Program-made: the position numbers and the translations under genes
Notes under the pieces: model-generated
What the model was told of the DNA's origin: nothing
Database searches by the model: none
What the model saw: the letters and a program-made list of their open reading frames with translations, nothing else
Source of the DNA: Planctomycetota bacterium
Lineage (GTDB): Bacteria; Planctomycetota; UBA1135; GCA-002686595
NCBI GenBank assembly: GCA_021413885.1
Contig: JAIOPM010000058.1
Span: 1-64,000, forward strand
Direction: 5' to 3'
DNA length: 64,000 nucleotides
Shown here: piece by piece, positions 1 to 64,000 of the stretch
Layout of the letters: each line of letters starts with the position of its first letter
Numbering within the stretch: position 1 is the first letter of the stretch

Positions 1-600
1 GCCGTCGCCCGCATCCAAACGATAGTTGAGGTTCGCGATCGTGAAGCGGTGCTTCGACACGAGCTCGCGCAGATCGTTCTCCGGCAACACCTGATCGCGC
101 GCGAACCGCACGACGAAGTGAGCGTAGAACTGCATCGGCAACCGCGTCTCGATCCAGCGGAAGACCGACAACGTGCCCAGCGTCAACGCCGTCGCGAGCA
201 CGGCCGGGAAGTAGAACCCGATGCCGATCAGGATCCCGATCGCCGCGGTGATCCAGATCGAGGCCGCGGTCGTCAGCCCGCGCACCGTCAGACCTTCCTT
301 GATGATCGCGCCGGCGCCGAGGAAGCCGATGCCGGTCATGATCCCCTGCGCCATGCGCGTCGGATCGAGCGTCAACCGCACGTCGTCGCGCACCGGAACC
401 CATTGGTCCTCGAAGACGGTGATCAACATCAACAACGCGGTCGAGAGGCAGACGAGCGCGTGCGTGCGAAAACCCGCCGGTCGGCCGTGATAGCTGCGCT
501 CGAGGCCGATCAAACCGCCGATCAGCAGCGCGACCACCAACCGCCGCGCGATCTCCTCGCTGGTGGCGTCGAACCAAGTCGTATCGGGAAGGACGAGCAT
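1..600 (-). CDS. MgtC/SapB family membrane protein (3' end outside window)
   Basis: Read on the minus strand from an ATG at 600, the frame is open to the window edge (200 codons), so the C-terminus is missing. The product has several hydrophobic helices, a GLIGLERS-type motif near residue 30 and a GFLGAGAI motif near residue 95, both hallmarks of the MgtC/SapB membrane domain. A soluble C-terminal part begins about residue 160 (MQFYAHFVVRF onward). MgtC-family proteins sit in the inner membrane and are linked to magnesium or phosphate homeostasis, but the substrate of such homologues is generally unknown. It lies 76 bases downstream of the kinase gene on the same strand. Confidence 0.85.
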   Translation of the reverse strand, partial: MLVLPDTTWFDATSEEIARRLVVALLIGGLIGLERSYHGRPAGFRTHALVCLSTALLMLITVFEDQWVPVRDDVRLTLDPTRMAQGIMTGIGFLGAGAIIKEGLTVRGLTTAASIWITAAIGILIGIGFYFPAVLATALTLGTLSVFRWIETRLPMQFYAHFVVRFARDQVLPENDLRELVSKHRFTIANLNYRLDAGDG

Positions 601-676
601 CGCGGCGGATCGAATGTCGATCGACACGCGCCCGCGGGTGAAGTTCGCGCCGCCGCGCGCGTCCCTCGAACGGCTC

Positions 677-3600
677 TCAGCGCGCGCAGAGCTCGTCGAG
701 CGCGCGGTCGACGGACTCGGCGAAATCGCCGCGCGCGAACGTCGCTCGTGCGCGCTCGCCGAATCCGCCCTGCGCGAGGAACGCGGCGAGGCGGCGTTCG
801 AACTCGTCGGGCGCGACGCCGCGCGGGCGGCCGTAACGATCATTCTCGTCGTCGAGCACGACGCGGACACCGAGGCCCATCGATGCGGCGCGGCGCACGC
901 GCTCGATCGGTGTGTCGGGATGGATCGGCCCGTCGAGCACGAGCACGCCGCGGAAGAGTCCCGGCGTGCGCGTCGCGACGTCGAACGCGACCATCGCGCC
1001 TTCGCCGTCGCCGGCGATCCACACGCGCGAGCGATCGATCGCGTGCACGCTCGAGAACGCGTGGACGGCGGCGGCGACGCGCGCCTCGAACAGATCCGGC
1101 CGGCGCGCGAGATCGCGCGCGTCGTTGAGCCAGTGCATGCCGCGTTCGGGATTCGCGGAGGTCGCGAGCGAACCGCTCGGCGCGAGGATCGCGAAACCGA
1201 GGCGCTGCGCGCGCGCGCGCCACGCGGCATCGAGCGTTTGATCGGGCGTCGAGCCCGCGTCGTGGAGCAACACCAAGAGCGAGCGCGGTTTCGACGCGTC
1301 GCTCGGCGGGACGAACGTCGTCGTGCGCGCGGCGAAGTCGCGGGTCGCGCGCTCGGAGTCCTGGAGCTCGGCTTGGAGCGGCGGCCAACGCGCATCGTCG
1401 CGCAGCACCGCGAGGTCCGCGTCGTTCGACACCGTGCGCAACCGATCCGCGCGCGTCCCGAACCCCCACTCGACCGCGCGCGACAACCACTCGAAGCCCG
1501 CGTCGTTCTCGCCGGCGAGCGCGTGCGCGCACGCGAGGTTGTACGCGCAGACCGAGTACTCTGGCCGCAACGCGAGGCAACGTTCGAAGCGCTCGCACGC
1601 GTGCGCGAGTTGGCGCGACTGCAGCGCGGTGATGCCCTCTTGGAACGTCGTGTCGTACTCGGCGCGCGTCTCGCTCTCGACCGAGAACGGCGGCCGCACG
1701 TCGGTGACGAAGCGCGGCGAATCGCCGACCAACGCACGCGCGCGTTCGCGGTGACCCGCTGCGCCGTCGGCGTTGCCCGCGAGCTCGAGCACGCGCGCGA
1801 GGTCGAGCTCGGTGCGCACGATCGCCGCGACGTCGGGCGACCACGCAGCGCGTTGGATCGCGAGCGCGCGTTCGAAGCGCTCGGTCGCGCCCTCGAGTTC
1901 GCCGTGCGCCGCGCGTGAACGCGCCGAACGAGCAAGCGCCTCCGCCGCCGCGTCGGATTCCTCGCCGTGGACGGCGATCGCGAGCTCGACCGCGCGTTCG
2001 TAGTGCGTCCGCGCGCGCTCGGCGTCGCCGCAGAGATCGCTCGCGTCGGCGAGCGCGAGCTCGAGCCGCGCCGCGGCGGCGCTGGTCGCGGCGCCCGAAT
2101 CGGCGAGCGCCACCAAGCCGCGTTCGGCGAGCAGGAGCGCGACGCCGGAGTCGCCGCGTGCGAGGTGCGCGAGAGCGAGACGTTCGAGCAGACCCGCGAG
2201 CTCGTTCGGATCGGTGTCGCCTAGGCTCTCGCGCAGCGCGAGCGCGCGGTCGAGCAGCGGGATCGCGCGTTCGGCGAGGCCGAGGTTCGCGAACGCCGCG
2301 CCGGTCGCCTCGAACAGCGCGGCCTGCAGCTCGGGCTCGTTCTGCAAGTTGGTCATCGAACGCTCGACGCCGCGGTCGAGCAGCTCGCGCGCGCTGATCG
2401 TCTCGCCCGCGTCGCGTTCGTCGTCGGCGAGCGCGAATTGGTTCACCAGCTCGTCGATCGCCTTGGTCTTGACCAACGCCTCGCGCGCGGTGCGCGATTG
2501 TTCGCCGCGGATCGCGCGGTTCGCGAGGAAGAGCCCGAGCGGCAGACCGACGACCACCGTCGCCGCGAGCGCCGCCGCGCTCGCCCGCGCCGGATTGCGG
2601 CGCACCCAACGCGAGACGCGGCGCCAGGTGCTGGTCGGCCGCGCGCGGACCGGTTGAAACGCGAGAAAGCGGCGCAAGTCGGCCGCGAGATCGACCATCG
2701 ACGGATAGCGCCGCGCGCGATCCTTCTCGAGCGCGACCGACACGATCGTCTCGAGGTCGCGCGGCACCAACGGATTCAAGCGCGAGAGCAACGGCGGCTC
2801 CTTGCTCTGGATCGCGCGGAAGACCTGCGCGGTGTTCGCGCCCTCGAAGGGCCGACGGAACGCGAGCAACTCGAACAGCGTGACGCCGAGCGAATACACG
2901 TCGCAGCGCGCGTCGAGCTCGCTCGGGCTCCCCGAGAGTTGCTCGGGCGCGACGTAGTACGGCGAGCCCGCGAACTCGCCCGACCGCGTCAACGCCGGAT
3001 CGTCGTCGAGGCGCGCGAGCCCGAGGTCGAAGACCTTCGGCCGCGCATCGGGCCCGATCATCACGTTCGACGGCTTGACGTCGCGATGGACGACGCCGTG
3101 CGCATGCGCGTGCGCCAACGCGTCGGCGATCTCGGTCACCCACCGGCACACGGTCTCGACATAGGTGCGCCCCCACTCGGTGGTGTCGGCGAGCGCTCGT
3201 TCGGGAGCGACGCGGCCCGCGATGATGCGGCGCAGGAGCGGCGGATCGATCTCCGCGAACGGTCGACCGCTCGCGCGCAATTCCTCGAGCACGGTCGCGA
3301 GCGTCGTGCCCTCGAGGTGCTCCATCGCGAACCACAGACGGCCTTCGCTCTCGCCGACGTCGAGGACGTGGACGAAACTCGGATGGTCGAGCGCTCCCGC
3401 CGCGCGCATCTCGCGTTCGAAACGCGCACGCAGACGTTGCGTGCGTTCCTCGTCGCCGATCAGCGGCGCGTGCGCGACTTTGATCGCGATGCGGCGACCG
3501 TGCGCGTCGTCCTCGGCGAGGTAGACGCTACCCATCCCGCCGGAACCGAGCGTGTCGATCACGCGGTACGGACCGATGCGCGCCGGCGCGTTGCGCTCGG

Positions 3601-3775
3601 ACGGCAGGAGCCCGAGGCGCAGCAGCGCGCGCAGTCGCTCGGTCAGGCGGCGCGCGAGCTCGGCGTCGTCCGCGGCGACGCGCGCGACGGAAGAAAATCC
3701 TTCCTCGGCGAAGTGCTCGACGCACTCGGCGAGCAAAGCCTCGACGCGTTCGTCCTTCGATCCCGACTCGCTCAC
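677..3775 (-). CDS. Ser/Thr protein kinase with TM segment, TPR region and degenerate alpha/beta-hydrolase domain
   Basis: 1032 residues from a GTG start. An N-terminal Hanks-type kinase domain spans about 67-370, with the Gly-rich loop GSGGMG near 77-82, Lys99, HRD at 230-232 and DLG (for DFG) at 250-252, so catalysis looks intact. A transmembrane helix lies near 399-418, then TPR-like helices about 480-800, then a C-terminal domain (about 831-1030) resembling PHB-depolymerase or esterase folds. There the nucleophile elbow reads GDGEG (922-926): the Ser of GxSxG is replaced by Gly, so hydrolase activity is unlikely and a sensing role is my inference. The gene is divergent from the ECF sigma gene, 47 bases apart, which suggests the kinase signals to that sigma factor, a pairing described in Planctomycetes. 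Confidence 0.9.
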   Translation of the reverse strand: MSESGSKDERVEALLAECVEHFAEEGFSSVARVAADDAELARRLTERLRALLRLGLLPSERNAPARIGPYRVIDTLGSGGMGSVYLAEDDAHGRRIAIKVAHAPLIGDEERTQRLRARFEREMRAAGALDHPSFVHVLDVGESEGRLWFAMEHLEGTTLATVLEELRASGRPFAEIDPPLLRRIIAGRVAPERALADTTEWGRTYVETVCRWVTEIADALAHAHAHGVVHRDVKPSNVMIGPDARPKVFDLGLARLDDDPALTRSGEFAGSPYYVAPEQLSGSPSELDARCDVYSLGVTLFELLAFRRPFEGANTAQVFRAIQSKEPPLLSRLNPLVPRDLETIVSVALEKDRARRYPSMVDLAADLRRFLAFQPVRARPTSTWRRVSRWVRRNPARASAAALAATVVVGLPLGLFLANRAIRGEQSRTAREALVKTKAIDELVNQFALADDERDAGETISARELLDRGVERSMTNLQNEPELQAALFEATGAAFANLGLAERAIPLLDRALALRESLGDTDPNELAGLLERLALAHLARGDSGVALLLAERGLVALADSGAATSAAAARLELALADASDLCGDAERARTHYERAVELAIAVHGEESDAAAEALARSARSRAAHGELEGATERFERALAIQRAAWSPDVAAIVRTELDLARVLELAGNADGAAGHRERARALVGDSPRFVTDVRPPFSVESETRAEYDTTFQEGITALQSRQLAHACERFERCLALRPEYSVCAYNLACAHALAGENDAGFEWLSRAVEWGFGTRADRLRTVSNDADLAVLRDDARWPPLQAELQDSERATRDFAARTTTFVPPSDASKPRSLLVLLHDAGSTPDQTLDAAWRARAQRLGFAILAPSGSLATSANPERGMHWLNDARDLARRPDLFEARVAAAVHAFSSVHAIDRSRVWIAGDGEGAMVAFDVATRTPGLFRGVLVLDGPIHPDTPIERVRRAASMGLGVRVVLDDENDRYGRPRGVAPDEFERRLAAFLAQGGFGERARATFARGDFAESVDRALDELCAR

Positions 3776-3784
3776 GGTCCGATC

Positions 3785-3816
3785 AACGTAACACGACCGC
3801 GTCGCGCCGGTAGGAT
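3785..3816. promoter_or_regulatory. Divergent promoter region between kinase and ECF sigma genes
   Basis: TAGGAT at 3811-3816 stands six bases before the sigma ATG, and on the other strand TACGTT (3790-3785) stands nine bases before the kinase GTG. Both look like -10 boxes of nearly leaderless transcripts. No convincing -35 element or Shine-Dalgarno site is visible for either gene. Confidence 0.5.
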
Positions 3817-3822
3817 GGCGGG

Positions 3823-4413
3823 ATGACGCGCGACGACCAGGGCGAGGCCGGCGGCTCGCGCGTGCATTTGCTCGAGGAGCACCTCGCCGCGCTGCGCGTC
3901 TACGTCAGGAATCGCCTCGGCGAACGTCTGCGCGCGAAAGAGACCAGCCAGGACCTCGTGCAGTCGATCTGTCGCGACGTCTTGACGGACCTCGACGGTT
4001 TCCAGGATCGCGGCGGGTCGAGCTTTCGCGATTGGCTGTTGCGCACCGCCGAGAACAAGATCGTCGACAAAGTGCGCTTCTGGGGTCGCGAACGGCGCGC
4101 GTCCGATCGCGAAGTGTCGTTGCAGGCGGCGCAGGGCGATTCGACCGACGACGCTCGGTTGCTCGCGCAGATCTATTCGCTCGCGACGCCGAGCCAGGCC
4201 GCGGTCGCGCGCGAGGAGCTCGAGCGCCTCGAGCGCGCGTTCCGCGAATTGCCCGAGGACTACCGCACCGCGATCGTGTTGTCGCGCGTGCACGGACTCT
4301 CCGGCGCGGACATCGCGGCGAAGCTCGGGCGCAGCGAAGGCGCGACGCGCACGCTCTTGTCGCGCGCTCTCGCGCGACTCGCGTTGGTGATGGAAGGCGA
4401 CGAGAATTCCTGA
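3823..4413 (+). CDS. ECF-type RNA polymerase sigma factor
   Basis: 196 residues. Sigma region 2 covers about 25-95 (SQDLVQSICRDVL and the following FRDWLLRTAENKIVDK helix), and region 4 covers about 135-190 with FRELPEDYRTAIVLSRVHGLS and the recognition helix of a typical ECF factor. There is no anti-sigma gene next to it; the divergent partner is a membrane Ser/Thr kinase, so phosphorylation rather than an anti-sigma factor may control it, as proposed for kinase-linked ECF groups of Planctomycetes. The start is supported by a TAGGAT box six bases upstream. It ends at a strong hairpin shared with the convergent gene. Confidence 0.92.
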   Translation: MTRDDQGEAGGSRVHLLEEHLAALRVYVRNRLGERLRAKETSQDLVQSICRDVLTDLDGFQDRGGSSFRDWLLRTAENKIVDKVRFWGRERRASDREVSLQAAQGDSTDDARLLAQIYSLATPSQAAVAREELERLERAFRELPEDYRTAIVLSRVHGLSGADIAAKLGRSEGATRTLLSRALARLALVMEGDENS

Positions 4414-4419
4414 AGAGGC

Positions 4420-4455
4420 GCGAGCCTCGGGCCGTCGCAAGGCCCCGAGGCTCGC
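4420..4455. terminator. Bidirectional hairpin between convergent genes
   Basis: A 14-base left arm (4420-4433) pairs with 4441-4455 across a seven-base loop, with a single bulged C, giving a very GC-rich stem. It lies seven bases after the sigma stop and 20 bases before the stop of the opposing gene. There is no T-run, as is usual in such GC-rich genomes, so termination is inferred from position and stem strength. Confidence 0.6.
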
Positions 4456-4474
4456 ACGCTTCTGCCACCGTCGG

Positions 4475-5719
4475 TCAGGGGAGGAAAGTCACGCTGTAGG
4501 CGTTGGTCGTGTTGAACGCCGCGCCGCACGGACCGGCCGGATCACGGAACCAACCTTGGAAGTTCCACGTCGAGCCCGCGGCGATGTGACCGCTCGCCGG
4601 GAACTGCGTGTTGGCGTAGGAGGCGACGTTCGCGAGCTCGAACGAGCCCGACGCGCTCGCCTTCGAGAGCGGGAAGCGGAACAACGGGTAGCCCGAGGCT
4701 CCGGTGCAGAGTTGGCCCGCGCCGAACGGGATCTGGTTCTGGATGCCGCCCATGTAGAAGCGACCGTTCTTGTTCGCCGGCAGCGAGAACGCGGTGATGC
4801 GCAGGTCGTCGGCGCCGATGCTCGCGGTGCCCGAACCGGTCAGACGCGAACCGAAGCCCGACGAGTTCGTGCAACCGCCGACCGCGTCGTCGTTGCCGCA
4901 CGGGCATGCGGTGCCGAAGCAGTACGCGCTGCCGGGCTCGCCCGTTTCGAGGATCGCGAGCGCGTCGACGGAGACGGATTGCGTCCAGCTCGCCTTCACC
5001 GCGCCGGTGAAGCGTTCGAGACGACGCACGGTGTGGTTGGTGCCGCCGACCAGGATGTCACCGACGTGCAGGACGAGCGCTTCGCAATCGTTGCCCGCGG
5101 CGAACGACGTGTCGATCTGCTGCGTGACGCGATTGACGCGGTAGATGAAGCCGTTCGACGCGCCGAGGATCATGTGCGTGGGATCGAGCACGAGCGAGTT
5201 GACCGGCCCGCCGCACGAACCGAAGAACTGCATGCCGGCGCCGGTGTTCGCGTCGCAGCGTTGCACGATGCCGAACGAGCTGCCGAGGTAGAGCATGTCG
5301 CCGTCGAGCGCCATCGCGGTGACCGGCACCGGAGCTTGGATCGTCGACAACACTTGCCCCGTGTTCTTGTCGAGGCGCGCAACCGTCTGGTCCGAGCCGC
5401 CGACCAACAGATTGCCGTTGTGAATCAAGAGCGCTTGCGCATCGTTCGGCGCGTCGTACGCGTAGAGCAGGACGCCGGTCGAGTGATCGCGCACGTAGAT
5501 GCGACCGAGCACGTCCCCGATGTAGAGGTCCTGGCCGTCGAGGACCATCGACTGCGCTTGCCCACCGCACGCGCCGATCGTGTTCGACGTCGCGTCGAAC
5601 GGCGTGCCTTGGTAGACGACGGTCGAGGTGCTCGCGATGAAGAGGTCGTCCGCCGACGCGTTGGACGCCGCGACCAGCGCGGCGAGGACGACGAGTGAAG
5701 AACCGAGGGAGGTCTGCAT
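4475..5719 (-). CDS. Secreted beta-propeller-like protein with cysteine-rich C-terminal domain
   Basis: 414 residues. Residues 1-24 form a signal peptide ending near ASADD. Residues about 25-260 contain repeated blocks such as DGQDLYIGDVLGRIYV, GNLLVGGSDQTVARLD and GDILVGGTNHTVRRL, a propeller-like arrangement of roughly 40-residue repeats resembling PQQ or WD proteins. From about 266 a YCFGTACPCGN segment introduces a Cys-rich beta domain with a conserved NSSGFGSRL stretch; I associate this C-terminal domain with large families of secreted planctomycetal proteins. No enzyme motif is visible. It may be an exported or surface structural protein. It stands alone between two oppositely directed units. 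Confidence 0.75.
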   Translation of the reverse strand: MQTSLGSSLVVLAALVAASNASADDLFIASTSTVVYQGTPFDATSNTIGACGGQAQSMVLDGQDLYIGDVLGRIYVRDHSTGVLLYAYDAPNDAQALLIHNGNLLVGGSDQTVARLDKNTGQVLSTIQAPVPVTAMALDGDMLYLGSSFGIVQRCDANTGAGMQFFGSCGGPVNSLVLDPTHMILGASNGFIYRVNRVTQQIDTSFAAGNDCEALVLHVGDILVGGTNHTVRRLERFTGAVKASWTQSVSVDALAILETGEPGSAYCFGTACPCGNDDAVGGCTNSSGFGSRLTGSGTASIGADDLRITAFSLPANKNGRFYMGGIQNQIPFGAGQLCTGASGYPLFRFPLSKASASGSFELANVASYANTQFPASGHIAAGSTWNFQGWFRDPAGPCGAAFNTTNAYSVTFLP

Positions 5720-5843
5720 GGTGGACGTGGAGGGTTGAGGAAAAGGACGGAGGCGCGCGGGGTAGACGGCCTGCCAAGGGCGATCAGCGTCGCGCAGCGG
5801 CGAGGGTTACAGCGCGCTCGCGAACTTTCCGCGCGGCGAGGGC

Positions 5844-5871
5844 TTGACGCCTACGACACTTGTAGTAGGTT
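5844..5871 (+). promoter_or_regulatory. blaI promoter with overlapping BlaI-type operator
   Basis: TTGACG (5844-5849), a 16-base spacer and TAGGTT (5866-5871) form a good promoter. A 16-base dyad TACGACACTTGTAGTA (5852-5867) fills the spacer and touches the -10 box. It fits the TACnACAnnTGTnGTA pattern bound by BlaI/MecI repressors, so BlaI probably represses its own operon here. The ATG follows the -10 box by seven bases, implying a leaderless message. Confidence 0.8.
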
Positions 5872-5878
5872 CGCGCTC

Positions 5879-6256
5879 ATGCACCTCAGCGAGGCGGAGT
5901 GGAAGCTGATGCACGCGCTGTGGGAGACCGCGCCGCGTTCGGCGCGTGACGTCCACGGCGCGGTCGCGGAAGAGACCGGGTGGGCGTACACCACGGTCAA
6001 GACGATGCTCGACCGCCTCGTCGAAAAGGGCGCTTTGCGCTCGAAGATGCGCTCGAATCAGAGTTTCTACTCGCCGTCGGTGACGCAGCAGGACGCGCGC
6101 ACCACCGCGTTGCGCGCGCTGCTCGATCGCGCGTTCGGCGGAGCGCTCGGCGGGTTGGTCGCGCACATGGCGGACGACGACGAACTCTCGGCGAAGGAGC
6201 GCACCGAGGTCGAAGCGTTGTTGACGCGCCTCGAGCAGCGGAGGAAGAAGACGTGA
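5879..6256 (+). CDS. blaI: BlaI/MecI/CopY family transcriptional repressor
   Basis: 125 residues from the ATG at 5879; a longer upstream reading is possible but would run through the promoter and operator. The N-terminal winged helix (about residues 1-75, MHLSEAEWKLMHALWE through YTTVKTMLDRLVEKGAL) is the BlaI/MecI DNA-binding domain, followed by a dimerisation helix region. The protein should repress the operon until its partner protease cleaves it. Its stop overlaps the GTG of the M56 protease gene by four bases. Confidence 0.9.
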   Translation: MHLSEAEWKLMHALWETAPRSARDVHGAVAEETGWAYTTVKTMLDRLVEKGALRSKMRSNQSFYSPSVTQQDARTTALRALLDRAFGGALGGLVAHMADDDELSAKERTEVEALLTRLEQRRKKT

Positions 6257-7338
6257 GCACGTTCCTCGAGAACGGCGCCGCCGCATGGTGGGCGTGGCTC
6301 GCGCCGGCGGCGTGGCATGCGACGTGGATCGGCGTGTTCGTCGTCTGCGGCGAGCGCATCGCCGTGCATCGACTCGCGCCCGCGTACCGAGCCGCGTTGT
6401 GGTGGCTCTTCTTCGCGAGCTGGCTCGTGCCGTCGATCGTCGCGTCGCCGCTTTCGGTGCGCGAGACCGTCGAAGCGGCGATCACGCCGTGGTCGAGCGC
6501 GAGCTACGAGAGCCCGTTGCCGCTCGTCGCGCTCGCGTCGCTTTGGCTCGTCGGCGTGTGCGCGTGCGCCGCGCGGCTCGCGCTCGGTCATGCGCGCGGA
6601 CTGCGCGCGCTCGCCGTGGGCTCTCGTCCCGCGAACACGACGCTCGCGCGCGAAGGGGCGAGACTCGCGGCTCGTGTCGCGCCCAAGAAGCGCGTCACGT
6701 TCCACGTCTCACCGCGAATCGCCTCGCCGGCGGTGATCGGACTCTTCCGGCCGCGCGTCTATCTCCCCGAACGCTTCGCCGCCTCGCCGCGCGAGCGCGA
6801 ACACGCTCTGCTCCACGAGTTGACCCACGTCGCGCGCCGTGACGTCGCGCGCGCTCTCGTCGTCGAGCTCCTGTGCGCGCTCTTCTGGTTCCATCCGCTC
6901 GCGTGGTTCGGCGCGCGGCGTCTCGCTCTTGCGCGCGAGCTCGCGTGCGACGCGCGCGTGACCGCTCTGCTCGGCGAAGAAGCCGACGCGTACCGCGCGA
7001 CGCTCGCTCACGGCGCACTCTTGCGCGTCGACGCGCGAGCGATCGGCGCACTCGGACTGCTGGGCGGCGCGCGCATCGTCGAACGGCTGCGCGCACTCGA
7101 ACGGCGCCCGCGTCTCCCCCATCGACAACACGCCGCGCTCGCGAGCGCGCTCTTCCTCGTCGGCTGCGTCACGCTGCTGCCGGCGGCCGTGAATCCAACG
7201 CTCGAACTGCGCGCCGTCGCGCAACGCGTGCTCGATTCGGCGTCCGCCGGCGAGCGCACGAGCTGTTTCACCCTCCACGCCGCGGCGCTGGCGCTCCGCG
7301 ACGAATCGTCCCCTTCGACCCCAGCTCCCACGGAATGA
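6253..7338 (+). CDS. blaR1: BlaR1/MecR1-type M56 membrane metalloprotease
   Basis: 361 residues starting at a GTG that overlaps the blaI stop. Hydrophobic helices lie near 12-33, 46-63, 88-112 and 294-312. The zinc protease motif HELTH is at 188-192, with RELACD (Glu229) as the likely third ligand and WFHPLAW between, as in M56 peptidases. Family members cleave BlaI-type repressors after sensing a signal. This one lacks the C-terminal penicillin-binding sensor domain of staphylococcal BlaR1 and ends after the last helix with about 50 residues, so its signal is unlikely to be a beta-lactam bound in the classical way. Confidence 0.85.
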   Translation: MSTFLENGAAAWWAWLAPAAWHATWIGVFVVCGERIAVHRLAPAYRAALWWLFFASWLVPSIVASPLSVRETVEAAITPWSSASYESPLPLVALASLWLVGVCACAARLALGHARGLRALAVGSRPANTTLAREGARLAARVAPKKRVTFHVSPRIASPAVIGLFRPRVYLPERFAASPREREHALLHELTHVARRDVARALVVELLCALFWFHPLAWFGARRLALARELACDARVTALLGEEADAYRATLAHGALLRVDARAIGALGLLGGARIVERLRALERRPRLPHRQHAALASALFLVGCVTLLPAAVNPTLELRAVAQRVLDSASAGERTSCFTLHAAALALRDESSPSTPAPTE

Positions 7339-7958
7339 CCATGAAACTCGCCGCCGTCGCCGCCGCTCTCGCGCTCACCGCCGCTTCGCTCTTCGCCTTC
7401 CAGGACAAGCCCGAGCGTTTCGCCTACCCGAAGCCCGACGACATGAAGGCGGGCATGGCGCGCTGGGTGGCGACGTGCAAGGCGGGTCCGCCACACGCGC
7501 GCTTGAACGAATTGCTCGGCGATTGGGACGTCACGCTGCGCATGTACATGGGCGGGCCCGATGCCAAGCCGAGCGAGACCAAGGGCGGCTCGGCGACGGC
7601 GACGTGGTTCAGCGACGGCAAATGGCTCCAGATCGACACGAACTACCTGTTCATGGGGCAGCAGCTGCATCACCGCACGACGCTCGGCTACGACAACTTC
7701 AAGAACCGCTACGTCGCGAGCTTCGTCGATTCGATGCAGACGACTCTGAACACCGCCTCCGGACTCTTCAGCCAAGACGGCAACGATCTGATCCTGTGGG
7801 GCACGATCGACGAGCCGATGACGCCCGAGCAGGACAAAACGGTCCGCTACATCTACCGCCACTACGGCCAGGACAAGTGGCTCCTCGAAGTCCACGACAT
7901 GATGATCGGCGAGGGCAACACGCGCGTGCTCGAGTTCGAGTACACGCGCAAGAAGTAG
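7335..7958 (+). CDS. Secreted DUF1579 family protein
   Basis: 207 residues; the ATG at 7335 overlaps the stop of the protease gene (ATGA), with another ATG two codons on. A signal peptide covers about 1-22. The body starts with LNELLGDWDVTLRMY and continues with GYDNFKNRYVASFVDSM and a C-terminal beta strand set, the pattern of DUF1579, a lipocalin-like family of unknown function frequent in Planctomycetes. Translational coupling makes it the third gene of the BlaI-controlled operon, so it is likely the output of that regulatory pair. Confidence 0.8.
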   Translation: MTMKLAAVAAALALTAASLFAFQDKPERFAYPKPDDMKAGMARWVATCKAGPPHARLNELLGDWDVTLRMYMGGPDAKPSETKGGSATATWFSDGKWLQIDTNYLFMGQQLHHRTTLGYDNFKNRYVASFVDSMQTTLNTASGLFSQDGNDLILWGTIDEPMTPEQDKTVRYIYRHYGQDKWLLEVHDMMIGEGNTRVLEFEYTRKK

Positions 7959-7961
7959 CGA

Positions 7962-8061
7962 TACGGAGCCAGGCTCGACTCGGCCGTTTTCGGCGGCCGA
8001 CGGCGTTTCCATCCCTCGTGCGCCCTCCGGCGAAAACGGCCGAGTCGAGCCTGGCTCCGTA
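7962..8061. repeat. Palindromic repeat, copy A
   Basis: Perfect 31-base inverted arms, 7962-7992 and 8031-8061, enclose a 38-base loop. The arm begins TACGGAGCCAGGCTCGACTC. Termini (TACSGAGYCAG) match the other copies in this window, but the inner arm differs from copies B-E while staying fully self-complementary. It lies between two convergent genes, four bases after the DUF1579 stop. Confidence 0.9.
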
Positions 8062-8068
8062 CTGTCAT

Positions 8069-9385
8069 CTACGACGGCTTCGCCTGGTAGAGCGCCCACA
8101 CCATGCCGACCTGCGCGTCCTGGAAGAGGCGCGTCGACACGTCGCGCAGCGTGCACGGCTCGAGGTTGACTCCCTTCGCGAGACGCTCGAGTGGATTGGC
8201 GCACGGGAACGGCGTCGTGGGCTCGTCGTTCTTCTGGCAACTGCACCACGCGAGATCGATCGCTCCGGTGATGCCGAACTTCTCGAGCGCTTGCCAATGC
8301 TCAGGGAGAGTGACGATCAAGATCGCCTCGTCGATCCAACCGACGACCTGACGGCGATCGAACGACGTGTTGCGCAGGAGCCGCACGGGATCGGCGAGCG
8401 AGAGCCCCGCGACGTCGGCGATGCCCTCTTCGCCGAGCCGCTCCGCGATCTCGGGCATGATCCCGCGCACGTCGGTCAACGGCACGCCGCGCGCGACCGC
8501 GTTCGCCGAGCTCATGTAGCCCGTCCGCTTGCGCACGTTCTCGAAGATCGTCTCGATGATGTAGCGCGGCGAGAAGCCCGCGACGAAGTGGACGGCGAGC
8601 AGCAGGCCGTCGACCGCGCTCGAGTTCTTCGCCGCGGCGACGGTCTTGCCCGCGTCGTCGCCCGCTGCCGCCGGAGTCGCGGCCGCGACGCTCTCGAGCC
8701 CGAGGCGCGTCAACAGGATCGCGAGCATCGGCCCGAGCACCAACGTGATCGCGCACCACAGCGCGACGCCGCTGGTGATGTCGCGTTGGAACGCGCGCTT
8801 GCCGAGCTGGAGCAGCGTGTAGCTGTACGCTCCCGCGAGCCCGATCCACGCCGCGTACTTCATGTCGTCGCCGAGCAGCGGGGTCTTCGTCTGCTGGAGC
8901 AGCAGCAGCCACGCGAGCGTTACCAACAGGATCAGCAGCGCCGGCAAGCCGTAGCGCAGCAGCAGCACGATCCCGTCGAATTCGCGGTCGACCGAGCTGA
9001 TCAAGGCCGGCCGGTACTGCTCCGCGAGCGCGTCGCCGCTCGAGAGCGGTGCCCGCTGCACGGGCTCGTCGTTCGTCTGCGCCGAAGAGCTCTCCTGCGA
9101 GCCCGCGAACGAAGTGAACGGCGACAGCCGGCTCGCTCGGTCGAGCAACTGCGACGCGCGCACCATGAACACGTACAGCGCGTGCTGCACGATGATCAAC
9201 GCGGGGAACAGCGCGGCGAGCCAACACCAACACGGCACCCGCTTGATCGGGCAGTCGCCGCCGCCGGGCATCACGCTCGCCCACACCACCCCGACCGCGG
9301 CGGCGAGCAACAGCAGCGCGATCAGGGTTTGCAGCACCTTCGAGAGCGGACTGGCTCCATCGCGGCCGTCGTCGGGGTTCGCCAT
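8069..9385 (-). CDS. Polytopic membrane protein with C-terminal helix-hairpin-helix-like region, function unknown
   Basis: 438 residues. Predicted membrane helices lie near 17-38, 54-75, 147-164, 178-196 and 205-226, with a weaker one near 257-275. Between helices 2 and 3 is a charged loop of about 70 residues. Residues about 308-356 (AERLGEEGIADVAGLSLADP and on) resemble a helix-hairpin-helix fold as found in DUF4332-type proteins. Four Cys in PIKRVPCWCW and CSCQKN could bind metal. I do not recognise the family. It is transcribed toward repeat A and is divergent from the topoisomerase gene. Confidence 0.65.
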   Translation of the reverse strand: MANPDDGRDGASPLSKVLQTLIALLLLAAAVGVVWASVMPGGGDCPIKRVPCWCWLAALFPALIIVQHALYVFMVRASQLLDRASRLSPFTSFAGSQESSSAQTNDEPVQRAPLSSGDALAEQYRPALISSVDREFDGIVLLLRYGLPALLILLVTLAWLLLLQQTKTPLLGDDMKYAAWIGLAGAYSYTLLQLGKRAFQRDITSGVALWCAITLVLGPMLAILLTRLGLESVAAATPAAAGDDAGKTVAAAKNSSAVDGLLLAVHFVAGFSPRYIIETIFENVRKRTGYMSSANAVARGVPLTDVRGIMPEIAERLGEEGIADVAGLSLADPVRLLRNTSFDRRQVVGWIDEAILIVTLPEHWQALEKFGITGAIDLAWCSCQKNDEPTTPFPCANPLERLAKGVNLEPCTLRDVSTRLFQDAQVGMVWALYQAKPS

Positions 9386-9509
9386 GGACTCCGAAAGGGG
9401 CGCGCCTCGAGCGATCGCACGCCGCCGCGCTCGCCGTTCCCGAATTCGTCCTGCGTTGGAAGGTCGTGAAGCTCGGCCACGCCGTGCTGGAGTCGCCGAT
9501 GCGAGTCCC

Positions 9510-9515
9510 TAGAAT
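9510..9515 (+). promoter_or_regulatory. -10 box of the topo VI A gene
   Basis: TAGAAT lies six bases before the ATG at 9522 and no Shine-Dalgarno site is present, so the message is probably leaderless. No clear -35 element is seen. Confidence 0.5.
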
Positions 9516-9521
9516 CCGCCC

Positions 9522-10673
9522 ATGGCGAAGAAAGACGAACCGATCAAGAAGGCTTCGAAGCCCCTGGACGAGCTCGATCGCAAGACGCTCGCGCTGATCG
9601 CGCGCACCGCCGATCAGGTGCGCCGCAAGATCGACGCGCGCAACCTGCCCGAGCTGCGGTTCCCGACGCGCTCGCTCGCCAACGTCAAGTACGAGTCGAA
9701 GATCGGCTACTTCGAGCTCGGCAAGGGGACGACGTCGCGCGCGCTCTCGGTCAACACGGTGAAGAGCTTCGCCCAGACCCTGCGCTTGATGTCGATCTCG
9801 AAGGAGATGGTCGAGAACAACGACTTCGCGACCAAGCGGGAGGCGTACTACGTCTCGAAGAACTGGGGCGACTGCAAGTTCAACGAGCAGGTCGAGTCGG
9901 ACACGGTGATGGACGACATCGAGGCGCTCGCGAGCCTCGATGGTTTGTCGCGCGAGCAACTGCGCTACTTCCCGGAGGAGCACGGCGGCTCGGTCGCCGG
10001 CGTCCTGACCGTGATCGACATCGATTCGGAGACGGGGAAGGAGCTCGCGATCGACTGCACGGCGTTCGGGTCGGGCTCGTACTCGATCCCCCACTCCGTC
10101 GAGCATTTGAAGTTCGAGACCAAGGCGAAGTTCATCCTCGCGATCGAAACCGGCGGCATGTTCCAGCGCCTGAACAACCACAAGTACTGGAAGACCGCGA
10201 ACTGCATCCTGGTCGAGACCGCCGGAGTTCCGACGCGCGCGACGCGTCGTTTCGTGCGACGGCTCGCCGACGACAAGAAGATCCCGGTCTACGCTTTCGT
10301 CGATTGCGATCCGTACGGCATCGCGAACATCTACCGGACGCTGAAGGTCGGCTCGGGCAACGCCGCGCACATCAATCGCTTCTTCTGTGTGCCCCAGGCC
10401 CAGTACCTGGGCGTGACGCCGCAAGACATCATCGACTTCAAGTTGCAGGACGCGACCCACAAGCTCCAGGAGGTCGACATCAAGCGCGCGAAGGATGCTT
10501 TGAAGAACGACCCCTTCTTCATCGCCCACAAGCCGTGGGTGAAGGCGCTCGAACAGATGCTGAAGATGGGCGTGCGCGCCGAACAGCAGGCTCTCGCGAA
10601 GTGGGGACTGAACTACGTGATCGAGGAGTACTTGCCCAAGAAGCTGGACAATCGGAAGGGCTTCTTGCCCTGA
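9522..10673 (+). CDS. top6A: DNA topoisomerase VI subunit A (Spo11-like)
   Basis: 383 residues, normal for the family. A winged-helix 5Y-CAP domain (about 70-145) carries the KREAYY motif with the predicted catalytic Tyr110. The Toprim domain follows, with Glu209 in ILAIETGG and the DCDPYG motif (Asp261, Asp263) for magnesium. All catalytic residues of a type IIB topoisomerase are therefore present. The enzyme normally acts as an A2B2 tetramer with an ATP-binding B subunit (GHKL) usually encoded next door; no top6B is in this window. The next gene starts only ten bases later. Confidence 0.9.
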   Translation: MAKKDEPIKKASKPLDELDRKTLALIARTADQVRRKIDARNLPELRFPTRSLANVKYESKIGYFELGKGTTSRALSVNTVKSFAQTLRLMSISKEMVENNDFATKREAYYVSKNWGDCKFNEQVESDTVMDDIEALASLDGLSREQLRYFPEEHGGSVAGVLTVIDIDSETGKELAIDCTAFGSGSYSIPHSVEHLKFETKAKFILAIETGGMFQRLNNHKYWKTANCILVETAGVPTRATRRFVRRLADDKKIPVYAFVDCDPYGIANIYRTLKVGSGNAAHINRFFCVPQAQYLGVTPQDIIDFKLQDATHKLQEVDIKRAKDALKNDPFFIAHKPWVKALEQMLKMGVRAEQQALAKWGLNYVIEEYLPKKLDNRKGFLP

Positions 10674-10683
10674 CGAAGTCGCC

Positions 10684-11124
10684 GTGCGACCGAGCGAAGT
10701 ACCGTCGATCCAGAAGCTGCCGCCGGAGGAACTCGTCGGGTGCCGCACCTCGGCGCGGTTCGTCGCGGCGAATCTCGATCATCTCATCGCGCTACTCTTG
10801 GGCGGGGCCGCCGCGATGCTGCTGAAGGACGGTGCGCAGCGCTACGTACTGGGAGCCGTCGTGTACGCCGCCTACTACTTCCTCCTCGAGGGACTCACCG
10901 GACGCACCATCGGCAAGTTCTCGCAGGGCTTGGTGGTGAAGCGCGTCGACGGCGGACGTGCAGGGTGGCGAGAGGCCGCATGTCGATCGCTGATCCGTCT
11001 GGTGGAAGTGAATCCGCTGCTGCTGGGCGGACTGCCCGCCGCGATCACAATCAACCATTCGGAGAAGCACCAACGCCTCGGCGACATGTGGGCCAGGACC
11101 GTGGTCATCGAGGATGACCGCTAG
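10684..11124 (+). CDS. RDD family membrane protein
   Basis: 146 residues from a GTG ten bases after the topo VI A stop. The RDD domain shows RFVAANLDHLIALLLGG near residue 21, helices about 30-48 and 54-70, the GRTIGKFSQGLVVKRVDGG motif near 75-95 and a final helix before SEKHQRLGDMWART, the usual C-terminal RDD signature. RDD proteins are small integral membrane proteins; some have been implicated in ion exchange, but no function can be assigned. Probably cotranscribed with the topoisomerase gene. Confidence 0.8.
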   Translation: MRPSEVPSIQKLPPEELVGCRTSARFVAANLDHLIALLLGGAAAMLLKDGAQRYVLGAVVYAAYYFLLEGLTGRTIGKFSQGLVVKRVDGGRAGWREAACRSLIRLVEVNPLLLGGLPAAITINHSEKHQRLGDMWARTVVIEDDR

Positions 11125-11160
11125 GCTGACGCGCGATCAGTGCTCCGGGAGTACGGGAGT

Positions 11161-11256
11161 ACCGAGCCAGCCTCAATTCCGCCGTTCTCGCGCGGTCTGG
11201 CTTGAGAGAGGTCCACCCTGAGTACACGAGAACGGCGGAGTTGAGGCTGGCTCGGT
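11161..11256. repeat. Palindromic repeat, copy B
   Basis: Arms 11161-11190 and 11227-11256 are complementary at 29 of 30 positions (the exception would be a G-U pair in RNA), around a 36-base loop. The stem can extend outward by CGGG/CCCG if three left-side bases bulge. It separates the RDD gene from a gene fragment that begins immediately after it. Confidence 0.9.
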
Positions 11257-11260
11257 CCCG

Positions 11261-11530
11261 TCGTGCGACGCCGCAGTGATCCACGTCGGCGCTGAGGTGC
11301 GTCTCATCGATGTGGAAGGCAGAGAGCAGGCAATGCTCAATCAGAACGTGCTGATCGAGATCGGCGCCGCGATGGCGCTGTATTGTCGCAAGTTCATTCT
11401 CCTAGTCGAGAACGGAACGGCGTTGCCGTCGAACTTGCAGGGCCTCTATGAAGTCAGGTACGACGGCGGCAAGCTCGACTACGACGCGACGATGAAACTC
11501 CTCAAGGCGTTCAATGACTTTCGAGCGTAG
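11261..11530 (+). pseudogene. 3' fragment of a TIR-like nucleotide-binding domain gene
   Basis: The frame encodes about 89 residues after the repeat; a GTG at 11276 would give 84 residues. The stretch NQNVLIEIGAAMALYCRKFI followed by LLVENGTALPSNLQGLYEVRY matches the C-terminal half of TIR-like domains (PF10137/CAP12 type), which in complete proteins have a N-terminal half carrying the rest of the fold. That half is absent: coding similarity seems to start within a few bases of the right end of copy B, and four bases after the stop copy C begins. I read it as a truncated defence-type gene, though a short expressed protein cannot be excluded. Confidence 0.6.
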
Positions 11531-11534
11531 TCAG

Positions 11535-11639
11535 GAGTACGGAGCCAGCCTCAACTCGGCCGTTCTCGCGCGCCTAGAGCTGCCCGCCGTTCGGTGCACA
11601 CCGAGCGAGAACGGCGGAGTTGAGGCTGGCTCGGTACTC
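11535..11639. repeat. Palindromic repeat, copy C
   Basis: Arms 11535-11569 and 11605-11639 (35 bases) match at 33 positions around a 35-base loop. Outer ends read GAGTAC/GTACTC. The inner arm is nearly identical to copies B and E. It follows the TIR-like fragment by four bases. Confidence 0.9.
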
Positions 11640-11747
11640 GGATTTGAGCTCGATGTAGCGGAGCATCGAGCGAGCAGTTTACCCTTCCACGCATTCGTCG
11701 GCGCTCATCACCTACTTCGCCCCGCACCGCGCGGCGAGCGGGCGAAG

Positions 11748-11778
11748 GAGTACCGAGCCAGCCTCAACTCCGCTCTCG
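11748..11778. repeat. Solitary arm of the palindromic repeat, copy D
   Basis: The sequence GAGTACCGAGCCAGCCTCAA and the following bases equal one arm of copy C except for a three-base deletion, but no inverted partner occurs nearby. It is either a decayed element or a half-copy, and it ends 40 bases before the ankyrin gene. The 108 bases between copies C and D show no gene or recognisable signal. Confidence 0.75.
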
Positions 11779-11817
11779 TGAAGCCCGAAGTGAAACGGGC
11801 AAAGTATGCTGGGCGAG

Positions 11818-12648
11818 ATGGACCAGGTCAGCGAGTTCTGCGAAGCCGTCTGGCGCGAAAACACGCTCGAGATCGCGCGCCTCATCCCGCAGATTGATCC
11901 GAACGCCGAGGACCGCTGGCACCGAAGACCGCTGTCGATGGCCGCGCAGTACGGCGACGCACGGCTGGTACGCGAGCTCCTCGACCGGGGTGCCGAAGTG
12001 GACGCGGGGCGTTCGCAGCTCACGCCGATCGCCCATGCAGCGGCGCGCGGGGCGCACGAGATCGTGGAGCTTCTCCGGAGCGCGGGCGCCGTGATCTCTG
12101 TCGTGACTTCCGTGTATCTCGGCGATCGCCGTGCAGTTGCCGAAGCAGATCTCGTCGTCGATGAGGAGGGCACACCGCTGCTCCTGCACGCTGCCCAGTC
12201 ACTCGACGCACAGATCGTTGGAGACCTCCTCGATGGTGGGGCGAACACCGCCGCGACCGATCGATTCGGCGAGACGGCGCTTCATCGCGTCGCCGACCTG
12301 CGGCGCACCGACGGTCCGAAGGCTGGGCGTGTCGCGAGGCTACTCATCGAGCGCGGCGCGCTCGTCGATGCGTGCAACCGGGACGGCGTCACAGCGCTTC
12401 ATCAGGCAGTGCGCGCGCGGAATCTCGCCGTCGTGGAAGTCTTGCTCGACCGCGGGGCGAACCTGAACGCCGCGGACAAGCGCGGCTCGACGCCGCTTCA
12501 TCGCGCTTCCTCATCGACGGGCGCGGGCAACACCGTCGGCATCGACCCAGCTCCGTTCGTCGACCTACTTCTGGCGCGTGGCGCGGACCCGAAGCAGAAG
12601 GACAAGCGCGGCCGAGTCGCGTGGTGCGCGCGCGACGCCGGACGATGA
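11818..12648 (+). CDS. Ankyrin-repeat protein
   Basis: 276 residues from the ATG at 11818; an ATG at 11806 is in frame, but a TATGCT box (11805-11810) seven bases before 11818 favours a leaderless start there. Six to seven ankyrin repeats fill the chain, for example RPLSMAAQYGDARLVRELLD, TPLLLHAAQSLDAQIVGDLL, TALHQAVRARNLAVVEVLLD and TPLHRASSS near the C-terminus. There is no signal peptide or catalytic domain, so a cytoplasmic protein-binding role is expected. It is framed by palindromic repeats (C and D before, E after) and is followed by no partner gene that would explain its target. Confidence 0.85.
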   Translation: MDQVSEFCEAVWRENTLEIARLIPQIDPNAEDRWHRRPLSMAAQYGDARLVRELLDRGAEVDAGRSQLTPIAHAAARGAHEIVELLRSAGAVISVVTSVYLGDRRAVAEADLVVDEEGTPLLLHAAQSLDAQIVGDLLDGGANTAATDRFGETALHRVADLRRTDGPKAGRVARLLIERGALVDACNRDGVTALHQAVRARNLAVVEVLLDRGANLNAADKRGSTPLHRASSSTGAGNTVGIDPAPFVDLLLARGADPKQKDKRGRVAWCARDAGR

Positions 12649-12675
12649 CGCTCGGTGGGTACTGAGCTAGATGGG

Positions 12676-12773
12676 TACGGAGCCAGCCTCAACTCCGTCG
12701 TTCTCCCGCGGTGAGCAACGGGGAAAGTCAGCGCTGGGCGCGCGAGAACGGCGGAGTTGAGGCTGGCTCCGTA
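12676..12773. repeat. Palindromic repeat, copy E
   Basis: Arms 12676-12710 and 12739-12773 (35 bases) match at 33 positions around a 28-base loop. It stands 27 bases after the ankyrin stop and ends in the possible upstream start region of the DUF1801 gene. Confidence 0.9.
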
Positions 12774-12847
12774 TGTTCCGTACGTTGGACACCGTCACGC
12801 TCGGCGAGTACGGTGCGGAGCATGTTCGACCAAGAAGAGGTCTGCGC

Positions 12848-13327
12848 GTGACGAACCCCGAAACGCTGCTCGCGAGCTACTTCGCGAAGTACGTGCCGGC
12901 GATGGTCAAGCTCGGCAAGGCGCTGCGCGCGAAGGTGCGTGCTCGGCTGCCCGGTCTGAACGAGCTCGTCTACGTCTACGAGAACCAGCAGTCGCTCGTG
13001 ATCTCGTATTCGCCGACCGAGCACGGCCATGAAGGGCTGTGCTCGATCGCGCTGTACCCGCGCGAGGTGAGGCTGTACTTCGCGAAGGGCGCGCTGCTGT
13101 CGAAGTCGGATCCAAACAAGCTGCTCCAAGGCAGTGCCTCGGTGCGTTACGTCGTGCTGAGCTCGGCGGCGGACTTCGACCGCGCCGAAATCGAAGGGCT
13201 GATGGCGGCTACGTTGAAGCTCGCGAAGGTGCGCCTCGATCCGAACGCGAAGGGCTCGGTGATCATCAGAGCGGAGGCGCAGAAGGAGCGCGCGCGCCGC
13301 GCCAAGAAGGCGAAAGCCCGGGGCTGA
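12848..13327 (+). CDS. DUF1801 domain protein
   Basis: 159 residues from a GTG at 12848 preceded by an AGAAGAGG Shine-Dalgarno-like site; an ATG at 12773 would add 25 residues but begins inside the last base of repeat E and reads low-complexity sequence. The body, with RLPGLNELVYVYENQQSLVI, SIALYPREVRLYFAKGALL and LLQGSASVRYVVLSS, matches the DUF1801 (YdhG-like) fold of unknown function. The C-terminal tail is Arg/Lys/Ala-rich and could bind nucleic acid. It is the last gene of the repeat-punctuated block and converges on a secreted protein gene. Confidence 0.75.
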   Translation: MTNPETLLASYFAKYVPAMVKLGKALRAKVRARLPGLNELVYVYENQQSLVISYSPTEHGHEGLCSIALYPREVRLYFAKGALLSKSDPNKLLQGSASVRYVVLSSAADFDRAEIEGLMAATLKLAKVRLDPNAKGSVIIRAEAQKERARRAKKAKARG

Positions 13328-13337
13328 TCGACTCACG

Positions 13338-14975
13338 TCACGGTCCGACGGTGTACTCGAGTCCGTCGCTCAACTGGGTATTGTTCGGAGCGGGGAAACC
13401 GGAATCACGTCCCCACCACTGGCAGTCGACCGTCGTGCCGACCGCGGTCAATGCGGCCGGAGACGAGCCGTCGAGTCCGCCGACCGAGAACAAATTCATG
13501 TCGATGCTCGGCGCGCCGGAACAGTCGTTGGGCGGAGGATTGCCGGCTGTGTTGGAGACCGGCGTGCGCTTGATCGGCGGATTGACGCAGAGCAAGCCGC
13601 CTTGGAACGGCAAGTTGGCCGGCCCGCGGACGCCGTAGAAGAGGAGGCACGCCTTGTTGTTGAGCATCCCTGTCGCGCTGACGAGGAAGCCGCTTCCGGC
13701 CGTCGCCGACGGAGTCCCGGTCCAACCGATCACCGGCGCGCAGCCGATCGAATTCGACTTCGCGGTGCAGTAGCGGGTGGCGCTGGAGACGCAGCGGCTC
13801 ACTCCCGAATACAGTCCGCCGGTGACGACGTCACCGGCCCACGCATCGAGGTACCCGTCGCCATTGGTGTCGGCAAGCAGCACGGAATAGCACTGGATCG
13901 AAGCGGGCACGCTCGCGGTGAAGGCGAAGTGCCCGGTCGAGTCGTTCGAGACCAGGCGGATCGCGCTGGCGGAGCCGGAGGTCGCGAGCAAGTCGAGGTC
14001 GCCATCGAGATCGAGGTCGCCGACGGCAATCCCCTTCACGTAGCTGCCGACGCCGACACTTTGCGCGATCGTGAACCCGCCGACTCCGTCGTTCATGCGG
14101 ATCGAAAGCCAGTACTTGAAGCCGGTCGCGAGATCGACGTCACCGTCGCCGTCGAAGTCGCCCGAGGCGAGGCCGCCCGCGTAGATGCCGGCGGAGAAGC
14201 TCGAACCGTTGCTCACGAAAGTTCCGTCGCCCAGGCCGGACGCGATGCTCACCGTCGACGTGGCGGACGAGACACCACCGAGCGTCGCGACGTCGACGTG
14301 ACCGTCACCATTGAAGTCCGCGAGCGTGATGTCGGCAGCGTGCAACGCGAGTTCATTGGTCGGCAGCGGTTGGAAGCCGCCCGTGCCGTCGCCGAGCGCG
14401 ATCCACAGACCGCCCGTGGAGCCGACCGGGAGCTGGTGACTTTTCAGACCGAGCACTGCGTCGATCCGTCCGTCCTCGTTCACGTCCGACAACAGCACCT
14501 TGACCGGCGCGCTGTCACCCGCGGGGAACCCGAACGTCGCCGCCGTCGTGTAGTTTCCGGCGCCGTCGTTGCGCAGCCAGCTCATCCCGCTGCTGAAGCC
14601 GATCACGAGGTCGAGGTCGCCATCCGAGTCGACGTCGCCCAGGGCGAGAACGCTCGGCGAAACACCGGGATGGAACGTCGTCTGGGAGAACCCGAGGTCG
14701 CCGTAGTTCGCGAGCACATGGATCATGTTCCCGTCGACGCTCAGTACGTCTAGGTCGCCGTCGAGATCGATATCGCCCGCGACCAGATCGAGCACCGCCG
14801 TTCCGGCGGACTGCGCGGTGGGGACGTACTCCATGGAGAGGCACTGGGCGTCGGCCGTGCGCGCGACGAGTGCGAGGCCGAAGAGTGCACCACCCGCGAT
14901 CACAGATTTCCGACGCGGGCATACACCGCGGCTCGCGGAACGACGCCCGGTCGAGGTAACGGAGGAGATCTTCAT
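13338..14975 (-). CDS. Secreted FG-GAP/VCBS repeat protein
   Basis: 545 residues from the ATG at 14975, which places a Arg-rich signal peptide (RRKSVIAGGALFGLALVART and cleavage near ADAQ) at the N-terminus; an upstream ATG at 15071 would bury it. Seven FG-GAP-like blocks with calcium-binding DxDxDG loops follow, such as GDIDLDGDLDVLSV, GDVDSDGDLDLVIG, ADFNGDGHVDVATL and ADTNGDGYLDAW, suggesting an extracellular seven-bladed propeller. The C-terminal 150 residues start with RYCTAKSNSIGCAP and contain AGSGFLVSATG and FQGGLLCVNPPI, a domain I associate with many secreted planctomycetal proteins. Probably a surface or secreted adhesive protein. Confidence 0.8.
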   Translation of the reverse strand: MKISSVTSTGRRSASRGVCPRRKSVIAGGALFGLALVARTADAQCLSMEYVPTAQSAGTAVLDLVAGDIDLDGDLDVLSVDGNMIHVLANYGDLGFSQTTFHPGVSPSVLALGDVDSDGDLDLVIGFSSGMSWLRNDGAGNYTTAATFGFPAGDSAPVKVLLSDVNEDGRIDAVLGLKSHQLPVGSTGGLWIALGDGTGGFQPLPTNELALHAADITLADFNGDGHVDVATLGGVSSATSTVSIASGLGDGTFVSNGSSFSAGIYAGGLASGDFDGDGDVDLATGFKYWLSIRMNDGVGGFTIAQSVGVGSYVKGIAVGDLDLDGDLDLLATSGSASAIRLVSNDSTGHFAFTASVPASIQCYSVLLADTNGDGYLDAWAGDVVTGGLYSGVSRCVSSATRYCTAKSNSIGCAPVIGWTGTPSATAGSGFLVSATGMLNNKACLLFYGVRGPANLPFQGGLLCVNPPIKRTPVSNTAGNPPPNDCSGAPSIDMNLFSVGGLDGSSPAALTAVGTTVDCQWWGRDSGFPAPNNTQLSDGLEYTVGP

Positions 14976-15132
14976 GGTGGGGAGCTTCTTGTTCGTCGTC
15001 TCTTGGGCTGCGCGAATCGCGCGTGGCTCCTGATAGGGTGCGCACGCCGGCCAAGCAGTACAGACAAGCACGCAGTCGGCGGACGAGTTGTGCGCAGCTC
15101 GAAGTACCCCGGTGCCGTGACGCGATGACGAG

Positions 15133-15249
15133 GTACCGAGTCAGGTATCTTTCCACCGGGTAGACCGCGACACGCCCGCTCACCTCGGTTGCTCTGCGTC
15201 ACCCGCGCCCAAGACGTGCAACCCGGTGGAAAGACACCTGACTCGGTAC
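15133..15249. repeat. Palindromic repeat, copy F (divergent core)
   Basis: Arms 15133-15161 and 15221-15249 (29 bases) match at 28 positions around a 59-base loop. The outer GTACCGAGTCAG matches the family ends, but the inner arm (GTATCTTTCCACCGGGT) is unrelated to the other copies and yet self-complementary. It is the main content of the 310-base gene-free stretch 14976-15285; I saw nothing else there except a possible TATCCT -10 box at 15260-15265 for the downstream gene. Confidence 0.85.
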
Positions 15250-15285
15250 ACGCGTTCGCTATCCTGCGCCGCGCATTCGCGAGCC

Positions 15286-15561
15286 ATGCCCGTCACGATC
15301 CAGCTCTCCTCCTTGCTGCGCGACCACTCCGGCGATGCGTCGGAGTTCCAGGTCGAGGCGGCGAGCGTGCGCATACTGCTCGGCGAACTCGAACGCTCGC
15401 GCCCCAAGCTCCACCGCAGCATCTGCGACGAAACCGGCGCGGTGCGCAAACACGTCAACGTCTTCGTCAACACGCGCAACACGCGCGACGGCGGCGGGCT
15501 CGATACACCCTTGACGTCCGGCGACGTCGTGACGATTCTTCAAGCAGTCTCAGGAGGCTGA
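15286..15561 (+). CDS. MoaD/ThiS-like small sulfur-carrier protein
   Basis: 91 residues. The start ATG at 15286 begins MPVTIQLSSLLRDHSG, typical of the ubiquitin-like beta-grasp fold, and the chain ends in the diglycine VSGG needed for thiocarboxylate formation. KHVNVFVNTRNTRDGGGLDT and LTSGDVVTILQAVSGG match the MoaD family. Such proteins carry sulfur for molybdopterin, thiamine or other pathways. Its neighbour, two bases downstream, is a BNR-repeat protein, a pairing seen with MoaD-like carriers of unassigned pathway, so the acceptor cannot be named. Confidence 0.85.
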   Translation: MPVTIQLSSLLRDHSGDASEFQVEAASVRILLGELERSRPKLHRSICDETGAVRKHVNVFVNTRNTRDGGGLDTPLTSGDVVTILQAVSGG

Positions 15562-15563
15562 AC

Positions 15564-16676
15564 ATGGCAGATCGCGTCGTACTGTGCATCGGAACCAAGA
15601 AGGGTCTCTTCGTCGCCGAGGGCTCGAAGAAGCGCAAGAGCTTCGACCTGCGCGGCCCCTTCTCGCCCGGCGTCAGCGTCTACTCGGCGCTGGTCGACAC
15701 GCGCGGGACGCCGCGGATCTTCGCGTCGGCGTGCAACCCGTTCTTCGGGATGAAGGTCCTGCGCTCGACCGACCTCGGGCACAAGTTCAAGGAGACGAAG
15801 TCGGCGCCGGCGTTTCCGAAAGACGACGGGCGCGCGCTCGCCAACATCTGGTCGCTCGAGCCGGGCGAGGGCAAGAAAGAGTTGTGGTGCGGCGTCGAGC
15901 CCGCGTCGCTCTTCCGCAGCCACGACAACGGCGATTCGTGGCAGATGGTGCAAGGCCTCAGCAACCACCCGCACGCCCGCAAGTGGCATCCGGGCAACGG
16001 CGGTCTTTGCGCGCACACGATCGTGCGCGACGGCAACCGCGTGCACCTCGGCATCTCGACCGGCGGTCACTACTTGAGCGAGGACGGCGGCGAGACGTTC
16101 ACTGCTTCGAACAAGGGCGTCGGCGCGGGCTTCTCGCCCGATGCGTATCCGGAGTTCGGTCAGTGCGTGCACAAGATCGTGCGGCACAAGGACGCGCCCG
16201 GTCGGATGTACATGCAGAACCACGGCGGTTGGGCGAAGTGGACCGGCCCCGGCGGTCCGCGCCCCGACATCGGCGTGTTGCGCAGCGACGACCACGGCAA
16301 GAGCTGGCGCTCGATCGCGAAGGGCCTGCCGAGCGACTTCGGCTTCCCGATCGTCGTGCACCCGGACGATCCCGACGTCGTCTACGTGATGCCGCTCGAG
16401 CCGGCGACGCGCACCTGCCCGGACAACGCGCCGGCGGTGTGGCGCAGCGAGAACGGCGGCAAGTCGTGGAACCGACTCGCGAAGGGCCTGCCGAAGAAGG
16501 ACGGCTACTTCACGATCCTGCGCGACGCGATGGACGTCGACGAGCTGAAGTCGCCGTCGCTCTACTTCGGTACGACCACCGGCCAACTCTGGATCGGCCG
16601 CGACGGCGGCGAGCAATGGGACTGCCTCTTCGACTCGCTCCCGCCGATCAACTGCGTGAAAGTCGCGGTGGCGTGA
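15564..16676 (+). CDS. BNR/Asp-box repeat protein (exo-sialidase/YCF48-like propeller)
   Basis: 370 residues with a strong AGGAGG site at 15552-15557 and only two bases after the MoaD-like gene. No signal peptide is present. Asp-box motifs recur: SHDNGDSWQMVQ, SEDGGETFTAS, SDDHGKSWRSIA, SENGGKSWNRLA and GRDGGEQWDCL, giving a cytoplasmic six-bladed propeller. The sialidase catalytic Arg triad cannot be recognised, so I would not call it a sialidase. The name glycosyl hydrolase often given to such proteins is not supported by visible catalytic residues. Tight coupling with the MoaD-like protein suggests they work together. Confidence 0.75.
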   Translation: MADRVVLCIGTKKGLFVAEGSKKRKSFDLRGPFSPGVSVYSALVDTRGTPRIFASACNPFFGMKVLRSTDLGHKFKETKSAPAFPKDDGRALANIWSLEPGEGKKELWCGVEPASLFRSHDNGDSWQMVQGLSNHPHARKWHPGNGGLCAHTIVRDGNRVHLGISTGGHYLSEDGGETFTASNKGVGAGFSPDAYPEFGQCVHKIVRHKDAPGRMYMQNHGGWAKWTGPGGPRPDIGVLRSDDHGKSWRSIAKGLPSDFGFPIVVHPDDPDVVYVMPLEPATRTCPDNAPAVWRSENGGKSWNRLAKGLPKKDGYFTILRDAMDVDELKSPSLYFGTTTGQLWIGRDGGEQWDCLFDSLPPINCVKVAVA

Positions 16677-16691
16677 CGACTCGAGAGCGCG

Positions 16692-17258
16692 TCACTTCGG
16701 CGCGCGCGGCGTCGCTTCACTGACGAGGCCGTCGAACCACGCGACATAGCGCTTGTCGAAGCCGCCCTTGATCGCGTTCCACGTCTTCATGTAACGAGCT
16801 CGGCCGGCGAAGCTCTTCGCGTACTCGACCCAACCCGGCCACTGGTTCTCGTAGAACGGGTCGCCCTTCTGCAAGCGCGTTTCGTAGAAGACCCAGGCGC
16901 GTTCCATCAGCGCCGTCAACGTGGCGAAGAGCAGTTGCTCGGTCCGCACTTCCTCCGGCGTGTTCGGCGGGCGAGGCGAAGGCAGAGCGTCGTCGAAGCA
17001 GTCGACCCACGGCGCTTCCAGCGCGAGATGGAGGAACTGCACGTACTGATCGTTGATGCCGTTGTAGACGTCGAGGCGCGTGCGGTCGCTCGCTTCGGCG
17101 CGCTCGTAGCGGAACTGGATCAGCGCCGCGACCAGCGCGATCGCGGTCGCTGCATTCGCCGCGATGCCGATCCAACGCGCGAGCGTTCGGGAAGAGCTCG
17201 GCGGGCAAACGGCGGAGGGTTCGGAGGTCGGAGGCGCGGACGGAAGCGGGTCGTTCAT
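16692..17258 (-). CDS. Single-pass membrane protein of unknown function
   Basis: 188 residues from the ATG at 17258; an ATG at 17282 would add eight basic residues. A Pro/Ser-rich cytoplasmic head is followed by one helix about 30-50 (IGIAANAATAIALVAALIQF), then an all-helical region with DRTRLDVYNGINDQYVQFLH and RAWVFYETRLQKGDPFYENQ. The arrangement recalls DUF4760-like proteins, but I am not sure. It converges with the BNR protein, 15 bases apart. Confidence 0.6.
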   Translation of the reverse strand: MNDPLPSAPPTSEPSAVCPPSSSRTLARWIGIAANAATAIALVAALIQFRYERAEASDRTRLDVYNGINDQYVQFLHLALEAPWVDCFDDALPSPRPPNTPEEVRTEQLLFATLTALMERAWVFYETRLQKGDPFYENQWPGWVEYAKSFAGRARYMKTWNAIKGGFDKRYVAWFDGLVSEATPRAPK

Positions 17259-17366
17259 CGGAGTCGTTCGTGTTCGCCGCATGAGCGTCCTCCAAGGGGC
17301 GACGAGTTCGCGATGGAACGCCGCAGCTCGGCAATCTCGCGCGAGCGCAGGGCGCGCGAACTGGAT

Positions 17367-18608
17367 CTACCGCCGCGGCGAGCGTGAACGCGCGAGCGAT
17401 TCGGCTCGCGCGATCTCGTCGCGCGACAGGTTCTTCGCGAGTGCATCGCGACGCTCGAGCGCCGACGGCTCGCCGCGCTGCGCGCCGAGCTCGTACCACA
17501 CGTACGCCGCGACATCGTCGCGTTGCACGCCGCGGCCGAGTTCGACCAGCGTGCCGAGTTTGGTCTGCGCAATCGCGAGGCCTTGGTCCGCGGCGCGCTG
17601 CATCCACTGCGCGGCTTCGGCGTCGTTCTGCGCCACGCCTTCACCCTTGAGGTAGAGCAACGCGAGATCGTACTGCGCGATCGCGACGCCTTGTTCCGCG
17701 GCGAGCCCGAGCCAATGCGCGGCGAGCGCCGCGTCGCGCGCGACGCCGTCGCCGCGCAAGTGCATCAGACCGAATTCGGCCTCCGCGGCGGCAAGCCCCT
17801 GCTCCGCCGCGCGACCGATCCACAGCGCGGCGACTTCGAGATCGCGCTCGACGCCGCGTCCCTGCTCGTGCATCCAGCCGAACCAGAACTGCGCTTCGGC
17901 GATGCCGGACTTCGCCGCGCGTTCGAGCCAGTCGCTCGCGCGCTCGTCGTCCTGGTCGACGCCGTCGCCGGCGAGCAGCATGCGACCGAGATGAGCTTGC
18001 GCGGTCGCGACGCCTTGCTCCGCCGCCCGCTCGAACCACCGCGCGGCCGCGGCGTGATCCTCGGGCGCGCCGACGCCGGCGTAGTCGAGTTCGCCGAGCA
18101 GGTTCTGCGCGACGGCGTCGTCTTGGGTTGCGGCGAGGAGCAGCAGCTCGCGCGCTCGCTTCGCGTCTTGCGCGAACCCGTCGCCCGCGAGGTGCATCAA
18201 TCCGAGATTACGCTGCGCGGACGCGAAGCCTTGGGCCGCGGCTCGCTCGTACCACTGCGCCGCCTCGGCGTACGAGCGCACGACGCCGTCGCCCCGGTAG
18301 TAGAGCAGGCCGAGGTTGTTCTGCGCGGCCGCGCAATCCTGTTCGGCCGCGAGCGCGTACCACTTCGCCGCCGTCGCGCGCTCCACCGCGACGCCGCGCC
18401 CTTCGTCGTACATCACGCCGACGAGGAACTGCGCCTCCGCATCGCCGCGTTCCGCGAGCGGCGTCCACACGCGCAGCGCCGCCGGAAAGTCGCGGCGGTG
18501 GAAAGCGGTCCAACCGTCGTGCGTGGTACTCGCGCAACTCGCGGCAACGGAGACGACGAGAGCGGCGAGCACGCGACACTGACGCTTCGAACCCTTCACG
18601 AATTGCAT
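17367..18608 (-). CDS. Sel1-repeat lipoprotein
   Basis: 413 residues from the ATG at 18608, which places the lipobox VAASC (Cys24) correctly; longer readings from 18692 do not. About ten Sel1-like repeats of 36 residues follow, each with an AxAQxxLGxxYxxGxGV core, for example AEAQFLVGVMYDEGRGV, AAAQNNLGLLYYRGDGV, ATAQAHLGRMLLAGDGV and AIAQTKLGTLVELGRGV, then a capping region DDVAAYVWYELGAQRG. Such solenoids usually scaffold protein complexes in the periplasm. It is preceded by a basic spacer and stands alone on its strand with the single-pass membrane gene downstream. Confidence 0.85.
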   Translation of the reverse strand: MQFVKGSKRQCRVLAALVVSVAASCASTTHDGWTAFHRRDFPAALRVWTPLAERGDAEAQFLVGVMYDEGRGVAVERATAAKWYALAAEQDCAAAQNNLGLLYYRGDGVVRSYAEAAQWYERAAAQGFASAQRNLGLMHLAGDGFAQDAKRARELLLLAATQDDAVAQNLLGELDYAGVGAPEDHAAAARWFERAAEQGVATAQAHLGRMLLAGDGVDQDDERASDWLERAAKSGIAEAQFWFGWMHEQGRGVERDLEVAALWIGRAAEQGLAAAEAEFGLMHLRGDGVARDAALAAHWLGLAAEQGVAIAQYDLALLYLKGEGVAQNDAEAAQWMQRAADQGLAIAQTKLGTLVELGRGVQRDDVAAYVWYELGAQRGEPSALERRDALAKNLSRDEIARAESLARSRSPRR

Positions 18609-18688
18609 CCGAGCGCTATCGAGACTCGCGCCGACGCGAGTTGAGCGCGGTGAACGCCGAACGTACGACGTTCGGCCGATCACGGGAC

Positions 18689-19081
18689 TCACTCGGCAAC
18701 TTTATGTCGCCCCAAAGCCTCGGGGTCGGACGCGCGGCCGCCATCGACCGCCTTCTGGAGCTTGCGCACCTCGTCGAGGATGGCGACGAAGCGGCGACCG
18801 AATGTCGTCAACGTGTACTCGACCCGGACCGGCGGTCTAGTGCCGGTCACGACGCGGTGAACGATGCCGAAGCGAGTCATCTTCGCGAGGCGCTCGTTCA
18901 TCACCTTGGCGGAGAGTCCGGGACATGCGCGCAGGAGCGCGCTCGGGCGTTCGCAACCGTCGGCGATCAGACCGAGCAAACGTACCGACCACTTGCAACC
19001 GACGATGCCTTCGACCATCGCGGCGACCGGCACCACCGGGGCGCGTCCCGTCGCACCTACCGTGTGCGCTCGTTCGACCAC
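18689..19081 (-). CDS. HxlR-type winged-helix transcriptional regulator
   Basis: 130 residues from a GTG at 19081. The HxlR domain shows the canonical GCKWSVRLLGLIADGCERPS, then SAKVMNERLAKMTRFGIVHR and VEYTLTTFGRRF. The motif normally reads G.KWt..IL..L and often carries a redox-sensing Cys; here Cys sits in GCKW, in ADGCERP and in RACPGL. The start is supported by a TAAGGT box seven bases upstream, which overlaps the operator described separately, so autorepression is likely. The divergent neighbour encodes a CxxC protein, suggesting a thiol-stress circuit. Confidence 0.85.
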   Translation of the reverse strand: MVERAHTVGATGRAPVVPVAAMVEGIVGCKWSVRLLGLIADGCERPSALLRACPGLSAKVMNERLAKMTRFGIVHRVVTGTRPPVRVEYTLTTFGRRFVAILDEVRKLQKAVDGGRASDPEALGRHKVAE

Positions 19082-19086
19082 GCCGG

Positions 19087-19105
19087 GCACCTTACCAAAA
19101 GGTGC
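19087..19105. promoter_or_regulatory. Palindromic operator between hxlR and glutaredoxin-like gene
   Basis: GCACCTTACCAAAAGGTGC has perfect seven-base arms around five bases. It covers the -10 box of the hxlR gene and ends four bases before a -35-like TTGCGG (19110-19115), which pairs with TAGGTT (19132-19137) to drive the plus-strand gene. This is the expected site for the HxlR protein, controlling both directions. Confidence 0.7.
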
Positions 19106-19201
19106 GTGCTTGCGGCTCTTCGACGACGCCCTAGGTTCGGCAGCGTGCGGCGCGAGCGCGCCGCGCTTCGTCCCGCACTCGACCCACTCAGGAGTCATGT
19201 C

Positions 19202-19438
19202 ATGAAGAGCAAGGCTGTCTTCTATCACGCCGGTTGTCCCGTCTGCGTCAACGCCGAGCGCACCTTCGTCGGCGCACTCGATCGCGATCGCTTCGACGTG
19301 GAGATCGTGCACCTCGGCTCCGCGAAGCAACGGATCGTCGAAGCCGAGAAGCTCGGCGTGAAGTCGGTGCCGGCCCTCGCCGTCGGAGGCCAGGTCTTCC
19401 ACATCAACTTCGGCGCGAGCCTCGCGGACCTGCGCTGA
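19202..19438 (+). CDS. Glutaredoxin/thioredoxin-like CxxC protein
   Basis: 78 residues, with an AGGAG site eight bases before the ATG. The N-terminal strand leads into HAGCPVC (Cys12, Cys15), and a cis-Pro SVPAL lies near 60, the minimal thioredoxin fold of glutaredoxin-like proteins. VFHINFGASLADLR ends the chain. It probably reduces a disulfide or senses thiol state. It is divergently arranged with the HxlR regulator and its promoter is directly downstream of the shared operator. Confidence 0.8.
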   Translation: MKSKAVFYHAGCPVCVNAERTFVGALDRDRFDVEIVHLGSAKQRIVEAEKLGVKSVPALAVGGQVFHINFGASLADLR

Positions 19439-19447
19439 CGGATCGCG

Positions 19448-19999
19448 CTAAGGGAGCCCGCGCAGACCCGGCAGACCGTCGAGGCTCTGCGCGTTGTTCC
19501 TTCGCTGATACTCGATCAGGCCGTCGCGCCCCTTGCGCACCGCGGAATCGAAGAGCTGCGTGCGCTCGCCCTCGAAGCGATAGCGCGGCACGCCGAAGCC
19601 GCACGAATCGGAGATGCGCTCGAGCGCGACGCGGATGATCGAGCGTGTGCCCGGATGTTGCGGGAAGTGCGCGGCGAGCGCGGCGAACTCCGGATCGCTC
19701 GGCTCGACGACCGTCGCTCTTCCGTGGAGACGCACGAGTTTCGGCGGACCCTCGAACGCGCAGAAGAGCAACGTGATGCGACCGTTCTCGCGCGCGTGCG
19801 CGATCGTCTCCACGCCGCTGCCGACGAGATCGAGGTACGCGACCTCGCGCGGCCCGAGCACGCGCAACGCGTCGTGGCCTTTCGGCGAGAGATTGACGTG
19901 TCCGTCGCGCGCGAGCGGCGCGGTCGCGACGAAGAAGACGCGTTGCGCGGCGAGGAACGCGGTCAGCGGCTCGTCGAGTTGGTCGAAGGTCTTGCCCAT
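19448..19999 (-). CDS. Pyridoxamine 5'-phosphate oxidase family protein
   Basis: 183 residues. The chain begins MGKTFDQLDEPLTAFLAAQR and shows RDGHVNLSPKGHDALRVLGP, then LDLVGSGVETIAHARENGRI, the split-barrel flavin or F420-binding fold. SDSCGFGVPRYRFEGER follows. This subgroup of the PNPOx superfamily contains proteins of unproven substrate, so a specific activity cannot be given. It converges with the glutaredoxin-like gene and is 40 bases downstream of the DUF3667-like gene on the same strand. Confidence 0.8.
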   Translation of the reverse strand: MGKTFDQLDEPLTAFLAAQRVFFVATAPLARDGHVNLSPKGHDALRVLGPREVAYLDLVGSGVETIAHARENGRITLLFCAFEGPPKLVRLHGRATVVEPSDPEFAALAAHFPQHPGTRSIIRVALERISDSCGFGVPRYRFEGERTQLFDSAVRKGRDGLIEYQRRNNAQSLDGLPGLRGLP

Positions 20000-20039
20000 G
20001 TGCGGATCGAGAGTTGGACGCGGGAGGGAACGGCGAAGC

Positions 20040-20921
20040 TCACAGGCTCCAAAGCGTGACGACGAAGAGCAAGACGTGGTACGCGAACCACGCGAGCAAG
20101 TAGCCGACGACGATCACGAGCGCGTGGCCCACCGCGACGGCCGGCGTCGAAGCGAACGCGCGCCGGTCCGCGACGACGAACCACGCGAACATGACGGCGA
20201 GGCTGAAGAGCGACAGCGCCACGCCCGACGCCGCGGTCGCCGCGATCGGCGGGACCGAGCTCGTCAGGGCGGCGAGCGCGCTCCACGCGACCGGCAACGC
20301 GATCGAGAAGAAGAGCAACTTGAACGACAGGAATTCGGTGACGAGAGCCAACTGCTCCCCGAACCGGCGCGTCGGCCGTCGATGTGCGACGAAACTCGCG
20401 AGCGCGAGACTCGGCACGAACACGACGATCAACGACTTCGCCCAGTCGTTCGCGCGCGGGTCGAAGCGCGCCGCGAAGGCGTTCCAATCCGCGTCGGCGC
20501 CGAGGCCGAGTTCCGCGCGCTTCGCATCGACGAGGCGGTCGTGCAACGCGCTCGTCTGACCGAAGAACACCGTCCGCCCGAGCGGCGCGTTGAAGATGTT
20601 GGTGCCCGTCCACGGCTGGACGACGAAGTAGACGACGTTGAGCAGCGCGAAGAGTTGGAACGGCGCGAACTGGCGCACCCGCGCGCCGCGCAGGAATTCG
20701 GTCGTGAGGAATCCGGGCCGCGCGAGACGACGCAGGCTGGTCAGCAGCTTGCCGTCGACGCTGAACAACGTCCCGAAAACTTGCGCGACGAACGCGCGCG
20801 TCGACGTGTCGCGCGCGGTCGGACGCTTTTCGCCGCACGCGGGACAGAAAGCTCGCTCGAGAACTCCGCCGCACGTCGGGCAATCGATCCGTTCACCGGT
20901 GGTGCCTTCGTTGCGCCGCAA
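20040..20921 (-). CDS. DUF3667-like membrane protein with zinc-ribbon head
   Basis: 293 residues from a TTG at 20921; a TAAGGT box lies eight bases upstream and no ATG fits, so a TTG start is likely. The N-terminus carries a CPTCGGVLERAFCPACGEKR zinc ribbon, then helical segment FGTLFSVDGKLLTSLRRLAR and PGFLTTEFLRGARVRQFAPF, the signature of DUF3667. Membrane helices lie near 90-108, 180-200, 205-225, 230-255 and 267-288. Function is unknown. Divergent from the redoxin gene. Confidence 0.75.
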   Translation of the reverse strand: MRRNEGTTGERIDCPTCGGVLERAFCPACGEKRPTARDTSTRAFVAQVFGTLFSVDGKLLTSLRRLARPGFLTTEFLRGARVRQFAPFQLFALLNVVYFVVQPWTGTNIFNAPLGRTVFFGQTSALHDRLVDAKRAELGLGADADWNAFAARFDPRANDWAKSLIVVFVPSLALASFVAHRRPTRRFGEQLALVTEFLSFKLLFFSIALPVAWSALAALTSSVPPIAATAASGVALSLFSLAVMFAWFVVADRRAFASTPAVAVGHALVIVVGYLLAWFAYHVLLFVVTLWSL

Positions 20922-21132
20922 GCGGAACCACCTTAGCGCAGCGGCCCGCGCAGCGTGCGGACGACGATGACGAAGCGCTCATCGCCGCTCGCTGTGTTGC
21001 GAGCGAGCGACGCCGACTCGACGAAACGAGGAACACGCGCGACTTCGGCGGGTTCTACGTCTGCCTGCGCTCACACGGATTCCGTCGTGCTCGTAAGGGT
21101 CGAGTTCCCCACGAGTGACGGGGAACGACCCT

Positions 21133-21161
21133 TTGGCAGGCGGGCGGCGCCCGACTAGCAT
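21133..21161 (+). promoter_or_regulatory. Promoter of the redoxin-TlpA unit
   Basis: TTGGCA (21133-21138), a 17-base spacer and TAGCAT (21156-21161) form a sigma70-type promoter, with about 35 bases of leader before the ATG at 21202. Just upstream, GTTCCCC and GGGGAAC (about 21103-21125) make a seven-base dyad that could be a regulator site. The rest of the 280-base gap 20922-21201 shows no gene. Confidence 0.55.
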
Positions 21162-21201
21162 CTCGGGCGTCCCGCTTAGACATCAGAAGGAAGATCGAAC
21201 C

Positions 21202-21879
21202 ATGAAGAACCTGTTGATTCCCGTGCTCGCGTTGTGCGGTTTCTCCGCGCTGCCCGCATTCGCCCAAGACAAGAAACCGGATCCGAAGCCCGCGCCCGCG
21301 CCGGCCGCCAAGACCGAGGCCTACAAGGTCGGCTCGACGGTCGACGAGCACATCGCGCTACGCGACCTCGACGGCAAGGAAGTGAAGTTCAAGGACCTGC
21401 GCGGCAAGGTCGTGTTCGTCCACTTCTGGTCGATGAACTGCCCGTACGAGATCGCCGCCGATCCGAAGACGGTCGCGATCGCCGAACGCTACAAGGGCAA
21501 GGACGTCGTGTGCCTCGCGATCAACTCGAACAGCACCGAGATCGGCGCCGAGCCCGCCAAGGACGCGAAGCCGGAGGAGAACTACAAGGACATCCGCAAG
21601 CACCTCGCCGACAAGAAGATGTCGTTCCCGGTGTACGTCGACCGCGGCAACAAGGTCGCCGACATGTTCAACGCGCAACACACGCCGCACTGCTTCGTGA
21701 TCGATCAGAAGGGTGTGATCGTGTACGCCGGCGGACTCGACGACGATCCGAAGGGCGACAAGGGCGAGAAGACCAAGCAGTACGTCCGTGACGCGATCGA
21801 CGCGACGCTCGCCGGCAAGGCCGTCGAAACGAAGACGTCGGAGCCGTACGGCTGCGGCATCAAGCGCATCAAGGTCTGA
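21202..21879 (+). CDS. Secreted redoxin (AhpC/TSA-like) with single active-site Cys
   Basis: 225 residues from the ATG at 21202, which is preceded by AGAAGGAAG. A signal peptide ends near PAFAQ (22), followed by a Lys/Pro/Ala-rich linker. The redoxin domain has DLRGKVVFVHFWSMNCPYE; the usual CxxC is C80-P-Y-E83, so only one redox Cys sits at this site. Further Cys occur at LAIN-preceding C104, at TPHCFVI and in the C-terminal YGCGIKR. It may act as a peroxiredoxin-like or thiol-relay protein outside the cytoplasm. The gene is followed 20 bases later by a TlpA-like gene. Confidence 0.8.
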   Translation: MKNLLIPVLALCGFSALPAFAQDKKPDPKPAPAPAAKTEAYKVGSTVDEHIALRDLDGKEVKFKDLRGKVVFVHFWSMNCPYEIAADPKTVAIAERYKGKDVVCLAINSNSTEIGAEPAKDAKPEENYKDIRKHLADKKMSFPVYVDRGNKVADMFNAQHTPHCFVIDQKGVIVYAGGLDDDPKGDKGEKTKQYVRDAIDATLAGKAVETKTSEPYGCGIKRIKV

Positions 21880-21899
21880 TCGACGCACGATCGACCCGC

Positions 21900-22451
21900 G
21901 TGCGCCGTCTCGTCCTCTCGCTCGTCTGCGTTCTGCCGCTCGCTTGCGGTGACGCCGACGGAACCGCGAGCGCGACGACGAACGCCGCGGCAGTCGTGAA
22001 ATCGCCCGGACCGTCGGTCGAGGTCGTCGACCTCGCCGGCCTCGACGCCGCGCTCGCGAAGCATCGCGGGCGCGGCGTTCTGCTCAACTTCTGGGCTCTG
22101 TGGTGCGCGCCCTGCGTGGCGGAGCTGCCGGAGCTGATGGAAGTCGCCCACGAGTTCGCCGACGACGGCGGCGACGTGGTGCTGGTCTCCTACGACCTGA
22201 TCATCCCCGGCGCGAAGCTCGACGAAGCGCGCCATGACGTCACCGAGTTCGCGAGGAAGCGCTCGATCGACGTGCCGATCCTGATCTACGACGCGCCCGA
22301 CTACGAAGCGATCAACGCTCGCTATCGACTCCCGGGCGGCGTGCCGATGACGCTCGCGCTCGACGCCAAGGGCGAGATCGTCGAGGTCCACGACGGCGCC
22401 GCCGACAAGGCTCGATTCGAAGAGCTGATGCGCAAGGCGCTCGGGCGCTGA
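21900..22451 (+). CDS. TlpA-like thioredoxin lipoprotein
   Basis: 183 residues from a GTG. A short signal sequence ends in the lipobox LPLAC (Cys16). The thioredoxin domain contains GVLLNFWALWCAPCVAELPE with Cys69 and Cys72, and a cis-Pro region PGGVPMTLALDA. Such proteins reduce disulfides in the periplasm, for example for cytochrome maturation. It follows a redoxin with a single active-site Cys, and the two may form a redox pair. The 148 bases after it hold no gene, only a leader with a Shine-Dalgarno site for the next gene. Confidence 0.85.
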   Translation: MRRLVLSLVCVLPLACGDADGTASATTNAAAVVKSPGPSVEVVDLAGLDAALAKHRGRGVLLNFWALWCAPCVAELPELMEVAHEFADDGGDVVLVSYDLIIPGAKLDEARHDVTEFARKRSIDVPILIYDAPDYEAINARYRLPGGVPMTLALDAKGEIVEVHDGAADKARFEELMRKALGR

Positions 22452-22600
22452 ACGCGGCGCGAGTCGCTCAGGCCGCGTCGAGCTCGCTCCCCGCGCGATT
22501 CTTCGTTCCATCGCTCGCTGCGCTCCCCTCCGATTTGGGCCGGCGGCATCGCGCTGGCCGCGTTCCCCTTCGTCTCCCGCTTCCATCCCGGAGGAGTTCC

Positions 22601-24274
22601 ATGCCCGCATTGGCCTTCGCCAACAACGACGTCGCGTATTTGTGGTGGGACCTCGACGCCAAGATCCCGAATTGCCTCGGCTTCGCGATCGAGCGCATCG
22701 ACGTCAAGACCGGCAAGTCGAAGTTCCTCGAGAGCATGGTCGGCTTCGTGAAGAAGCCGAACACCAAGCGCGAGTTCAAGGAGACGACCGTCTGGCCGAT
22801 CCAGAAGTTCCAGTGGAAGGACGTCTTCGCGCCGCGCGGCGGGACGTATCGCTATCGCATCACGCCGATGGTCGGCACGGCGACGAAGCTGAAGAAGCTC
22901 TCCGCGAGCGCGCTCGAGACCGGCGCCGTCTCGTTGATCGAGGACTACGGCCCGGTCTCGGTGTGGTTCAACCGCGGCATCATCTCGACGCAGGCGGTGT
23001 CCGACGCGCTGCCGAAGTCCGCGAGCGGCTCGCCCAATCCGAACATCCTGCGCGACCGCATCAACCAGCCGCACGATCCGTTGCGCGAGCGTTTGGCCGC
23101 CGAGGTCAACGACGCGTTGCTCGCGTTCCTCGAGCGACCGGCGAAGCGCGGCGGCAAGTGCTACGCGGCGTTGTACGAACTCTCCGACGCCGAGCTCGTC
23201 ACCCAGTTGATGTCGATGGACGCGGCGACGATCGAGATCGTGCTCTCGAACACCGGCGCCGACGATGCGACCAACGAAGTCGCGCGGCAATCGTTGCACG
23301 CGGCGCACAAGACGGTCACCGATCGGATGCTCGGCAACGGCCACATCGGCCACAACAAGTTCGTGGTCTGGGTCGACAAGCACGGCACGCCGAAGGCGGT
23401 GCTCACCGGCAGCACCAACTGGACGCCGACCGGACTCTGCGCGCAGACCAACAACGTGATCATGATCGAGTCGGAGACGCTCGCGAAGCAGTACCTCGCG
23501 TACTGGAAAGCGCTGCGCGACGACAAGGCACAACAAGCTGCCGTGTTCCGCACCGCGAACGCCGTGCAACGGCCGGAAGTCTCCCTGGGCGCGAAGAAGC
23601 ACGGCAAAGTGCGCGTGTGGTTCTCGCCGAACACCAAGCAGAAGACCAAGAGCGCGGCGAAGCCCGTCGACATGGGCGCGGTCTTCGACGTGATCGACGG
23701 CGCGAGGAACGGCGTGCTCTTCCTCGCCTTCATCCCAGGCACTCCGAGCTTGCTGACGCAGATCCGCGCGACTTTCGCGGCGCGCAAGCAGAAGGGCAAG
23801 CCCTTCTTCGTCCGCGGCGCGTTGACCGACTCGACCGAAGCGGAGAAAGCCTCGATCGACCTCTACCACCGCTCGCCGAAGATCGACGCGAACGTCAGCG
23901 GCGTGCAGGGCATCGGCTCGAACTTCTCGTACTGGGAGAAGGAGCTCTACAAGCTCGGCCACGCCGTGATCCACGACAAGATCATCGTCGTCGATCCGTT
24001 CTCGGACGATTGCGCGGTGATCACCGGCAGTCACAACGAGGGCTACAAGGCGTCGTACGCGAACGACGAGAACCTGCTGATCCTGCGCGGCAATCGTGCG
24101 GTCGCCGAGGCGTACGCGGCGCACGTGCTCGACATCTACGATCACTTCCGTTGGCGCTGGGCGCAGAAGACCCAAGGCGCGAAGGTGTGGAAGGACCTCG
24201 ACGAGACCGACGCGTGGCAGGACAAGTACTACGGCGGCTCGGGCTCGGCGGATCGGTTGTTCTTCCAGCCCTAG
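22601..24274 (+). CDS. Phospholipase D-like protein with two HKD motifs
   Basis: 557 residues with a GGAGGAG site (about 22590-22596) before the ATG and no signal peptide. Two PLD catalytic motifs are present: HNK at 251-253 followed by TGSTNW, and HDK at 458-460 followed by TGSHNEG. Family members hydrolyse or transfer phosphodiester bonds in lipids or nucleic acids. An N-terminal 130-residue region (WWDLDAKIPNCLGFAIERID) resembles a fibronectin-like module and could position the substrate. A cytoplasmic location means a nuclease or lipid enzyme cannot be told apart. It ends four bases before a convergent acetyltransferase gene. Confidence 0.85.
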   Translation: MPALAFANNDVAYLWWDLDAKIPNCLGFAIERIDVKTGKSKFLESMVGFVKKPNTKREFKETTVWPIQKFQWKDVFAPRGGTYRYRITPMVGTATKLKKLSASALETGAVSLIEDYGPVSVWFNRGIISTQAVSDALPKSASGSPNPNILRDRINQPHDPLRERLAAEVNDALLAFLERPAKRGGKCYAALYELSDAELVTQLMSMDAATIEIVLSNTGADDATNEVARQSLHAAHKTVTDRMLGNGHIGHNKFVVWVDKHGTPKAVLTGSTNWTPTGLCAQTNNVIMIESETLAKQYLAYWKALRDDKAQQAAVFRTANAVQRPEVSLGAKKHGKVRVWFSPNTKQKTKSAAKPVDMGAVFDVIDGARNGVLFLAFIPGTPSLLTQIRATFAARKQKGKPFFVRGALTDSTEAEKASIDLYHRSPKIDANVSGVQGIGSNFSYWEKELYKLGHAVIHDKIIVVDPFSDDCAVITGSHNEGYKASYANDENLLILRGNRAVAEAYAAHVLDIYDHFRWRWAQKTQGAKVWKDLDETDAWQDKYYGGSGSADRLFFQP

Positions 24275-24278
24275 TCGT

Positions 24279-24740
24279 TCAACGCGCTCCGAGTTCGCTG
24301 CGACGATCGGAGCGCGCGAGCTCGAAGCGTTGCTCTCCGCGCACCACCGCGTCGACCGGCGTCCAACCAGCCTTCACGTAGAAGCCGAAAGCGCGCGTCG
24401 CCGGCGCGGTGGTCAGGTGCAGGCGCTCGAGACCGCTCGAGAAGAGCCACTCGACCATCACGTCGTGCAACCGTCGACCGAGGCCGCTGCGTTCGTGTTC
24501 GGGAGCGACGAACAGCGCCCAGATGTTCCCGGTCCGCGCGTTGCCGACGGCGAAGCCGACGATCGCTCCGTCGCTTTCCGCGACCCAGCCGCGGCCGGTG
24601 AGCTCCATCTCGCGCTCGTAGTCGGCGGGCCCGATCACCGCGGAGACGAGACGATTCTCGCGCACCGCGAGACGGACGACGTGCATCGCGGCGATGTCGC
24701 GGCGTTCGGCGACGCGGATGTGCGGCGTGGCGCTCGTCAC
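24279..24740 (-). CDS. GNAT family N-acetyltransferase
   Basis: 153 residues from a GTG at 24740 that overlaps the preceding gene's stop (GTGA). Motif A of the GNAT fold reads IWALFVAPEHERSGLGRRLH near residue 80-99 with the acetyl-CoA loop RSGLGR, followed by APATRAFGFYVKAGWTPV. The N-terminal IRVAERRDIAAMHVVRL fits the usual first strand. Substrate unknown. It is the second gene of a two-gene minus-strand unit with a membrane protein. Confidence 0.85.
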   Translation of the reverse strand: MTSATPHIRVAERRDIAAMHVVRLAVRENRLVSAVIGPADYEREMELTGRGWVAESDGAIVGFAVGNARTGNIWALFVAPEHERSGLGRRLHDVMVEWLFSSGLERLHLTTAPATRAFGFYVKAGWTPVDAVVRGEQRFELARSDRRSELGAR

Positions 24741-25429
24741 GGTTCGACTCGATCGCGGCCCGCGCTCCCGAGCAACCGCACGAGCGCCGCGACGTGCGCC
24801 CACAACACGGCGGGTACAAGCAACGCCGGCAACAGCACGTACGGCGTCGACAGCACGAGCACGTTGGGATGCTCGAAGTTGAGGCGCTGGACCGACGACG
24901 GAAGGCTGAGCAGCGCCGTCGTCACCACGTTGACCAGCAGGCCGAGGCAGACCACGTTCCACACGACGAGCACGGCGCGCGACGGCGGCCGCTTCGACAG
25001 CATCCACGCCGCCATCAGGATCGCGCTCGTTCCGCTCGCCAGGTCGAAGTTGTGACCGTCGAACGTCATGGCGCGCGGCACGAGGTCGTGGCGATACGCC
25101 TGATGCAGGACGAGCTCGACCGGCACGCGCAGGACGTGCAACAACATGAGCGCGATCGGATCGAGGCTCGCGAGCCAACGTCGACCGCTCGACGAAACAA
25201 CGGTGACGAGCAACGCGACGATCACCGGCGCGAGCCACGCGCTCTGCGTCGGCGGAGTCGATGTCGCATCGCGATAGAACCCGCGCTCAGCGAGGATCCA
25301 GTGCACCGCGCCGACGACGAACAACACGCCGACGAACCAGCGACTGCGCGCGGCCGCCGTCGCCCAGAAGAGGCACCACACGACGGCGGCGAGGAACAGC
25401 CCTTCGACCCAAGTAGGGAGCTCGGCCAT
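24737..25429 (-). CDS. Integral membrane protein of unknown family
   Basis: 230 residues with about six hydrophobic segments, near 8-23, 31-47, 65-80, 93-105, 130-165 and 195-220. There is a His/Asp-containing region MTFDGHNFDLASGTSAILMA in the middle. I do not recognise the family. It overlaps the acetyltransferase gene by four bases and lies six bases after a VOC gene on the same strand, so these three likely form one transcript. Confidence 0.65.
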   Translation of the reverse strand: MAELPTWVEGLFLAAVVWCLFWATAAARSRWFVGVLFVVGAVHWILAERGFYRDATSTPPTQSAWLAPVIVALLVTVVSSSGRRWLASLDPIALMLLHVLRVPVELVLHQAYRHDLVPRAMTFDGHNFDLASGTSAILMAAWMLSKRPPSRAVLVVWNVVCLGLLVNVVTTALLSLPSSVQRLNFEHPNVLVLSTPYVLLPALLVPAVLWAHVAALVRLLGSAGRDRVEP

Positions 25430-25435
25430 CGTCCG

Positions 25436-25831
25436 TCAGTCCTTCCGAGGCTCGATCAAGTCGCACAGGTTGCCGTACAGATCCTCGAAGACCGCGACGG
25501 TCCCCCACGGCGCTTCCTTCGGCGGCCGACGGAAGACGACGCCGCGCGCGAGGAACGCGGCGTAGTCGCGCGCGAAATCGTCGGTCTCGTAGAAGAGGAA
25601 GACGCGGCCGCCGCTCTGGCGACCGATCTGCGCGGCTTGCTCGGCGTTCGCGGCGCGCGCGAGCAGGAGCTCGGCTCCTTCCGAGTCCGGGGGACGCACG
25701 CGCACCCAACGCTTGCCGGCCCCAAGATCGGTGTCCTCGACGAGCTCGAAGCCGAGCTTCGAAACGTAGAACGCGATCGCTTCGTCGTACTCGCGCACCA
25801 GCAGCGCGACCAGAGACAACCGACAAGCCAT
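25436..25831 (-). CDS. VOC/glyoxalase-like protein
   Basis: 131 residues. The betaalphabetabetabeta modules are visible as VALLVREYDEAIAFYVSKLG near the N-terminus and RVFLFYETDDFARDYAAFLA, with EDLYGNLCDLIEP at the end, where a metal-binding Glu/Asp usually sits. The start is supported by a TACGCT box six bases upstream (25843-25838). Many VOC proteins of this size are of unknown substrate. Probably first gene of a unit with the membrane protein and acetyltransferase genes. Confidence 0.8.
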   Translation of the reverse strand: MACRLSLVALLVREYDEAIAFYVSKLGFELVEDTDLGAGKRWVRVRPPDSEGAELLLARAANAEQAAQIGRQSGGRVFLFYETDDFARDYAAFLARGVVFRRPPKEAPWGTVAVFEDLYGNLCDLIEPRKD

Positions 25832-25858
25832 CGCCCCAGCGTAGCGAACGCGATGCGG

Positions 25859-27076
25859 TCAGCGCTTCGGAACGCTCGCGAGCTCGTCAACCGCCCGCGC
25901 GAACGCGAGGTCGTCCTGGGTCGCGAGCTTGGTCGTCTCGCGCAGCGTGAGCTCCGGCTGCGACGCGACGAGCACGTCCGGCGTTACGCCGACGTGCAGG
26001 AGTTCGCCGCCGTCGCTCGCGAGCAGACGGCCGGTCGTCACCAACAACGCCGAGCCGTCGGGGAGCGGCACGAGCTCGTGCACCAGCGCCTTGCCGAACG
26101 TCCGCGCGCCGACCAACTTCGCGCGGTGCTGCGAACGCAGGCCGCTCGCGAGGAGCTCGGCCGCGCTCGCGGTGCCTTCGTCGACGAGCACCGCGGTCGG
26201 CAACTCGGTTGCGCGAGGTCCGGTCGCGGTGAGAGTCGTGCGCACGTCGCCTCGACCGACGCGCAGCGCGATCGGGAGCTCGCCGAGGAACGCTCCGGCG
26301 ACCGAAAGGCTCTCGGGCAGTCCGCCGCCCGGGTTGCCGCGCAGATCGAGGACGAGCGCATCGACGTGCGGGCGTGTGAGCTCGTCGAGCGCTCGCCGCG
26401 CTTCGTCGCCGACGCCCGGCGAGAAGTTGCGCAGTGCGAGGTAGCCGATGCGCCGGCCGCCGAACTCGACGGCGCGCGACTCGACGCGCGGAGCGCCGGT
26501 GCTCGCGTCGACGCGGACGAGCTTCGCCGTCAGACGCTCTTCGCCACGACCGAGCGTCAACGTCGCGCCGCGCTCCTCGCGCAAGCGCCGCAGGATCTCC
26601 GCGACCCCCGACTCCGCCGCCGACCGGCCGTCGACCGCGAGCACGCGATCGCCCGGCAAGATTCCCGCGAGTGCGGCCGGCGACTTCGGCCTCGGCGTCA
26701 CGATCACGACGTCGCCATTGCGCTCGTCGAGATCGAGCGAGAGCAACTCCGGCAACCCGACCGTGCTTTGCGCGCCTCCGGTGACGTCGGCGATCAACGC
26801 GGCGAGTCCGTCGGCGGCGAAGAAGCGCGTCGCGCGATCGGAGAAGTGCGCGAGCTCGGCGCGCAAGACGCCGTGCGCCTCGTCGAGCGTCGGCGTCGCG
26901 TGCGCACGCAAAGCCTTCAACGCTCGTTCGAGGTCAAGGCCGCGCAACTGTGGATCTTGGTGCAACGCGCCGAGTTGCGCGAACGCTTCGCGGACGAGAG
27001 CTTCGGGCTCGACTTGCGCGCGAGCCGACGCGGGCAACGCGAACGCGAGGACGAGGAAAACGCTCTCTCGATTCAC
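25859..27076 (-). CDS. S41 family C-terminal processing peptidase, secreted
   Basis: 405 residues from a GTG at 27076; a TACGCT box six bases upstream of that codon supports this start over longer frames. A signal peptide ends near ASARAQ. A PDZ domain follows (SPAALAGILPGDRVLAVDGR) and then the S41 core: VDALVLDLRGNPGGGLPES, the nucleophile in DEGTASAAE (Ser304) and Lys329 in ARTFGKALV, so the Ser-Lys dyad is complete. It acts on exported proteins in the cell envelope. Its neighbours are not related in function. Confidence 0.88.
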   Translation of the reverse strand: MNRESVFLVLAFALPASARAQVEPEALVREAFAQLGALHQDPQLRGLDLERALKALRAHATPTLDEAHGVLRAELAHFSDRATRFFAADGLAALIADVTGGAQSTVGLPELLSLDLDERNGDVVIVTPRPKSPAALAGILPGDRVLAVDGRSAAESGVAEILRRLREERGATLTLGRGEERLTAKLVRVDASTGAPRVESRAVEFGGRRIGYLALRNFSPGVGDEARRALDELTRPHVDALVLDLRGNPGGGLPESLSVAGAFLGELPIALRVGRGDVRTTLTATGPRATELPTAVLVDEGTASAAELLASGLRSQHRAKLVGARTFGKALVHELVPLPDGSALLVTTGRLLASDGGELLHVGVTPDVLVASQPELTLRETTKLATQDDLAFARAVDELASVPKR

Positions 27077-27143
27077 GCCGCGAGCGTAGTCCGCTCGCCA
27101 GTCCACGGCAACGCACCGCGCGTTCGAGCTGCGTCGCGAACGA

Positions 27144-27896
27144 CTACGGCGCGAAGACGATCTCGTCGCACGCGAGCCGGAGCCTCGGCGGCGTCGACGC
27201 CGAATACGCCATCAGCCCGACGTCGACAGTGGCCGGCAGGTCCGGACGATGGTGAACGCGCAACGCGGTCCACGTCGTCGTTCCGATCGGACGCCAATGC
27301 AGTTCGAAATCCACTCCGCGTCGACGAATGCGCACCTCGGCGTCCGCGGTGAGCAGCGGATGCAACACGAAGTCGCTCGACGAATCGACGGTGGTCTTGT
27401 CCTCGACCGCGATCGGCACGCTCGCGTCGCCGCCGCCGATCGCGACGTGGACCCAATCGAGGTCGCCGCTCGAACCGTTCGGATTGCGCACCAGCAAGCC
27501 GCCGAGGCGATAAGGCTGCGGAGGCGGCGCGTTCGGCGCGACCGTGTCGCGCGCGTGCAGCGTCGCGCGCACCGTGAAATCGCCGGTGACCTGCTTGTAG
27601 ATCAGCGGCCCTTCGCTGTCGTCGAACCAGATCGAGGTCAGGCCCGACGCGGTCGGCGTGATCGAGAGCGCGCCGCCGCCCTGCGCGAACTGCGCGAGCG
27701 ACGGGTTGTCGTAGAGCCATGCGCTCGCGATCTGCGCTCCTTCGAAATCGTCCGACAGCGCGAGCAACGACGACCGCTGCGACCGCACGAGCGGCGGCCC
27801 GCCGAACTTCGTCGACGCGCTCGGGTTGACGCTCGCGAGCGCGAGCAACGCGAACGCGAACGACGTTCGCAACGGTGAAGTCGAGGAGGTTCCCAT
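27144..27896 (-). CDS. Secreted concanavalin-like (DUF1349-type) protein
   Basis: 250 residues from the ATG at 27896, which puts a signal peptide (SFAFALLALASVNPSAS) at the N-terminus; earlier ATG codons give non-signal sequence. A jelly-roll region starts at LSDDFEGAQIASAWLYDNPS and includes VTGDFTVRATLHARD, YRLGGLLVRNPNGSSGDLDW and VDFELHWRPIGTTTWTAL, matching DUF1349 or LamG-like carbohydrate-associated domains. No catalytic residues are obvious, so binding is more likely than hydrolysis. It is divergent from the prepilin operon. Confidence 0.7.
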   Translation of the reverse strand: MGTSSTSPLRTSFAFALLALASVNPSASTKFGGPPLVRSQRSSLLALSDDFEGAQIASAWLYDNPSLAQFAQGGGALSITPTASGLTSIWFDDSEGPLIYKQVTGDFTVRATLHARDTVAPNAPPPQPYRLGGLLVRNPNGSSGDLDWVHVAIGGGDASVPIAVEDKTTVDSSSDFVLHPLLTADAEVRIRRRGVDFELHWRPIGTTTWTALRVHHRPDLPATVDVGLMAYSASTPPRLRLACDEIVFAP

Positions 27897-28002
27897 GGCG
27901 ACGTCATTGGAGGCTGCCAGGCGCGGCGGCGCAACGGCCGAGGCCGAACAGTCCGCGGCACGCGCCGCCACGGACTCAGCGCTGCAACACGGCAGCGACT
28001 CG

Positions 28003-28085
28003 CGGACCTACGGAGCCGACCGCGTCCGCCGCGGAGCCGCGAAGAGTTTTCGCGTCCGTCGGAGCGCCGACGTGTCGGCCTTTTC
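28003..28085 (+). other. Structured leader upstream of the prepilin operon
   Basis: Three successive hairpins can form: CGGAC/GTCCG (28003-28028), CGCGAA/TTCGCG (28038-28054) and CGTCGG/CCGACG (28057-28072). The last competes with GCCGA/TCGGC (28066-28079), which is followed by CTTTTC and looks like a weak intrinsic terminator, so attenuation is conceivable. The whole gene-free gap is 27897-28158; I saw no other signal and no match to a known riboswitch consensus by eye. Confidence 0.3.
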
Positions 28086-28158
28086 AGTCCAGCTACGCGC
28101 GGCGCAGATCCGAATCGGTAGCTCGTCAGTTCGCGAGAGCGCCGGGGAGCAGCCAAAC

Positions 28159-28740
28159 GTGAAGATCCATCAGCCTGCGGGGACCGAGGTCCCGCGTCGA
28201 CGCACCGTGCGAGCGGGCTTCGCGCTGCTCGAACTGATGTTCGCGCTCGCCGTGATGATCATCGGCATGCTGGGGTTCGCGCAGGTGCTGGTGATCTCCG
28301 CCGCGTCGGCGACGTCGGCGCGCGAAGAAGCGATCGCCGCCGAGGCAGTGCGCCAGGTGTTGACCACCGTGCAATCCGCGGGCTTCGTCCAGATCTTCGG
28401 GCTGTACAACGGAGCCGCGAGCGACGATCCCGGCGGCGTCGGCACCGCGCCTGGGAAGGACTTCGCCGTGCCGGGCCTCAACGCGGCCGCGAACGATGCC
28501 GACGGCCTGCCCGGCGAGATCCTGTTCCCCGTGCAAGTCAACGCGCCGACCGTGTTGCGCGAGGACTTGGTCGACCCGCGCTTCGGCACGCCGCGCGATC
28601 TCGACGGCGACGGACTCATCGACGCAGCGAACCACGCGACGAACTACACGTTGATCCCGGTCGTCGTGCGCGTGCGCTGGCGCGGCGCGCGCGGGGTCTC
28701 GACGTACCAGGTCAAGACGATGATCGCGAACCTCCCGTGA
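28159..28740 (+). CDS. Type IV prepilin-like protein (PilV/GspI type)
   Basis: 193 residues from the GTG at 28159. A basic leader RRRTVRAG precedes the class III cleavage site and the hydrophobic FALLELMFALAVMIIGMLGF, with Glu at +5 after Gly, typical of N-methylated prepilins. Cleavage by prepilin peptidase would leave Phe1. The remainder, including DLDGDGLIDAANHATNYTL, is not conserved with known pilins. It is the first of three overlapping or adjacent prepilin genes. Confidence 0.85.
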   Translation: MKIHQPAGTEVPRRRTVRAGFALLELMFALAVMIIGMLGFAQVLVISAASATSAREEAIAAEAVRQVLTTVQSAGFVQIFGLYNGAASDDPGGVGTAPGKDFAVPGLNAAANDADGLPGEILFPVQVNAPTVLREDLVDPRFGTPRDLDGDGLIDAANHATNYTLIPVVVRVRWRGARGVSTYQVKTMIANLP

Positions 28741-29390
28741 AGCACGCGAGTGTTCGACACGCCCGCGCGGGCTTCACGTTGCTCGAGATGTCGATCACGA
28801 TCTTCTTGCTGAGCGTGATCCTCGGCTCCGCGGCGCTCGTCAGCCAGACCGGCGGCAAGACGGCGAGCCAGGCCGAGCTCGAGACGCGCGTGCAGACCCG
28901 CGCGCGGCGCACGCTCGATCGCGTCGCCGAGCAGCTCAACGGCGCCGCCCAGGCGCAGTTCGCGCCCGACCCCGGCACGGTCGGAGCAACCAGCTTCTCG
29001 TTCCGCAACGTCGATGCGGTCTCGACCGGCGGCGTGATCACGTGGAGCAACACGTACCGCTTCGATCTCTTGCCCGACACCGGCGATGCGGACGACGGCG
29101 TCGACAACGACGGCGACGGCGGAGTCGACGAGAAGCGCCTCGTCTTCACGATCGATTCCGGGTTCGCGTCGCAGAAGCAAGTGACGCTCGCCCACGACGT
29201 GCGCGAGTTGTTGAACAACGAGCTCCCGAACGGTCTCGACGACGACGGCAACGGCCTCGCCGACGAACCGGGTTTCCTGGTGACGCGCAGCGGCAGCGTG
29301 CTGACGGTGCGTTTGACGATCGAGAAGTTCGCGGCCGACGGACGCTCCGCCGCGACGACGCTGCAGACGGCGATCCTGTTGAGGAACTGA
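28737..29390 (+). CDS. Type IV prepilin-like protein (PilW/GspJ type)
   Basis: 217 residues; its GTG overlaps the preceding stop (GTGA). The N-terminus reads HARAGFTLLEMSITIFLLSV, with the G|F cleavage site and Glu+5. A DTGDADDGVDNDGDGGVDEK Ca-binding-like stretch near 120 and ANGLADEPG region follow, resembling minor pilins that carry surface loops. Probably a minor pilin cotranscribed with the PilV-like gene. Confidence 0.85.
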   Translation: MKHASVRHARAGFTLLEMSITIFLLSVILGSAALVSQTGGKTASQAELETRVQTRARRTLDRVAEQLNGAAQAQFAPDPGTVGATSFSFRNVDAVSTGGVITWSNTYRFDLLPDTGDADDGVDNDGDGGVDEKRLVFTIDSGFASQKQVTLAHDVRELLNNELPNGLDDDGNGLADEPGFLVTRSGSVLTVRLTIEKFAADGRSAATTLQTAILLRN

Positions 29391-29391
29391 C

Positions 29392-30645
29392 ATGCGACTC
29401 TTCGTGCACTTTCGTTCGACGCACGCTCGCCGCGGCAGCGCGTTGGTGATGATCATGGTGCTGATGACGGCGCTCGCCGGGCTGTCGGCCGCGATGATCG
29501 CGATGACCAACACCACGCACGTCGAGAACCGCGAGGCGAAGCGGCAGATCGCTGCGCAAGCCGTCGCGGAAGCCGGCATCCACCTCGCGTACCGTTCGTT
29601 GGCCGCGGGCGGCGCCGGCACGATCGGCAGCGCGAACGCTCCCGCGAACTGGGACGGCGCGACGTACTACGTCACGCAAACCAACGGAGCGAATTCGACG
29701 GTGACGTTGACCAGCACCGCCGACGTGGAACGAGCCGAGAGCTCCGTCTCGCTCTGCCTCCGCCTCGTGACGACGCCGCTCTTCCGCTGGGGCGCGTTCG
29801 GCGAGGACAACCTGCACATGGGCAGCAACGCGTTCGTCGACAGCTACGACGCGAGGAACGGTTCGTACGCCGGCCAAGCGACGAACGGTTCGGGCGCGAC
29901 GCAGCACGCCGCGTCGAACGGCGACCTCGGCTCCAACGCGAACATCCTGCTCGAGCAGAACGCGACCGCGTACGGCAAGGCGACGCCGGGAGCGACGAAC
30001 ACGACGACGGTGCTCGGCAGCGCGCAACTTTCAGGGACGAGCACGCCGGCGACCGCGCCCGCGGATCTGCCGCCGATCAACCTGCCGTCGATCGCGACCG
30101 GCGGTCCGCTCAACGTCGCGGCGAACGCGACGATCACGCTCGGGCCGGGCGCGGTGCGCTACTCGTCGTTGCTCGCGAACGCCGGCGCGACGATCAACGT
30201 GGTCGGACCGCTGACGTTGATCTGCGATTCGTTCGACCTGCAAGCGGATACGACCTTCCTCGTCGACGCGACGCTCGGCGACGTGCAGCTCTATGTCATC
30301 AACGACTTCCTGCTCAGCACCCACGCGACCCTGCACGCGACGGACTTCTCCACGTCGCACCTGCAAATCAATCTGCTGAGCGACAACATCATCGACCCCG
30401 ACATCGACGTCGAGCTCGATCCCGACGACCTCACGCTCGGTGCCGACACGAAGATCTACGGAATGCTCTACGCGCCGCACTCGTCGGTGGTGATCGACTC
30501 CAACTTCGAGCTCTACGGTTCTCTGGTCGCGCGCGACGTCGACCTCGGCAACAACGGGCGCGTCCACTTCGACGAAGCGCTGCTCTCCGACGGTCCGATG
30601 GGCACGCCGCAGTACCAACGCATCGCGTGGCAAGTGACCGACTGA
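29392..30645 (+). CDS. PilX-like pilus assembly protein with DUF7305-like C-terminal region
   Basis: 417 residues with a GAGGA site before the ATG, two bases after the previous stop. The N-terminus has RRGSALVMIMVLMTALAGLS, a PilX/GspK-like hydrophobic helix, then VAEAGIHLAYRSLAAGG with the Glu-containing turn of pilin-like proteins. The C-terminal half (from about residue 210) forms beta-helix-like repeats such as LQINLLSDNIIDPDIDVELD and LTLGADTKIYGMLYAPHSS, which resemble DUF7305. Together with the two upstream genes this encodes the minor-pilin tip of a type IV or type II-like system; no ATPase or secretin gene is nearby. Confidence 0.75.
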   Translation: MRLFVHFRSTHARRGSALVMIMVLMTALAGLSAAMIAMTNTTHVENREAKRQIAAQAVAEAGIHLAYRSLAAGGAGTIGSANAPANWDGATYYVTQTNGANSTVTLTSTADVERAESSVSLCLRLVTTPLFRWGAFGEDNLHMGSNAFVDSYDARNGSYAGQATNGSGATQHAASNGDLGSNANILLEQNATAYGKATPGATNTTTVLGSAQLSGTSTPATAPADLPPINLPSIATGGPLNVAANATITLGPGAVRYSSLLANAGATINVVGPLTLICDSFDLQADTTFLVDATLGDVQLYVINDFLLSTHATLHATDFSTSHLQINLLSDNIIDPDIDVELDPDDLTLGADTKIYGMLYAPHSSVVIDSNFELYGSLVARDVDLGNNGRVHFDEALLSDGPMGTPQYQRIAWQVTD

Positions 30646-30666
30646 GCGCGGACCGATCTGATCGCG

Positions 30667-32025
30667 ATGCTGATCTCGTTCCTCCTCTGCACGGCGTTCG
30701 CGGGTCCGTCGCAGTCGGCGACGACGGAGCCCACGTTGCAGGAAGAGCAAACGACCGAAGCGGTCGCCGGCGTCGCGTACCCGCCCGCGCTCGTCCACGA
30801 CATCGTCGTGATCGTGCGTCAGGCTCGCGACCCGAAGTCGCCCGAGAGAGAGCGGCTCGCCGCGGCGCTCGTCAAGCTGGGGACGATCGCGATCGATCCG
30901 CTGCTCGACTTGCTTGAACGCAAGCGCGTGCCCGTTCTCCACGAAGGACAAACGCCGCAGACGCTGAGCCTCTACCAACGCGAAGTGCTGCTCGCGGCGT
31001 TGCGCGAGCTCGGGCCAGAGCGCGTGCTCGGGCGCCTCGACCGACGGCTCGCCGAACGAGTCGACGCGAATCGACGCCTCGCGGCGCTGACGCTCTTCGG
31101 CGAATTCGGACGGCGCGAGCAGCTGACGAAGCTCTTCGAACTCGCCGCGCCCGCCGCCGGCGAACCGCTCGACCGCGACCTGCGTGACGCCTTGCGCGCC
31201 GCGCTCGGGGCAATCCTCGCGCGCGAACCGCTCGCGGTGCCGCGTCTCGCCGCGACGTGGCGTTCGATCGACGTCGCGTTGTTGTCGACGGTGATCTTCA
31301 CGCTCGGCGACGTGCACGACGGGCGCGGTCTCGAGCTTGCGAGCGACGTCGCGTTCGTGCATCCCGACCTGCTGCCGGTGGTCGCCGCGCAAGTCGCGGT
31401 GATCGGCCGCTCGCCGGACTCTTCCGTCAACCAGCACGCGATCGAACTCCTGCGCGCGAGCCGCGCGAACGCGAGTCCGTCGCTCGGCGCGGCCGTCGTG
31501 CGCGCGCTCGGCATGCTCGAGGACGAGGAGTCGATCCAGGACTGGATCGATCTGCTCGCCGACGAATCGGAGGCGTTGCGCTCCGCCGCGCATTGGTCGT
31601 TGATGCACGTGTCGCGGCTCGAGTATGCCGAGACTCCGGACGCGTGGCAGGTGTGGTGGGACTCGGAAGCCGCGTGGCTCGACGAACACTACGAGCCGCT
31701 GCTCGAACGCCTCGACTCCGCCGACGCGAGCGTCGTCACCGCCGCGCTGCGCGAACTGGCGAATCGGCGCGTGCGGCGACACGAGATCGCGAAGGAGGTC
31801 GCGCGCGTGCTGCAGAGTCCGCGGCCGGCGTTGCGCGTGCTCGCGTGCCAGACGCTGATCGAACTCGGCTCGGTCGACGTGCTCACCGAACTCTCGCTCG
31901 CGTTGCGCGACGACGACGAGCAAGTCGCGCTCGCCGCGTGGCGCGCGCTCGAAGCGCTCAGCGGCCGCAGTCTGCCGGCCGACAGCCTCGAGTGGGACGA
32001 ACTGGTCGTGAGCCGCGAACCGTAG
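30667..32025 (+). CDS. HEAT-repeat protein with possible signal peptide
   Basis: 452 residues starting 21 bases after the prepilin operon. Residues 1-17 (MLISFLLCTAFAGPSQS) could act as a signal peptide. The rest is alpha-helical HEAT or PBS-lyase-like repeats, for example SLGAAVVRALGMLEDEESIQ, SEALRSAAHWSLMHVSR and DDEQVALAAWRALEALSG. No enzymatic motif is visible. Such proteins act as protein-binding scaffolds. Position suggests the same transcript as the prepilins, but a separate function is possible. Confidence 0.75.
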   Translation: MLISFLLCTAFAGPSQSATTEPTLQEEQTTEAVAGVAYPPALVHDIVVIVRQARDPKSPERERLAAALVKLGTIAIDPLLDLLERKRVPVLHEGQTPQTLSLYQREVLLAALRELGPERVLGRLDRRLAERVDANRRLAALTLFGEFGRREQLTKLFELAAPAAGEPLDRDLRDALRAALGAILAREPLAVPRLAATWRSIDVALLSTVIFTLGDVHDGRGLELASDVAFVHPDLLPVVAAQVAVIGRSPDSSVNQHAIELLRASRANASPSLGAAVVRALGMLEDEESIQDWIDLLADESEALRSAAHWSLMHVSRLEYAETPDAWQVWWDSEAAWLDEHYEPLLERLDSADASVVTAALRELANRRVRRHEIAKEVARVLQSPRPALRVLACQTLIELGSVDVLTELSLALRDDDEQVALAAWRALEALSGRSLPADSLEWDELVVSREP

Positions 32026-32034
32026 CCGCGCCGC

Positions 32035-32454
32035 TCACTCCCAGTGCGCGCCGGGCCGGTACGTCGCGAAACACCACTGGTGACCTTCGGGATCCTGTGC
32101 GAGGTAGCCGCGCGAGCCGTAGTCCTCGTCCTTCAGCTCTTGGAGGATCGTCGCGCCCGCCGCGCGAGCGCGCGCGCAATGCGCATCGGGATCGTCCACC
32201 TGGATGCAGAGCGCGTGGTGCAACGCGGTCAAGCTGCGCGGGCTGACCCAACGGCGCTCCGGCTTCGCGGTGCCGACCATGATCACGCCGGAGCCGAACG
32301 TGAGCTCGGAGTGCGCGATCGTGCCGTTCGGACCGGGCACCACGAGGCGGCGTTGGAAGCCGAACGCGCGACACAGCCACTCGATCGCGGCGACCGCGTC
32401 GTCGTAGTAGAGACACGGATACAGGTTCGAGGGCGTCGACTCGCGTGCGGGCAT
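32035..32454 (-). CDS. VOC family protein (PhnB/YdhE-like)
   Basis: 139 residues. The chain starts PSNLYPCLYYDDAVAAIEWL and shows the GTIAHSELTFGSGVIMVG motif and DPEGHQWCFATYRPG, the pattern of VOC proteins of the glyoxalase/bleomycin-resistance type. A TAGAAT box and a GGAGG site lie in the short leader. Function unknown. It converges with the HEAT-repeat gene. Confidence 0.85.
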   Translation of the reverse strand: MPARESTPSNLYPCLYYDDAVAAIEWLCRAFGFQRRLVVPGPNGTIAHSELTFGSGVIMVGTAKPERRWVSPRSLTALHHALCIQVDDPDAHCARARAAGATILQELKDEDYGSRGYLAQDPEGHQWCFATYRPGAHWE

Positions 32455-32490
32455 TCGGATCCTCCGCGCCCGATTCTACGCGATCGCCGG

Positions 32491-32769
32491 TCAGTCGCAG
32501 GAACCGTCGGACTCCGCCATCAGCAGAGCGAGCGCTTCCTTCGAGAACGATGCCGAGTCGCGGCGCGGCGCGACGGCGGGCTCTTGCTCCTCGTGCTCGC
32601 GGCGCACGCGCGGCGTCGGCTCGACGCGCCGCGGCACGGCGACGACGTCGACCGATAGCGTGGAAGCGGCGGCGAGGGTCGGGAGCTCCATCGCAACGCG
32701 CATCGGATCCGCGGAGGCGAGCACTTGAGTTCCCGCGCTCGTTGCCGCAGGTTGGGAAGGACCTTCCAT
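32491..32769 (-). CDS. Small hypothetical protein
   Basis: 92 residues from the ATG at 32769, which shares its CCATGG with the plus-strand start at 32768; an ATG at 32703 would give 70 residues. The C-terminal RRDSASFSKEALALLMAES is predicted helical and amphipathic; the rest is Ala/Pro/Arg-rich. No family recognised. It is supported only by an open frame and codon bias, so it could be spurious. Confidence 0.3.
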   Translation of the reverse strand: MEGPSQPAATSAGTQVLASADPMRVAMELPTLAAASTLSVDVVAVPRRVEPTPRVRREHEEQEPAVAPRRDSASFSKEALALLMAESDGSCD

Positions 32770-33055
32770 GGCGACTCCCGCTCCCGTTCCCACTCGACGC
32801 ATCGGCGGCGTGCGCCTCTTCCTCGCCTTCGCGGTCGCGATCGCGGCGGACACGCTCTTCGCGTGGACGGAGTTCATGCCGGTGGTCGGTTGGCTCGTCG
32901 ACTTCGGCGTGGCGCTCGCGCTCTTCGTGCTGCTCGGCTTCCGTTGGGCGTTGCTGCCGGCGCTGGTGGTCGAACTGATCCCGGGCCTCGCGCTCTTCCC
33001 GACGTGGACGTTGGCGGTGACGTCGCTGGCGCTGTTCGGCCGTAAGGCGCGCTGA
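32768..33055 (+). CDS. Small membrane protein of unknown function
   Basis: 95 residues with a GGAAGG site upstream. Three hydrophobic helices lie near 13-32, 38-56 and 58-75, ending in LTSLALFGRKAR. I do not recognise a family, but the composition and positive-charged tail are typical of small inner-membrane proteins. Convergent with the lipoprotein gene downstream. Confidence 0.6.
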   Translation: MATPAPVPTRRIGGVRLFLAFAVAIAADTLFAWTEFMPVVGWLVDFGVALALFVLLGFRWALLPALVVELIPGLALFPTWTLAVTSLALFGRKAR

Positions 33056-33073
33056 ACGACCTGCGCGGACGAA

Positions 33074-33661
33074 CTACGGCGCCTGCACGGTCGCGATCAG
33101 CTCCGCGAACTTCGGTCGGAGGTCCCACCATCGCTGGCTCCGCTGGGGAGCACCGGTCAGGCGAGCGCGCTTGCACTCGCTTCCGCCGGCCCCTTCGAAT
33201 TCGAGCAGCGTTTGGTTGACGATCCATTCCGCCGTGAGGTTGCCCGTCACCGAGTGCACTTCGATTCTCAGCACCCCATCGACCATGCAGGGTCCGCGAC
33301 CGCATGCGGCGGGTTTCGGAGCATTCAGCGTGGCCGCCACCATCTGCGCGAATTCAGCGGCAGCGACTGGGGCGATCCTTCCGCAATGCACGTCACCTCG
33401 ACTTCGCGTGAATCCGTTGACGCAGGTCACGAATCCGTCGGCCTTCACGGTGGGCAGATGAACGCCGCTCCGGTCATCGTCCTCGAAGTCGATCCACTCG
33501 ACGGAGACCAACGGCTGGTCCCATCGATTGTCGGCGGTGACCCGGACCTCGACGTCGGCGCGCGCGATCGGCGCAGCGACCGACTCGGCGGGCTGGACGC
33601 GGGTGTTCACGGCACACGCGGAGACGGCGACGACGAGGCCGGCGTTCCAGCGAAGCTCCAC
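33074..33661 (-). CDS. Putative lipoprotein of unknown family
   Basis: 195 residues from a GTG at 33661; frames extending upstream run through the neighbouring gene out of phase. Residues 1-16 end in a lipobox AVSAC. The mature part holds four Cys (FVTCVNGF, GDVHCGRI, AACGRGPCMVDG) that could form disulfides. It lies 23 bases downstream of the secretin-N1-like lipoprotein gene, probably on the same transcript. Confidence 0.55.
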   Translation of the reverse strand: MELRWNAGLVVAVSACAVNTRVQPAESVAAPIARADVEVRVTADNRWDQPLVSVEWIDFEDDDRSGVHLPTVKADGFVTCVNGFTRSRGDVHCGRIAPVAAAEFAQMVAATLNAPKPAACGRGPCMVDGVLRIEVHSVTGNLTAEWIVNQTLLEFEGAGGSECKRARLTGAPQRSQRWWDLRPKFAELIATVQAP

Positions 33662-33684
33662 GGTGATGCGCGCGGAAGATGGAG

Positions 33685-33999
33685 CTACTTCTTGATGTCG
33701 AGCTTCGCGATCAACTCGGCGGCAGCGCGGCGTCCGGACTCCGGGCCGTTGACGATCACCGAGTTGGTGCGCACGTCGGCGAGGACGTTGGTGCCCGGAT
33801 CCGAGAGTCGCACGTGGCCGACGATCTGCGCGATGTCGGCTGCGCTCGCGAACTGCAGCGGGATCACGTCGACGCCGAAGTCGGCAGCCTCTCGAGCGGG
33901 TGCACAGGCCTCCACCGTGGGCTGCGGCGCCGGCGCCTGTCTCCGATACGCGGTGCACGAAACCAACAACAGTGAGGCGATCAAGGCGATGCGTTGCAT
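33685..33999 (-). CDS. Lipoprotein with secretin N1-type domain
   Basis: 104 residues from the ATG at 33999. The lipobox is LLVSC (Cys15). Residues 40-104 read DVIPLQFASAADIAQIVGHV and TNVLADVRTNSVIVNGPESG, matching the secretin N1 (NolW-like, PF03958) ring domain normally repeated inside type II/IV secretins. Here it stands alone without a beta-barrel. It may assist assembly of the pilus or secretion apparatus whose minor pilins are encoded at 28-31 kb, but that link is inference. Confidence 0.65.
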   Translation of the reverse strand: MQRIALIASLLLVSCTAYRRQAPAPQPTVEACAPAREAADFGVDVIPLQFASAADIAQIVGHVRLSDPGTNVLADVRTNSVIVNGPESGRRAAAELIAKLDIKK

Positions 34000-34141
34000 G
34001 GGAGAGTCCTTTCGCATTGGGAAGCGACGCTCGCGATCGACGTCGAGGCTCGACCGCTCTTCCCGCCGAACGCCGGTCGTTTGACACATTCTCGACGCGC
34101 GCAGCGGAGCCTCTTCGGCGCGCTCGCTAATCTAGCGCGCC

Positions 34142-37100
34142 ATGTTCCAAAGCTCGAAGCTCTCGTGGGCGGCCTGCGCCGCGGTTCTGTTCCTCACGGC
34201 CCTCTCGTTCGGCGGCGACGACAAGCAGGACGAGAAGAAGGACGACAAGCCCAAGTGGGACGTCCAAGCGGCGCCGGCCGGATCGCACGACGTCGCGCTC
34301 GATCTCGACGAAGGCACGTGGATGAACGTCGACCTCTCGCCCGACGGCGGCGAGATCGTGTTCGACTTGCTCGGCGATCTCTACTTGCTGCCGATCGCCG
34401 GCGGTGAAGCGAAGTCGATCTCGAGCGGGCTCGCGTGGGACATGCAGCCGCGCTTCTCGCCAGACGGCAAGAAGATCGCGTTCACCAGCGACGCTGCCGG
34501 CGGCGACAACCTCTGGGTGATGAACCGCGACGGCTCCGATCGCAAGCAGGTCTCGAAGGAGAGCTATCGCCTGGTCAACAGCCCGACGTGGACGCCCGAC
34601 GGTCAATTCATCGCGGGCCACAAGCACTTCACGTCGCACCGTTCGATCGGCGCGGGCGAAGTCTGGCTCTACCACCTCACCGGCGGCGAAGGTTTGCAGA
34701 TGACGGTCAAGCCGACCGAGCAGAAGGACGTCGGCGAGCCCGCGTTCTCGCCCGACGGCAAGTATCTCTATTGGTCGTTCGACGCGACGCCGGGCAAGAC
34801 CTTCGAGTACAGCAAGGATTCGAACGAGCAGATCTACGCGATCGATCGACTCGACCGGAACACCGGCGAGATCACGCCGCAAGTGCGCGGTCCCGGCGGC
34901 GCGTGTCGGCCGACGCCTTCGCCGGACGGCAAGAGCCTCGCGTTCGTGCGTCGCGTGCGCTTCCAGTCGACGCTCTTCGTGATGGACCTCGCGTCCGGCG
35001 AGATCCGTCCGGTGTGGTCGGGCCTCGAACGCGACATGCAGGAGACGTGGGCGATCCACGGCGTCTATCCGACGATGGCGTGGACGCCGGATGCGAAGTC
35101 GATCGTCGTGTGGGCGGCGGGCAAGCTCTCGCGCATCGACGTCGCGAGCGGCAAGGCCGCGCCGATTCCTTTCCACGTCGCGACGTCGCGCACGCTCGCT
35201 CCTGCGCGACACGAAGAATTCCAAGCCGCGCCGGACGAGTTCGACGTCAAGTGCCTGCGCTGGGTGCGCGTCGCGCCGAAGGGTGAGCGCGTCGTTTACC
35301 AAGCGCTCGGCCATCTCTGGACGCGCGCGCTCCCCGACGGAACGCCGAAGCGTCTGACCGCGCAGAACGATCATTTCGAGTTCATGCCGTCGTTCAGCCG
35401 CGACGGCGCGTCGATCGTGTACACGACGTGGAGCGATCGCGAGCTCGGCTCGGTCCGCGTCGCGCCCGCCGCCGGCGGCGAAGGTCGCAAGGTGACGACC
35501 GAACCCGGCCACTACGTCGATCCCGTCTTCTCGCCCGACGGGAAAACGATCGTGTTCGGCCGCGTTTCGGGCGGAGGCTTGAGCTCACCGACTTGGTCGC
35601 ACGATCCCGGCGTGTACGCGATTGCGACGGCCGGCGGCGAGATGAAGCTCGTCACCAAGAAAGGCGCGACGCCGCAGTTCGCCGCGGAGAACGATCGCGT
35701 CTACCTGACGACGAGCGACGAGGACGGCGAGAACGACAAGGCGACGCTGTTCTCGATCGAGCTCGACGGCTCGGACGAGCGCACGCACCTCGAGAGCGAC
35801 AACGCGACCGACTTCGTGCTCTCGCCCGACGGCAAGTGGGTCGCGTTCTCCGAGCGTTGGCACGCGTACATCGCGCCGTTCGTGCCGACCGGCCGCACGG
35901 TCAAGGTCGGACCGAAGTCGACCTCGCACCCGATCGCCCGCGTGTCGCGCGACTCCGGCGAGAACCTGCAGTTCGCGGGCGATTCGACGAAGCTCTTCTG
36001 GTCGCTCGGGCCGGAACTGTTCGAACGCAAGCTCTCCGACGCCTTCGCGTTCCTCGCGGGCGCACCGGAGAAGTTGCCCGAGCCGCCGACCGAAGGCCGC
36101 AACATCGCGATGCGCGTCGCGGCGGCGAAACCGAGCGGCTCGCTCGCGTTCGTCCACGCGCGCATCGTGACGATGAAGGGCGACGAGGTGATCGAGGATG
36201 GCGCGCTGGTCGTCGAGAAGAACCGCATCACCGCGATCGGGCGCGCGAGCGACGTGAAGCTCCCCGCCGGCGCGACGATCCACGACGCGCGCGGCCTGAC
36301 GATCGTGCCCGGACTGATCGACGTGCACGCGCACGGACCGCAAGCCGCCGACGGTATGCAACCCCAGCAGAACTGGGCGTCGTACGCGAACCTCGCGTTC
36401 GGCGTGACGACGATCCACGATCCGTCGCACGACACCAACGCGATCTTCTCGTCCGCCGAGATGCAACGCGCCGGCCTGATCGTCGCGCCGCGCACGTTCT
36501 CGACCGGCACGATCGTGTACGGCGCCGCGGGCAACATCAAAGCCGAGGTCGATTCGCTCGACGACGCGCGCTCGCACTTGCGGCGCTTGAAGGCGGTCGG
36601 CGCGTTCTCGGTCAAGAGCTACAACCAACCGCGTCGCGAGCAACGGCAAGAGATCCTCGCCGCGGCGCGCGAGCTCGGCATGTTGGTCGTGCCCGAGGGA
36701 GGTTCGCTGCTCCAGCACAACTTGACCCACATGGTCGACGGGCACACGGGCATCGAGCATTCACTCCCCGTCGCGAAGATCTACCGCGACGTCGCGACGT
36801 TGTGGGGCGCGAGCGGTGTCGGCTACACGCCGACGTTGATCGTCGGGTACGGCGGCATCTGGGGCGAGAACTACTTCTACGACACGACCGACGTGTGGAA
36901 GAACGAGCGCTTGATGACGTTCGTGCCGCGCACCGTCGTCGATCCGCGGGCGCGTCGCCGCACCAAGGCTCCGCTCGAGGAGTACAACATTCTCACGAGC
37001 TCGAAGATCTGCAAAGCGATCGTCGACGCCGGCGGACACGTGCAACTCGGCGCGCACGGACAACTCGCGGGCCTCGGCGCGCACTGGGAACTGTGGCTGA

Positions 37101-37462
37101 TCCAATCGAGCGGTCTCACCAACCTCCAAGCGCTGCGCGCCGCGACGCTCGACGGAGCGCGCTACATCGGCATGGGCGCCGATCTCGGTTCGCTCGAGGT
37201 CGGCAAGCTCGCGGACTTCCTCGTGCTCGAGAAGAACCCGCTCGACGACATTCGTAACTCCGAGTCGATCGCGTACACCGTGCTCAACGGCCGCATCTTC
37301 AACGCGCGCACGATGCAGGAGCTCGGCCCCGAAGGCCCCGGCCCGAAGCCGAGCTTCTTCTGGCAGAAGTGGCAAGACGCGTTGCCCGACAAGTTGACGG
37401 ACTGCGGCTGCGCGGCGTGCGGAGCCATCGGCGCTCACGCGTCGCACGGTTCGTATCGCTGA
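34142..37462 (+). CDS. Secreted amidohydrolase with N-terminal TolB/Tricorn-type propeller
   Basis: 1106 residues. A signal peptide ends near LSFGG (25), followed by a Lys/Asp linker. Residues about 50-660 contain repeated blades such as LSPDGGEIVFDLLGDLYLLP, FSPDGKKIAFTSDAAGGDNL and FSPDGKYLYWSFDATPG. From about 670 a metal-dependent hydrolase follows, with GALVVEKNRITAIGRA, the HxH motif His729/His731 in VHAHG and a late KLADFLVLEKNPL segment. The imidazolonepropionase-like family includes dipeptidases and amidases, so an exported peptide or amide hydrolase is likely. TAATCT at 34128-34133 is eight bases before the ATG. Confidence 0.85.
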   Translation: MFQSSKLSWAACAAVLFLTALSFGGDDKQDEKKDDKPKWDVQAAPAGSHDVALDLDEGTWMNVDLSPDGGEIVFDLLGDLYLLPIAGGEAKSISSGLAWDMQPRFSPDGKKIAFTSDAAGGDNLWVMNRDGSDRKQVSKESYRLVNSPTWTPDGQFIAGHKHFTSHRSIGAGEVWLYHLTGGEGLQMTVKPTEQKDVGEPAFSPDGKYLYWSFDATPGKTFEYSKDSNEQIYAIDRLDRNTGEITPQVRGPGGACRPTPSPDGKSLAFVRRVRFQSTLFVMDLASGEIRPVWSGLERDMQETWAIHGVYPTMAWTPDAKSIVVWAAGKLSRIDVASGKAAPIPFHVATSRTLAPARHEEFQAAPDEFDVKCLRWVRVAPKGERVVYQALGHLWTRALPDGTPKRLTAQNDHFEFMPSFSRDGASIVYTTWSDRELGSVRVAPAAGGEGRKVTTEPGHYVDPVFSPDGKTIVFGRVSGGGLSSPTWSHDPGVYAIATAGGEMKLVTKKGATPQFAAENDRVYLTTSDEDGENDKATLFSIELDGSDERTHLESDNATDFVLSPDGKWVAFSERWHAYIAPFVPTGRTVKVGPKSTSHPIARVSRDSGENLQFAGDSTKLFWSLGPELFERKLSDAFAFLAGAPEKLPEPPTEGRNIAMRVAAAKPSGSLAFVHARIVTMKGDEVIEDGALVVEKNRITAIGRASDVKLPAGATIHDARGLTIVPGLIDVHAHGPQAADGMQPQQNWASYANLAFGVTTIHDPSHDTNAIFSSAEMQRAGLIVAPRTFSTGTIVYGAAGNIKAEVDSLDDARSHLRRLKAVGAFSVKSYNQPRREQRQEILAAARELGMLVVPEGGSLLQHNLTHMVDGHTGIEHSLPVAKIYRDVATLWGASGVGYTPTLIVGYGGIWGENYFYDTTDVWKNERLMTFVPRTVVDPRARRRTKAPLEEYNILTSSKICKAIVDAGGHVQLGAHGQLAGLGAHWELWLIQSSGLTNLQALRAATLDGARYIGMGADLGSLEVGKLADFLVLEKNPLDDIRNSESIAYTVLNGRIFNARTMQELGPEGPGPKPSFFWQKWQDALPDKLTDCGCAACGAIGAHASHGSYR

Positions 37463-37487
37463 AGCGTCGTGTCAGAATCGGCGAGCC

Positions 37488-40067
37488 ATGGGCGGCTCGT
37501 CGTCGCGGGACAGGAATCGACGTTCGTTGCGGAGCGTCGCCGTCGCGTGCGTCGTTCTCGCGGTGCTCGTGATCCTCTTCCGAAGCACGCGTTCGAATCG
37601 GCCGTCGATCGTCGCGCCCGACGCCACTACGTCGAGTCCGTCGGCGTTGCGGCACGACGCGCCGGTGACGGAGAACGAACAGGCGCCGGGTCGGAGCGTC
37701 GCGGGAACGCCGGAGACCGCGATCGCCGATGCGATGCCGAACGCCGACGCGAGTCGGCGGCTCGCGCGCATCCTCGGCCGCTTCGTGCTCGAGAACGGTG
37801 ATCCGGTGCCCGGCGTGGCGCTGAGACTCAGCGGTCGTCGCGATCCCCTAGATCTCTCGGTCGTCGCCGAATCCGCGGAGGCGTGGACGGATCTCGAAGC
37901 GCTCTCGGACGACGACGGACGCTTCTTGCTCGGCTTCGAGCCACGCGCGGCGTTCGAGTTCGTGCTCGACGCAGCGGCGAAGGACGCATGCCCGATCCGA
38001 TGGCGGTGGACCGAGTTCCATCCCGGCGACGAACGCGACCTGGGCGACGTCGAGGTGCGGTTCGGTGCGACGATCGTCGGCCGCATTCTCGACGTGAACG
38101 GCGCGCCGCTCTGCGGGCAGACGTGGACGATCCGCGCCTGCTCGCCGTGGCCGAACCTGATCACCGGTCGCGAACCGATCGAAGCGGTGGACGTCAGCGA
38201 TCCCGAAACCGGCGCGTTCCGCATCGAACACGTGCCGCCCGGCCGTGTGCTGCTCCGCGCCGACCGCGGCGAGAGCTACCGATTCGAAGGGCCGACCGTC
38301 GAAGTGCATTCGCAGGACGAGTCGACCGTCGACGTCACGTGTCCGTTCGACGTGTCGAGCTGGATCGCCGTCTCCGTTTCGTGTCTGCCGTTCAGCCGGT
38401 CCATCCACGAGCTCGATGGCGGAGTCGTCGCGCGCGGAAGCGGCATCGTCGCGACGGCGATTCGCATCCCGCTCGAACGCTCGTTCGTCTTCCAAGGACT
38501 GCCGGTCGGAACGTACTCGCTCGAGATCGCGGATCCCAATTTCGTTCCGTGGCGCGCGGACGGGATCGAACTCGGCGCGTGCCTCGAAGCGAAGCTCGCG
38601 GGCAGCGCGTCGGTCCGACTCGCCGTGGTCGATGCGACGAGCGGAAGCCCGATCGAACGCTTCACCGTTCGCACCCGACTGCACGACGACGCATGGCCGG
38701 CCGCGACATTCGCGGTCTTCGACGCGAGACCCGATGGGGATCCGCTCGTGACCGGGCTCCTGCCTCTCCCGCAGACGTTGACGATCTCCGCGCCGGGTTT
38801 CGCGGACGCCGAAGTGCGCGGGCTCGCGCTCGCGCCGAACGAAACACGCGACGTCACCGTGCAACTCTCGCGCGGCGCGCGCATCGTCGGCAGCGTTCTC
38901 GCCGGCGACGGCGAACCTCCGGAGTTTCCCGTCGACGTGCGTCTCGCGCGGCGCGGCACTCCGAGCTCGCACCACGTACAGTTGCTCGAAACCGCGGCCC
39001 ACGCGGAGGGCTCGCGCGTCGTTCGCGCGGTCCGAACGTCCGGCGAGTTCGTTTTCGTTGGCGTCGCGCCCGGCGCCTATCGACTCCAAGCCGGCGTCTC
39101 ACCGGCGCTCCACGGTGTGATCGAGGATGTGTCCGTCGCCGAGGGCGACCACGAGCGTCGAGTGCAGCTCACGCTCCCCGCCTCCGGATTCGTCCACGGT
39201 CGCGTCCTCGCGCCGGAAGGCGCGTCGCTCGCGGGGATTCGGTTGCGCTTCGTCCCCGATTCGTTCCCGGGGGCGACGAAGGGACGAGTCTTCGATTTCG
39301 ATTGGGCGCGCAAGCTCTGCGCGGATCTCGCGGCGGATGGGAGCTACCGCGCGGGTCCGTTGCCCGCCGGCGGCGTGAGCGCGGCGCTCGCGGTCGAGCA
39401 CGTCTTCGTGCCCTCGGGATTCGAAGGCTCGGAGTCGACGACGGGAGACGAGATCGACCTCGGACGCTTCGACCTCACGCCCGGTGCCGACGAGGAACAC
39501 GACTTCGACGTGCGTGACCGCTTCCCGAGTTCGTTGCGATTCACCTTCGACCTGCACGGTCGCTCGCCTTCCGCCGTGGTCGCCGAGTTGTCCGTCGTGC
39601 ACGACACCTACCTGATGACCAGCGCGGCCGGGTCGCTCGACGCCCGAGGAGCCGTGACGCTCGGGCCGGCGATTCCCGGCGATTACGTGCTGTCGCTGCG
39701 TGCGGTCGACGCGAGTTGGATCTGGTTCGCGCCGAACCTGGTGCACGTTTCGTCGAACGAGAGCCGATCGACGAGCTACGACATCGTGCTCGACGACGGC
39801 GAGCTCGCGGTGCGAACGACGAACTCGTCGGATCTTCCCGCGATGCTGTTCCCCCGCATTCGAGCCGACGCTCCTCTCGCGCTCACACCGATCGACGCGA
39901 AACTCGACGCCCGCGGACGGATGCGCGTGTCGCTCCAGCCGGGACGGTATGCGTTCCGATTCCGCCCCGCAGGCGCGGACGCGTCCGTGAAAGTGGTCGT
40001 GCCGTTCGAATGGCCGAGCACGTCCGGCGACGCCGTCGAGGTCGTCCTCCCCGACTCGAGGAAGTAG
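37488..40067 (+). CDS. Membrane-anchored carboxypeptidase-regulatory-like (Ig-fold) repeat protein
   Basis: 859 residues. A single N-terminal helix about 16-32 (VAVACVVLAVLVILF) anchors the protein, with the rest outside the cytoplasm. Several carboxypeptidase-regulatory-like beta-sandwich modules are seen, for example ILGRFVLENGDPVPGVALRL, IVGRILDVNGAPLCGQTWTI and IVGSVLAGDGEPPEFPVDVR and FVHGRVLAPEGASLAGIRLR. No enzyme domain is visible. It probably serves as a surface structural or binding protein. CAGAAT lies nine bases before the ATG. Confidence 0.75.
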   Translation: MGGSSSRDRNRRSLRSVAVACVVLAVLVILFRSTRSNRPSIVAPDATTSSPSALRHDAPVTENEQAPGRSVAGTPETAIADAMPNADASRRLARILGRFVLENGDPVPGVALRLSGRRDPLDLSVVAESAEAWTDLEALSDDDGRFLLGFEPRAAFEFVLDAAAKDACPIRWRWTEFHPGDERDLGDVEVRFGATIVGRILDVNGAPLCGQTWTIRACSPWPNLITGREPIEAVDVSDPETGAFRIEHVPPGRVLLRADRGESYRFEGPTVEVHSQDESTVDVTCPFDVSSWIAVSVSCLPFSRSIHELDGGVVARGSGIVATAIRIPLERSFVFQGLPVGTYSLEIADPNFVPWRADGIELGACLEAKLAGSASVRLAVVDATSGSPIERFTVRTRLHDDAWPAATFAVFDARPDGDPLVTGLLPLPQTLTISAPGFADAEVRGLALAPNETRDVTVQLSRGARIVGSVLAGDGEPPEFPVDVRLARRGTPSSHHVQLLETAAHAEGSRVVRAVRTSGEFVFVGVAPGAYRLQAGVSPALHGVIEDVSVAEGDHERRVQLTLPASGFVHGRVLAPEGASLAGIRLRFVPDSFPGATKGRVFDFDWARKLCADLAADGSYRAGPLPAGGVSAALAVEHVFVPSGFEGSESTTGDEIDLGRFDLTPGADEEHDFDVRDRFPSSLRFTFDLHGRSPSAVVAELSVVHDTYLMTSAAGSLDARGAVTLGPAIPGDYVLSLRAVDASWIWFAPNLVHVSSNESRSTSYDIVLDDGELAVRTTNSSDLPAMLFPRIRADAPLALTPIDAKLDARGRMRVSLQPGRYAFRFRPAGADASVKVVVPFEWPSTSGDAVEVVLPDSRK

Positions 40068-40085
40068 CGAGCCGCCGAGCCGCGC

Positions 40086-42533
40086 TCACTTGTAGAGCTC
40101 GATCTCCGTGAAGCCGATGTGGCCCGCCCACGATTTGCCCGGCGTGCGTTCGACGATGCGGAGTTCGAGGCGCTGCACCGCGGTCGGTTTACCGAACTGG
40201 AGAACAAGCGGTGCGAGTTCGTCGTCGCCGGCCGTGACCTCGAGCACGTCCTTGTTGCGATTGACGCGCACGCTGACGCGGCGCAAGACGTCGTGTTCGC
40301 CGCGCAGGCGCGGATGGGCGCAGTGCGACCACAGCACGAGTTGGCTCGCCTGAATGGGCTTCGGCAGCTCGAGGATCAACATCGGCGCCGGATCGTCGTT
40401 CTTGCACATCCAACGTGAACCTTCGAGCCCGTCGAACGCGCGCTCGCCGACGTCGTCGCCGTTGACCGAACTCGTCGTGACCGTCATTTCTTTGCCGAGC
40501 AACAAGTTCCTCGCGCGCCGCTCGACCAGCTCGTTCATCCACGGCGTCGACAGCCCGAGCGACCGGACCTGCACCGGCTTCGACTCGATCGAACGCGTCG
40601 GTTCCGTCGCATCGACCGGCGCATCGGGCGCGACCAGACGAACGCGCGCAGTGATCGCATACGTCCCCGGATACACGAGTTCGAACTGCGCGCGGAACCG
40701 TTCGCGGCTCCACGCTTTCTTCGGATCGCCGGCAACGCGCGCGAGCACGCGCCCGTCGCACACGTACTCGACGCTCGCGACGCGCAAACCGTCGAGCGCT
40801 CCGCCGCCGTTCTCCGCGAGCACGCGCTCGCCGAAGCCGCCGATCCAGAACTCGAACGCGCCGCGGCCGGCGAACGCGACGCGCACGTCGTCGTCGACCA
40901 CGGCCTTCGTTTGGAAGGACGACTCGAGTCCGCCGGTGACCGGCCGATGTGCGGTCGCGCGCCGCAGGAAGAGCAGCGCGTAGCACGTATCGGTCTCGCC
41001 CGAACGCACCATGCCGCCGTACGGAGTCGACCAGTCGCCATCGGCGTTCTGCTTGGCCAGGAGGAAGCGCGCGCCTTCGACGTACCACGCGTGCGAGCCG
41101 AGTCGATCGAGATCGAGCAACCCGCCGACGCGTTCGACGCCGTAGAGCCAGTAGTAGAGCCACGCCTCCTCGCCGAACGGATGCGCGTCGGCGCGGAAGT
41201 GATGGCCGAGCCACGCGACGCCGAGTTGGATCGCCTTCGCGACTTCCGCGCCTTGGCCGCCGGTCAACTTCGGTCCGAGCGCATCGCGCGCGATCGCGAG
41301 CGCCGAAACTCCGGCCGCGGTCATCGAGCCTTTCGCTCCCGAATCGCCGTTGTAGCGGAAGCCGGCGATCGTGCGTTTGCCGCTGCTCGTGTCCCCCGCC
41401 GCGCGCGCGACGTCGACCGCGATCGGCGTCTCCTGCAGACGCAACACGCCGTCGATCAAGTCGATCCACACCTTCATCGGGACTTCGATGCCCGCGGCGG
41501 CGGCGGCGCGCAGACCGAGCACCGCGTACTGCGTGTTCGAGAGATCGCGTCCCGCTTGCACGTCGGTCCAACGCGTGCCGTTCCACTCGGTCGGATAACT
41601 CCACAGCCCGGAGCGCTGCCAAGCGAGCAACGCCTTCGCGAGCGGCCGCATGCGCTCCTTCGATTTCGGATCGTGCGTCGCTTCGTACGCCATCAACGTG
41701 AGGCCGGTGCTGTACGTCTCGAACGGCGGATGCGCGTCGAGGAAACGCAGCGCGCGGACGAGCGGCGGACTGTCGAGCTCGAGCCCGCTCTTCGACAACG
41801 CGTAGATCGCGAGCGCGGTCTGGCCCGACGGATACTGCGGTTGGCCGCTCGACCACGAACCGTCGCGCTGTTGCGTCGACAACAGATACGCGACGCCGCG
41901 TTCGATCGCGGAGTCGATCGGTACGCGCAACGCTTCGACGTCGGGCGACGGCGCGAGCTCGACGAACGCGCCGCGGATCCGCCAAGCGAGCAGGCGCAAG
42001 CGCGTCTTGCCGGGGCTCACCGACATCCGCCCGACCGCGCCGGCGTGGAAGTCGAACTCGTGGAGCGGCTTGCCGTCGAGCGCGAACGTGACGCGCGCGC
42101 CGCGGCGTTCGACGTCGAGGTCGAAGGCTTCGCCCGGCTTCCACGCGCGCTCCGCGTCGCCGAGCACCGCGAACTTGTCGCCGAAGCGCGGGCCGGCGAG
42201 GACGAGCTTGCGATCGTGATCGTCGAACCCGAGGAACGCGTCGCTCGCGAACGCGAACGCGCTCTGCTGGTCTCCCAGTTGGTCGATCGCGAGCTCGAGG
42301 TGCACGCTGAAGTCCCCCGCGCCGACCTCGAAGCGCGTCGTCACGCGGTTGCCCTCGCCGACGCCTTCGATGCCGCCGGTCTTGAGCGGCGTCCACGGCG
42401 CGCCGACGAACTCGACGTCGCCGAGCGACTTCCCGTCGACGAGCACGCGCTCGATGTCTTGGAACGGCGCGCCCGACGACCGCGCGACGAGAGCGATCGT
42501 CGCGCAGACGGCGACGAAGAAACGGTGGGACAT
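40086..42533 (-). CDS. Secreted terpenoid-cyclase-fold protein with C-terminal discoidin domain
   Basis: 815 residues from the ATG at 42533; longer frames upstream have no signal peptide. The signal peptide ends near RSSGA (18). Residues about 20-200 look like a LamG/jelly-roll module. The middle contains repeats like squalene-hopene cyclase and prenyltransferase alpha-toroids, for example GVAYLLSTQQRDGSWSSGQP and LAKQNADGDWSTPYGG. The C-terminal 140 residues form an F5/8 type C (discoidin) carbohydrate-binding domain (TSSVNGDDVGERAFDGLEGS). The cyclase DXDD and similar acid motifs are absent, so binding rather than cyclisation is likely. It is the last gene of the fucose operon. Confidence 0.75.
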   Translation of the reverse strand: MSHRFFVAVCATIALVARSSGAPFQDIERVLVDGKSLGDVEFVGAPWTPLKTGGIEGVGEGNRVTTRFEVGAGDFSVHLELAIDQLGDQQSAFAFASDAFLGFDDHDRKLVLAGPRFGDKFAVLGDAERAWKPGEAFDLDVERRGARVTFALDGKPLHEFDFHAGAVGRMSVSPGKTRLRLLAWRIRGAFVELAPSPDVEALRVPIDSAIERGVAYLLSTQQRDGSWSSGQPQYPSGQTALAIYALSKSGLELDSPPLVRALRFLDAHPPFETYSTGLTLMAYEATHDPKSKERMRPLAKALLAWQRSGLWSYPTEWNGTRWTDVQAGRDLSNTQYAVLGLRAAAAAGIEVPMKVWIDLIDGVLRLQETPIAVDVARAAGDTSSGKRTIAGFRYNGDSGAKGSMTAAGVSALAIARDALGPKLTGGQGAEVAKAIQLGVAWLGHHFRADAHPFGEEAWLYYWLYGVERVGGLLDLDRLGSHAWYVEGARFLLAKQNADGDWSTPYGGMVRSGETDTCYALLFLRRATAHRPVTGGLESSFQTKAVVDDDVRVAFAGRGAFEFWIGGFGERVLAENGGGALDGLRVASVEYVCDGRVLARVAGDPKKAWSRERFRAQFELVYPGTYAITARVRLVAPDAPVDATEPTRSIESKPVQVRSLGLSTPWMNELVERRARNLLLGKEMTVTTSSVNGDDVGERAFDGLEGSRWMCKNDDPAPMLILELPKPIQASQLVLWSHCAHPRLRGEHDVLRRVSVRVNRNKDVLEVTAGDDELAPLVLQFGKPTAVQRLELRIVERTPGKSWAGHIGFTEIELYK

Positions 42534-42544
42534 CGACCGGGGGA

Positions 42545-44587
42545 TCAGTGCGACAACGCGGCGTCGGGGAGCGCCTCGAACGGCGATTTCGGTCGCGCCC
42601 AACGCACGCTGAGCTCGGCGCCGCCGGTGCGGTTGAACCACACGACTTCGAGGACGTGACGACCCGCCGCGAGCGCGCGCGCGCCCTGCTTCTCGGCGGC
42701 GGAGTGCAAGCCATCGTTGTCGACGACGAGCACGCCGTCGATCCAGAGTTTCGAACCGTCGTCGCTCGCGAGCGCGAAGCGATAGAGCTCGCTCTCCGGC
42801 ACGTCGACGAAACCGTGGAAGCGCAACGCGACGTGCTCCTCGCGCGGTTCCAGGAGCGCGATGTTCGGTGCGACGTACGCGCGCGTCGCGACGAGACTCG
42901 AACGGTCCTCGGGAATCGCGCTCCACTCGGCGGCGAAGCGTTCGACCGCGAGACCGCTCTCCGTCGTCGCCGCTTCGACCGCGGGCGCGGGCTCGACCTT
43001 CTCGAAGCGTCGCTCCGCCGTCGCGCTGACCGGTTTGCCCTCGCGGAAAACGCGCGCCTTCAGCGTGCAGCTCTCGAGGATCGCGATCGGACTCCCCGCG
43101 CGCTTCGAGCCGCGCACCGGCTCGGTGCCGTCGAGCGTGTAGCGCACGTCGGTCGGCGCGCCGGTGCTCTCGATCGTCGCTTCCGTTCCCGTGACGAACT
43201 CGCTCGACTCCGCGCGGATCTTCGGCGTCGAGTAGACGACCGGCGCACCGTCGATCTCGAGCACGATCACCGTCGCGATCGGATCGCTCGCTTCCTCCGG
43301 CACGCGCACGCGCACCGAGCCGTCGGCGACGACGATCTTCAGGTCCTTCTTCGGATCGGCGAGCGGGTACGCGCGCTTCGCCTTGTTGCCGAGGCCGGGC
43401 AGCACGAGCTCACGCGACGCCGGCCAATCGAAGACGTGCAGGAAGAGCTTGGTCTTGCGCGCGCCGACCCGCACGGTGCAACGACCGAAGTCGAGCGACT
43501 CGAAGACGCTCGCGGTCGTGCCGTGGATCGACGCGCCGTTGACCTTCATCCACGCGCCGACCTGCGCCAAACGCTTGACCGACTCCGGCGGGAACGTGCC
43601 GTCCGCGCGCGGCCCGACGTTGAGCAGGTAGTTGCCGCCCTTCGACGCGATATCGATCAGGTTGCGGAGAAGCTCGGTCGTCGACTTGAAGTCCTGATCG
43701 ACGCGGTTGAAGCCCCAGTGATCGTTCATCGTCATGCAGGATTCCCAATCGACGCCGGGCATGCCGGTCGCGGGGATCTCCTGCTCGGGCGTCGCGAAAT
43801 CACCGACCGCTTGATCGGAATCGGAGAAGCCGTTCATTCCGCCGCGATAGACGTCGACGCGATTGTTGACCAACATCGCGGGCGCGAGCTTGCGGCAGAG
43901 TTGGAAGAGCGCTTGTCCTCGCGGATGACTCCACGTGCTCTCCCACTCGCCGTCGAACCACATCACCGCCGGGTGGTATTGCTCGATCACTTCGGCGACC
44001 TGCGCGTGGAGGTACTTCGCGTAGCGATCGAAGCTCGCGCCCGTCGCCGGCCGATCCTCCCACGTCCGCCGCGGCAAATAATCGGGATGGTGCCAATCCA
44101 TGATCGAGTGGTACGTGCAGAAACGGACGCCGTGGCGCGCGCACGCGGCCGAGAGCTCCTTCAGCACGTCGCGCGCGAACGGCGTGTTCATCACGTCCCA
44201 TTCGGTCTGCTTCGAATCGAAGAGACAGAAACCGTCGTGGTGCTTCGACGTGATCACCAAGTACTTCATCCCGGCGTCGGCCGCCATTTGCGCCCACGCG
44301 TCGGCGTCGAACTTGGTCGGATTGAACTGCGGCTGGAATTTCTCGTAGACGTCGACCGGGATCTTCGCGTTCTCGCGGATCCACTCGCCGTAGTCCTTCT
44401 GGCCGTTCCATTCGCCTGCGGGGATCGCATAGAGCCCCCAGTGGATGAACATGCCGAAGCGCGCGTCGCGCCACCACGCCATGCGCTCGTCCTGGGAGAT
44501 CGGCACGGGGAACGCGTGATGGACGGAGCTCGTCGCTTCGCACGCCGCGACGAACGAGAGGCACAACGCGATCAGGAGTTTCTTCAT
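42545..44587 (-). CDS. GH29 alpha-L-fucosidase lipoprotein with PA14 and chitobiase-type C-terminal modules
   Basis: 680 residues. The lipobox SFVAAC (Cys16) anchors it. The GH29 domain occupies about 30-420 with MAWWRDARFGMFIHWGLYA, HHDGF at 116-120 and the nucleophile Asp212 in AVMWFDGEWE. A short beta module around 430-540 (TIESTGAPTDVRYTLDGTEP) resembles the chitobiase/FN3 type, and a PA14-like domain (about 550-670, LRFHGFVDVPESELYRFALA, SDDGSKLWIDGVLVVDNDGL) ends the chain. It should release terminal L-fucose from sulfated or other fucans at the cell envelope. It is coupled to catabolic genes for L-fucose. Confidence 0.93.
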   Translation of the reverse strand: MKKLLIALCLSFVAACEATSSVHHAFPVPISQDERMAWWRDARFGMFIHWGLYAIPAGEWNGQKDYGEWIRENAKIPVDVYEKFQPQFNPTKFDADAWAQMAADAGMKYLVITSKHHDGFCLFDSKQTEWDVMNTPFARDVLKELSAACARHGVRFCTYHSIMDWHHPDYLPRRTWEDRPATGASFDRYAKYLHAQVAEVIEQYHPAVMWFDGEWESTWSHPRGQALFQLCRKLAPAMLVNNRVDVYRGGMNGFSDSDQAVGDFATPEQEIPATGMPGVDWESCMTMNDHWGFNRVDQDFKSTTELLRNLIDIASKGGNYLLNVGPRADGTFPPESVKRLAQVGAWMKVNGASIHGTTASVFESLDFGRCTVRVGARKTKLFLHVFDWPASRELVLPGLGNKAKRAYPLADPKKDLKIVVADGSVRVRVPEEASDPIATVIVLEIDGAPVVYSTPKIRAESSEFVTGTEATIESTGAPTDVRYTLDGTEPVRGSKRAGSPIAILESCTLKARVFREGKPVSATAERRFEKVEPAPAVEAATTESGLAVERFAAEWSAIPEDRSSLVATRAYVAPNIALLEPREEHVALRFHGFVDVPESELYRFALASDDGSKLWIDGVLVVDNDGLHSAAEKQGARALAAGRHVLEVVWFNRTGGAELSVRWARPKSPFEALPDAALSH

Positions 44588-44596
44588 CGTTCGATC

Positions 44597-45688
44597 TCAG
44601 TCGAAGGGAACGCCGGTCTGTTTCGCGATGTCGCGGAGCTCGTCGATCACGGGGAGCACGAGAGGAATGCCGTCGCGGCGGCGTTGGACTTCGGCCTCGC
44701 GCTCGGGATCACCCGGCAGCAACGGCCCCGACGTTCCCGGCGCCGGCCGCGTCGCGCGGAACGTGCGCACGAGGTCGTCGATCTGGCGCTTGAACTCGTC
44801 GGGATCGATGAACCCGTCGATGCGCAGCGCGCCGAAGAAGTGACCGATGCCTTGGCCGACCGAACGCTTCGGAATTTCCTGACGCAGCGCGAACGGCGGC
44901 GTGAACGGGCCCCAGTTCGCGCCCGAGAGAACCGCCGAGAGCACGTCGACCATCAGCGCGAGAGAGTACCCCTTGTGCCCGCCGCGTTCGCGATCGGAGC
45001 CGAGCGGCAAGATCGCGCCGCCGTCGATCATCGCGTTCGGATCCGTCGTCGCGCGTCCGTCGCGATCGATCGCCCAGCCTTCGGGGATCGGCGTGCCGTG
45101 GCGCTTCGCGATCTCGATCTTGCCGTACGCCGCGGCGCACGTCGCGAGGTCGATCACGAGCGCGGGCTCGTCCTTGCCGGGGAACGCGATCGCGATCGGG
45201 TTGGTGCCGAGCATGCGCTCGGCGCCCCACAACGGCGCGACGAGTTTCGTCGTGTTGGTCATCGCCCAACCGATCAAATCGCGCTTCAACGCTTCGAGCG
45301 GGTAGTAGCCCGCGATGCCGTAGTGATTCGTGTGGCGGACGCTGACCCAACCGCTGCCGGCTTCCTCGGCCTTGTCCATCGCGACGGTGTTCGCCCACGG
45401 CCCGACGACGAGGCCGAGCCCGTTGTCGCCGTCGACCGTCGCGGTCGAGAGCGTCTCGCGCACGATGCGCGGCTTGCAGCGCGGATTGATGCGGCCGAGC
45501 GTCAGCATCTCGAAGTACGTGTGCAGGCGCGCGACGCCGTGGGAGTCGATGCCGCGCAGGTCGGCGACCGCGAGCACGTCGGCCGCGATCCGCGCGTCGT
45601 TCTTCGGCACGCCGAAGTGCATGAACACGCGCGTCGAGAATTCGCGCAAGTACTCGCTCGGGAAGACGCGGATCTCCGGCGAGCTCAT
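44597..45688 (-). CDS. Ldh family NAD(P)-dependent dehydrogenase (malate/L-lactate type)
   Basis: 363 residues. The Ldh_2 family fold, distinct from classical lactate dehydrogenase, is shown by LAVADLRGIDSHGVARLHTY near residue 40-60 and VSVRHTNHYGIAGYYPLEAL with the active-site His, and GHKGYSLALMVDVLSAVLSG. The gene overlaps its upstream neighbour by four bases (ATGA). Within a pathway that ends in pyruvate plus lactate, an Ldh-family enzyme fits lactate oxidation, but ureidoglycolate or sugar-acid substrates cannot be excluded. Confidence 0.85.
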   Translation of the reverse strand: MSSPEIRVFPSEYLREFSTRVFMHFGVPKNDARIAADVLAVADLRGIDSHGVARLHTYFEMLTLGRINPRCKPRIVRETLSTATVDGDNGLGLVVGPWANTVAMDKAEEAGSGWVSVRHTNHYGIAGYYPLEALKRDLIGWAMTNTTKLVAPLWGAERMLGTNPIAIAFPGKDEPALVIDLATCAAAYGKIEIAKRHGTPIPEGWAIDRDGRATTDPNAMIDGGAILPLGSDRERGGHKGYSLALMVDVLSAVLSGANWGPFTPPFALRQEIPKRSVGQGIGHFFGALRIDGFIDPDEFKRQIDDLVRTFRATRPAPGTSGPLLPGDPEREAEVQRRRDGIPLVLPVIDELRDIAKQTGVPFD

Positions 45689-46884
45689 CGCGCGCACTCC
45701 GCGAGCTCGTCGACGATCGATTCGCCGATCGCGAGCGCCGACGTCGCCGCCGGCGACGGAGCGTTGCAGACGTGGACGACGCGTGAGCTGCGGCGGATCA
45801 GGAAGTCGTCGACCAGGGCTCCGTCGGGAGCGAGCGCCTGCGCGCGCACGCCGGCCGGCGCGGCGACGAGATCCTCGCGGCGGACGTCCGGGATCAGGCG
45901 CTGCAGCGAGCGCGTGAACGCGCTCTTCGAGAGCGAGCGCCAAACTTCCATGCCGCCGGTGCGCCAATGTCTCGCCGCGAGTTTCCAGAACGCGCCGTAC
46001 GAGAGCGTGTCCCACAGATCGCGCACGTTGAGCCTGCTCCAGGTGTAGCCTTCGCGCGCGAGAGCGAGCACCGCGTTCGGTCCGCACTCGACGCCGCCGT
46101 GGATCATCCGCGTGAAGTGCACGCCGAGGAACGGGAACGTCGGATCGGGCACCGGGTAGATCAGGTTCTTGACGAGCGAGCGCGCAGGCTTCGCGAGCTC
46201 GAAGTACTCGCCGCGGAACGGCACGATGCGCGCGGGGCGCGAACCTCTCTCCATTTGCGCGACGCGATCGGAGTGGAGGCCCGCGCAGTTGACGACGAGA
46301 CGCGCGTCGAAATCACCGGCCTCGCTCGCGACGGCAACGCCTCCGGACTCGGCACGAATCGCGCGGACGCGCGCGCGTGTGAGCACGGCACCGCCGGAGC
46401 GTTCGACGAGTTGCGCGAGCCGCGCGCAGACCGCCGGGTAATCGACGATGCCGGTCTCCGGCACATGCAACGCGGCGACGCCGGCGACGTGGGGTTCGAG
46501 CTCACGCAACCGCGCCGCGTCGATGCGCGTGCAGTCGACGCCGTTCGCGACGCCGCGTGCGTGCAACGCGTCCAGGCGCTCGACTTCGCTCGCGTCGACC
46601 GCGACGACGACCTTGCCGCAGAGTTCGAACGGCAGCGATTCGGCGCGACAGAAATCCTCGAGCAGACGCTTCCCGCGCCGGCAATTCTGCGCCTTCAACG
46701 AACCGGGCTTGTAGTAGAGACCCGAGTGGATCACGCCGGAGTTGCGGCCGGTCTGGTGCGCGGCGAGCGACGCTTCCTTCTCGAGCACGACCACGCGTTG
46801 GCCGGGATGACGGAGCGTGAAACGCTGCGCCGTCGCCAACCCGACGATGCCGCCGCCGACGATCACGAGGTCAGCGCGCTCCAT
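45685..46884 (-). CDS. lhgO: FAD-dependent 2-hydroxyacid oxidoreductase (LhgO-like)
   Basis: 399 residues. The N-terminus shows the FAD-binding ADLVIVGGGIVGLATAQRFT and the following GRNSGVIHSGLYYKPGSLKA motif typical of L-2-hydroxyglutarate dehydrogenase (LhgO) in the DAO family. Length and C-terminal pattern agree with LhgO. In this operon it may instead oxidise L-lactate or another 2-hydroxyacid produced from fucose, since related FAD enzymes act on various L-2-hydroxyacids. It overlaps the Ldh-family gene. Confidence 0.8.
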   Translation of the reverse strand: MERADLVIVGGGIVGLATAQRFTLRHPGQRVVVLEKEASLAAHQTGRNSGVIHSGLYYKPGSLKAQNCRRGKRLLEDFCRAESLPFELCGKVVVAVDASEVERLDALHARGVANGVDCTRIDAARLRELEPHVAGVAALHVPETGIVDYPAVCARLAQLVERSGGAVLTRARVRAIRAESGGVAVASEAGDFDARLVVNCAGLHSDRVAQMERGSRPARIVPFRGEYFELAKPARSLVKNLIYPVPDPTFPFLGVHFTRMIHGGVECGPNAVLALAREGYTWSRLNVRDLWDTLSYGAFWKLAARHWRTGGMEVWRSLSKSAFTRSLQRLIPDVRREDLVAAPAGVRAQALAPDGALVDDFLIRRSSRVVHVCNAPSPAATSALAIGESIVDELAECAR

Positions 46885-46900
46885 CGCTCGCTCGTCTCCT

Positions 46901-47749
46901 TCACCGCGCGGCGACCACGCGTTGACGTTGCTCGCCGAGCCCCTGGATGCCGAGCCGCATCGATTGACCGACGCGCAAATAGATCGGTTCGGGTTTCTGT
47001 CCGAGGCCGACGCCCGGAGGCGTGCCGGTCGAGATCACGTCGCCCGGTTGCAGGCTCATGAACTGCGAGAGGTAGCTGACGAGGTAGTCGACGTCGAAGA
47101 TCATCGTGCGCGTATTGCCGTTCTGGAAACGGCGGCCGTCGACTTCGAGCCACAGATCGAGGTTCTGCGGAGTCGGAACTTCGTCGCGCGTCACGAGCCA
47201 CGGCCCGAGCGGTCCGAACGTGTCGCAGCTCTTGCCCTTCACCCACTGACCGGTGCCTTCGAGTTGGAAGCGGCGCTCCGACAAATCGTTGATCACGCAG
47301 AAGCCCGCGATGTGTTCGCGCGCTCGCGCTTTGTCGACGTACTTCGTCTCCTTGCCGATCACGACGCCGAGCTCGACCTCCCAGTCGAGCTTCTCCCCGC
47401 CGCGCGGCATCTCGACGTCGTCGTTCGGGCCGACGATCGCGCTGGTCGCCTTGGTGAAGATCACGGGCTCGCTCGGCACCTGCATGCCGGACTCCGCGGC
47501 GTGGTCAGCGTAGTTGAGGCCGACGCAGAGGAACTTGCCGACGCCGCCGACGCACGCGCCGAAGCGCGTCGAAGGATCGACCAGCGGCAAGCGCGCGACG
47601 TCGAGCTTCGCGAGCCGCGCGAGCGATTCATCGCCGAGCACCGCGCCGCGCACGTCGTCGAGCACACCTTCGAGCGAACGCACGCGACCTTGCGCGTCGA
47701 CGAGACCCGGCTTCTCCGCCCCGCGCGGACCATGGCGAACGAGCTTCAC
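46901..47749 (-). CDS. FAH-family hydrolase, likely 2,4-diketo-3-deoxy-L-fuconate hydrolase
   Basis: 282 residues from the GTG at 47749. The fumarylacetoacetase-like core shows VGLNYADHAAESGM near 76-89 and KLDWEVELGVVIGKETKYV with metal ligands Glu124 and Glu126, then GDVISTGTPPGVGLGQKP at the end. Family members split beta-diketo acids with Mg2+. In the non-phosphorylated L-fucose pathway the last step is cleavage of 2,4-diketo-3-deoxy-L-fuconate to pyruvate and lactate by this family; the placement after a dehydratase and an SDR fits exactly. Two bases separate it from the SDR gene. Confidence 0.85.
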   Translation of the reverse strand: MKLVRHGPRGAEKPGLVDAQGRVRSLEGVLDDVRGAVLGDESLARLAKLDVARLPLVDPSTRFGACVGGVGKFLCVGLNYADHAAESGMQVPSEPVIFTKATSAIVGPNDDVEMPRGGEKLDWEVELGVVIGKETKYVDKARAREHIAGFCVINDLSERRFQLEGTGQWVKGKSCDTFGPLGPWLVTRDEVPTPQNLDLWLEVDGRRFQNGNTRTMIFDVDYLVSYLSQFMSLQPGDVISTGTPPGVGLGQKPEPIYLRVGQSMRLGIQGLGEQRQRVVAAR

Positions 47750-47751
47750 GA

Positions 47752-48495
47752 TCAGTTGCTCCAGCCGCCGTCGATCACGTGGATCGCGCCGGTCGTGTAG
47801 GACGATTCGTCGGAGGCGAGGTAGAGGACGAGCTCGGCGATCTCCTCCGGGCTCCCGAGCCTTCCGATGGGTTGGCGCGCGACGAACGCCGCGCGCGTCT
47901 TCGCGACGTCGCCTTGCGCGGCGATGCGCGCGTCGAGCGACGGCGTCTGCACCGTGCCGGGACAAATCGCATTGCAGCGAATGCCCTGCGCGACGAAATC
48001 GGCGGCGACCGACTTGGTCAAGCCGATCACCGCGGCCTTGCTCGCGCCGTAGACACAGCGATTCGGCGCGCCCTTCACGCTCGACGCGACCGAAGACATG
48101 TTGACGATCACGCCTTTGCGCTGCGCGAGCATCCCCGGCAACACCGCGCGGATCATGCGGTACATCGCGGTGACGTTGAGCTCGAGCGAGAACGCCCACG
48201 CTTCCTCGTCGCAGTCCAGGATCGTGCCGTGGTGCACGAAGCCCGCGCAGTTGAAGAGCACGTCGAACGGACCGTGGCGTTCGACCAGCGCCTTGATCGC
48301 CGTCGGATCGCGCACGTCGAGCTTCGCCGCGCGCACACGCGGGTTGGTCTTCGCGAGCGCGACGACCGCCGCTTCGTCGACGTCGGTCGCGAGCACGTCG
48401 GCGCCTTCGCGCACGAACGCGAACGCCGTCGCTCGGCCGATGCCCTGGCCGGCGGCGGTGATCAACGTCCGTTTGCCCGCGAGTCTCGCGCCCAT
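47752..48495 (-). CDS. SDR, likely 2-keto-3-deoxy-L-fuconate dehydrogenase
   Basis: 247 residues, a standard short-chain dehydrogenase. The NAD-binding motif is TAAGQGIG (13-20) with an Ala in place of the first Gly, NCAG near 82-85, catalytic Ser134/135, and YxxxK at Tyr149-Lys153. GIRCNAICPGTVQTPSLDAR is characteristic of the subfamily that includes 2-keto-3-deoxy-L-fuconate dehydrogenase and DHRS6. Genomic position between a fuconate dehydratase and a FAH hydrolase supports this assignment over a 3-hydroxybutyrate role. Confidence 0.88.
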   Translation of the reverse strand: MGARLAGKRTLITAAGQGIGRATAFAFVREGADVLATDVDEAAVVALAKTNPRVRAAKLDVRDPTAIKALVERHGPFDVLFNCAGFVHHGTILDCDEEAWAFSLELNVTAMYRMIRAVLPGMLAQRKGVIVNMSSVASSVKGAPNRCVYGASKAAVIGLTKSVAADFVAQGIRCNAICPGTVQTPSLDARIAAQGDVAKTRAAFVARQPIGRLGSPEEIAELVLYLASDESSYTTGAIHVIDGGWSN

Positions 48496-48498
48496 CGT

Positions 48499-49824
48499 CT
48501 AGCTCCGCGCGGCGGACGCGCGCCGTTCGGCCCAAGCGGGACCATCGGGATACGCGAAACGCTCGAGCGCCGCGGGCTTCATCGTGATGCCGTAGCCCGG
48601 CGCGGTCGGCGGCAAGTAGCGGCCGTGACGCACGATGCTCGGATTCTCGAAATGCTCGTGGAGGTGCGAAACGTACTCGGCGACGCGATCGTCGAACGAC
48701 GCCGAGATGCAGGTGTAGTCGATCATCACCAGGTGATTGACGTACTCGCACAGCCCGACGCCGCCGGCGTGCGGGCACACCGGCACGCCGAACTTCTTCG
48801 CCATCAACATCACCGCGAGCACTTCGTTGACGCCGCCGAGTCGGCACGCGTCGACCTGGCAGAAGTGGATCGCACGCGCTTGCAGGAACTGCTTGAAGAT
48901 CACGCGGTTCTGGCATTGCTCGCCGGTCGCGACGCCGATCGGCGCGATGGCCGCCGCGATCGCGGCGTGACCAAGCACGTCGTCGGGCGACGTCGGCTCC
49001 TCGATCCACCACGGTTCGAAACGCGCGAGCGCGCGCATGTTCGCGATCGCCTCCGCGACGTCCCAACGCTGGTTGGCGTCGAACATCAACTTGCGCGTCG
49101 GTCCGATCTCCGCACGCACGATCGCGGCGCGCCGCAGGTCGTCCGCGAGATCGGCTCCGACCTTGATCTTGAAGTGGTTCCAACCGTCGGCGACGCCTTG
49201 GCGGCAGAGTCGGCGGATCTTCTCGTCGGGATAGCCGAGCCAACCGGCGGAAGTCGTGTACGCCGGGTAGCCGCGCGCGAGGAGCTCGCGTTCGCGCTCG
49301 TGCTTGGTCTCCTGGTTCGCGCGCAGGATCGCGAGCGCTTCGTCGCGCGAGAGCGCGTCGGTGATGTACCGGAAGTCGATCGCCGCGACGAACTCCTCGG
49401 GCGTCAGGTCGACGATCAACTTCCACAGCGGCTTCCGATTCGCCTTCGCGTAGAGATCCCACACCGCGTTGACCAACGCCGCGGTCGCGAGGTGGATCAC
49501 GCCCTTCTCGGGCCCGACCCAACGCATCTGCGATTCGCTCGTGAGCGCGCGCCAGAAGCCGGCGAAGTCGCGCGTGATCGAATCGAGCGTGCGTCCGACG
49601 ACCAACGTCGAGAGCGAACGCGCGGCCGCGACGCAGAGCTCGTTGCCGCGCCCGAGCGTGAACGTCAGCCCGTGTCCTTCGAGCCCGTCGACGTTGGTGC
49701 GCAGGACGACGTACGCCGCGGAGTAGTCGGGATCGGCGTGCATCGCGTCCGAACCGTCGCGCTCGTCCGACGTCGGGAAGCGGATGTCGAGCACGTCAAC
49801 GCCGAGGATGCGGAGCGGGCTCAT
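48499..49824 (-). CDS. L-fuconate dehydratase (enolase superfamily)
   Basis: 441 residues, matching L-fuconate dehydratase in length and motifs: VLDIRFPTSDERDGSDAM at the N-terminus, RWVGPEKGVIHLATAALVNA and DFRYITDALSRDEAL. Catalytic KxK is Lys219/Lys221, metal ligands Asp249, Glu275 and Glu302, and the His352 general acid in CPHAGG, each one residue from the positions I recall for the Xanthomonas enzyme. It dehydrates L-fuconate to 2-keto-3-deoxy-L-fuconate. Its ATG overlaps the stop of the lactonase gene. This is the strongest pointer to the sugar used by the operon. Confidence 0.93.
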   Translation of the reverse strand: MSPLRILGVDVLDIRFPTSDERDGSDAMHADPDYSAAYVVLRTNVDGLEGHGLTFTLGRGNELCVAAARSLSTLVVGRTLDSITRDFAGFWRALTSESQMRWVGPEKGVIHLATAALVNAVWDLYAKANRKPLWKLIVDLTPEEFVAAIDFRYITDALSRDEALAILRANQETKHERERELLARGYPAYTTSAGWLGYPDEKIRRLCRQGVADGWNHFKIKVGADLADDLRRAAIVRAEIGPTRKLMFDANQRWDVAEAIANMRALARFEPWWIEEPTSPDDVLGHAAIAAAIAPIGVATGEQCQNRVIFKQFLQARAIHFCQVDACRLGGVNEVLAVMLMAKKFGVPVCPHAGGVGLCEYVNHLVMIDYTCISASFDDRVAEYVSHLHEHFENPSIVRHGRYLPPTAPGYGITMKPAALERFAYPDGPAWAERRASAARS

Positions 49825-50705
49825 CGACGCGGCTCCCGTTCGGCGAGCGTCGTCACGTCGACGCGATAGAAGTCGAGCGCGTTGCGACCGAAGAGCCCGT
49901 GCTCGTCGCGCGTGCGACCGGAGAGCAACGTCTGCGTCGCATCCCACCAACGCGAGTAACCGCCGGCGTTCAGGACGACCGGCCAATCGCTCCCCCACAT
50001 CAACCGATCGGGCAGGAACTCCGCGAGCACGTGCTCGACGAACGGCGCGAGGTCGTCGACGGTCCAACCGTCGCGCGCTTCGGTCGCGAGGCCTGAGAGT
50101 TTCGCCGCGACGCGCGGCGAACGCGCGAGCTGCGAGAGTTCGTCGCGCCAACGCGCGAAGCCGCTCCAGCGCGCGCCGTCGCGGATCGCCGGCTTCGCGC
50201 AATGATCGATCACGACGCGCAAGTCGGGATGCCGTTCGACGAGACGCAGCAAGTGCGCGAGGTGGCGCGGCAGGACGAGCGCGTCGAACGCGAGGTCGAG
50301 CTCGACCAGCGCGCGGAACACGGGCTCGAAGTCGGCGCGCAGCATCCAACGCTCGTCCGCGACGTCCTGGATCATCGGTCGCACGCCGACGAGCTTCGGA
50401 TGTTCGGCGAGCCGCGCCAGCGTCGCGACCGCGTCGCGCGCTTCGAAGTCGACCCAACCGACGACACCGACGACGAACGGCGTACGCGCGGCGAGGTCGA
50501 GCAGGAACTCGGTCTCCGCGAGCGTCGGCGCCGCCTGCACGAGGATCGTCGCGTCGAGCCCGTGGCGCGCGAGCAACGGCGCGAGGTCTTCGGGCCCGAA
50601 GTCGCGATACAGCGCCGGCAACGCGGGCGTCAGCCAACCGTAGTCGCCGCGCGCGACCTTCCAGAAGTGTTGGTGCGCGTCGACGCGCGCCGTCGCGGCG
50701 ATCAC
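49821..50705 (-). CDS. Amidohydrolase-2 family lactonase, likely L-fuconolactonase
   Basis: 294 residues from a GTG at 50705. The TIM-barrel hydrolase motif VDAHQHFW (His11, His13) starts the chain; metal or catalytic residues continue with His168 in VVIDHCAKP and Asp240 in MWGSDWPVV. L-fuconolactonase and L-rhamnonolactonase belong to this group (COG3618). It would open the lactone formed by fucose oxidation. Overlaps with both neighbours by four bases show tight coupling. Confidence 0.88.
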   Translation of the reverse strand: MIAATARVDAHQHFWKVARGDYGWLTPALPALYRDFGPEDLAPLLARHGLDATILVQAAPTLAETEFLLDLAARTPFVVGVVGWVDFEARDAVATLARLAEHPKLVGVRPMIQDVADERWMLRADFEPVFRALVELDLAFDALVLPRHLAHLLRLVERHPDLRVVIDHCAKPAIRDGARWSGFARWRDELSQLARSPRVAAKLSGLATEARDGWTVDDLAPFVEHVLAEFLPDRLMWGSDWPVVLNAGGYSRWWDATQTLLSGRTRDEHGLFGRNALDFYRVDVTTLAEREPRR

Positions 50706-51793
50706 GGACCGTCTCCGTTCGGGATCGGTACGCCGCCGCGCGCGTCGGCTTGGTAGAGCGCTTCCACCAACGCCATCGTGCGCCACGCATCCTCGACCGA
50801 CGTGTGCAGGACGTCGTCCTCGCCCACCGCGAAGCGCTGCAAGTTCGACATCGGTCCGCGGAACGCGTCGGGGAACCAGTTGCCGACCAACGGGATCGCG
50901 CGCCATTCGTCCGAGCGTTCGAGCGCGAACTCGAGCGCGTCGGGCCGACCGCGCGGGTAGTCGAGGTTGACGCCGAGCGTCGCGACCGCGGCACCGCTCA
51001 GGCCTTCGACGCGGAGCGAACTCGCCTGATGCTTCGCGCCGTGCATGTGATGGTGGTTGATCGACAACGCGCAACGCACGTCGGGTCCGTAGTCGAGGAT
51101 CGCGGTGCTGCGCGAGCTCGCGAGCTCCGGCGCGTCCGGATGCTTGACGGTCTGCGCCTGCACCGAACGCGGCTCGCCGAGCAACGCGCGGATGAGATCG
51201 AGGTAGTGGATCGAGTGCAGCGCGAACTCCATGCGCGGCAGCGACGCCATGAACGGCCAGAGTTCCCACGGCATGCGGCAGTTGACGTGGACCTCGAGCT
51301 CGACGAGGCGGCCGAGCAACCCGCGCGCGAGCGCTTCGCGCAACGCGAGCATCGCCGGGCTGAAGCGCAGCTGGAAGTTGACCGCGGCGACGAGCTTCTT
51401 CGCGCGGCACGCGGCGCGAATGCGCGTCGCTTCCGCGAGGTCGAGGCCCATCGGCTTCTGGATCAACACGACCGAGCCATCGGGCAGACCGTTCAACGTC
51501 TCGAGCACCGCGCCCGGCGGCACCGCGACATCGAACACGACTCCGCGCTGCGCCGCGGCTTCCGCGAGCGACCCGAACACCTTCGGCAACTTCCACCGCG
51601 CTGCCGTGCGCTCCGCGCGCGCGCGATCGACGTCGAACGCGCCGACGACCGGAATTCCGAGCGCCGCATACGCGGGCAAGTGCGCGTCGTGGACGATCCC
51701 ACCGGCGCCGACGACCACGATCGGACGCGGACGCGTCGGCGCGTCCCAGCGTTGCCCGAGGTCGGCGAGGGCGTCGCGCGTTCCCACCGTCAT
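50702..51793 (-). CDS. Gfo/Idh/MocA family oxidoreductase, candidate L-fucose dehydrogenase
   Basis: 363 residues from the ATG at 51793. The Rossmann motif VVVGAGGIVHDAHLPAYAAL (26-45) binds NAD(P), followed by IQKPMGLD, the family's EKP signature with Gln for Glu. HSIHYLDLIRALLGEPRSV and RWSLPK-like stretches agree with Gfo/Idh/MocA. The pathway needs an L-fucose 1-dehydrogenase and no other candidate is present in the operon, so I propose this role by context. A different sugar epimerase or scyllo-inositol-type activity is possible. Confidence 0.75.
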   Translation of the reverse strand: MTVGTRDALADLGQRWDAPTRPRPIVVVGAGGIVHDAHLPAYAALGIPVVGAFDVDRARAERTAARWKLPKVFGSLAEAAAQRGVVFDVAVPPGAVLETLNGLPDGSVVLIQKPMGLDLAEATRIRAACRAKKLVAAVNFQLRFSPAMLALREALARGLLGRLVELEVHVNCRMPWELWPFMASLPRMEFALHSIHYLDLIRALLGEPRSVQAQTVKHPDAPELASSRSTAILDYGPDVRCALSINHHHMHGAKHQASSLRVEGLSGAAVATLGVNLDYPRGRPDALEFALERSDEWRAIPLVGNWFPDAFRGPMSNLQRFAVGEDDVLHTSVEDAWRTMALVEALYQADARGGVPIPNGDGP

Positions 51794-52632
51794 TTGGCGC
51801 GTCGAGTGGTGCGCGTGGCGACCGGATCGAACGGCAGCGCGGGCTTGCCGCCGATCAACGCGGACAAACGGCCCGCGATGTCGGCGAGCGCCGCCTTGCA
51901 CGCCGTCGGCGACGGATCGACCGGCAGATCGAGGTGCTCGATGAACGGGATCGTCAACGCCGCGACCGCCGCGCCGCGGTGATTGAGGATCGGGAACGAG
52001 AGATCGCGAACGCCGCGCGTGCGCGTGCTCTCGCAATCCTCGTGGCCGCGCTTCTTGATCGTGTCGATCGCCGCGTCGAAGCGCGGACGCTCGAACGCCG
52101 CCGATTCCGTTTCGGTGCGACGCGCGAGGATGCGCTCGCGGTCCTCGCTGCTCTGGAACGTCAGCAGCACGCGACCGGACGCGGCCTTGTGCAGTTGGAT
52201 CACCGATCCGACGCGCACCGAGAAACCGATGTAGCCCGGGCTGTCGACCTGCGCGACGACGACGCCGTGACCGGCTTCGATCACCACGAGGTGACACGAT
52301 TGGTGCACGCGCTCGGCGAGCTCGCGCATCATCGGCACCGCGTCGGTGATCAACCGGTGGATCGGCGGGTTGCGATGCGAGAGCTCGAAGAGCTTCAGCG
52401 TCAGGATGTAGCGATCGCCCGGCCGCTGGATCGCGAGGAAGCCCCGCTCGACCAAGCAGTTGAGCATGCGGAAGATCTCCCCGACCGAGCGGTCGAGGGA
52501 GCGCGCGATCTCCGTCTGGCTCAGGCCATCGGGGCGGTCGGAGAGCAGCTCGATGATGTCGAGCCCCTTTTCCAACGCCGGTGCGCGGTAACGACTGGTG
52601 TTTGCGTTGTGGGTGACGGGTGACGGGTTCAA
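51790..52632 (-). CDS. IclR family transcriptional regulator of the fucose locus
   Basis: 280 residues from a TTG at 52632 with a GGAGG site eight bases upstream; no ATG fits before the domain. The winged helix begins YRAPALEKGLDIIELLSDRP and contains SQTEIARSLDRSVGEIFRML, and the C-terminal ligand domain includes CHLVVIEAGHGVVVAQVDSP and LHKAASGRVLLTFQ. IclR proteins respond to small carbon metabolites. It heads the minus-strand operon and diverges from the sugar ABC transporter, with a palindrome in between; both units are likely under its control, with a fucose intermediate as effector. Confidence 0.9.
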   Translation of the reverse strand: MNPSPVTHNANTSRYRAPALEKGLDIIELLSDRPDGLSQTEIARSLDRSVGEIFRMLNCLVERGFLAIQRPGDRYILTLKLFELSHRNPPIHRLITDAVPMMRELAERVHQSCHLVVIEAGHGVVVAQVDSPGYIGFSVRVGSVIQLHKAASGRVLLTFQSSEDRERILARRTETESAAFERPRFDAAIDTIKKRGHEDCESTRTRGVRDLSFPILNHRGAAVAALTIPFIEHLDLPVDPSPTACKAALADIAGRLSALIGGKPALPFDPVATRTTRRAK

Positions 52633-52650
52633 GGCGCGACCTCCGCCCCC

Positions 52651-52686
52651 GTTTTATTTGCAGGCCAAATTTTTTGCAAGTAAAAC
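52651..52686. promoter_or_regulatory. AT-rich palindromic operator between iclR operon and ABC transporter
   Basis: GTTTTATTTGCA (52651-52662) and TGCAAGTAAAAC (52675-52686) are inverted copies with one mismatch, separated by 12 bases that contain a second TTGCA/CCAAAT element. It is by far the most AT-rich spot nearby, in a 133-base gap between divergent units, which is how IclR-type operators usually appear. It may also overlap the promoters of both units; TATGGT at 52733-52738 is a possible -10 box for the transporter. Confidence 0.7.
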
Positions 52687-52765
52687 GGCCCGGGCGCGAG
52701 CGGGGAGGCCTGTCGGCGGCGGAGCGCTCCTCCTCTATGGTGCGCGCTTCCCCACGAGGTTTCCG

Positions 52766-53740
52766 ATGACGTTTCGCTCTTGGCTCGTTTCCCTTGTCGC
52801 GCTCACGACGGTCGCGTGTTCGGATTCCGACGCGACCCAGACGGCCGACCCGAACGCGCCGCGCGTGCTGCACGTCGCGGTGATCCCGAAGGGCACGACC
52901 CACGTCTTCTGGAAGGCGGTCGAGTCCGGCGCGCGCGACGCGGAGAAGGAACTCGGCATCCGCATCGAGTGGAAAGGTCCGCTGAAGGAGAACGATCGCG
53001 CGCAGCAGATCCAACTCGTCGAGCAGTTCGTCTCGCAAGGCCTCGACGGCATCGCGATCGCGCCGCTCGATCATCAAGCGTTGGTCGCGCCGCTCGCCGC
53101 GGCGACGCGCGCGAAGCTTCCGGTGGTGATCTTCGACTCCGATCTCGACGGCACGCCGGGCGTCGACTTCGCGAGCTTCGTCGCGACCGACAACCTCGCG
53201 GGCGGTCGACTCGGCGGCGAGCATCTCGCGACGTTGCTCGGCGGCGAGGGCAAGGTCGTGTTGCTGCGCTACCAAGTCGGCTCGGCGAGCACCGACGCGC
53301 GCGAGAAGGGTTTTCTCGAAGCGCTCGCGATCTCGCCGAAGATCGAGGTCCTGGTCGACAACCGCTACGCGGGCGCGACCGCCGGCGAGGCGAAGACCGA
53401 AGCGCTCAACCTGTTGGCGAAGCTCCACGAGGCGAACGGGATCTTCTGTTCGAACGAGTCGGCGACGATGGGCATGTTGCTCGCGCTGCGCCAAGCCGGG
53501 CTCGCGGGCAAGGTGCGCTTCGTCGGCTTCGACGCGAGTCCGCCGCTCGTCGAGGCGTTGAAGAGCGGCGAGATCGACGCGCTCGTGCTCCAGAACCCGC
53601 GCAAGATGGGCTACCTCGCGACCAAGACGTTGGTCGCGGCGATCCGCGGCGAGAAGGTCGAGCCCCGGATCGACACCGGCGTCGTGGTCGCGACGCGTCA
53701 GAATCTGAACGATCCCGCGATCGCGCCGCTGTTGCAGTAG
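52766..53740 (+). CDS. Sugar ABC transporter substrate-binding lipoprotein (RbsB-like)
   Basis: 324 residues. The lipobox is TTVAC (Cys18). The periplasmic-binding-protein fold of the ribose/galactose type shows VLHVAVIPKGTTHVFWKAVE, then IQLVEQFVSQGLDGIAIAPL, FVATDNLAGGRLGGEHLATL, and VRFVGFDASPPLVEALKSGE. It delivers a sugar to the permease encoded downstream. The substrate is inferred to be L-fucose from the divergent operon. It begins a three-gene transporter unit. Confidence 0.9.
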   Translation: MTFRSWLVSLVALTTVACSDSDATQTADPNAPRVLHVAVIPKGTTHVFWKAVESGARDAEKELGIRIEWKGPLKENDRAQQIQLVEQFVSQGLDGIAIAPLDHQALVAPLAAATRAKLPVVIFDSDLDGTPGVDFASFVATDNLAGGRLGGEHLATLLGGEGKVVLLRYQVGSASTDAREKGFLEALAISPKIEVLVDNRYAGATAGEAKTEALNLLAKLHEANGIFCSNESATMGMLLALRQAGLAGKVRFVGFDASPPLVEALKSGEIDALVLQNPRKMGYLATKTLVAAIRGEKVEPRIDTGVVVATRQNLNDPAIAPLLQ

Positions 53741-53752
53741 CCTCGAGCGCCG

Positions 53753-55273
53753 ATGACGCCGCTCTCGACCGACGCCGCAGCTTTGCGCCTGGCGATGGTC
53801 GGCGTGGGTAAGCGCTTCGGCGCGACCGCCGCCCTCGACGGCGTCGACTTCGCGCTGCGCGTCGGCGAAGTGCACGCGTTGGTCGGCGAGAACGGCGCCG
53901 GCAAGTCGACGTTGATGAAGGTGCTCTCGGGCGCGCTCGCGCTGGACGCGGGCTCGATCCAGCTCGACGGCGAGCCCTACGCGCCGCGCTCCCCCGCCGA
54001 AGCGCGCGCGGCCGGCGTGGCGATGATCTACCAGGAGCTCTCGCTCGCTCCGCACCTCTCGGTCGCCGAGAACGTGTTGCTCGGCGCGCAACCGACGCGA
54101 CGCGGCATCGTGTCGTGGGCGGCGTTGCGCGCGCGGGCGCGCGCACTCTTGAATGTGGTCGGCCGTCCGTCGCTCGATCTCGACGCGCCGGTCGCGACGC
54201 TCGCCGCCGCCGATCGGCAGTTGGTCGAAATCGCGCGCGCTCTCGCCCGCGACGCGCGCGTGATCGTGTTCGACGAACCGACGTCGAGCCTCGGCAACGA
54301 AGACGTCGCGCGGCTGTTCGCGCTGATCCGCGACCTCGCGCGCCGCGGCGTGTCGATCGTCTACATCTCGCACGCGCTCGAAGAAGTCTTCGCGATCGCC
54401 GAGCGCTTCACCGTGTTGCGCGACGGGTCGAGCGTCGCGAGCGGCCGCACCTCGGAGACCGACGCGTCGCGTCTCGTCGCGGCGATGGTCGGACGCTCGG
54501 TCGGCGAACTCTATCCGCGTTCCCCTGCGCGGCCCGGCGAAGTCGTCGCGACCGTGCGCGCGCTCGCCGGCGAGCGCTTGCCGCGCGAAGCCACGCTCGA
54601 GATCCGCCGCGGCGAAGTGCTCGGCCTCGCGGGTTTGGTCGGCGCGGGGCGCAGCGAATTCCTGCGCGCGTTGTTCGGTCTCGAACGCGTGCGTTCCGGC
54701 GAACTGCGCATCCTCGCACTCGACGGCCCGCGCACGCCGACGGAGCGTTGGGCCCAAGGCGTCGGTTTCGTCAGCGAGGATCGCAAGAGCGAAGGACTCG
54801 CGCTCGGCCTCTCGGTCGCGGACAACCTGGTGCTCGCGGGGCTCGACCGTTGTTCGTCACACGGCGTGATCGCGCCGGCGCGCGTCGAACGCGACGCGCG
54901 CGCGTGGATCGAGCGGCTCGGCATCCGCTGCCTCTCGCCGCGCCAACCGGTCGGGCGTCTCTCCGGCGGCAACCAACAGAAAGTCGCGCTCGCGCGGCTG
55001 CTGCACGCCGACGCCGACGTCCTGTTGCTCGACGAACCGACGCGCGGCGTCGACGTCGGCTCGAAGGCCGAGATCTATCGATTGATCGACGAGCTCGCGC
55101 GCTCCGGCGAACGACCGCGCGCGGTCGTGGTCGTGTCGAGCTATCTGCCCGAGCTCTTCGGCACCTGCGATCGCATCGCGGTGATGACGCGCGGCCGGCT
55201 CGGGCCGGCGCGCGACGTTGGTGAACTCGACGAACACGCGGTGATGCTCGAAGCGACCGGAGCCGGCCGATGA
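53753..55273 (+). CDS. Sugar ABC transporter ATPase with two ABC domains (RbsA-like)
   Basis: 506 residues. The first ABC domain has Walker A GENGAGKST (45-53) and a Walker B with VIVFDEPTSSL. The second (from about 260) has a degenerate Walker A GLVGAGRSE, which is normal for RbsA/XylG proteins, then GVGFVSEDRKSEGLALGLSV and the signature LSGGNQQKVALARLL. It energises uptake together with the permease. Twelve bases separate it from the binding-protein gene, and its stop overlaps the next start. Confidence 0.92.
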   Translation: MTPLSTDAAALRLAMVGVGKRFGATAALDGVDFALRVGEVHALVGENGAGKSTLMKVLSGALALDAGSIQLDGEPYAPRSPAEARAAGVAMIYQELSLAPHLSVAENVLLGAQPTRRGIVSWAALRARARALLNVVGRPSLDLDAPVATLAAADRQLVEIARALARDARVIVFDEPTSSLGNEDVARLFALIRDLARRGVSIVYISHALEEVFAIAERFTVLRDGSSVASGRTSETDASRLVAAMVGRSVGELYPRSPARPGEVVATVRALAGERLPREATLEIRRGEVLGLAGLVGAGRSEFLRALFGLERVRSGELRILALDGPRTPTERWAQGVGFVSEDRKSEGLALGLSVADNLVLAGLDRCSSHGVIAPARVERDARAWIERLGIRCLSPRQPVGRLSGGNQQKVALARLLHADADVLLLDEPTRGVDVGSKAEIYRLIDELARSGERPRAVVVVSSYLPELFGTCDRIAVMTRGRLGPARDVGELDEHAVMLEATGAGR

Positions 55274-56382
55274 CCAACGCGCGCGGCGCATCGACGCGCT
55301 TCCTCGCGAGCTTCGGCCCGGCGCTCGGGCTCGCCGCGACGTGGGCGCTCTTCGCGGCGTTCGCGGGGAGCGACTTCCTCGCGTGGTCGAACCAACGCCT
55401 GATGCTCGAACAGACTTCGGTCGTCGGCATCGCCGCGGTCGGCGCGACGTTGATCATCGTCGCGGGCGGGATCGACTTGTCGGTCGGGGCGACGATCGCG
55501 CTCGGCACCGTCGTCGGCGCGATCTTCCTGCGCGCGCTGTGGCCGCCGTGGGCCGCGGCGCTCGGCGGGATCGGCACCGGGCTCGCGGTCGGAGCAGTCG
55601 TCGGCGCTCTCGTGATCGGCGAGGGCGCGCGAATCGTGTCGCTCGCGCTCGGCGTCGTGATCGGCGCGGCGGTCGCGGCGCGCGCCAACCTGGGTTGGGG
55701 CGTCGGCGCGGGAGCAGCGAGCACGTTGGTGCTCGGCTCGCTCGCGCGCCGTTTCGCGCCGCGCATTCCGCTGTCGCCGTTCATCGTCACGCTCGGCGCA
55801 TGGGGCGGTTTGCGCGGGCTCGCGAAAGGTCTCGGTGACAACCAACCGGTCTATCCGCCGTCGTCGCACGCGCTCGAGGGTTTGATGCAACCCGCGGCTT
55901 CCGGACCGGGCGCGTTCGTCGCGCCGAGCGTGTGGATCCTCTGCCTGGTCGCGCTCGCGATGGCGTGGGTGATGCGCTACACGCGCTTCGGCCGCAACGT
56001 CTTCGCGATCGGTTCGAACGAGGAGACGGCGCGCTTGTGCGGCGTGCGCGTCGAACGCACGAAGTTCTGGCTCTACGTGATCGCGATCGGGTGCGCCGGG
56101 ATCGCGTCGGTGTTGCAGCTCGCCTACCTCTCGATGGGCGACCCGACGACGGCCGAGGGCTACGAGCTGCGCGTGATCGCGGCGTGCGTGATCGGCGGCG
56201 CGAGCCTCGCCGGCGGCCAAGGCTCGGTGCTCGGCACCTTGATCGGCGCGTTGATCATGACGGTGGTCGACAACGGCTGCACCAAGCTCGGCCTCGACAA
56301 CTGGGTCCAACAGATCGCGACCGGCGCGATCATCGTCGCGGCGGTCGCGCTCGATCGTTGGCGGGCGCGCGAGCAGACGTAG
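55270..56382 (+). CDS. Sugar ABC transporter permease (RbsC-like)
   Basis: 370 residues, somewhat longer than usual for RbsC. About ten hydrophobic helices are present; the conserved GATLIIVAGGIDLSVGATIA (about 57-76) and the cytoplasmic loop RYTRFGRNVFAIGSNEETAR with CGVRVERTKFW are diagnostic. An additional helical stretch around 100-160 accounts for the extra length. The start overlaps the ATPase stop (ATGA). It is the last gene of the transporter unit and converges with a VOC gene. Confidence 0.9.
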   Translation: MTNARGASTRFLASFGPALGLAATWALFAAFAGSDFLAWSNQRLMLEQTSVVGIAAVGATLIIVAGGIDLSVGATIALGTVVGAIFLRALWPPWAAALGGIGTGLAVGAVVGALVIGEGARIVSLALGVVIGAAVAARANLGWGVGAGAASTLVLGSLARRFAPRIPLSPFIVTLGAWGGLRGLAKGLGDNQPVYPPSSHALEGLMQPAASGPGAFVAPSVWILCLVALAMAWVMRYTRFGRNVFAIGSNEETARLCGVRVERTKFWLYVIAIGCAGIASVLQLAYLSMGDPTTAEGYELRVIAACVIGGASLAGGQGSVLGTLIGALIMTVVDNGCTKLGLDNWVQQIATGAIIVAAVALDRWRAREQT

Positions 56383-56386
56383 CGCG

Positions 56387-56851
56387 CTACTTGTGCGCCG
56401 CGGCGGCGCGTTTCGCGAGCTCGTCCGGGGCCACGTCTTCCTTGTGCGTCGCGATGAACCACTGGTGGCCGAACGGGTCGTCGACGCCGCCCGTGCGATC
56501 GCCGTAGAACTGATCGGCGAGCGGGCGCACGACTTTCGCGCCGGCCGCGACCGCGCGCACGAAGACCGCGTCGCAGTCGGTGACGTAGATCATCAAACGC
56601 ACCGGCGAGCCGCCGTACGCTCGCGGGCTCTTCGCGCCGATCTCCGGATACTCGTCGGCGAGCATCACGCGCGAATCGCCGATCCGGATCTCCGCGTGAC
56701 CGATGCGCCCGTCGGGCGCGGGCATGCGGAAGAGCTCGACCGCGTCGAACGCGCGCTCGTAGAACGCGAGCGCCGCCTTCGCGTCGTGGACGATCAGGTA
56801 CGGCGTGAGCGTGTGATAGCCGTCGGGAATGGGCTTGACCGATTTCTGCAT
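56387..56851 (-). CDS. VOC family protein (PhnB-like)
   Basis: 154 residues from the ATG at 56851 with a GGAG site; a start at 56884 would add basic residues only. The core shows LTPYLIVHDAKAALAFYERA, IGHAEIRIGDSRVMLADEYP and DDPFGHQWFIATHKED, the metal-binding motifs of the PhnB type of VOC protein. Its role is unknown. It converges with the sugar permease and lies downstream of a symporter gene on the same strand. Confidence 0.85.
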   Translation of the reverse strand: MQKSVKPIPDGYHTLTPYLIVHDAKAALAFYERAFDAVELFRMPAPDGRIGHAEIRIGDSRVMLADEYPEIGAKSPRAYGGSPVRLMIYVTDCDAVFVRAVAAGAKVVRPLADQFYGDRTGGVDDPFGHQWFIATHKEDVAPDELAKRAAAAHK

Positions 56852-56914
56852 GGCTGGACTCCGTCTAGTTCGTCGCGCCACCAACGCGAAGGTGGAGAGC
56901 TTAGCGACGCGAAC

Positions 56915-57064
56915 TCAGTCGGGGCGTTCCGACTTCGCGAGACGTTCGAGCATCACGCGGATGTCGCGCGCGCCGCGAATCGCGACGTAGATCGTCACCG
57001 TCGAGTACCAGACGATGCAGAACGCGGCGACGAGCCACCAGAACGCGTGACCGTGCGGGTTCAT
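56915..57064 (-). CDS. 49-residue membrane protein coupled to the sodium symporter
   Basis: The ORF MNPHGHAFWWLVAAFCIVWY and a short charged tail holds one helix (about 9-29). Its start overlaps the stop of the symporter gene by four bases (ATGA), so translation is coupled. Small accessory subunits of this kind occur next to SSS-family transporters; whether this is homologous to them I cannot prove. Confidence 0.65.
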   Translation of the reverse strand: MNPHGHAFWWLVAAFCIVWYSTVTIYVAIRGARDIRVMLERLAKSERPD

Positions 57065-58554
57065 GCGCTCACCGCCTTCGAAGGCTTGAGCAGCGAACCG
57101 ACGATCATCCCGCCCGCCGCGAGCGCGTACGCGAGGAAGCCGTTCCAGTTCGGGCTGAGGCGCGTGAGGAAGAACGCGTGCTCGACGTCGACCTTGTCGA
57201 GCACAAGCGTCACGATCGGCATCCCCGCGCCGAGCACGATCGCCGCAGCCGCGCCCCACGAGTTCGCGCGCTTCCAGTAACAACACGCGACGAGCAGGAT
57301 CGACATGCTCGAGAGATAGATCGAACCGGTCAACGTGCAGTACGTCCACACGTCGCCCTCGAGCGGATACCACAGTCCGAAGAACAGCAGGAAGATCCCG
57401 ATCAACACGACGATCGTGCGGTTCCAGAAGAGCCCGCGCTTCTCGCTCCACGGTCCCTTCCTGAACGGCGCGACGAGGTCGTTGTAGATCACGCCGCCCC
57501 ACGTGAGCATGTACGACGAATCGGTCGACATGTCGGCGGCGAGCATCGCGGCGACGAGCAAACCGACCATGCCGATCGGCACGACGCGCGCGAGGTACGT
57601 CGGCATCGCGAGCAACGAGCCGTCCGTTCCGGCGGGCAACGCCGCGAGGTCCGCGTCGCTCAACATCGCCGCCGCCGCGATCCCCCACAGACCGGGGATC
57701 ACGAAGCGCGCGGCGAAGAAGACGCTGGTGCGCGTGTAGATGCGGCGGCCGACGTGCTCGTCCTTCGCCGCGAAGAGGCGCGCGATCACGGGTTGCCACG
57801 TCAACGTCGCCGCGATCTGCACGCAGCTCTGGAAGAGCACGAACGACCAACCCGGTCCGCCTTCGGCGAGCGGATTGAAACCGCCGGGACCTTGGCGCTT
57901 CTCGACCGTCTCGACCAGACGCGCCCAACCGACGTCGTCGAGGATCAGGAACGTGACGACGAGCAGGCCTGCGCTCATCACGACGAATTGGAGGAAGTCG
58001 GTGACGAGCACCGACAGCATTCCGCCGAGCACCGTGTAGACGAGGACGAGCACGAGCAACGCGCTCATCACGAGCTCGAGCCAACTCGCGTCGAAGCCGA
58101 CGACCGCGACGAGGAACTGTCCGCCGACGCGCAGGAAGATGCCCATGTTGAGCAACCCGCCGACGACGATCACGAGACCGGAGAGCCAACGGATGCGCGG
58201 GCCGAAGCGCTTCTCGAAGAGCTCGGGGATCGTCACCACGCCCGACCTGCGCAACGGTCCGATGCAGAAGCCGGTCAGTCCGACGACGAGCATCGCGACC
58301 GCCTGCAGGATCCCGGGCAGCGCGCCGACGAAGCCTTTCGTGTAACCGCCTTGCGCGGTGTACATGCACGTGATGATCCCGAACTCGGTCGCGGCGAGCG
58401 ACGCGATGCCGAGGTGCACGTCCATCTCGCGGCCGGCGACGAGGAAGTGCTCGACCTTGCCGACGTGACGCCGCACCATCAGCCCCGCGATCACCGTCGC
58501 GAGCAGATAGAGCCCGACGATCGAGCCGTCGATCCAGGCGTCGAAGTGCGTCAT
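57061..58554 (-). CDS. SSS family sodium:solute symporter
   Basis: 497 residues from the ATG at 58554. About 13 transmembrane helices follow a pattern of the sodium/solute symporter family, with GREMDVHLGIASLAATEFGI in helix 2 and AAMLAADMSTDSSYMLTWGG around helix 8, the sodium-binding region. Substrate is unknown; the nearby fucose genes make a sugar or a sugar acid possible. A TACAGT box is 11 bases upstream. The gene is divergent from cutC. Confidence 0.88.
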   Translation of the reverse strand: MTHFDAWIDGSIVGLYLLATVIAGLMVRRHVGKVEHFLVAGREMDVHLGIASLAATEFGIITCMYTAQGGYTKGFVGALPGILQAVAMLVVGLTGFCIGPLRRSGVVTIPELFEKRFGPRIRWLSGLVIVVGGLLNMGIFLRVGGQFLVAVVGFDASWLELVMSALLVLVLVYTVLGGMLSVLVTDFLQFVVMSAGLLVVTFLILDDVGWARLVETVEKRQGPGGFNPLAEGGPGWSFVLFQSCVQIAATLTWQPVIARLFAAKDEHVGRRIYTRTSVFFAARFVIPGLWGIAAAAMLSDADLAALPAGTDGSLLAMPTYLARVVPIGMVGLLVAAMLAADMSTDSSYMLTWGGVIYNDLVAPFRKGPWSEKRGLFWNRTIVVLIGIFLLFFGLWYPLEGDVWTYCTLTGSIYLSSMSILLVACCYWKRANSWGAAAAIVLGAGMPIVTLVLDKVDVEHAFFLTRLSPNWNGFLAYALAAGGMIVGSLLKPSKAVSA

Positions 58555-58625
58555 GGACGCGCGCGACTGTAGCTCGCGCCCTTCGCCGCGCAACCTCGGT
58601 GCTTCTCGCGCACGGACGGGCGAGC

Positions 58626-58631
58626 TAGCCT
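58626..58631 (+). promoter_or_regulatory. -10 box of cutC
   Basis: TAGCCT lies six bases before the GTG at 58638; no Shine-Dalgarno site is present. This is one of the clearest leaderless arrangements in the window. Confidence 0.5.
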
Positions 58632-58637
58632 CTCGCC

Positions 58638-59261
58638 GTGGTTTTCCTCGAGGTTTGTGTCGACACGCTCGAAGGCTTCGACGCGGCGATCCGCGGCGGC
58701 GCGCAGCGCATCGAGCTCTGCTCGCGCCTCGACCTCGGCGGACTTTCGCCGACGGACGAACTCTTCGACGCGGCGTGCGCGCGTGCGCAGTTGCCGGTCT
58801 TCGCGATGGTGCGGCCGCGCGGCGGCGACTTCACGTACGACGAGGCCGAGCTCGCGGTGATGCGCACCGAGATCGAAGCGCGAAGGACTCGTGCACACGG
58901 TTTCGTCTTCGGCGTGCTGACGCGCACCGGCCGCGTCGATCGCGAGCTCACGCGCAAGCTCGTCCTCGCCGCCCGCCCGCGACCGGTGACGTTCCATCGC
59001 GCGTTCGACGAGGCCGTCGATCTCGATGAAGCGCTCGAGACCTTGATCGAGCTCGGGATCGAGCGCGTGCTGACCTCGGGCGGCGCGCCGAACGCGTTCG
59101 AAGGCCGCGCGCATCTCGGCGAACTCGTGCGTCGCGCCGCGGGCCGCATCACGATCCTCGCAGGCGGCGGCGTGCGCGCGCACAACGCAGTCGAGCTCGT
59201 GCGCGCGAGCGGCGTCGTCGAACTCCACGGCTCGGTACCGTTCGACGCGCGCCGCCTTTGA
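58638..59261 (+). CDS. cutC: CutC family protein
   Basis: 207 residues from a GTG. The TIM-barrel chain opens FLEVCVDTLEGFDAAIRGGA and QRIELCSRLDLGGLSPTDEL, and continues with FGVLTRTGRVD, PVTFHRAFDEAVDLDEAL and RITILAGGGVRAHNA, all CutC signatures. CutC was linked to copper homeostasis in E. coli but its reaction is unsettled. It is slightly shorter than the E. coli protein at the C-terminus. The next gene begins 47 bases later. Confidence 0.88.
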   Translation: MVFLEVCVDTLEGFDAAIRGGAQRIELCSRLDLGGLSPTDELFDAACARAQLPVFAMVRPRGGDFTYDEAELAVMRTEIEARRTRAHGFVFGVLTRTGRVDRELTRKLVLAARPRPVTFHRAFDEAVDLDEALETLIELGIERVLTSGGAPNAFEGRAHLGELVRRAAGRITILAGGGVRAHNAVELVRASGVVELHGSVPFDARRL

Positions 59262-59308
59262 AACCGCGCCGGATTCCCTTTGGGAGCCGGACGCGTCAAG
59301 ATGAGCGC

Positions 59309-59509
59309 GTGGAGCCCGAAGCCGATCGACCTCACGATCTCGCGCGCGAGTCGTCGCCCGACTACGCGCCCGACGGTGTCGATCTGACCTTGATTCGCTG
59401 GATGCTCTCGCTGACGCCCTCGGAGCGGCTGCAGGTGCTGCAAGATCACGTGAACGCCGTCGAGAAGTCCCGAGCGAATCGCGCGCCGTGGAGTTCCGCG
59501 CAATCCTGA
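59309..59509 (+). CDS. Small protein, partner of the nucleotidyltransferase
   Basis: 66 residues from a GTG at 59309 preceded by CAAGAT at six bases; a TTG at 59258 would extend it by 17 residues. The conserved-looking core DLTLIRWMLSLTPSERLQVL and QDHVNAVEKSRANR is helical. It overlaps the nucleotidyltransferase gene by 22 bases, so the two are translated together. I recall similar small proteins upstream of such nucleotidyltransferases, with a toxin-antitoxin-like layout, but this is not proven. Confidence 0.6.
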   Translation: MEPEADRPHDLARESSPDYAPDGVDLTLIRWMLSLTPSERLQVLQDHVNAVEKSRANRAPWSSAQS

Positions 59510-59985
59510 TCGCGTTGGAGCGCGGTCGTGTGGACTACGTCGTGGTCGGCGGAGTCGCGGCGGTGCTCCAAGGAGTTCCGGTGAACACGTTCGACCTGGA
59601 CGTCGTCCACTCCCGTGATCCCGGGAATCTCACCCGCTTGGCGGCGGTGCTGCGCGCTCTCGAGGCGTGCTACCGCGAGCACTTGCCGAAGCGCATCGAG
59701 CCGCTGGAGCGAGACCTCGCGCTCCCGGGTCATCACTTGCCGATGACTCGCCTCGGTCCGTTGGACGTGCTGGGGACGATCTTCGGGGCCAAGGGATACG
59801 CGCAACTCGTCGATCACGCGCCCCGAGTCGATCTCAACGACGGCCTCGTCGTTCGATTGCTCGAGCTCGCCGACTTGGTCGCGATCAAGCGACTGCTGAA
59901 CCGCGACAAGGATCGCGCGCAGCTTCACGAATACGAACGCGAGCTCGAGCTGCGCAATGCGATGGAGACGAGGGACGGCCGATGA
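59488..59985 (+). CDS. Nucleotidyltransferase-fold protein (MNT-like)
   Basis: 165 residues from a GTG at 59488 that lies within the preceding gene. The fold shows VDYVVVGGVAAVLQGVPVNT followed by DLDVVHSRDP, giving the GG and DxD motif (Asp36, Asp38), and GPLDVLGTIFGAKGYAQLVD. The KRLLNRDKDRAQL helix near the end is typical of the family, which transfers nucleotides to proteins, RNA or antibiotics. With the 66-residue partner it could form a toxin-antitoxin-like pair. It overlaps the start of the second fucosidase gene by four bases, an odd coupling. Confidence 0.75.
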   Translation: MEFRAILIALERGRVDYVVVGGVAAVLQGVPVNTFDLDVVHSRDPGNLTRLAAVLRALEACYREHLPKRIEPLERDLALPGHHLPMTRLGPLDVLGTIFGAKGYAQLVDHAPRVDLNDGLVVRLLELADLVAIKRLLNRDKDRAQLHEYERELELRNAMETRDGR

Positions 59986-61463
59986 TCGGAGGACGCTCTC
60001 GTCCGCGCGTGCTCGCCGTGGCCGCATGGTTCGCGGCTCTTGTCGCGTGCCGAGACGTCGGCGACGGTGAAGTGAGAGAGCCGATACCGGTCGCGCCGGT
60101 TCCGAGCGCGCGGCAGCTCGCGTGGTCCGAGCTCGAGTTCTGCGCGTTCGTGCACTTCAACATGAACACGTTCACCGGCGACGAGTGGGGTTCGGGCGCC
60201 GAGGATCCGAGGCTCTTCGCCCCCACCGCGCTCGACTGTCGCCAATGGGCGGCGACCGCGCGCGACGCGGGGATGAAAGGGATCATCCTCACGGCGAAGC
60301 ACCACGACGGTTTCTGTCTTTGGCCGTCGCAATTCACCGAGCACGACGTCGCGCATTCGAATTGGCGCGACGGACACGGCGACGTGTTGCGCGAGCTCTC
60401 CGACGCGTGCCGCGAGTTCAACCTGAAGTTCGGCGTCTACCTCTCGCCGTGGGATCGCAACTCTGCCCTATACGGCGACTCGCCGAAGTACAACGACTAC
60501 TACGCGAACCAACTGCGCGAGGTGCTCACCCACTACGGCGACGTGTTCGAAGTGTGGTGGGACGGCGCGTGCGGCGAAGGTCCGAACGGCAAGACACAAG
60601 TCTACGACTTCGAGCGCTTCACGCGGATCGTGCGCGAGCTCCAACCGAACGCGGTGATCTTCAGCGACGTCGGCCCCGACGTGCGTTGGGTCGGCAACGA
60701 GAACGGCTTCGCCGGCGAGACGTGTTGGTCGATGATCTCCCCCGCCGGTTACGGCCGCGGCGCGACCGGTCCGCCGGCGGAGATGCTCAACCTCGGCTTG
60801 CGCGACGGCACGGACTGGATCGCGCCGGAGTGCGACGTCTCGATCCGACCGGGTTGGTACTACCACGCCGATCAGGACGACGCGGTCAAGTCGCTCGAGA
60901 CGTTGGAGGCGATCTGGTACGCGTCGGTCGGGCGCAACGGTTCGCTGTTGCTCAACTTGCCGGTCGATCGACGCGGTTTGGTCCACGAGCACGACGCGGC
61001 GCGTTTGAAGGAGCTGCGTGCGAAGCTCGACGCGACGTTCGCTCGCGACCTCGCGCGCGGCGCGCACGCGCGAGCCGACGCGACTCGGCCCGGGCGCGAA
61101 TTCGCCGCCGAACGCGCGGTCGACGGCGACGCGCACACGTACTGGGCGGCCGGAGCGAATACGACGAGCGGTGCGCTCACCGTGACGTTCGACACGCCGC
61201 GCACGTTCGACCGCATCGTGCTCGCCGAACCGCTCGCGCTCGGACAACGCATCGAAGAATTCACCGTGTCGAAACGCGACGGTGGAAACGAACCGTGGAG
61301 CGAAGTCGCACGCGGCACGACGATCGGACACAAGCGCATCCTCTGCGTGCCGGCCTCGCGCGCGACCGAGGTGCGGCTCGCAATCCTGCGCGCGCGCGGC
61401 GAACCGTTGATCGCGAGCCTCGAACTCTTCGCCGCCGCGACGACCTCGACCGCCGTCCGATGA
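59982..61463 (+). CDS. Second GH29 alpha-L-fucosidase lipoprotein with discoidin domain
   Basis: 493 residues from the ATG at 59982 that overlaps the nucleotidyltransferase stop. The lipobox is LVAC (Cys23). The GH29 domain (about 45-345) has FVHFNMNTFTGDEWG, AKHHDGFCLWPSQF and nucleophile Asp194 in VWWDGACGEG, with HADQDDAVKSLETLEAIWYA. A C-terminal F5/8 type C domain (about 360-485, REFAAERAVDGDAHTYWAAG) would bind carbohydrate. It differs from the first fucosidase and may act on another fucosyl linkage. The rest of the fucose operon lies about 8 kb away. Confidence 0.9.
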   Translation: MIGGRSRPRVLAVAAWFAALVACRDVGDGEVREPIPVAPVPSARQLAWSELEFCAFVHFNMNTFTGDEWGSGAEDPRLFAPTALDCRQWAATARDAGMKGIILTAKHHDGFCLWPSQFTEHDVAHSNWRDGHGDVLRELSDACREFNLKFGVYLSPWDRNSALYGDSPKYNDYYANQLREVLTHYGDVFEVWWDGACGEGPNGKTQVYDFERFTRIVRELQPNAVIFSDVGPDVRWVGNENGFAGETCWSMISPAGYGRGATGPPAEMLNLGLRDGTDWIAPECDVSIRPGWYYHADQDDAVKSLETLEAIWYASVGRNGSLLLNLPVDRRGLVHEHDAARLKELRAKLDATFARDLARGAHARADATRPGREFAAERAVDGDAHTYWAAGANTTSGALTVTFDTPRTFDRIVLAEPLALGQRIEEFTVSKRDGGNEPWSEVARGTTIGHKRILCVPASRATEVRLAILRARGEPLIASLELFAAATTSTAVR

Positions 61464-61537
61464 CGAGCGCGACACCGACGGAACATCCGACCAGGTCGAA
61501 CTCAGCCGAGGCCGCGCCTTCGCGATAGACTCGGGGG

Positions 61538-63511
61538 ATGGTCCCGGGAGAAGCGATGTCGAAGGTCGAGGCGCATCCCGGTGCGGCGCCCGCGAACAAC
61601 CGGCTCTGGCAGCGCACCCCGACCATCGCGCTCGGGCTGATCCTGCTGCTCGTCGGCTTCACGCTGGCGCCGCCCGTGAGCGGGAATCCCGGACTGACGT
61701 GGGCGTTCCGCGCGGCGATCGGATTCCTAGCGGTGTGGCTCGCGATCCTCTCGGCCGGCACGAAGGTTTGGGGCCAACGCTTCCGCGTCGAGCTGATCCC
61801 GCCGCTGAAGTCCCACTACATCCAGGGCACGGTCCAGCTCTGCATCTACGCGTACTGGGGTTACTACTGGCGCAACGTCTACGCCGAAGCGCCGCTGATC
61901 CTCGCGCAGCTCTTCTTCCTCTGCGCGTTCGATGCGTTGCTGTCGTGGTCGCGCGGCAAGAGTTGGCGACTCGGGTTCGGACCGCTGCCGATCATCCTCA
62001 GCACCAACGTCTTCATCTGGTTCAAGGACGACTACTACATCTTCCAGTTCGCGTTGGTCGCGACCGGAGCGCTCGGCAAGGAGTTCATCCGCTGGCACCG
62101 GAACGGGAAGTACACGCACATCTTCAACCCGTCGGCGTTCGCGCTCGCGCTGTTCTCGGTGATCCTGATCGCGACCGAACAGAGCCACAAGACATGGGGC
62201 CTGCAGATCGCGACGACGATCGGCAATCCGCCGTTGATCTACGTCGAGATCTTCCTCGTCGGCCTCGTGGTGCAGTACTTCTTCTCGGTCACGCTGATGA
62301 CGCTCTCGGCGGTCGTCACGCTGTACCTGCTCAACTTCGGCTACACGGTCGCGACGGGCACGTTCCACTTCATCGACGCGAACATCCCGGTCGCGGTGTT
62401 CCTCGGCCTGCACTTGTTGATGACCGACCCGTCGACGTCGCCGAAGACGAACGTCGGCAAGATGATCTTCGGGACGCTGTACGGAGCGATGAGCTTCGCG
62501 CTCTACGGCATCCTCGAGCACTTCGGCCTGCCCGACTTCTACGACAAGTTGTTGCCGGTCCCGATCCTCAACCTCGGCGTCCAAGGCATCGATCGCCTCG
62601 CGAACTCCGGCGTGTTCGGCCGGTTCAACCGCTGGGAGTCGCAGTTCAAACCGAAGACGCTCAACCTCGCGCACATGGGCGCGTGGACCGCGCTCTTCGT
62701 CGGCATGTTCACGACCGGCTATTTGGCGGGACCGCCGGCCGGACGTTCGATCGCGTTCTGGCACAAGGCGTACGACGAGGGCAAGCCGAACGCCGGGCGC
62801 AAGCTCTGGAAGCTCGTCAAGTTCTACGCCGACAAGGGCGACGCCGAAGCCTGCAACCAGATGGGCGTCCTCTACATGGAGGGCAAGCTCGGCGAGAACA
62901 ACCGCATGGCCGCCGCGACGTACTTCGCGAAGGCGTGCGAACTCGGCAACGCCGACGGTTGCGCGAACCTCGCGACGCAGTTCTTCCTGATGAAGGAAGG
63001 CCGCTCGAAGGAAGACGTCGAGCGCGCGATCCAACAGCTCGAGCAGAGCTGCGGCGCCGGCGGTGACGGACGCGGTTGCTACTTGATCGGCTTCGCGCAA
63101 GAGCTCGGCCGCGGCCTGCGCCCGAACAAGCCGCGCGCCGCCGCTTTCTACGTCCAAGGTTGTTTGCACGGCAACGTCGACTGCGCGATCGGGCTCGCGC
63201 GCATCCGCTTGATGGGCGCGCCGATCGACCTCACCGCCGCGGTGCCGATCCTCGAGCGCGCGGCCTCTTCGGGCGACGGCCAGAGCGCGTGGTACCTCGC
63301 GTACCTGACCGACGGCGGCGCCGGCGTCGCGCGCGATCCGGCGAAGGCGCGAACGCTGATGGAGAAAGCCTGCGGCACCGGTTTCGAACCGGCGTGCAAG
63401 GCGCTCGAGCAGTCCGAGTTCCCCGCCTTCTCGCCCGCGGTGTCCTTGCCGTCGTGGGCGGGCGGCCTGCTGCCCGAAGACGCGCCGCCGCGCATCGAAG
63501 TGACGCAGTAG
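61538..63511 (+). CDS. NqrB/RnfD-like membrane protein fused to Sel1 repeats
   Basis: 657 residues from the ATG at 61538; TAGACT lies six bases before it, so this start is preferred to the internal ATG at 61556. About nine membrane helices occupy 28-400, with HIFNPSAFALALFSVILIAT and LMTDPSTSPKTNVGKMIFGT, which match RnfD/NqrB-type flavin-carrying subunits of ion-pumping oxidoreductases. The C-terminal part from about 410 contains Sel1-like repeats such as DAEACNQMGVLYMEGKLG, NADGCANLATQFFLMKEG and GCYLIGFAQELGRGL. The combination is unusual. No other rnf or nqr gene is in view, so its electron partner is unknown. Confidence 0.75.
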   Translation: MVPGEAMSKVEAHPGAAPANNRLWQRTPTIALGLILLLVGFTLAPPVSGNPGLTWAFRAAIGFLAVWLAILSAGTKVWGQRFRVELIPPLKSHYIQGTVQLCIYAYWGYYWRNVYAEAPLILAQLFFLCAFDALLSWSRGKSWRLGFGPLPIILSTNVFIWFKDDYYIFQFALVATGALGKEFIRWHRNGKYTHIFNPSAFALALFSVILIATEQSHKTWGLQIATTIGNPPLIYVEIFLVGLVVQYFFSVTLMTLSAVVTLYLLNFGYTVATGTFHFIDANIPVAVFLGLHLLMTDPSTSPKTNVGKMIFGTLYGAMSFALYGILEHFGLPDFYDKLLPVPILNLGVQGIDRLANSGVFGRFNRWESQFKPKTLNLAHMGAWTALFVGMFTTGYLAGPPAGRSIAFWHKAYDEGKPNAGRKLWKLVKFYADKGDAEACNQMGVLYMEGKLGENNRMAAATYFAKACELGNADGCANLATQFFLMKEGRSKEDVERAIQQLEQSCGAGGDGRGCYLIGFAQELGRGLRPNKPRAAAFYVQGCLHGNVDCAIGLARIRLMGAPIDLTAAVPILERAASSGDGQSAWYLAYLTDGGAGVARDPAKARTLMEKACGTGFEPACKALEQSEFPAFSPAVSLPSWAGGLLPEDAPPRIEVTQ

Positions 63512-63593
63512 GGTCACGCAGTAGTCGAGCGCGGGTTCGCGATTCTCGCGACGTACGCTCGGCGCCCGCGCCGTAGGACGGCGTGGAGAACCG

Positions 63594-64000
63594 ATGGCGC
63601 CGCCCGTGGACAAGACGCTCGAGAACCTGATCGCGAAGGCGAGTTGGATCCGTCAGCTCGCGCGCGCCCTGGTGCGCGACGCCGATGCGGCGGACGACTT
63701 GGTGCAGGAGGCCTGGGTCGCTGCGCTCGAACGCGGGCCCGAGCCCGACAAGCCGTTCACGCGCTGGATCGCCGCCGTGATGCGCAACTTCGCGCGCGAC
63801 CGTTGGCGCGGCGAGGTGCGGCGCGCGGCGACCGAACGCGCGGCGGCGCGGCCGGAGCAGCAGGACGACGCGGCGCTCGAACAGCTCGATGCCCACGCGC
63901 TGCTGGTCGACGCAGTGCGCGGCCTCGGCGAACCGTACCGGACGACGATCGTGATGCGCTTCCTCGAGGAGCTCTCTCCCCAAGAGGTCGCGACGCGCAC
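63594..64000 (+). CDS. ECF-type RNA polymerase sigma factor (3' end outside window)
   Basis: 135 codons are visible, truncated at the window edge. The N-terminal KASWIRQLARALVRDADAAD and DDLVQEAWVAALE belong to sigma region 2, followed by FTRWIAAVMRNFARDRWRGE, and the visible region 4 starts with LGEPYRTTIVMRFLEELSPQ EVATRT. GGAGA precedes the ATG, and TACGCT at 63554-63559 could be its -10 box. Downstream partners cannot be seen. Confidence 0.88.
   Translation, partial: MAPPVDKTLENLIAKASWIRQLARALVRDADAADDLVQEAWVAALERGPEPDKPFTRWIAAVMRNFARDRWRGEVRRAATERAAARPEQQDDAALEQLDAHALLVDAVRGLGEPYRTTIVMRFLEELSPQEVATR

Follow-up and report, generated by a model that had tools for sequence, protein, structure and literature searches.

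REPIN-like palindromes in a planctomycete genome are very probably moved in trans by cognate RAYT transposases

The palindromes that punctuate a gene block in this planctomycete genome are very probably non-autonomous REPIN-like elements of about 100 bp, which represent the end arms of a larger RAYT/TIRYT element and are moved in trans by the cognate RAYT. The initial annotation of the window (the whole stretch of 64,000 nucleotides that was analysed) had listed a MITE or REP-like family among several options for these repeats, and this option is now supported by the linkage of a RAYT gene to both palindrome families. Movement of the palindromes by the RAYT is what we infer from comparison of sequences. 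In the proposed scheme, a palindrome would correspond to both end arms of a larger element, and the middle part of this element would hold the gene for the RAYT/TIRYT, a transposase of the HUH single-tyrosine type in the IS200/IS605 superfamily. The transposase would use the GTACSGAGYCAG ends to recognise the palindrome in its folded, single-stranded form and would copy or move it in trans, mostly over short distances, and insertions would persist in the short spacers that follow stop codons, where harm is small. As a rule no target-site duplication would remain, and in some lineages the inserted palindrome would be lengthened by an inverted copy of adjacent host DNA. Such lengthening would most likely arise by fold-back of a 3' end in one arm, which would serve as primer for synthesis along the other arm's flank before it rejoins the target.

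All six copies previously described in the window, five of them two-armed and one a single arm, were confirmed at their places (Table 1). When one mismatch or none was allowed, the motif TACSGAGYCAG was found 11 times in the window, where 2.0 occurrences would be expected, and none of 100 shuffles reached 11. The copies fall into two families that have only their termini in common (TACCGAGTCAGGT..TTTCCACCGGGT): family 1 comprises A to E and reads TACGGAGCCAGCCTC..., and family 2 is represented by F. The arms of A, C, E and F are 29-38 nt long and 92-97% complementary. Palindrome B is more degenerate, with longer arms of 45 nt that are 82% complementary and a right end that reads GACCGAG, not TACCGAG. 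Palindrome A has convergent stop codons on both sides, 3 and 7 nt away. A search of Rfam returned no match for the palindromes.

Table 1. Palindromes and neighbouring genes in the window.
Feature	Position	Strand	Remarks
Palindrome A, family 1 (TACGGAGCCAG...)	7962..8061	.	35-nt arms, 97% complementary
Palindrome B, family 1, right terminus degenerate	11160..11257	.	
84-aa fragment, C-terminal part only of a CAP12/Pycsar TIR domain	11276..11530	+	profile positions 70-118 of 119
Palindrome C, family 1	11538..11636	.	stop codon 7 nt before
Single arm D, family 1	11748..11773	.	26 nt, perfect complement of the right arm of C
Ankyrin-repeat protein	11806..12648	+	between D and E; bystander
Palindrome E, family 1	12676..12773	.	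neighbour C is the closest relative
DUF1801-like protein	12848..13327	+	after E; Pfam match under the curated cut-off; bystander
Palindrome F, family 2 (TACCGAGTCAGG..CCACCGGG)	15134..15248	.	cognate transposase is RAYT2, contig C4

The whole genome (4.74 Mb in 62 contigs, 87.6% complete) holds about 37 palindrome sites of the two families. Genome-wide counts were obtained by pattern searches, in which the terminal motif gave 71 exact matches, compared with 5 for a reversed control, and 32 two-ended copies formed the set for detailed analysis. The genomes used here are fragmented assemblies, with breaks that tend to fall at these repeats. Whole copies consist of two inverted repeats and a spacer, which form one long hairpin, and are dispersed in intergenic DNA. 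Their terminal consensus is GTACSGAGYCAG, with a G at position -1 in 56 of the 64 ends. Over 30 positions, the two arms of a copy differ by 0.53 on average, far below the 3.8 differences found between the left arms of different copies, and therefore the two arms change together. The GTAG (GTRG) head of REPs was not found at the foot of the repeat, which ends in GTAC; the GGGGWSAS motif was not found in the arms, which read RTACSGWGYC...; and single arms, considered as self-palindromes, gave no more stable folds than arms that had been shuffled (-8.3 versus -10.1 kcal/mol). Nested palindromes were also observed (L048:5807-5941; L200, L201, L202), with an outer arm of 17-26 nt that carries the same terminus on both sides of a full element.

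The initial annotation had pointed to linked RAYT genes as a way to identify the mover of the palindromes, and the genome-wide search found one for each family. A Pfam search of the genome returned one Y1_Tnp gene (RAYT1), located 146 bp from a half palindrome. RAYT1 (363 aa, L034:4174-5265) lies exactly between both arms of a family-1 palindrome, flanked by ACGGAGCCAGCCTCGACTCGGCCGTTTTCG and its exact inverted copy. A second gene, RAYT2 (contig C4:113-1090), was found by protein search; it is 50% identical to RAYT1 and is flanked by CGAGACAGGTGACATTCCACCGGGTTTCC and an inverted near-copy, which are the two arms of a family-2 palindrome. The arms of both genes match dispersed palindromes of their own genome. 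RAYT1 has a Y1_Tnp match above the cut-off and scored 54.8 bits against the NCBIfam REP-transposase model, under the curated cut-off of 80. Both RAYT1 and RAYT2, like nearly every homologue in the alignment, have an HUH motif (THFHLL) and a tyrosine motif (Y...NP). Although phmmer gave no match in the PDB, a structure predicted for a homologue with 62% identity has 4er8, a RAYT crystallised with a REP hairpin, as its top PDB match by structure comparison (E 2.7e-5), and IS200/IS608 transposases are among the next matches. The same homologue is predicted to have a long helical C-terminal region; no Bac_DnaA_C, HTH_23 or HTH_28 Pfam match was found.

The association between RAYTs and palindromes was also seen across the order. 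The survey covered 48 RAYT homologues of this and other families in the order. Inverted arms (score of at least 14) enclose 37 of them, compared with none of 78 control genes of similar size, and TAC.G.GYC-like termini were found at 30 of the 48. When the arm interiors were compared with host palindromes in ten RAYT/genome pairings, with few dispersed palindromes sampled per genome, the matches summed to 141 of 170, against a permutation mean of 86 and maximum of 138, and no such matching arose by chance in 20,000 permutations. The exceptions were two of the ten pairings (G046 and G056), in which the arms of the tested RAYT were unlike the sampled palindromes of the host. Motif copies are more numerous in genomes with a RAYT than in those without (median of 13 versus 3, p ~1e-5, uncorrected for ancestry). 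In this genus, RAYTs occur together with matching palindromes in G000 and G036. Both are lacking in the congeners G035 and G037, where the motif matched just 3 times and once and neither RAYT nor Y1_Tnp gave a match. G006, G010 and G003 have many motif matches, yet no RAYT or Y1_Tnp match was found in them; these assemblies are fragmented, which does not explain the absence away. The neighbourhood of RAYT1 differs from the RAYT loci of G036, G040 and G042, therefore whole elements change place. The highest copy number of the family was found in G042, with 293 motif matches and two good RAYT homologues. In the two-contig genome G005, a RAYT gene (L072) is located between inverted repeats of more than 100 nt, which are themselves palindromic and unlike the others.

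These observations also bear on whether the palindromes could be a MITE family of an unrelated DDE transposase, with the RAYT genes merely inserted in palindrome loops. The shape of the copies, with their terminal inverted repeats, is MITE-like, and the whole-genome transposase search was confined to Y1_Tnp/RAYT genes. Nevertheless, such an origin is extremely improbable, since in this one genome there is a separate matching RAYT for each of the two families and the same bracketing recurs over the 48 RAYT loci in several families. In addition, DDE elements normally leave target duplications, and these are absent as a rule: no target-site duplication of at least 4 nt was found directly at the element ends in 32 copies of this genome and 38 related copies.

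The palindromes had also been compared to the boundaries of integron-like cassettes, where a recombinase would exchange single genes between them. The layout behind this idea is real, as between 11.2 and 13.3 kb imperfect palindromes do alternate with single same-strand genes, similarly to integron cassettes, and pairs of palindromes 1.5-3 kb apart are found elsewhere in the genome. Different genes are also found in congeners between the topoisomerase VI A gene and the 15.3-kb gene, and no such hairpins were found in congeners at this locus. However, at three other sites with two or three palindromes, the genes between them have kept their neighbours in congeners that have no palindromes there, as expected from vertical inheritance, and neighbouring copies are closely related, often in opposite orientation. 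The reported absence of the canonical attC core was confirmed, as a search of the five two-armed copies and their surroundings gave no RYYYAAC, and a single GTTRRRY match just outside E. Since gene order at the three loci is kept in congeners without palindromes, the genes enclosed there are not cassettes, and we consider cassette exchange highly improbable. Composite elements carrying the enclosed gene were ruled out by the same synteny.

Since congeners hold other genes there, the stretch from 11.1 to 13.3 kb is an ordinary accessory block, and its accessory character is not general for palindrome sites. The TIR fragment is placed between B and C, where a gene of the CAP12/Pycsar effector type has been cut down to its C-terminal part directly after B, and it is possible that it is the remnant of a defence gene. 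Homologues of the DUF1801-like gene (12786-13309) with about 78% DNA identity were found in the congeners G036 and G035, where they adjoin a gene conserved between these two; because they stand at other loci, this gene has moved in one lineage. The topoisomerase VI subunit A (Spo11-like) gene, at 9522-10673, is well conserved in congeners and is the stable left edge of the variable block.

Placement of the 32 copies was determined with a simple codon-usage gene caller. A stop codon lies within 30 nt of 23 copies and within 10 nt of 18, the latter compared with 10% of random intergenic positions, and the copies occupy 11 convergent, 14 codirectional and 6 divergent spacers, with one copy inside a called gene. 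Host transcription terminators or mRNA 3'-end stabilisers, alike by chance, could produce such proximity to stop codons and the use of convergent spacers, and the predicted RNA hairpins are very stable, with a mean of -83 kcal/mol. Even so, this explanation is very unlikely, as the same spacers in congeners have no hairpins, six of the copies lie between divergent genes, a T-run follows only 1 of the 64 ends, and neither the sequence family nor the RAYT linkage would be explained. What can be retained of the earlier suggestion of terminator-like boundaries is a possible side effect of copies that sit near stop codons; as a description of the elements themselves, it does not agree with the missing T-runs and the relatives without hairpins. 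The copies are clustered, with 16 gaps shorter than 3.2 kb between them where 0.9 were expected, and the closest relative is the neighbouring copy, in either orientation, for 9 of 22 copies (0.95 expected). This suggests short-range hopping of the copies, and the punctuated look of the block would therefore reflect local hopping of the REPIN-like elements. Insertion by replacement of the native spacer was ruled out, since spacers from which the element is removed are not shorter than element-free ones.

The elements resemble more than one known system. TIRtrons and TIRYT transposases were described by Di Nocera et al. 2013 (PMC3733652), and they share with the elements described here a long-type RAYT-like HUH/Y1 gene between long terminal inverted repeats that have no relation to GTAG REPs, dispersed repeat families of moderate abundance, inverted dimers included, and repeat-specific transposases. 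Unlike TIRtrons, the termini here read GTACSGAGYCAG and not GGGGWSAS, a repeat motif that is present in some TIRtrons only (PMC3733652), the dispersed copies are mostly whole inverted pairs, and matching between arms and hosts was tested across genomes. A 2018 study (PMC6006769) placed most TIRYTs in subclass 2.1 and reported no REP-like sequences near subclass 2.1 genes. By resemblance, the RAYTs described here probably belong to this subclass, but they do have REP-like partners. REPINs (Bertels and Rainey 2011, PMC3116915) and the RAYTs bracketed by REPs (PMC2817692) are similar in that a hairpin of about 100 bp is made of two inverted repeats and a spacer, is mostly intergenic, shows compensatory changes in its arms and has a cognate HUH transposase whose gene stands between the same repeats. 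In contrast to REPINs, there is no GTAG head here, where ends are GTAC, an arm on its own is not a palindrome, copies show strong clustering with close kin as neighbours, and inverted host flanks occur. Because they seem to work like REPINs without the GTAG head and the self-palindromic repeat, the palindromes are filed as REPIN-like progeny of TIRYT-type RAYTs. For the long RAYT class, which the genes described here resemble, earlier work had reported no REP-like partners. In this order of Planctomycetota, independent pairs of transposase and palindrome with readable ends are numerous, two of them in one genome, thus the rules of recognition can be read from sequence and are testable, which bears on how RAYTs spread REP-like palindromes.

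In G000 the flanks of the palindromes are mutually inverted over about 8 nt, which is beyond chance, as none of 2000 shuffles reproduced it, and the inversion is stronger in G006, where 13 of 14 longer loci have inverted flanks over 6-62 nt. Inverted flanks are nearly absent in G036 and G038, therefore the pooled flank test is driven by G006. Some outer layers in G006 hold degenerate copies of the terminus, and nesting also contributes to the symmetry of the flanks in this genome. Among congeners of G000 no clean empty site could be aligned, as intergenic DNA is too diverged, and a true, near-identical empty allele was found in another genus, in G010 (C42, L218/L224), opposite a filled one in G006 (C88, L214:1300-1560), with flanking genes 95-96% identical. 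The empty allele reads ...GCGCCTGCTGGCCTGACGCG-GCGAGCGC... between both neighbouring genes. In the filled allele the palindrome follows ...GCGCCTGCTGGCCTGACGCG, and on its far side stands CGCGTCAGGCCAGCAGGCGC, a 20-nt inverted copy of the 3' end of the adjacent gene, stop codon included, followed by five filler bases, GACGCG again and then the right gene. Since the gene end is found without the inverted copy in G010, and in diverged forms in G007, G008, G009 and G011, the inverted copy is the new part at this locus.

At this one site, fold-back synthesis with a return at the GACGCG microhomology would fit the arrangement. The pair of alleles gives a first look at the effect of insertion on its target, which is a backward host copy and not a simple duplication. 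It is conceivable, and we suggest it only tentatively, that insertion or early replication routinely places a backward copy of neighbouring host DNA on the other side of the palindrome through fold-back priming, by which palindromes would grow and capture host sequence, gene ends with their stop codons included. Small spacers would also gain perfect hairpins and new gene ends from such events. From the limited literature known to us, we are aware of no report of inverted host-flank copies for REPINs, and backward copying of host DNA, if true, would be a side product of single-strand transposition of the RAYT type that had so far gone unreported. An assembly fold-back artefact is an unlikely source of the inverted flanks, because the symmetry breaks off abruptly at 6-62 nt, and each contig then runs on into different genes. 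One convergent spacer in G006 (C119, L203:1812-1996) is, from stop codon to stop codon, a single perfect palindrome except for its loop.
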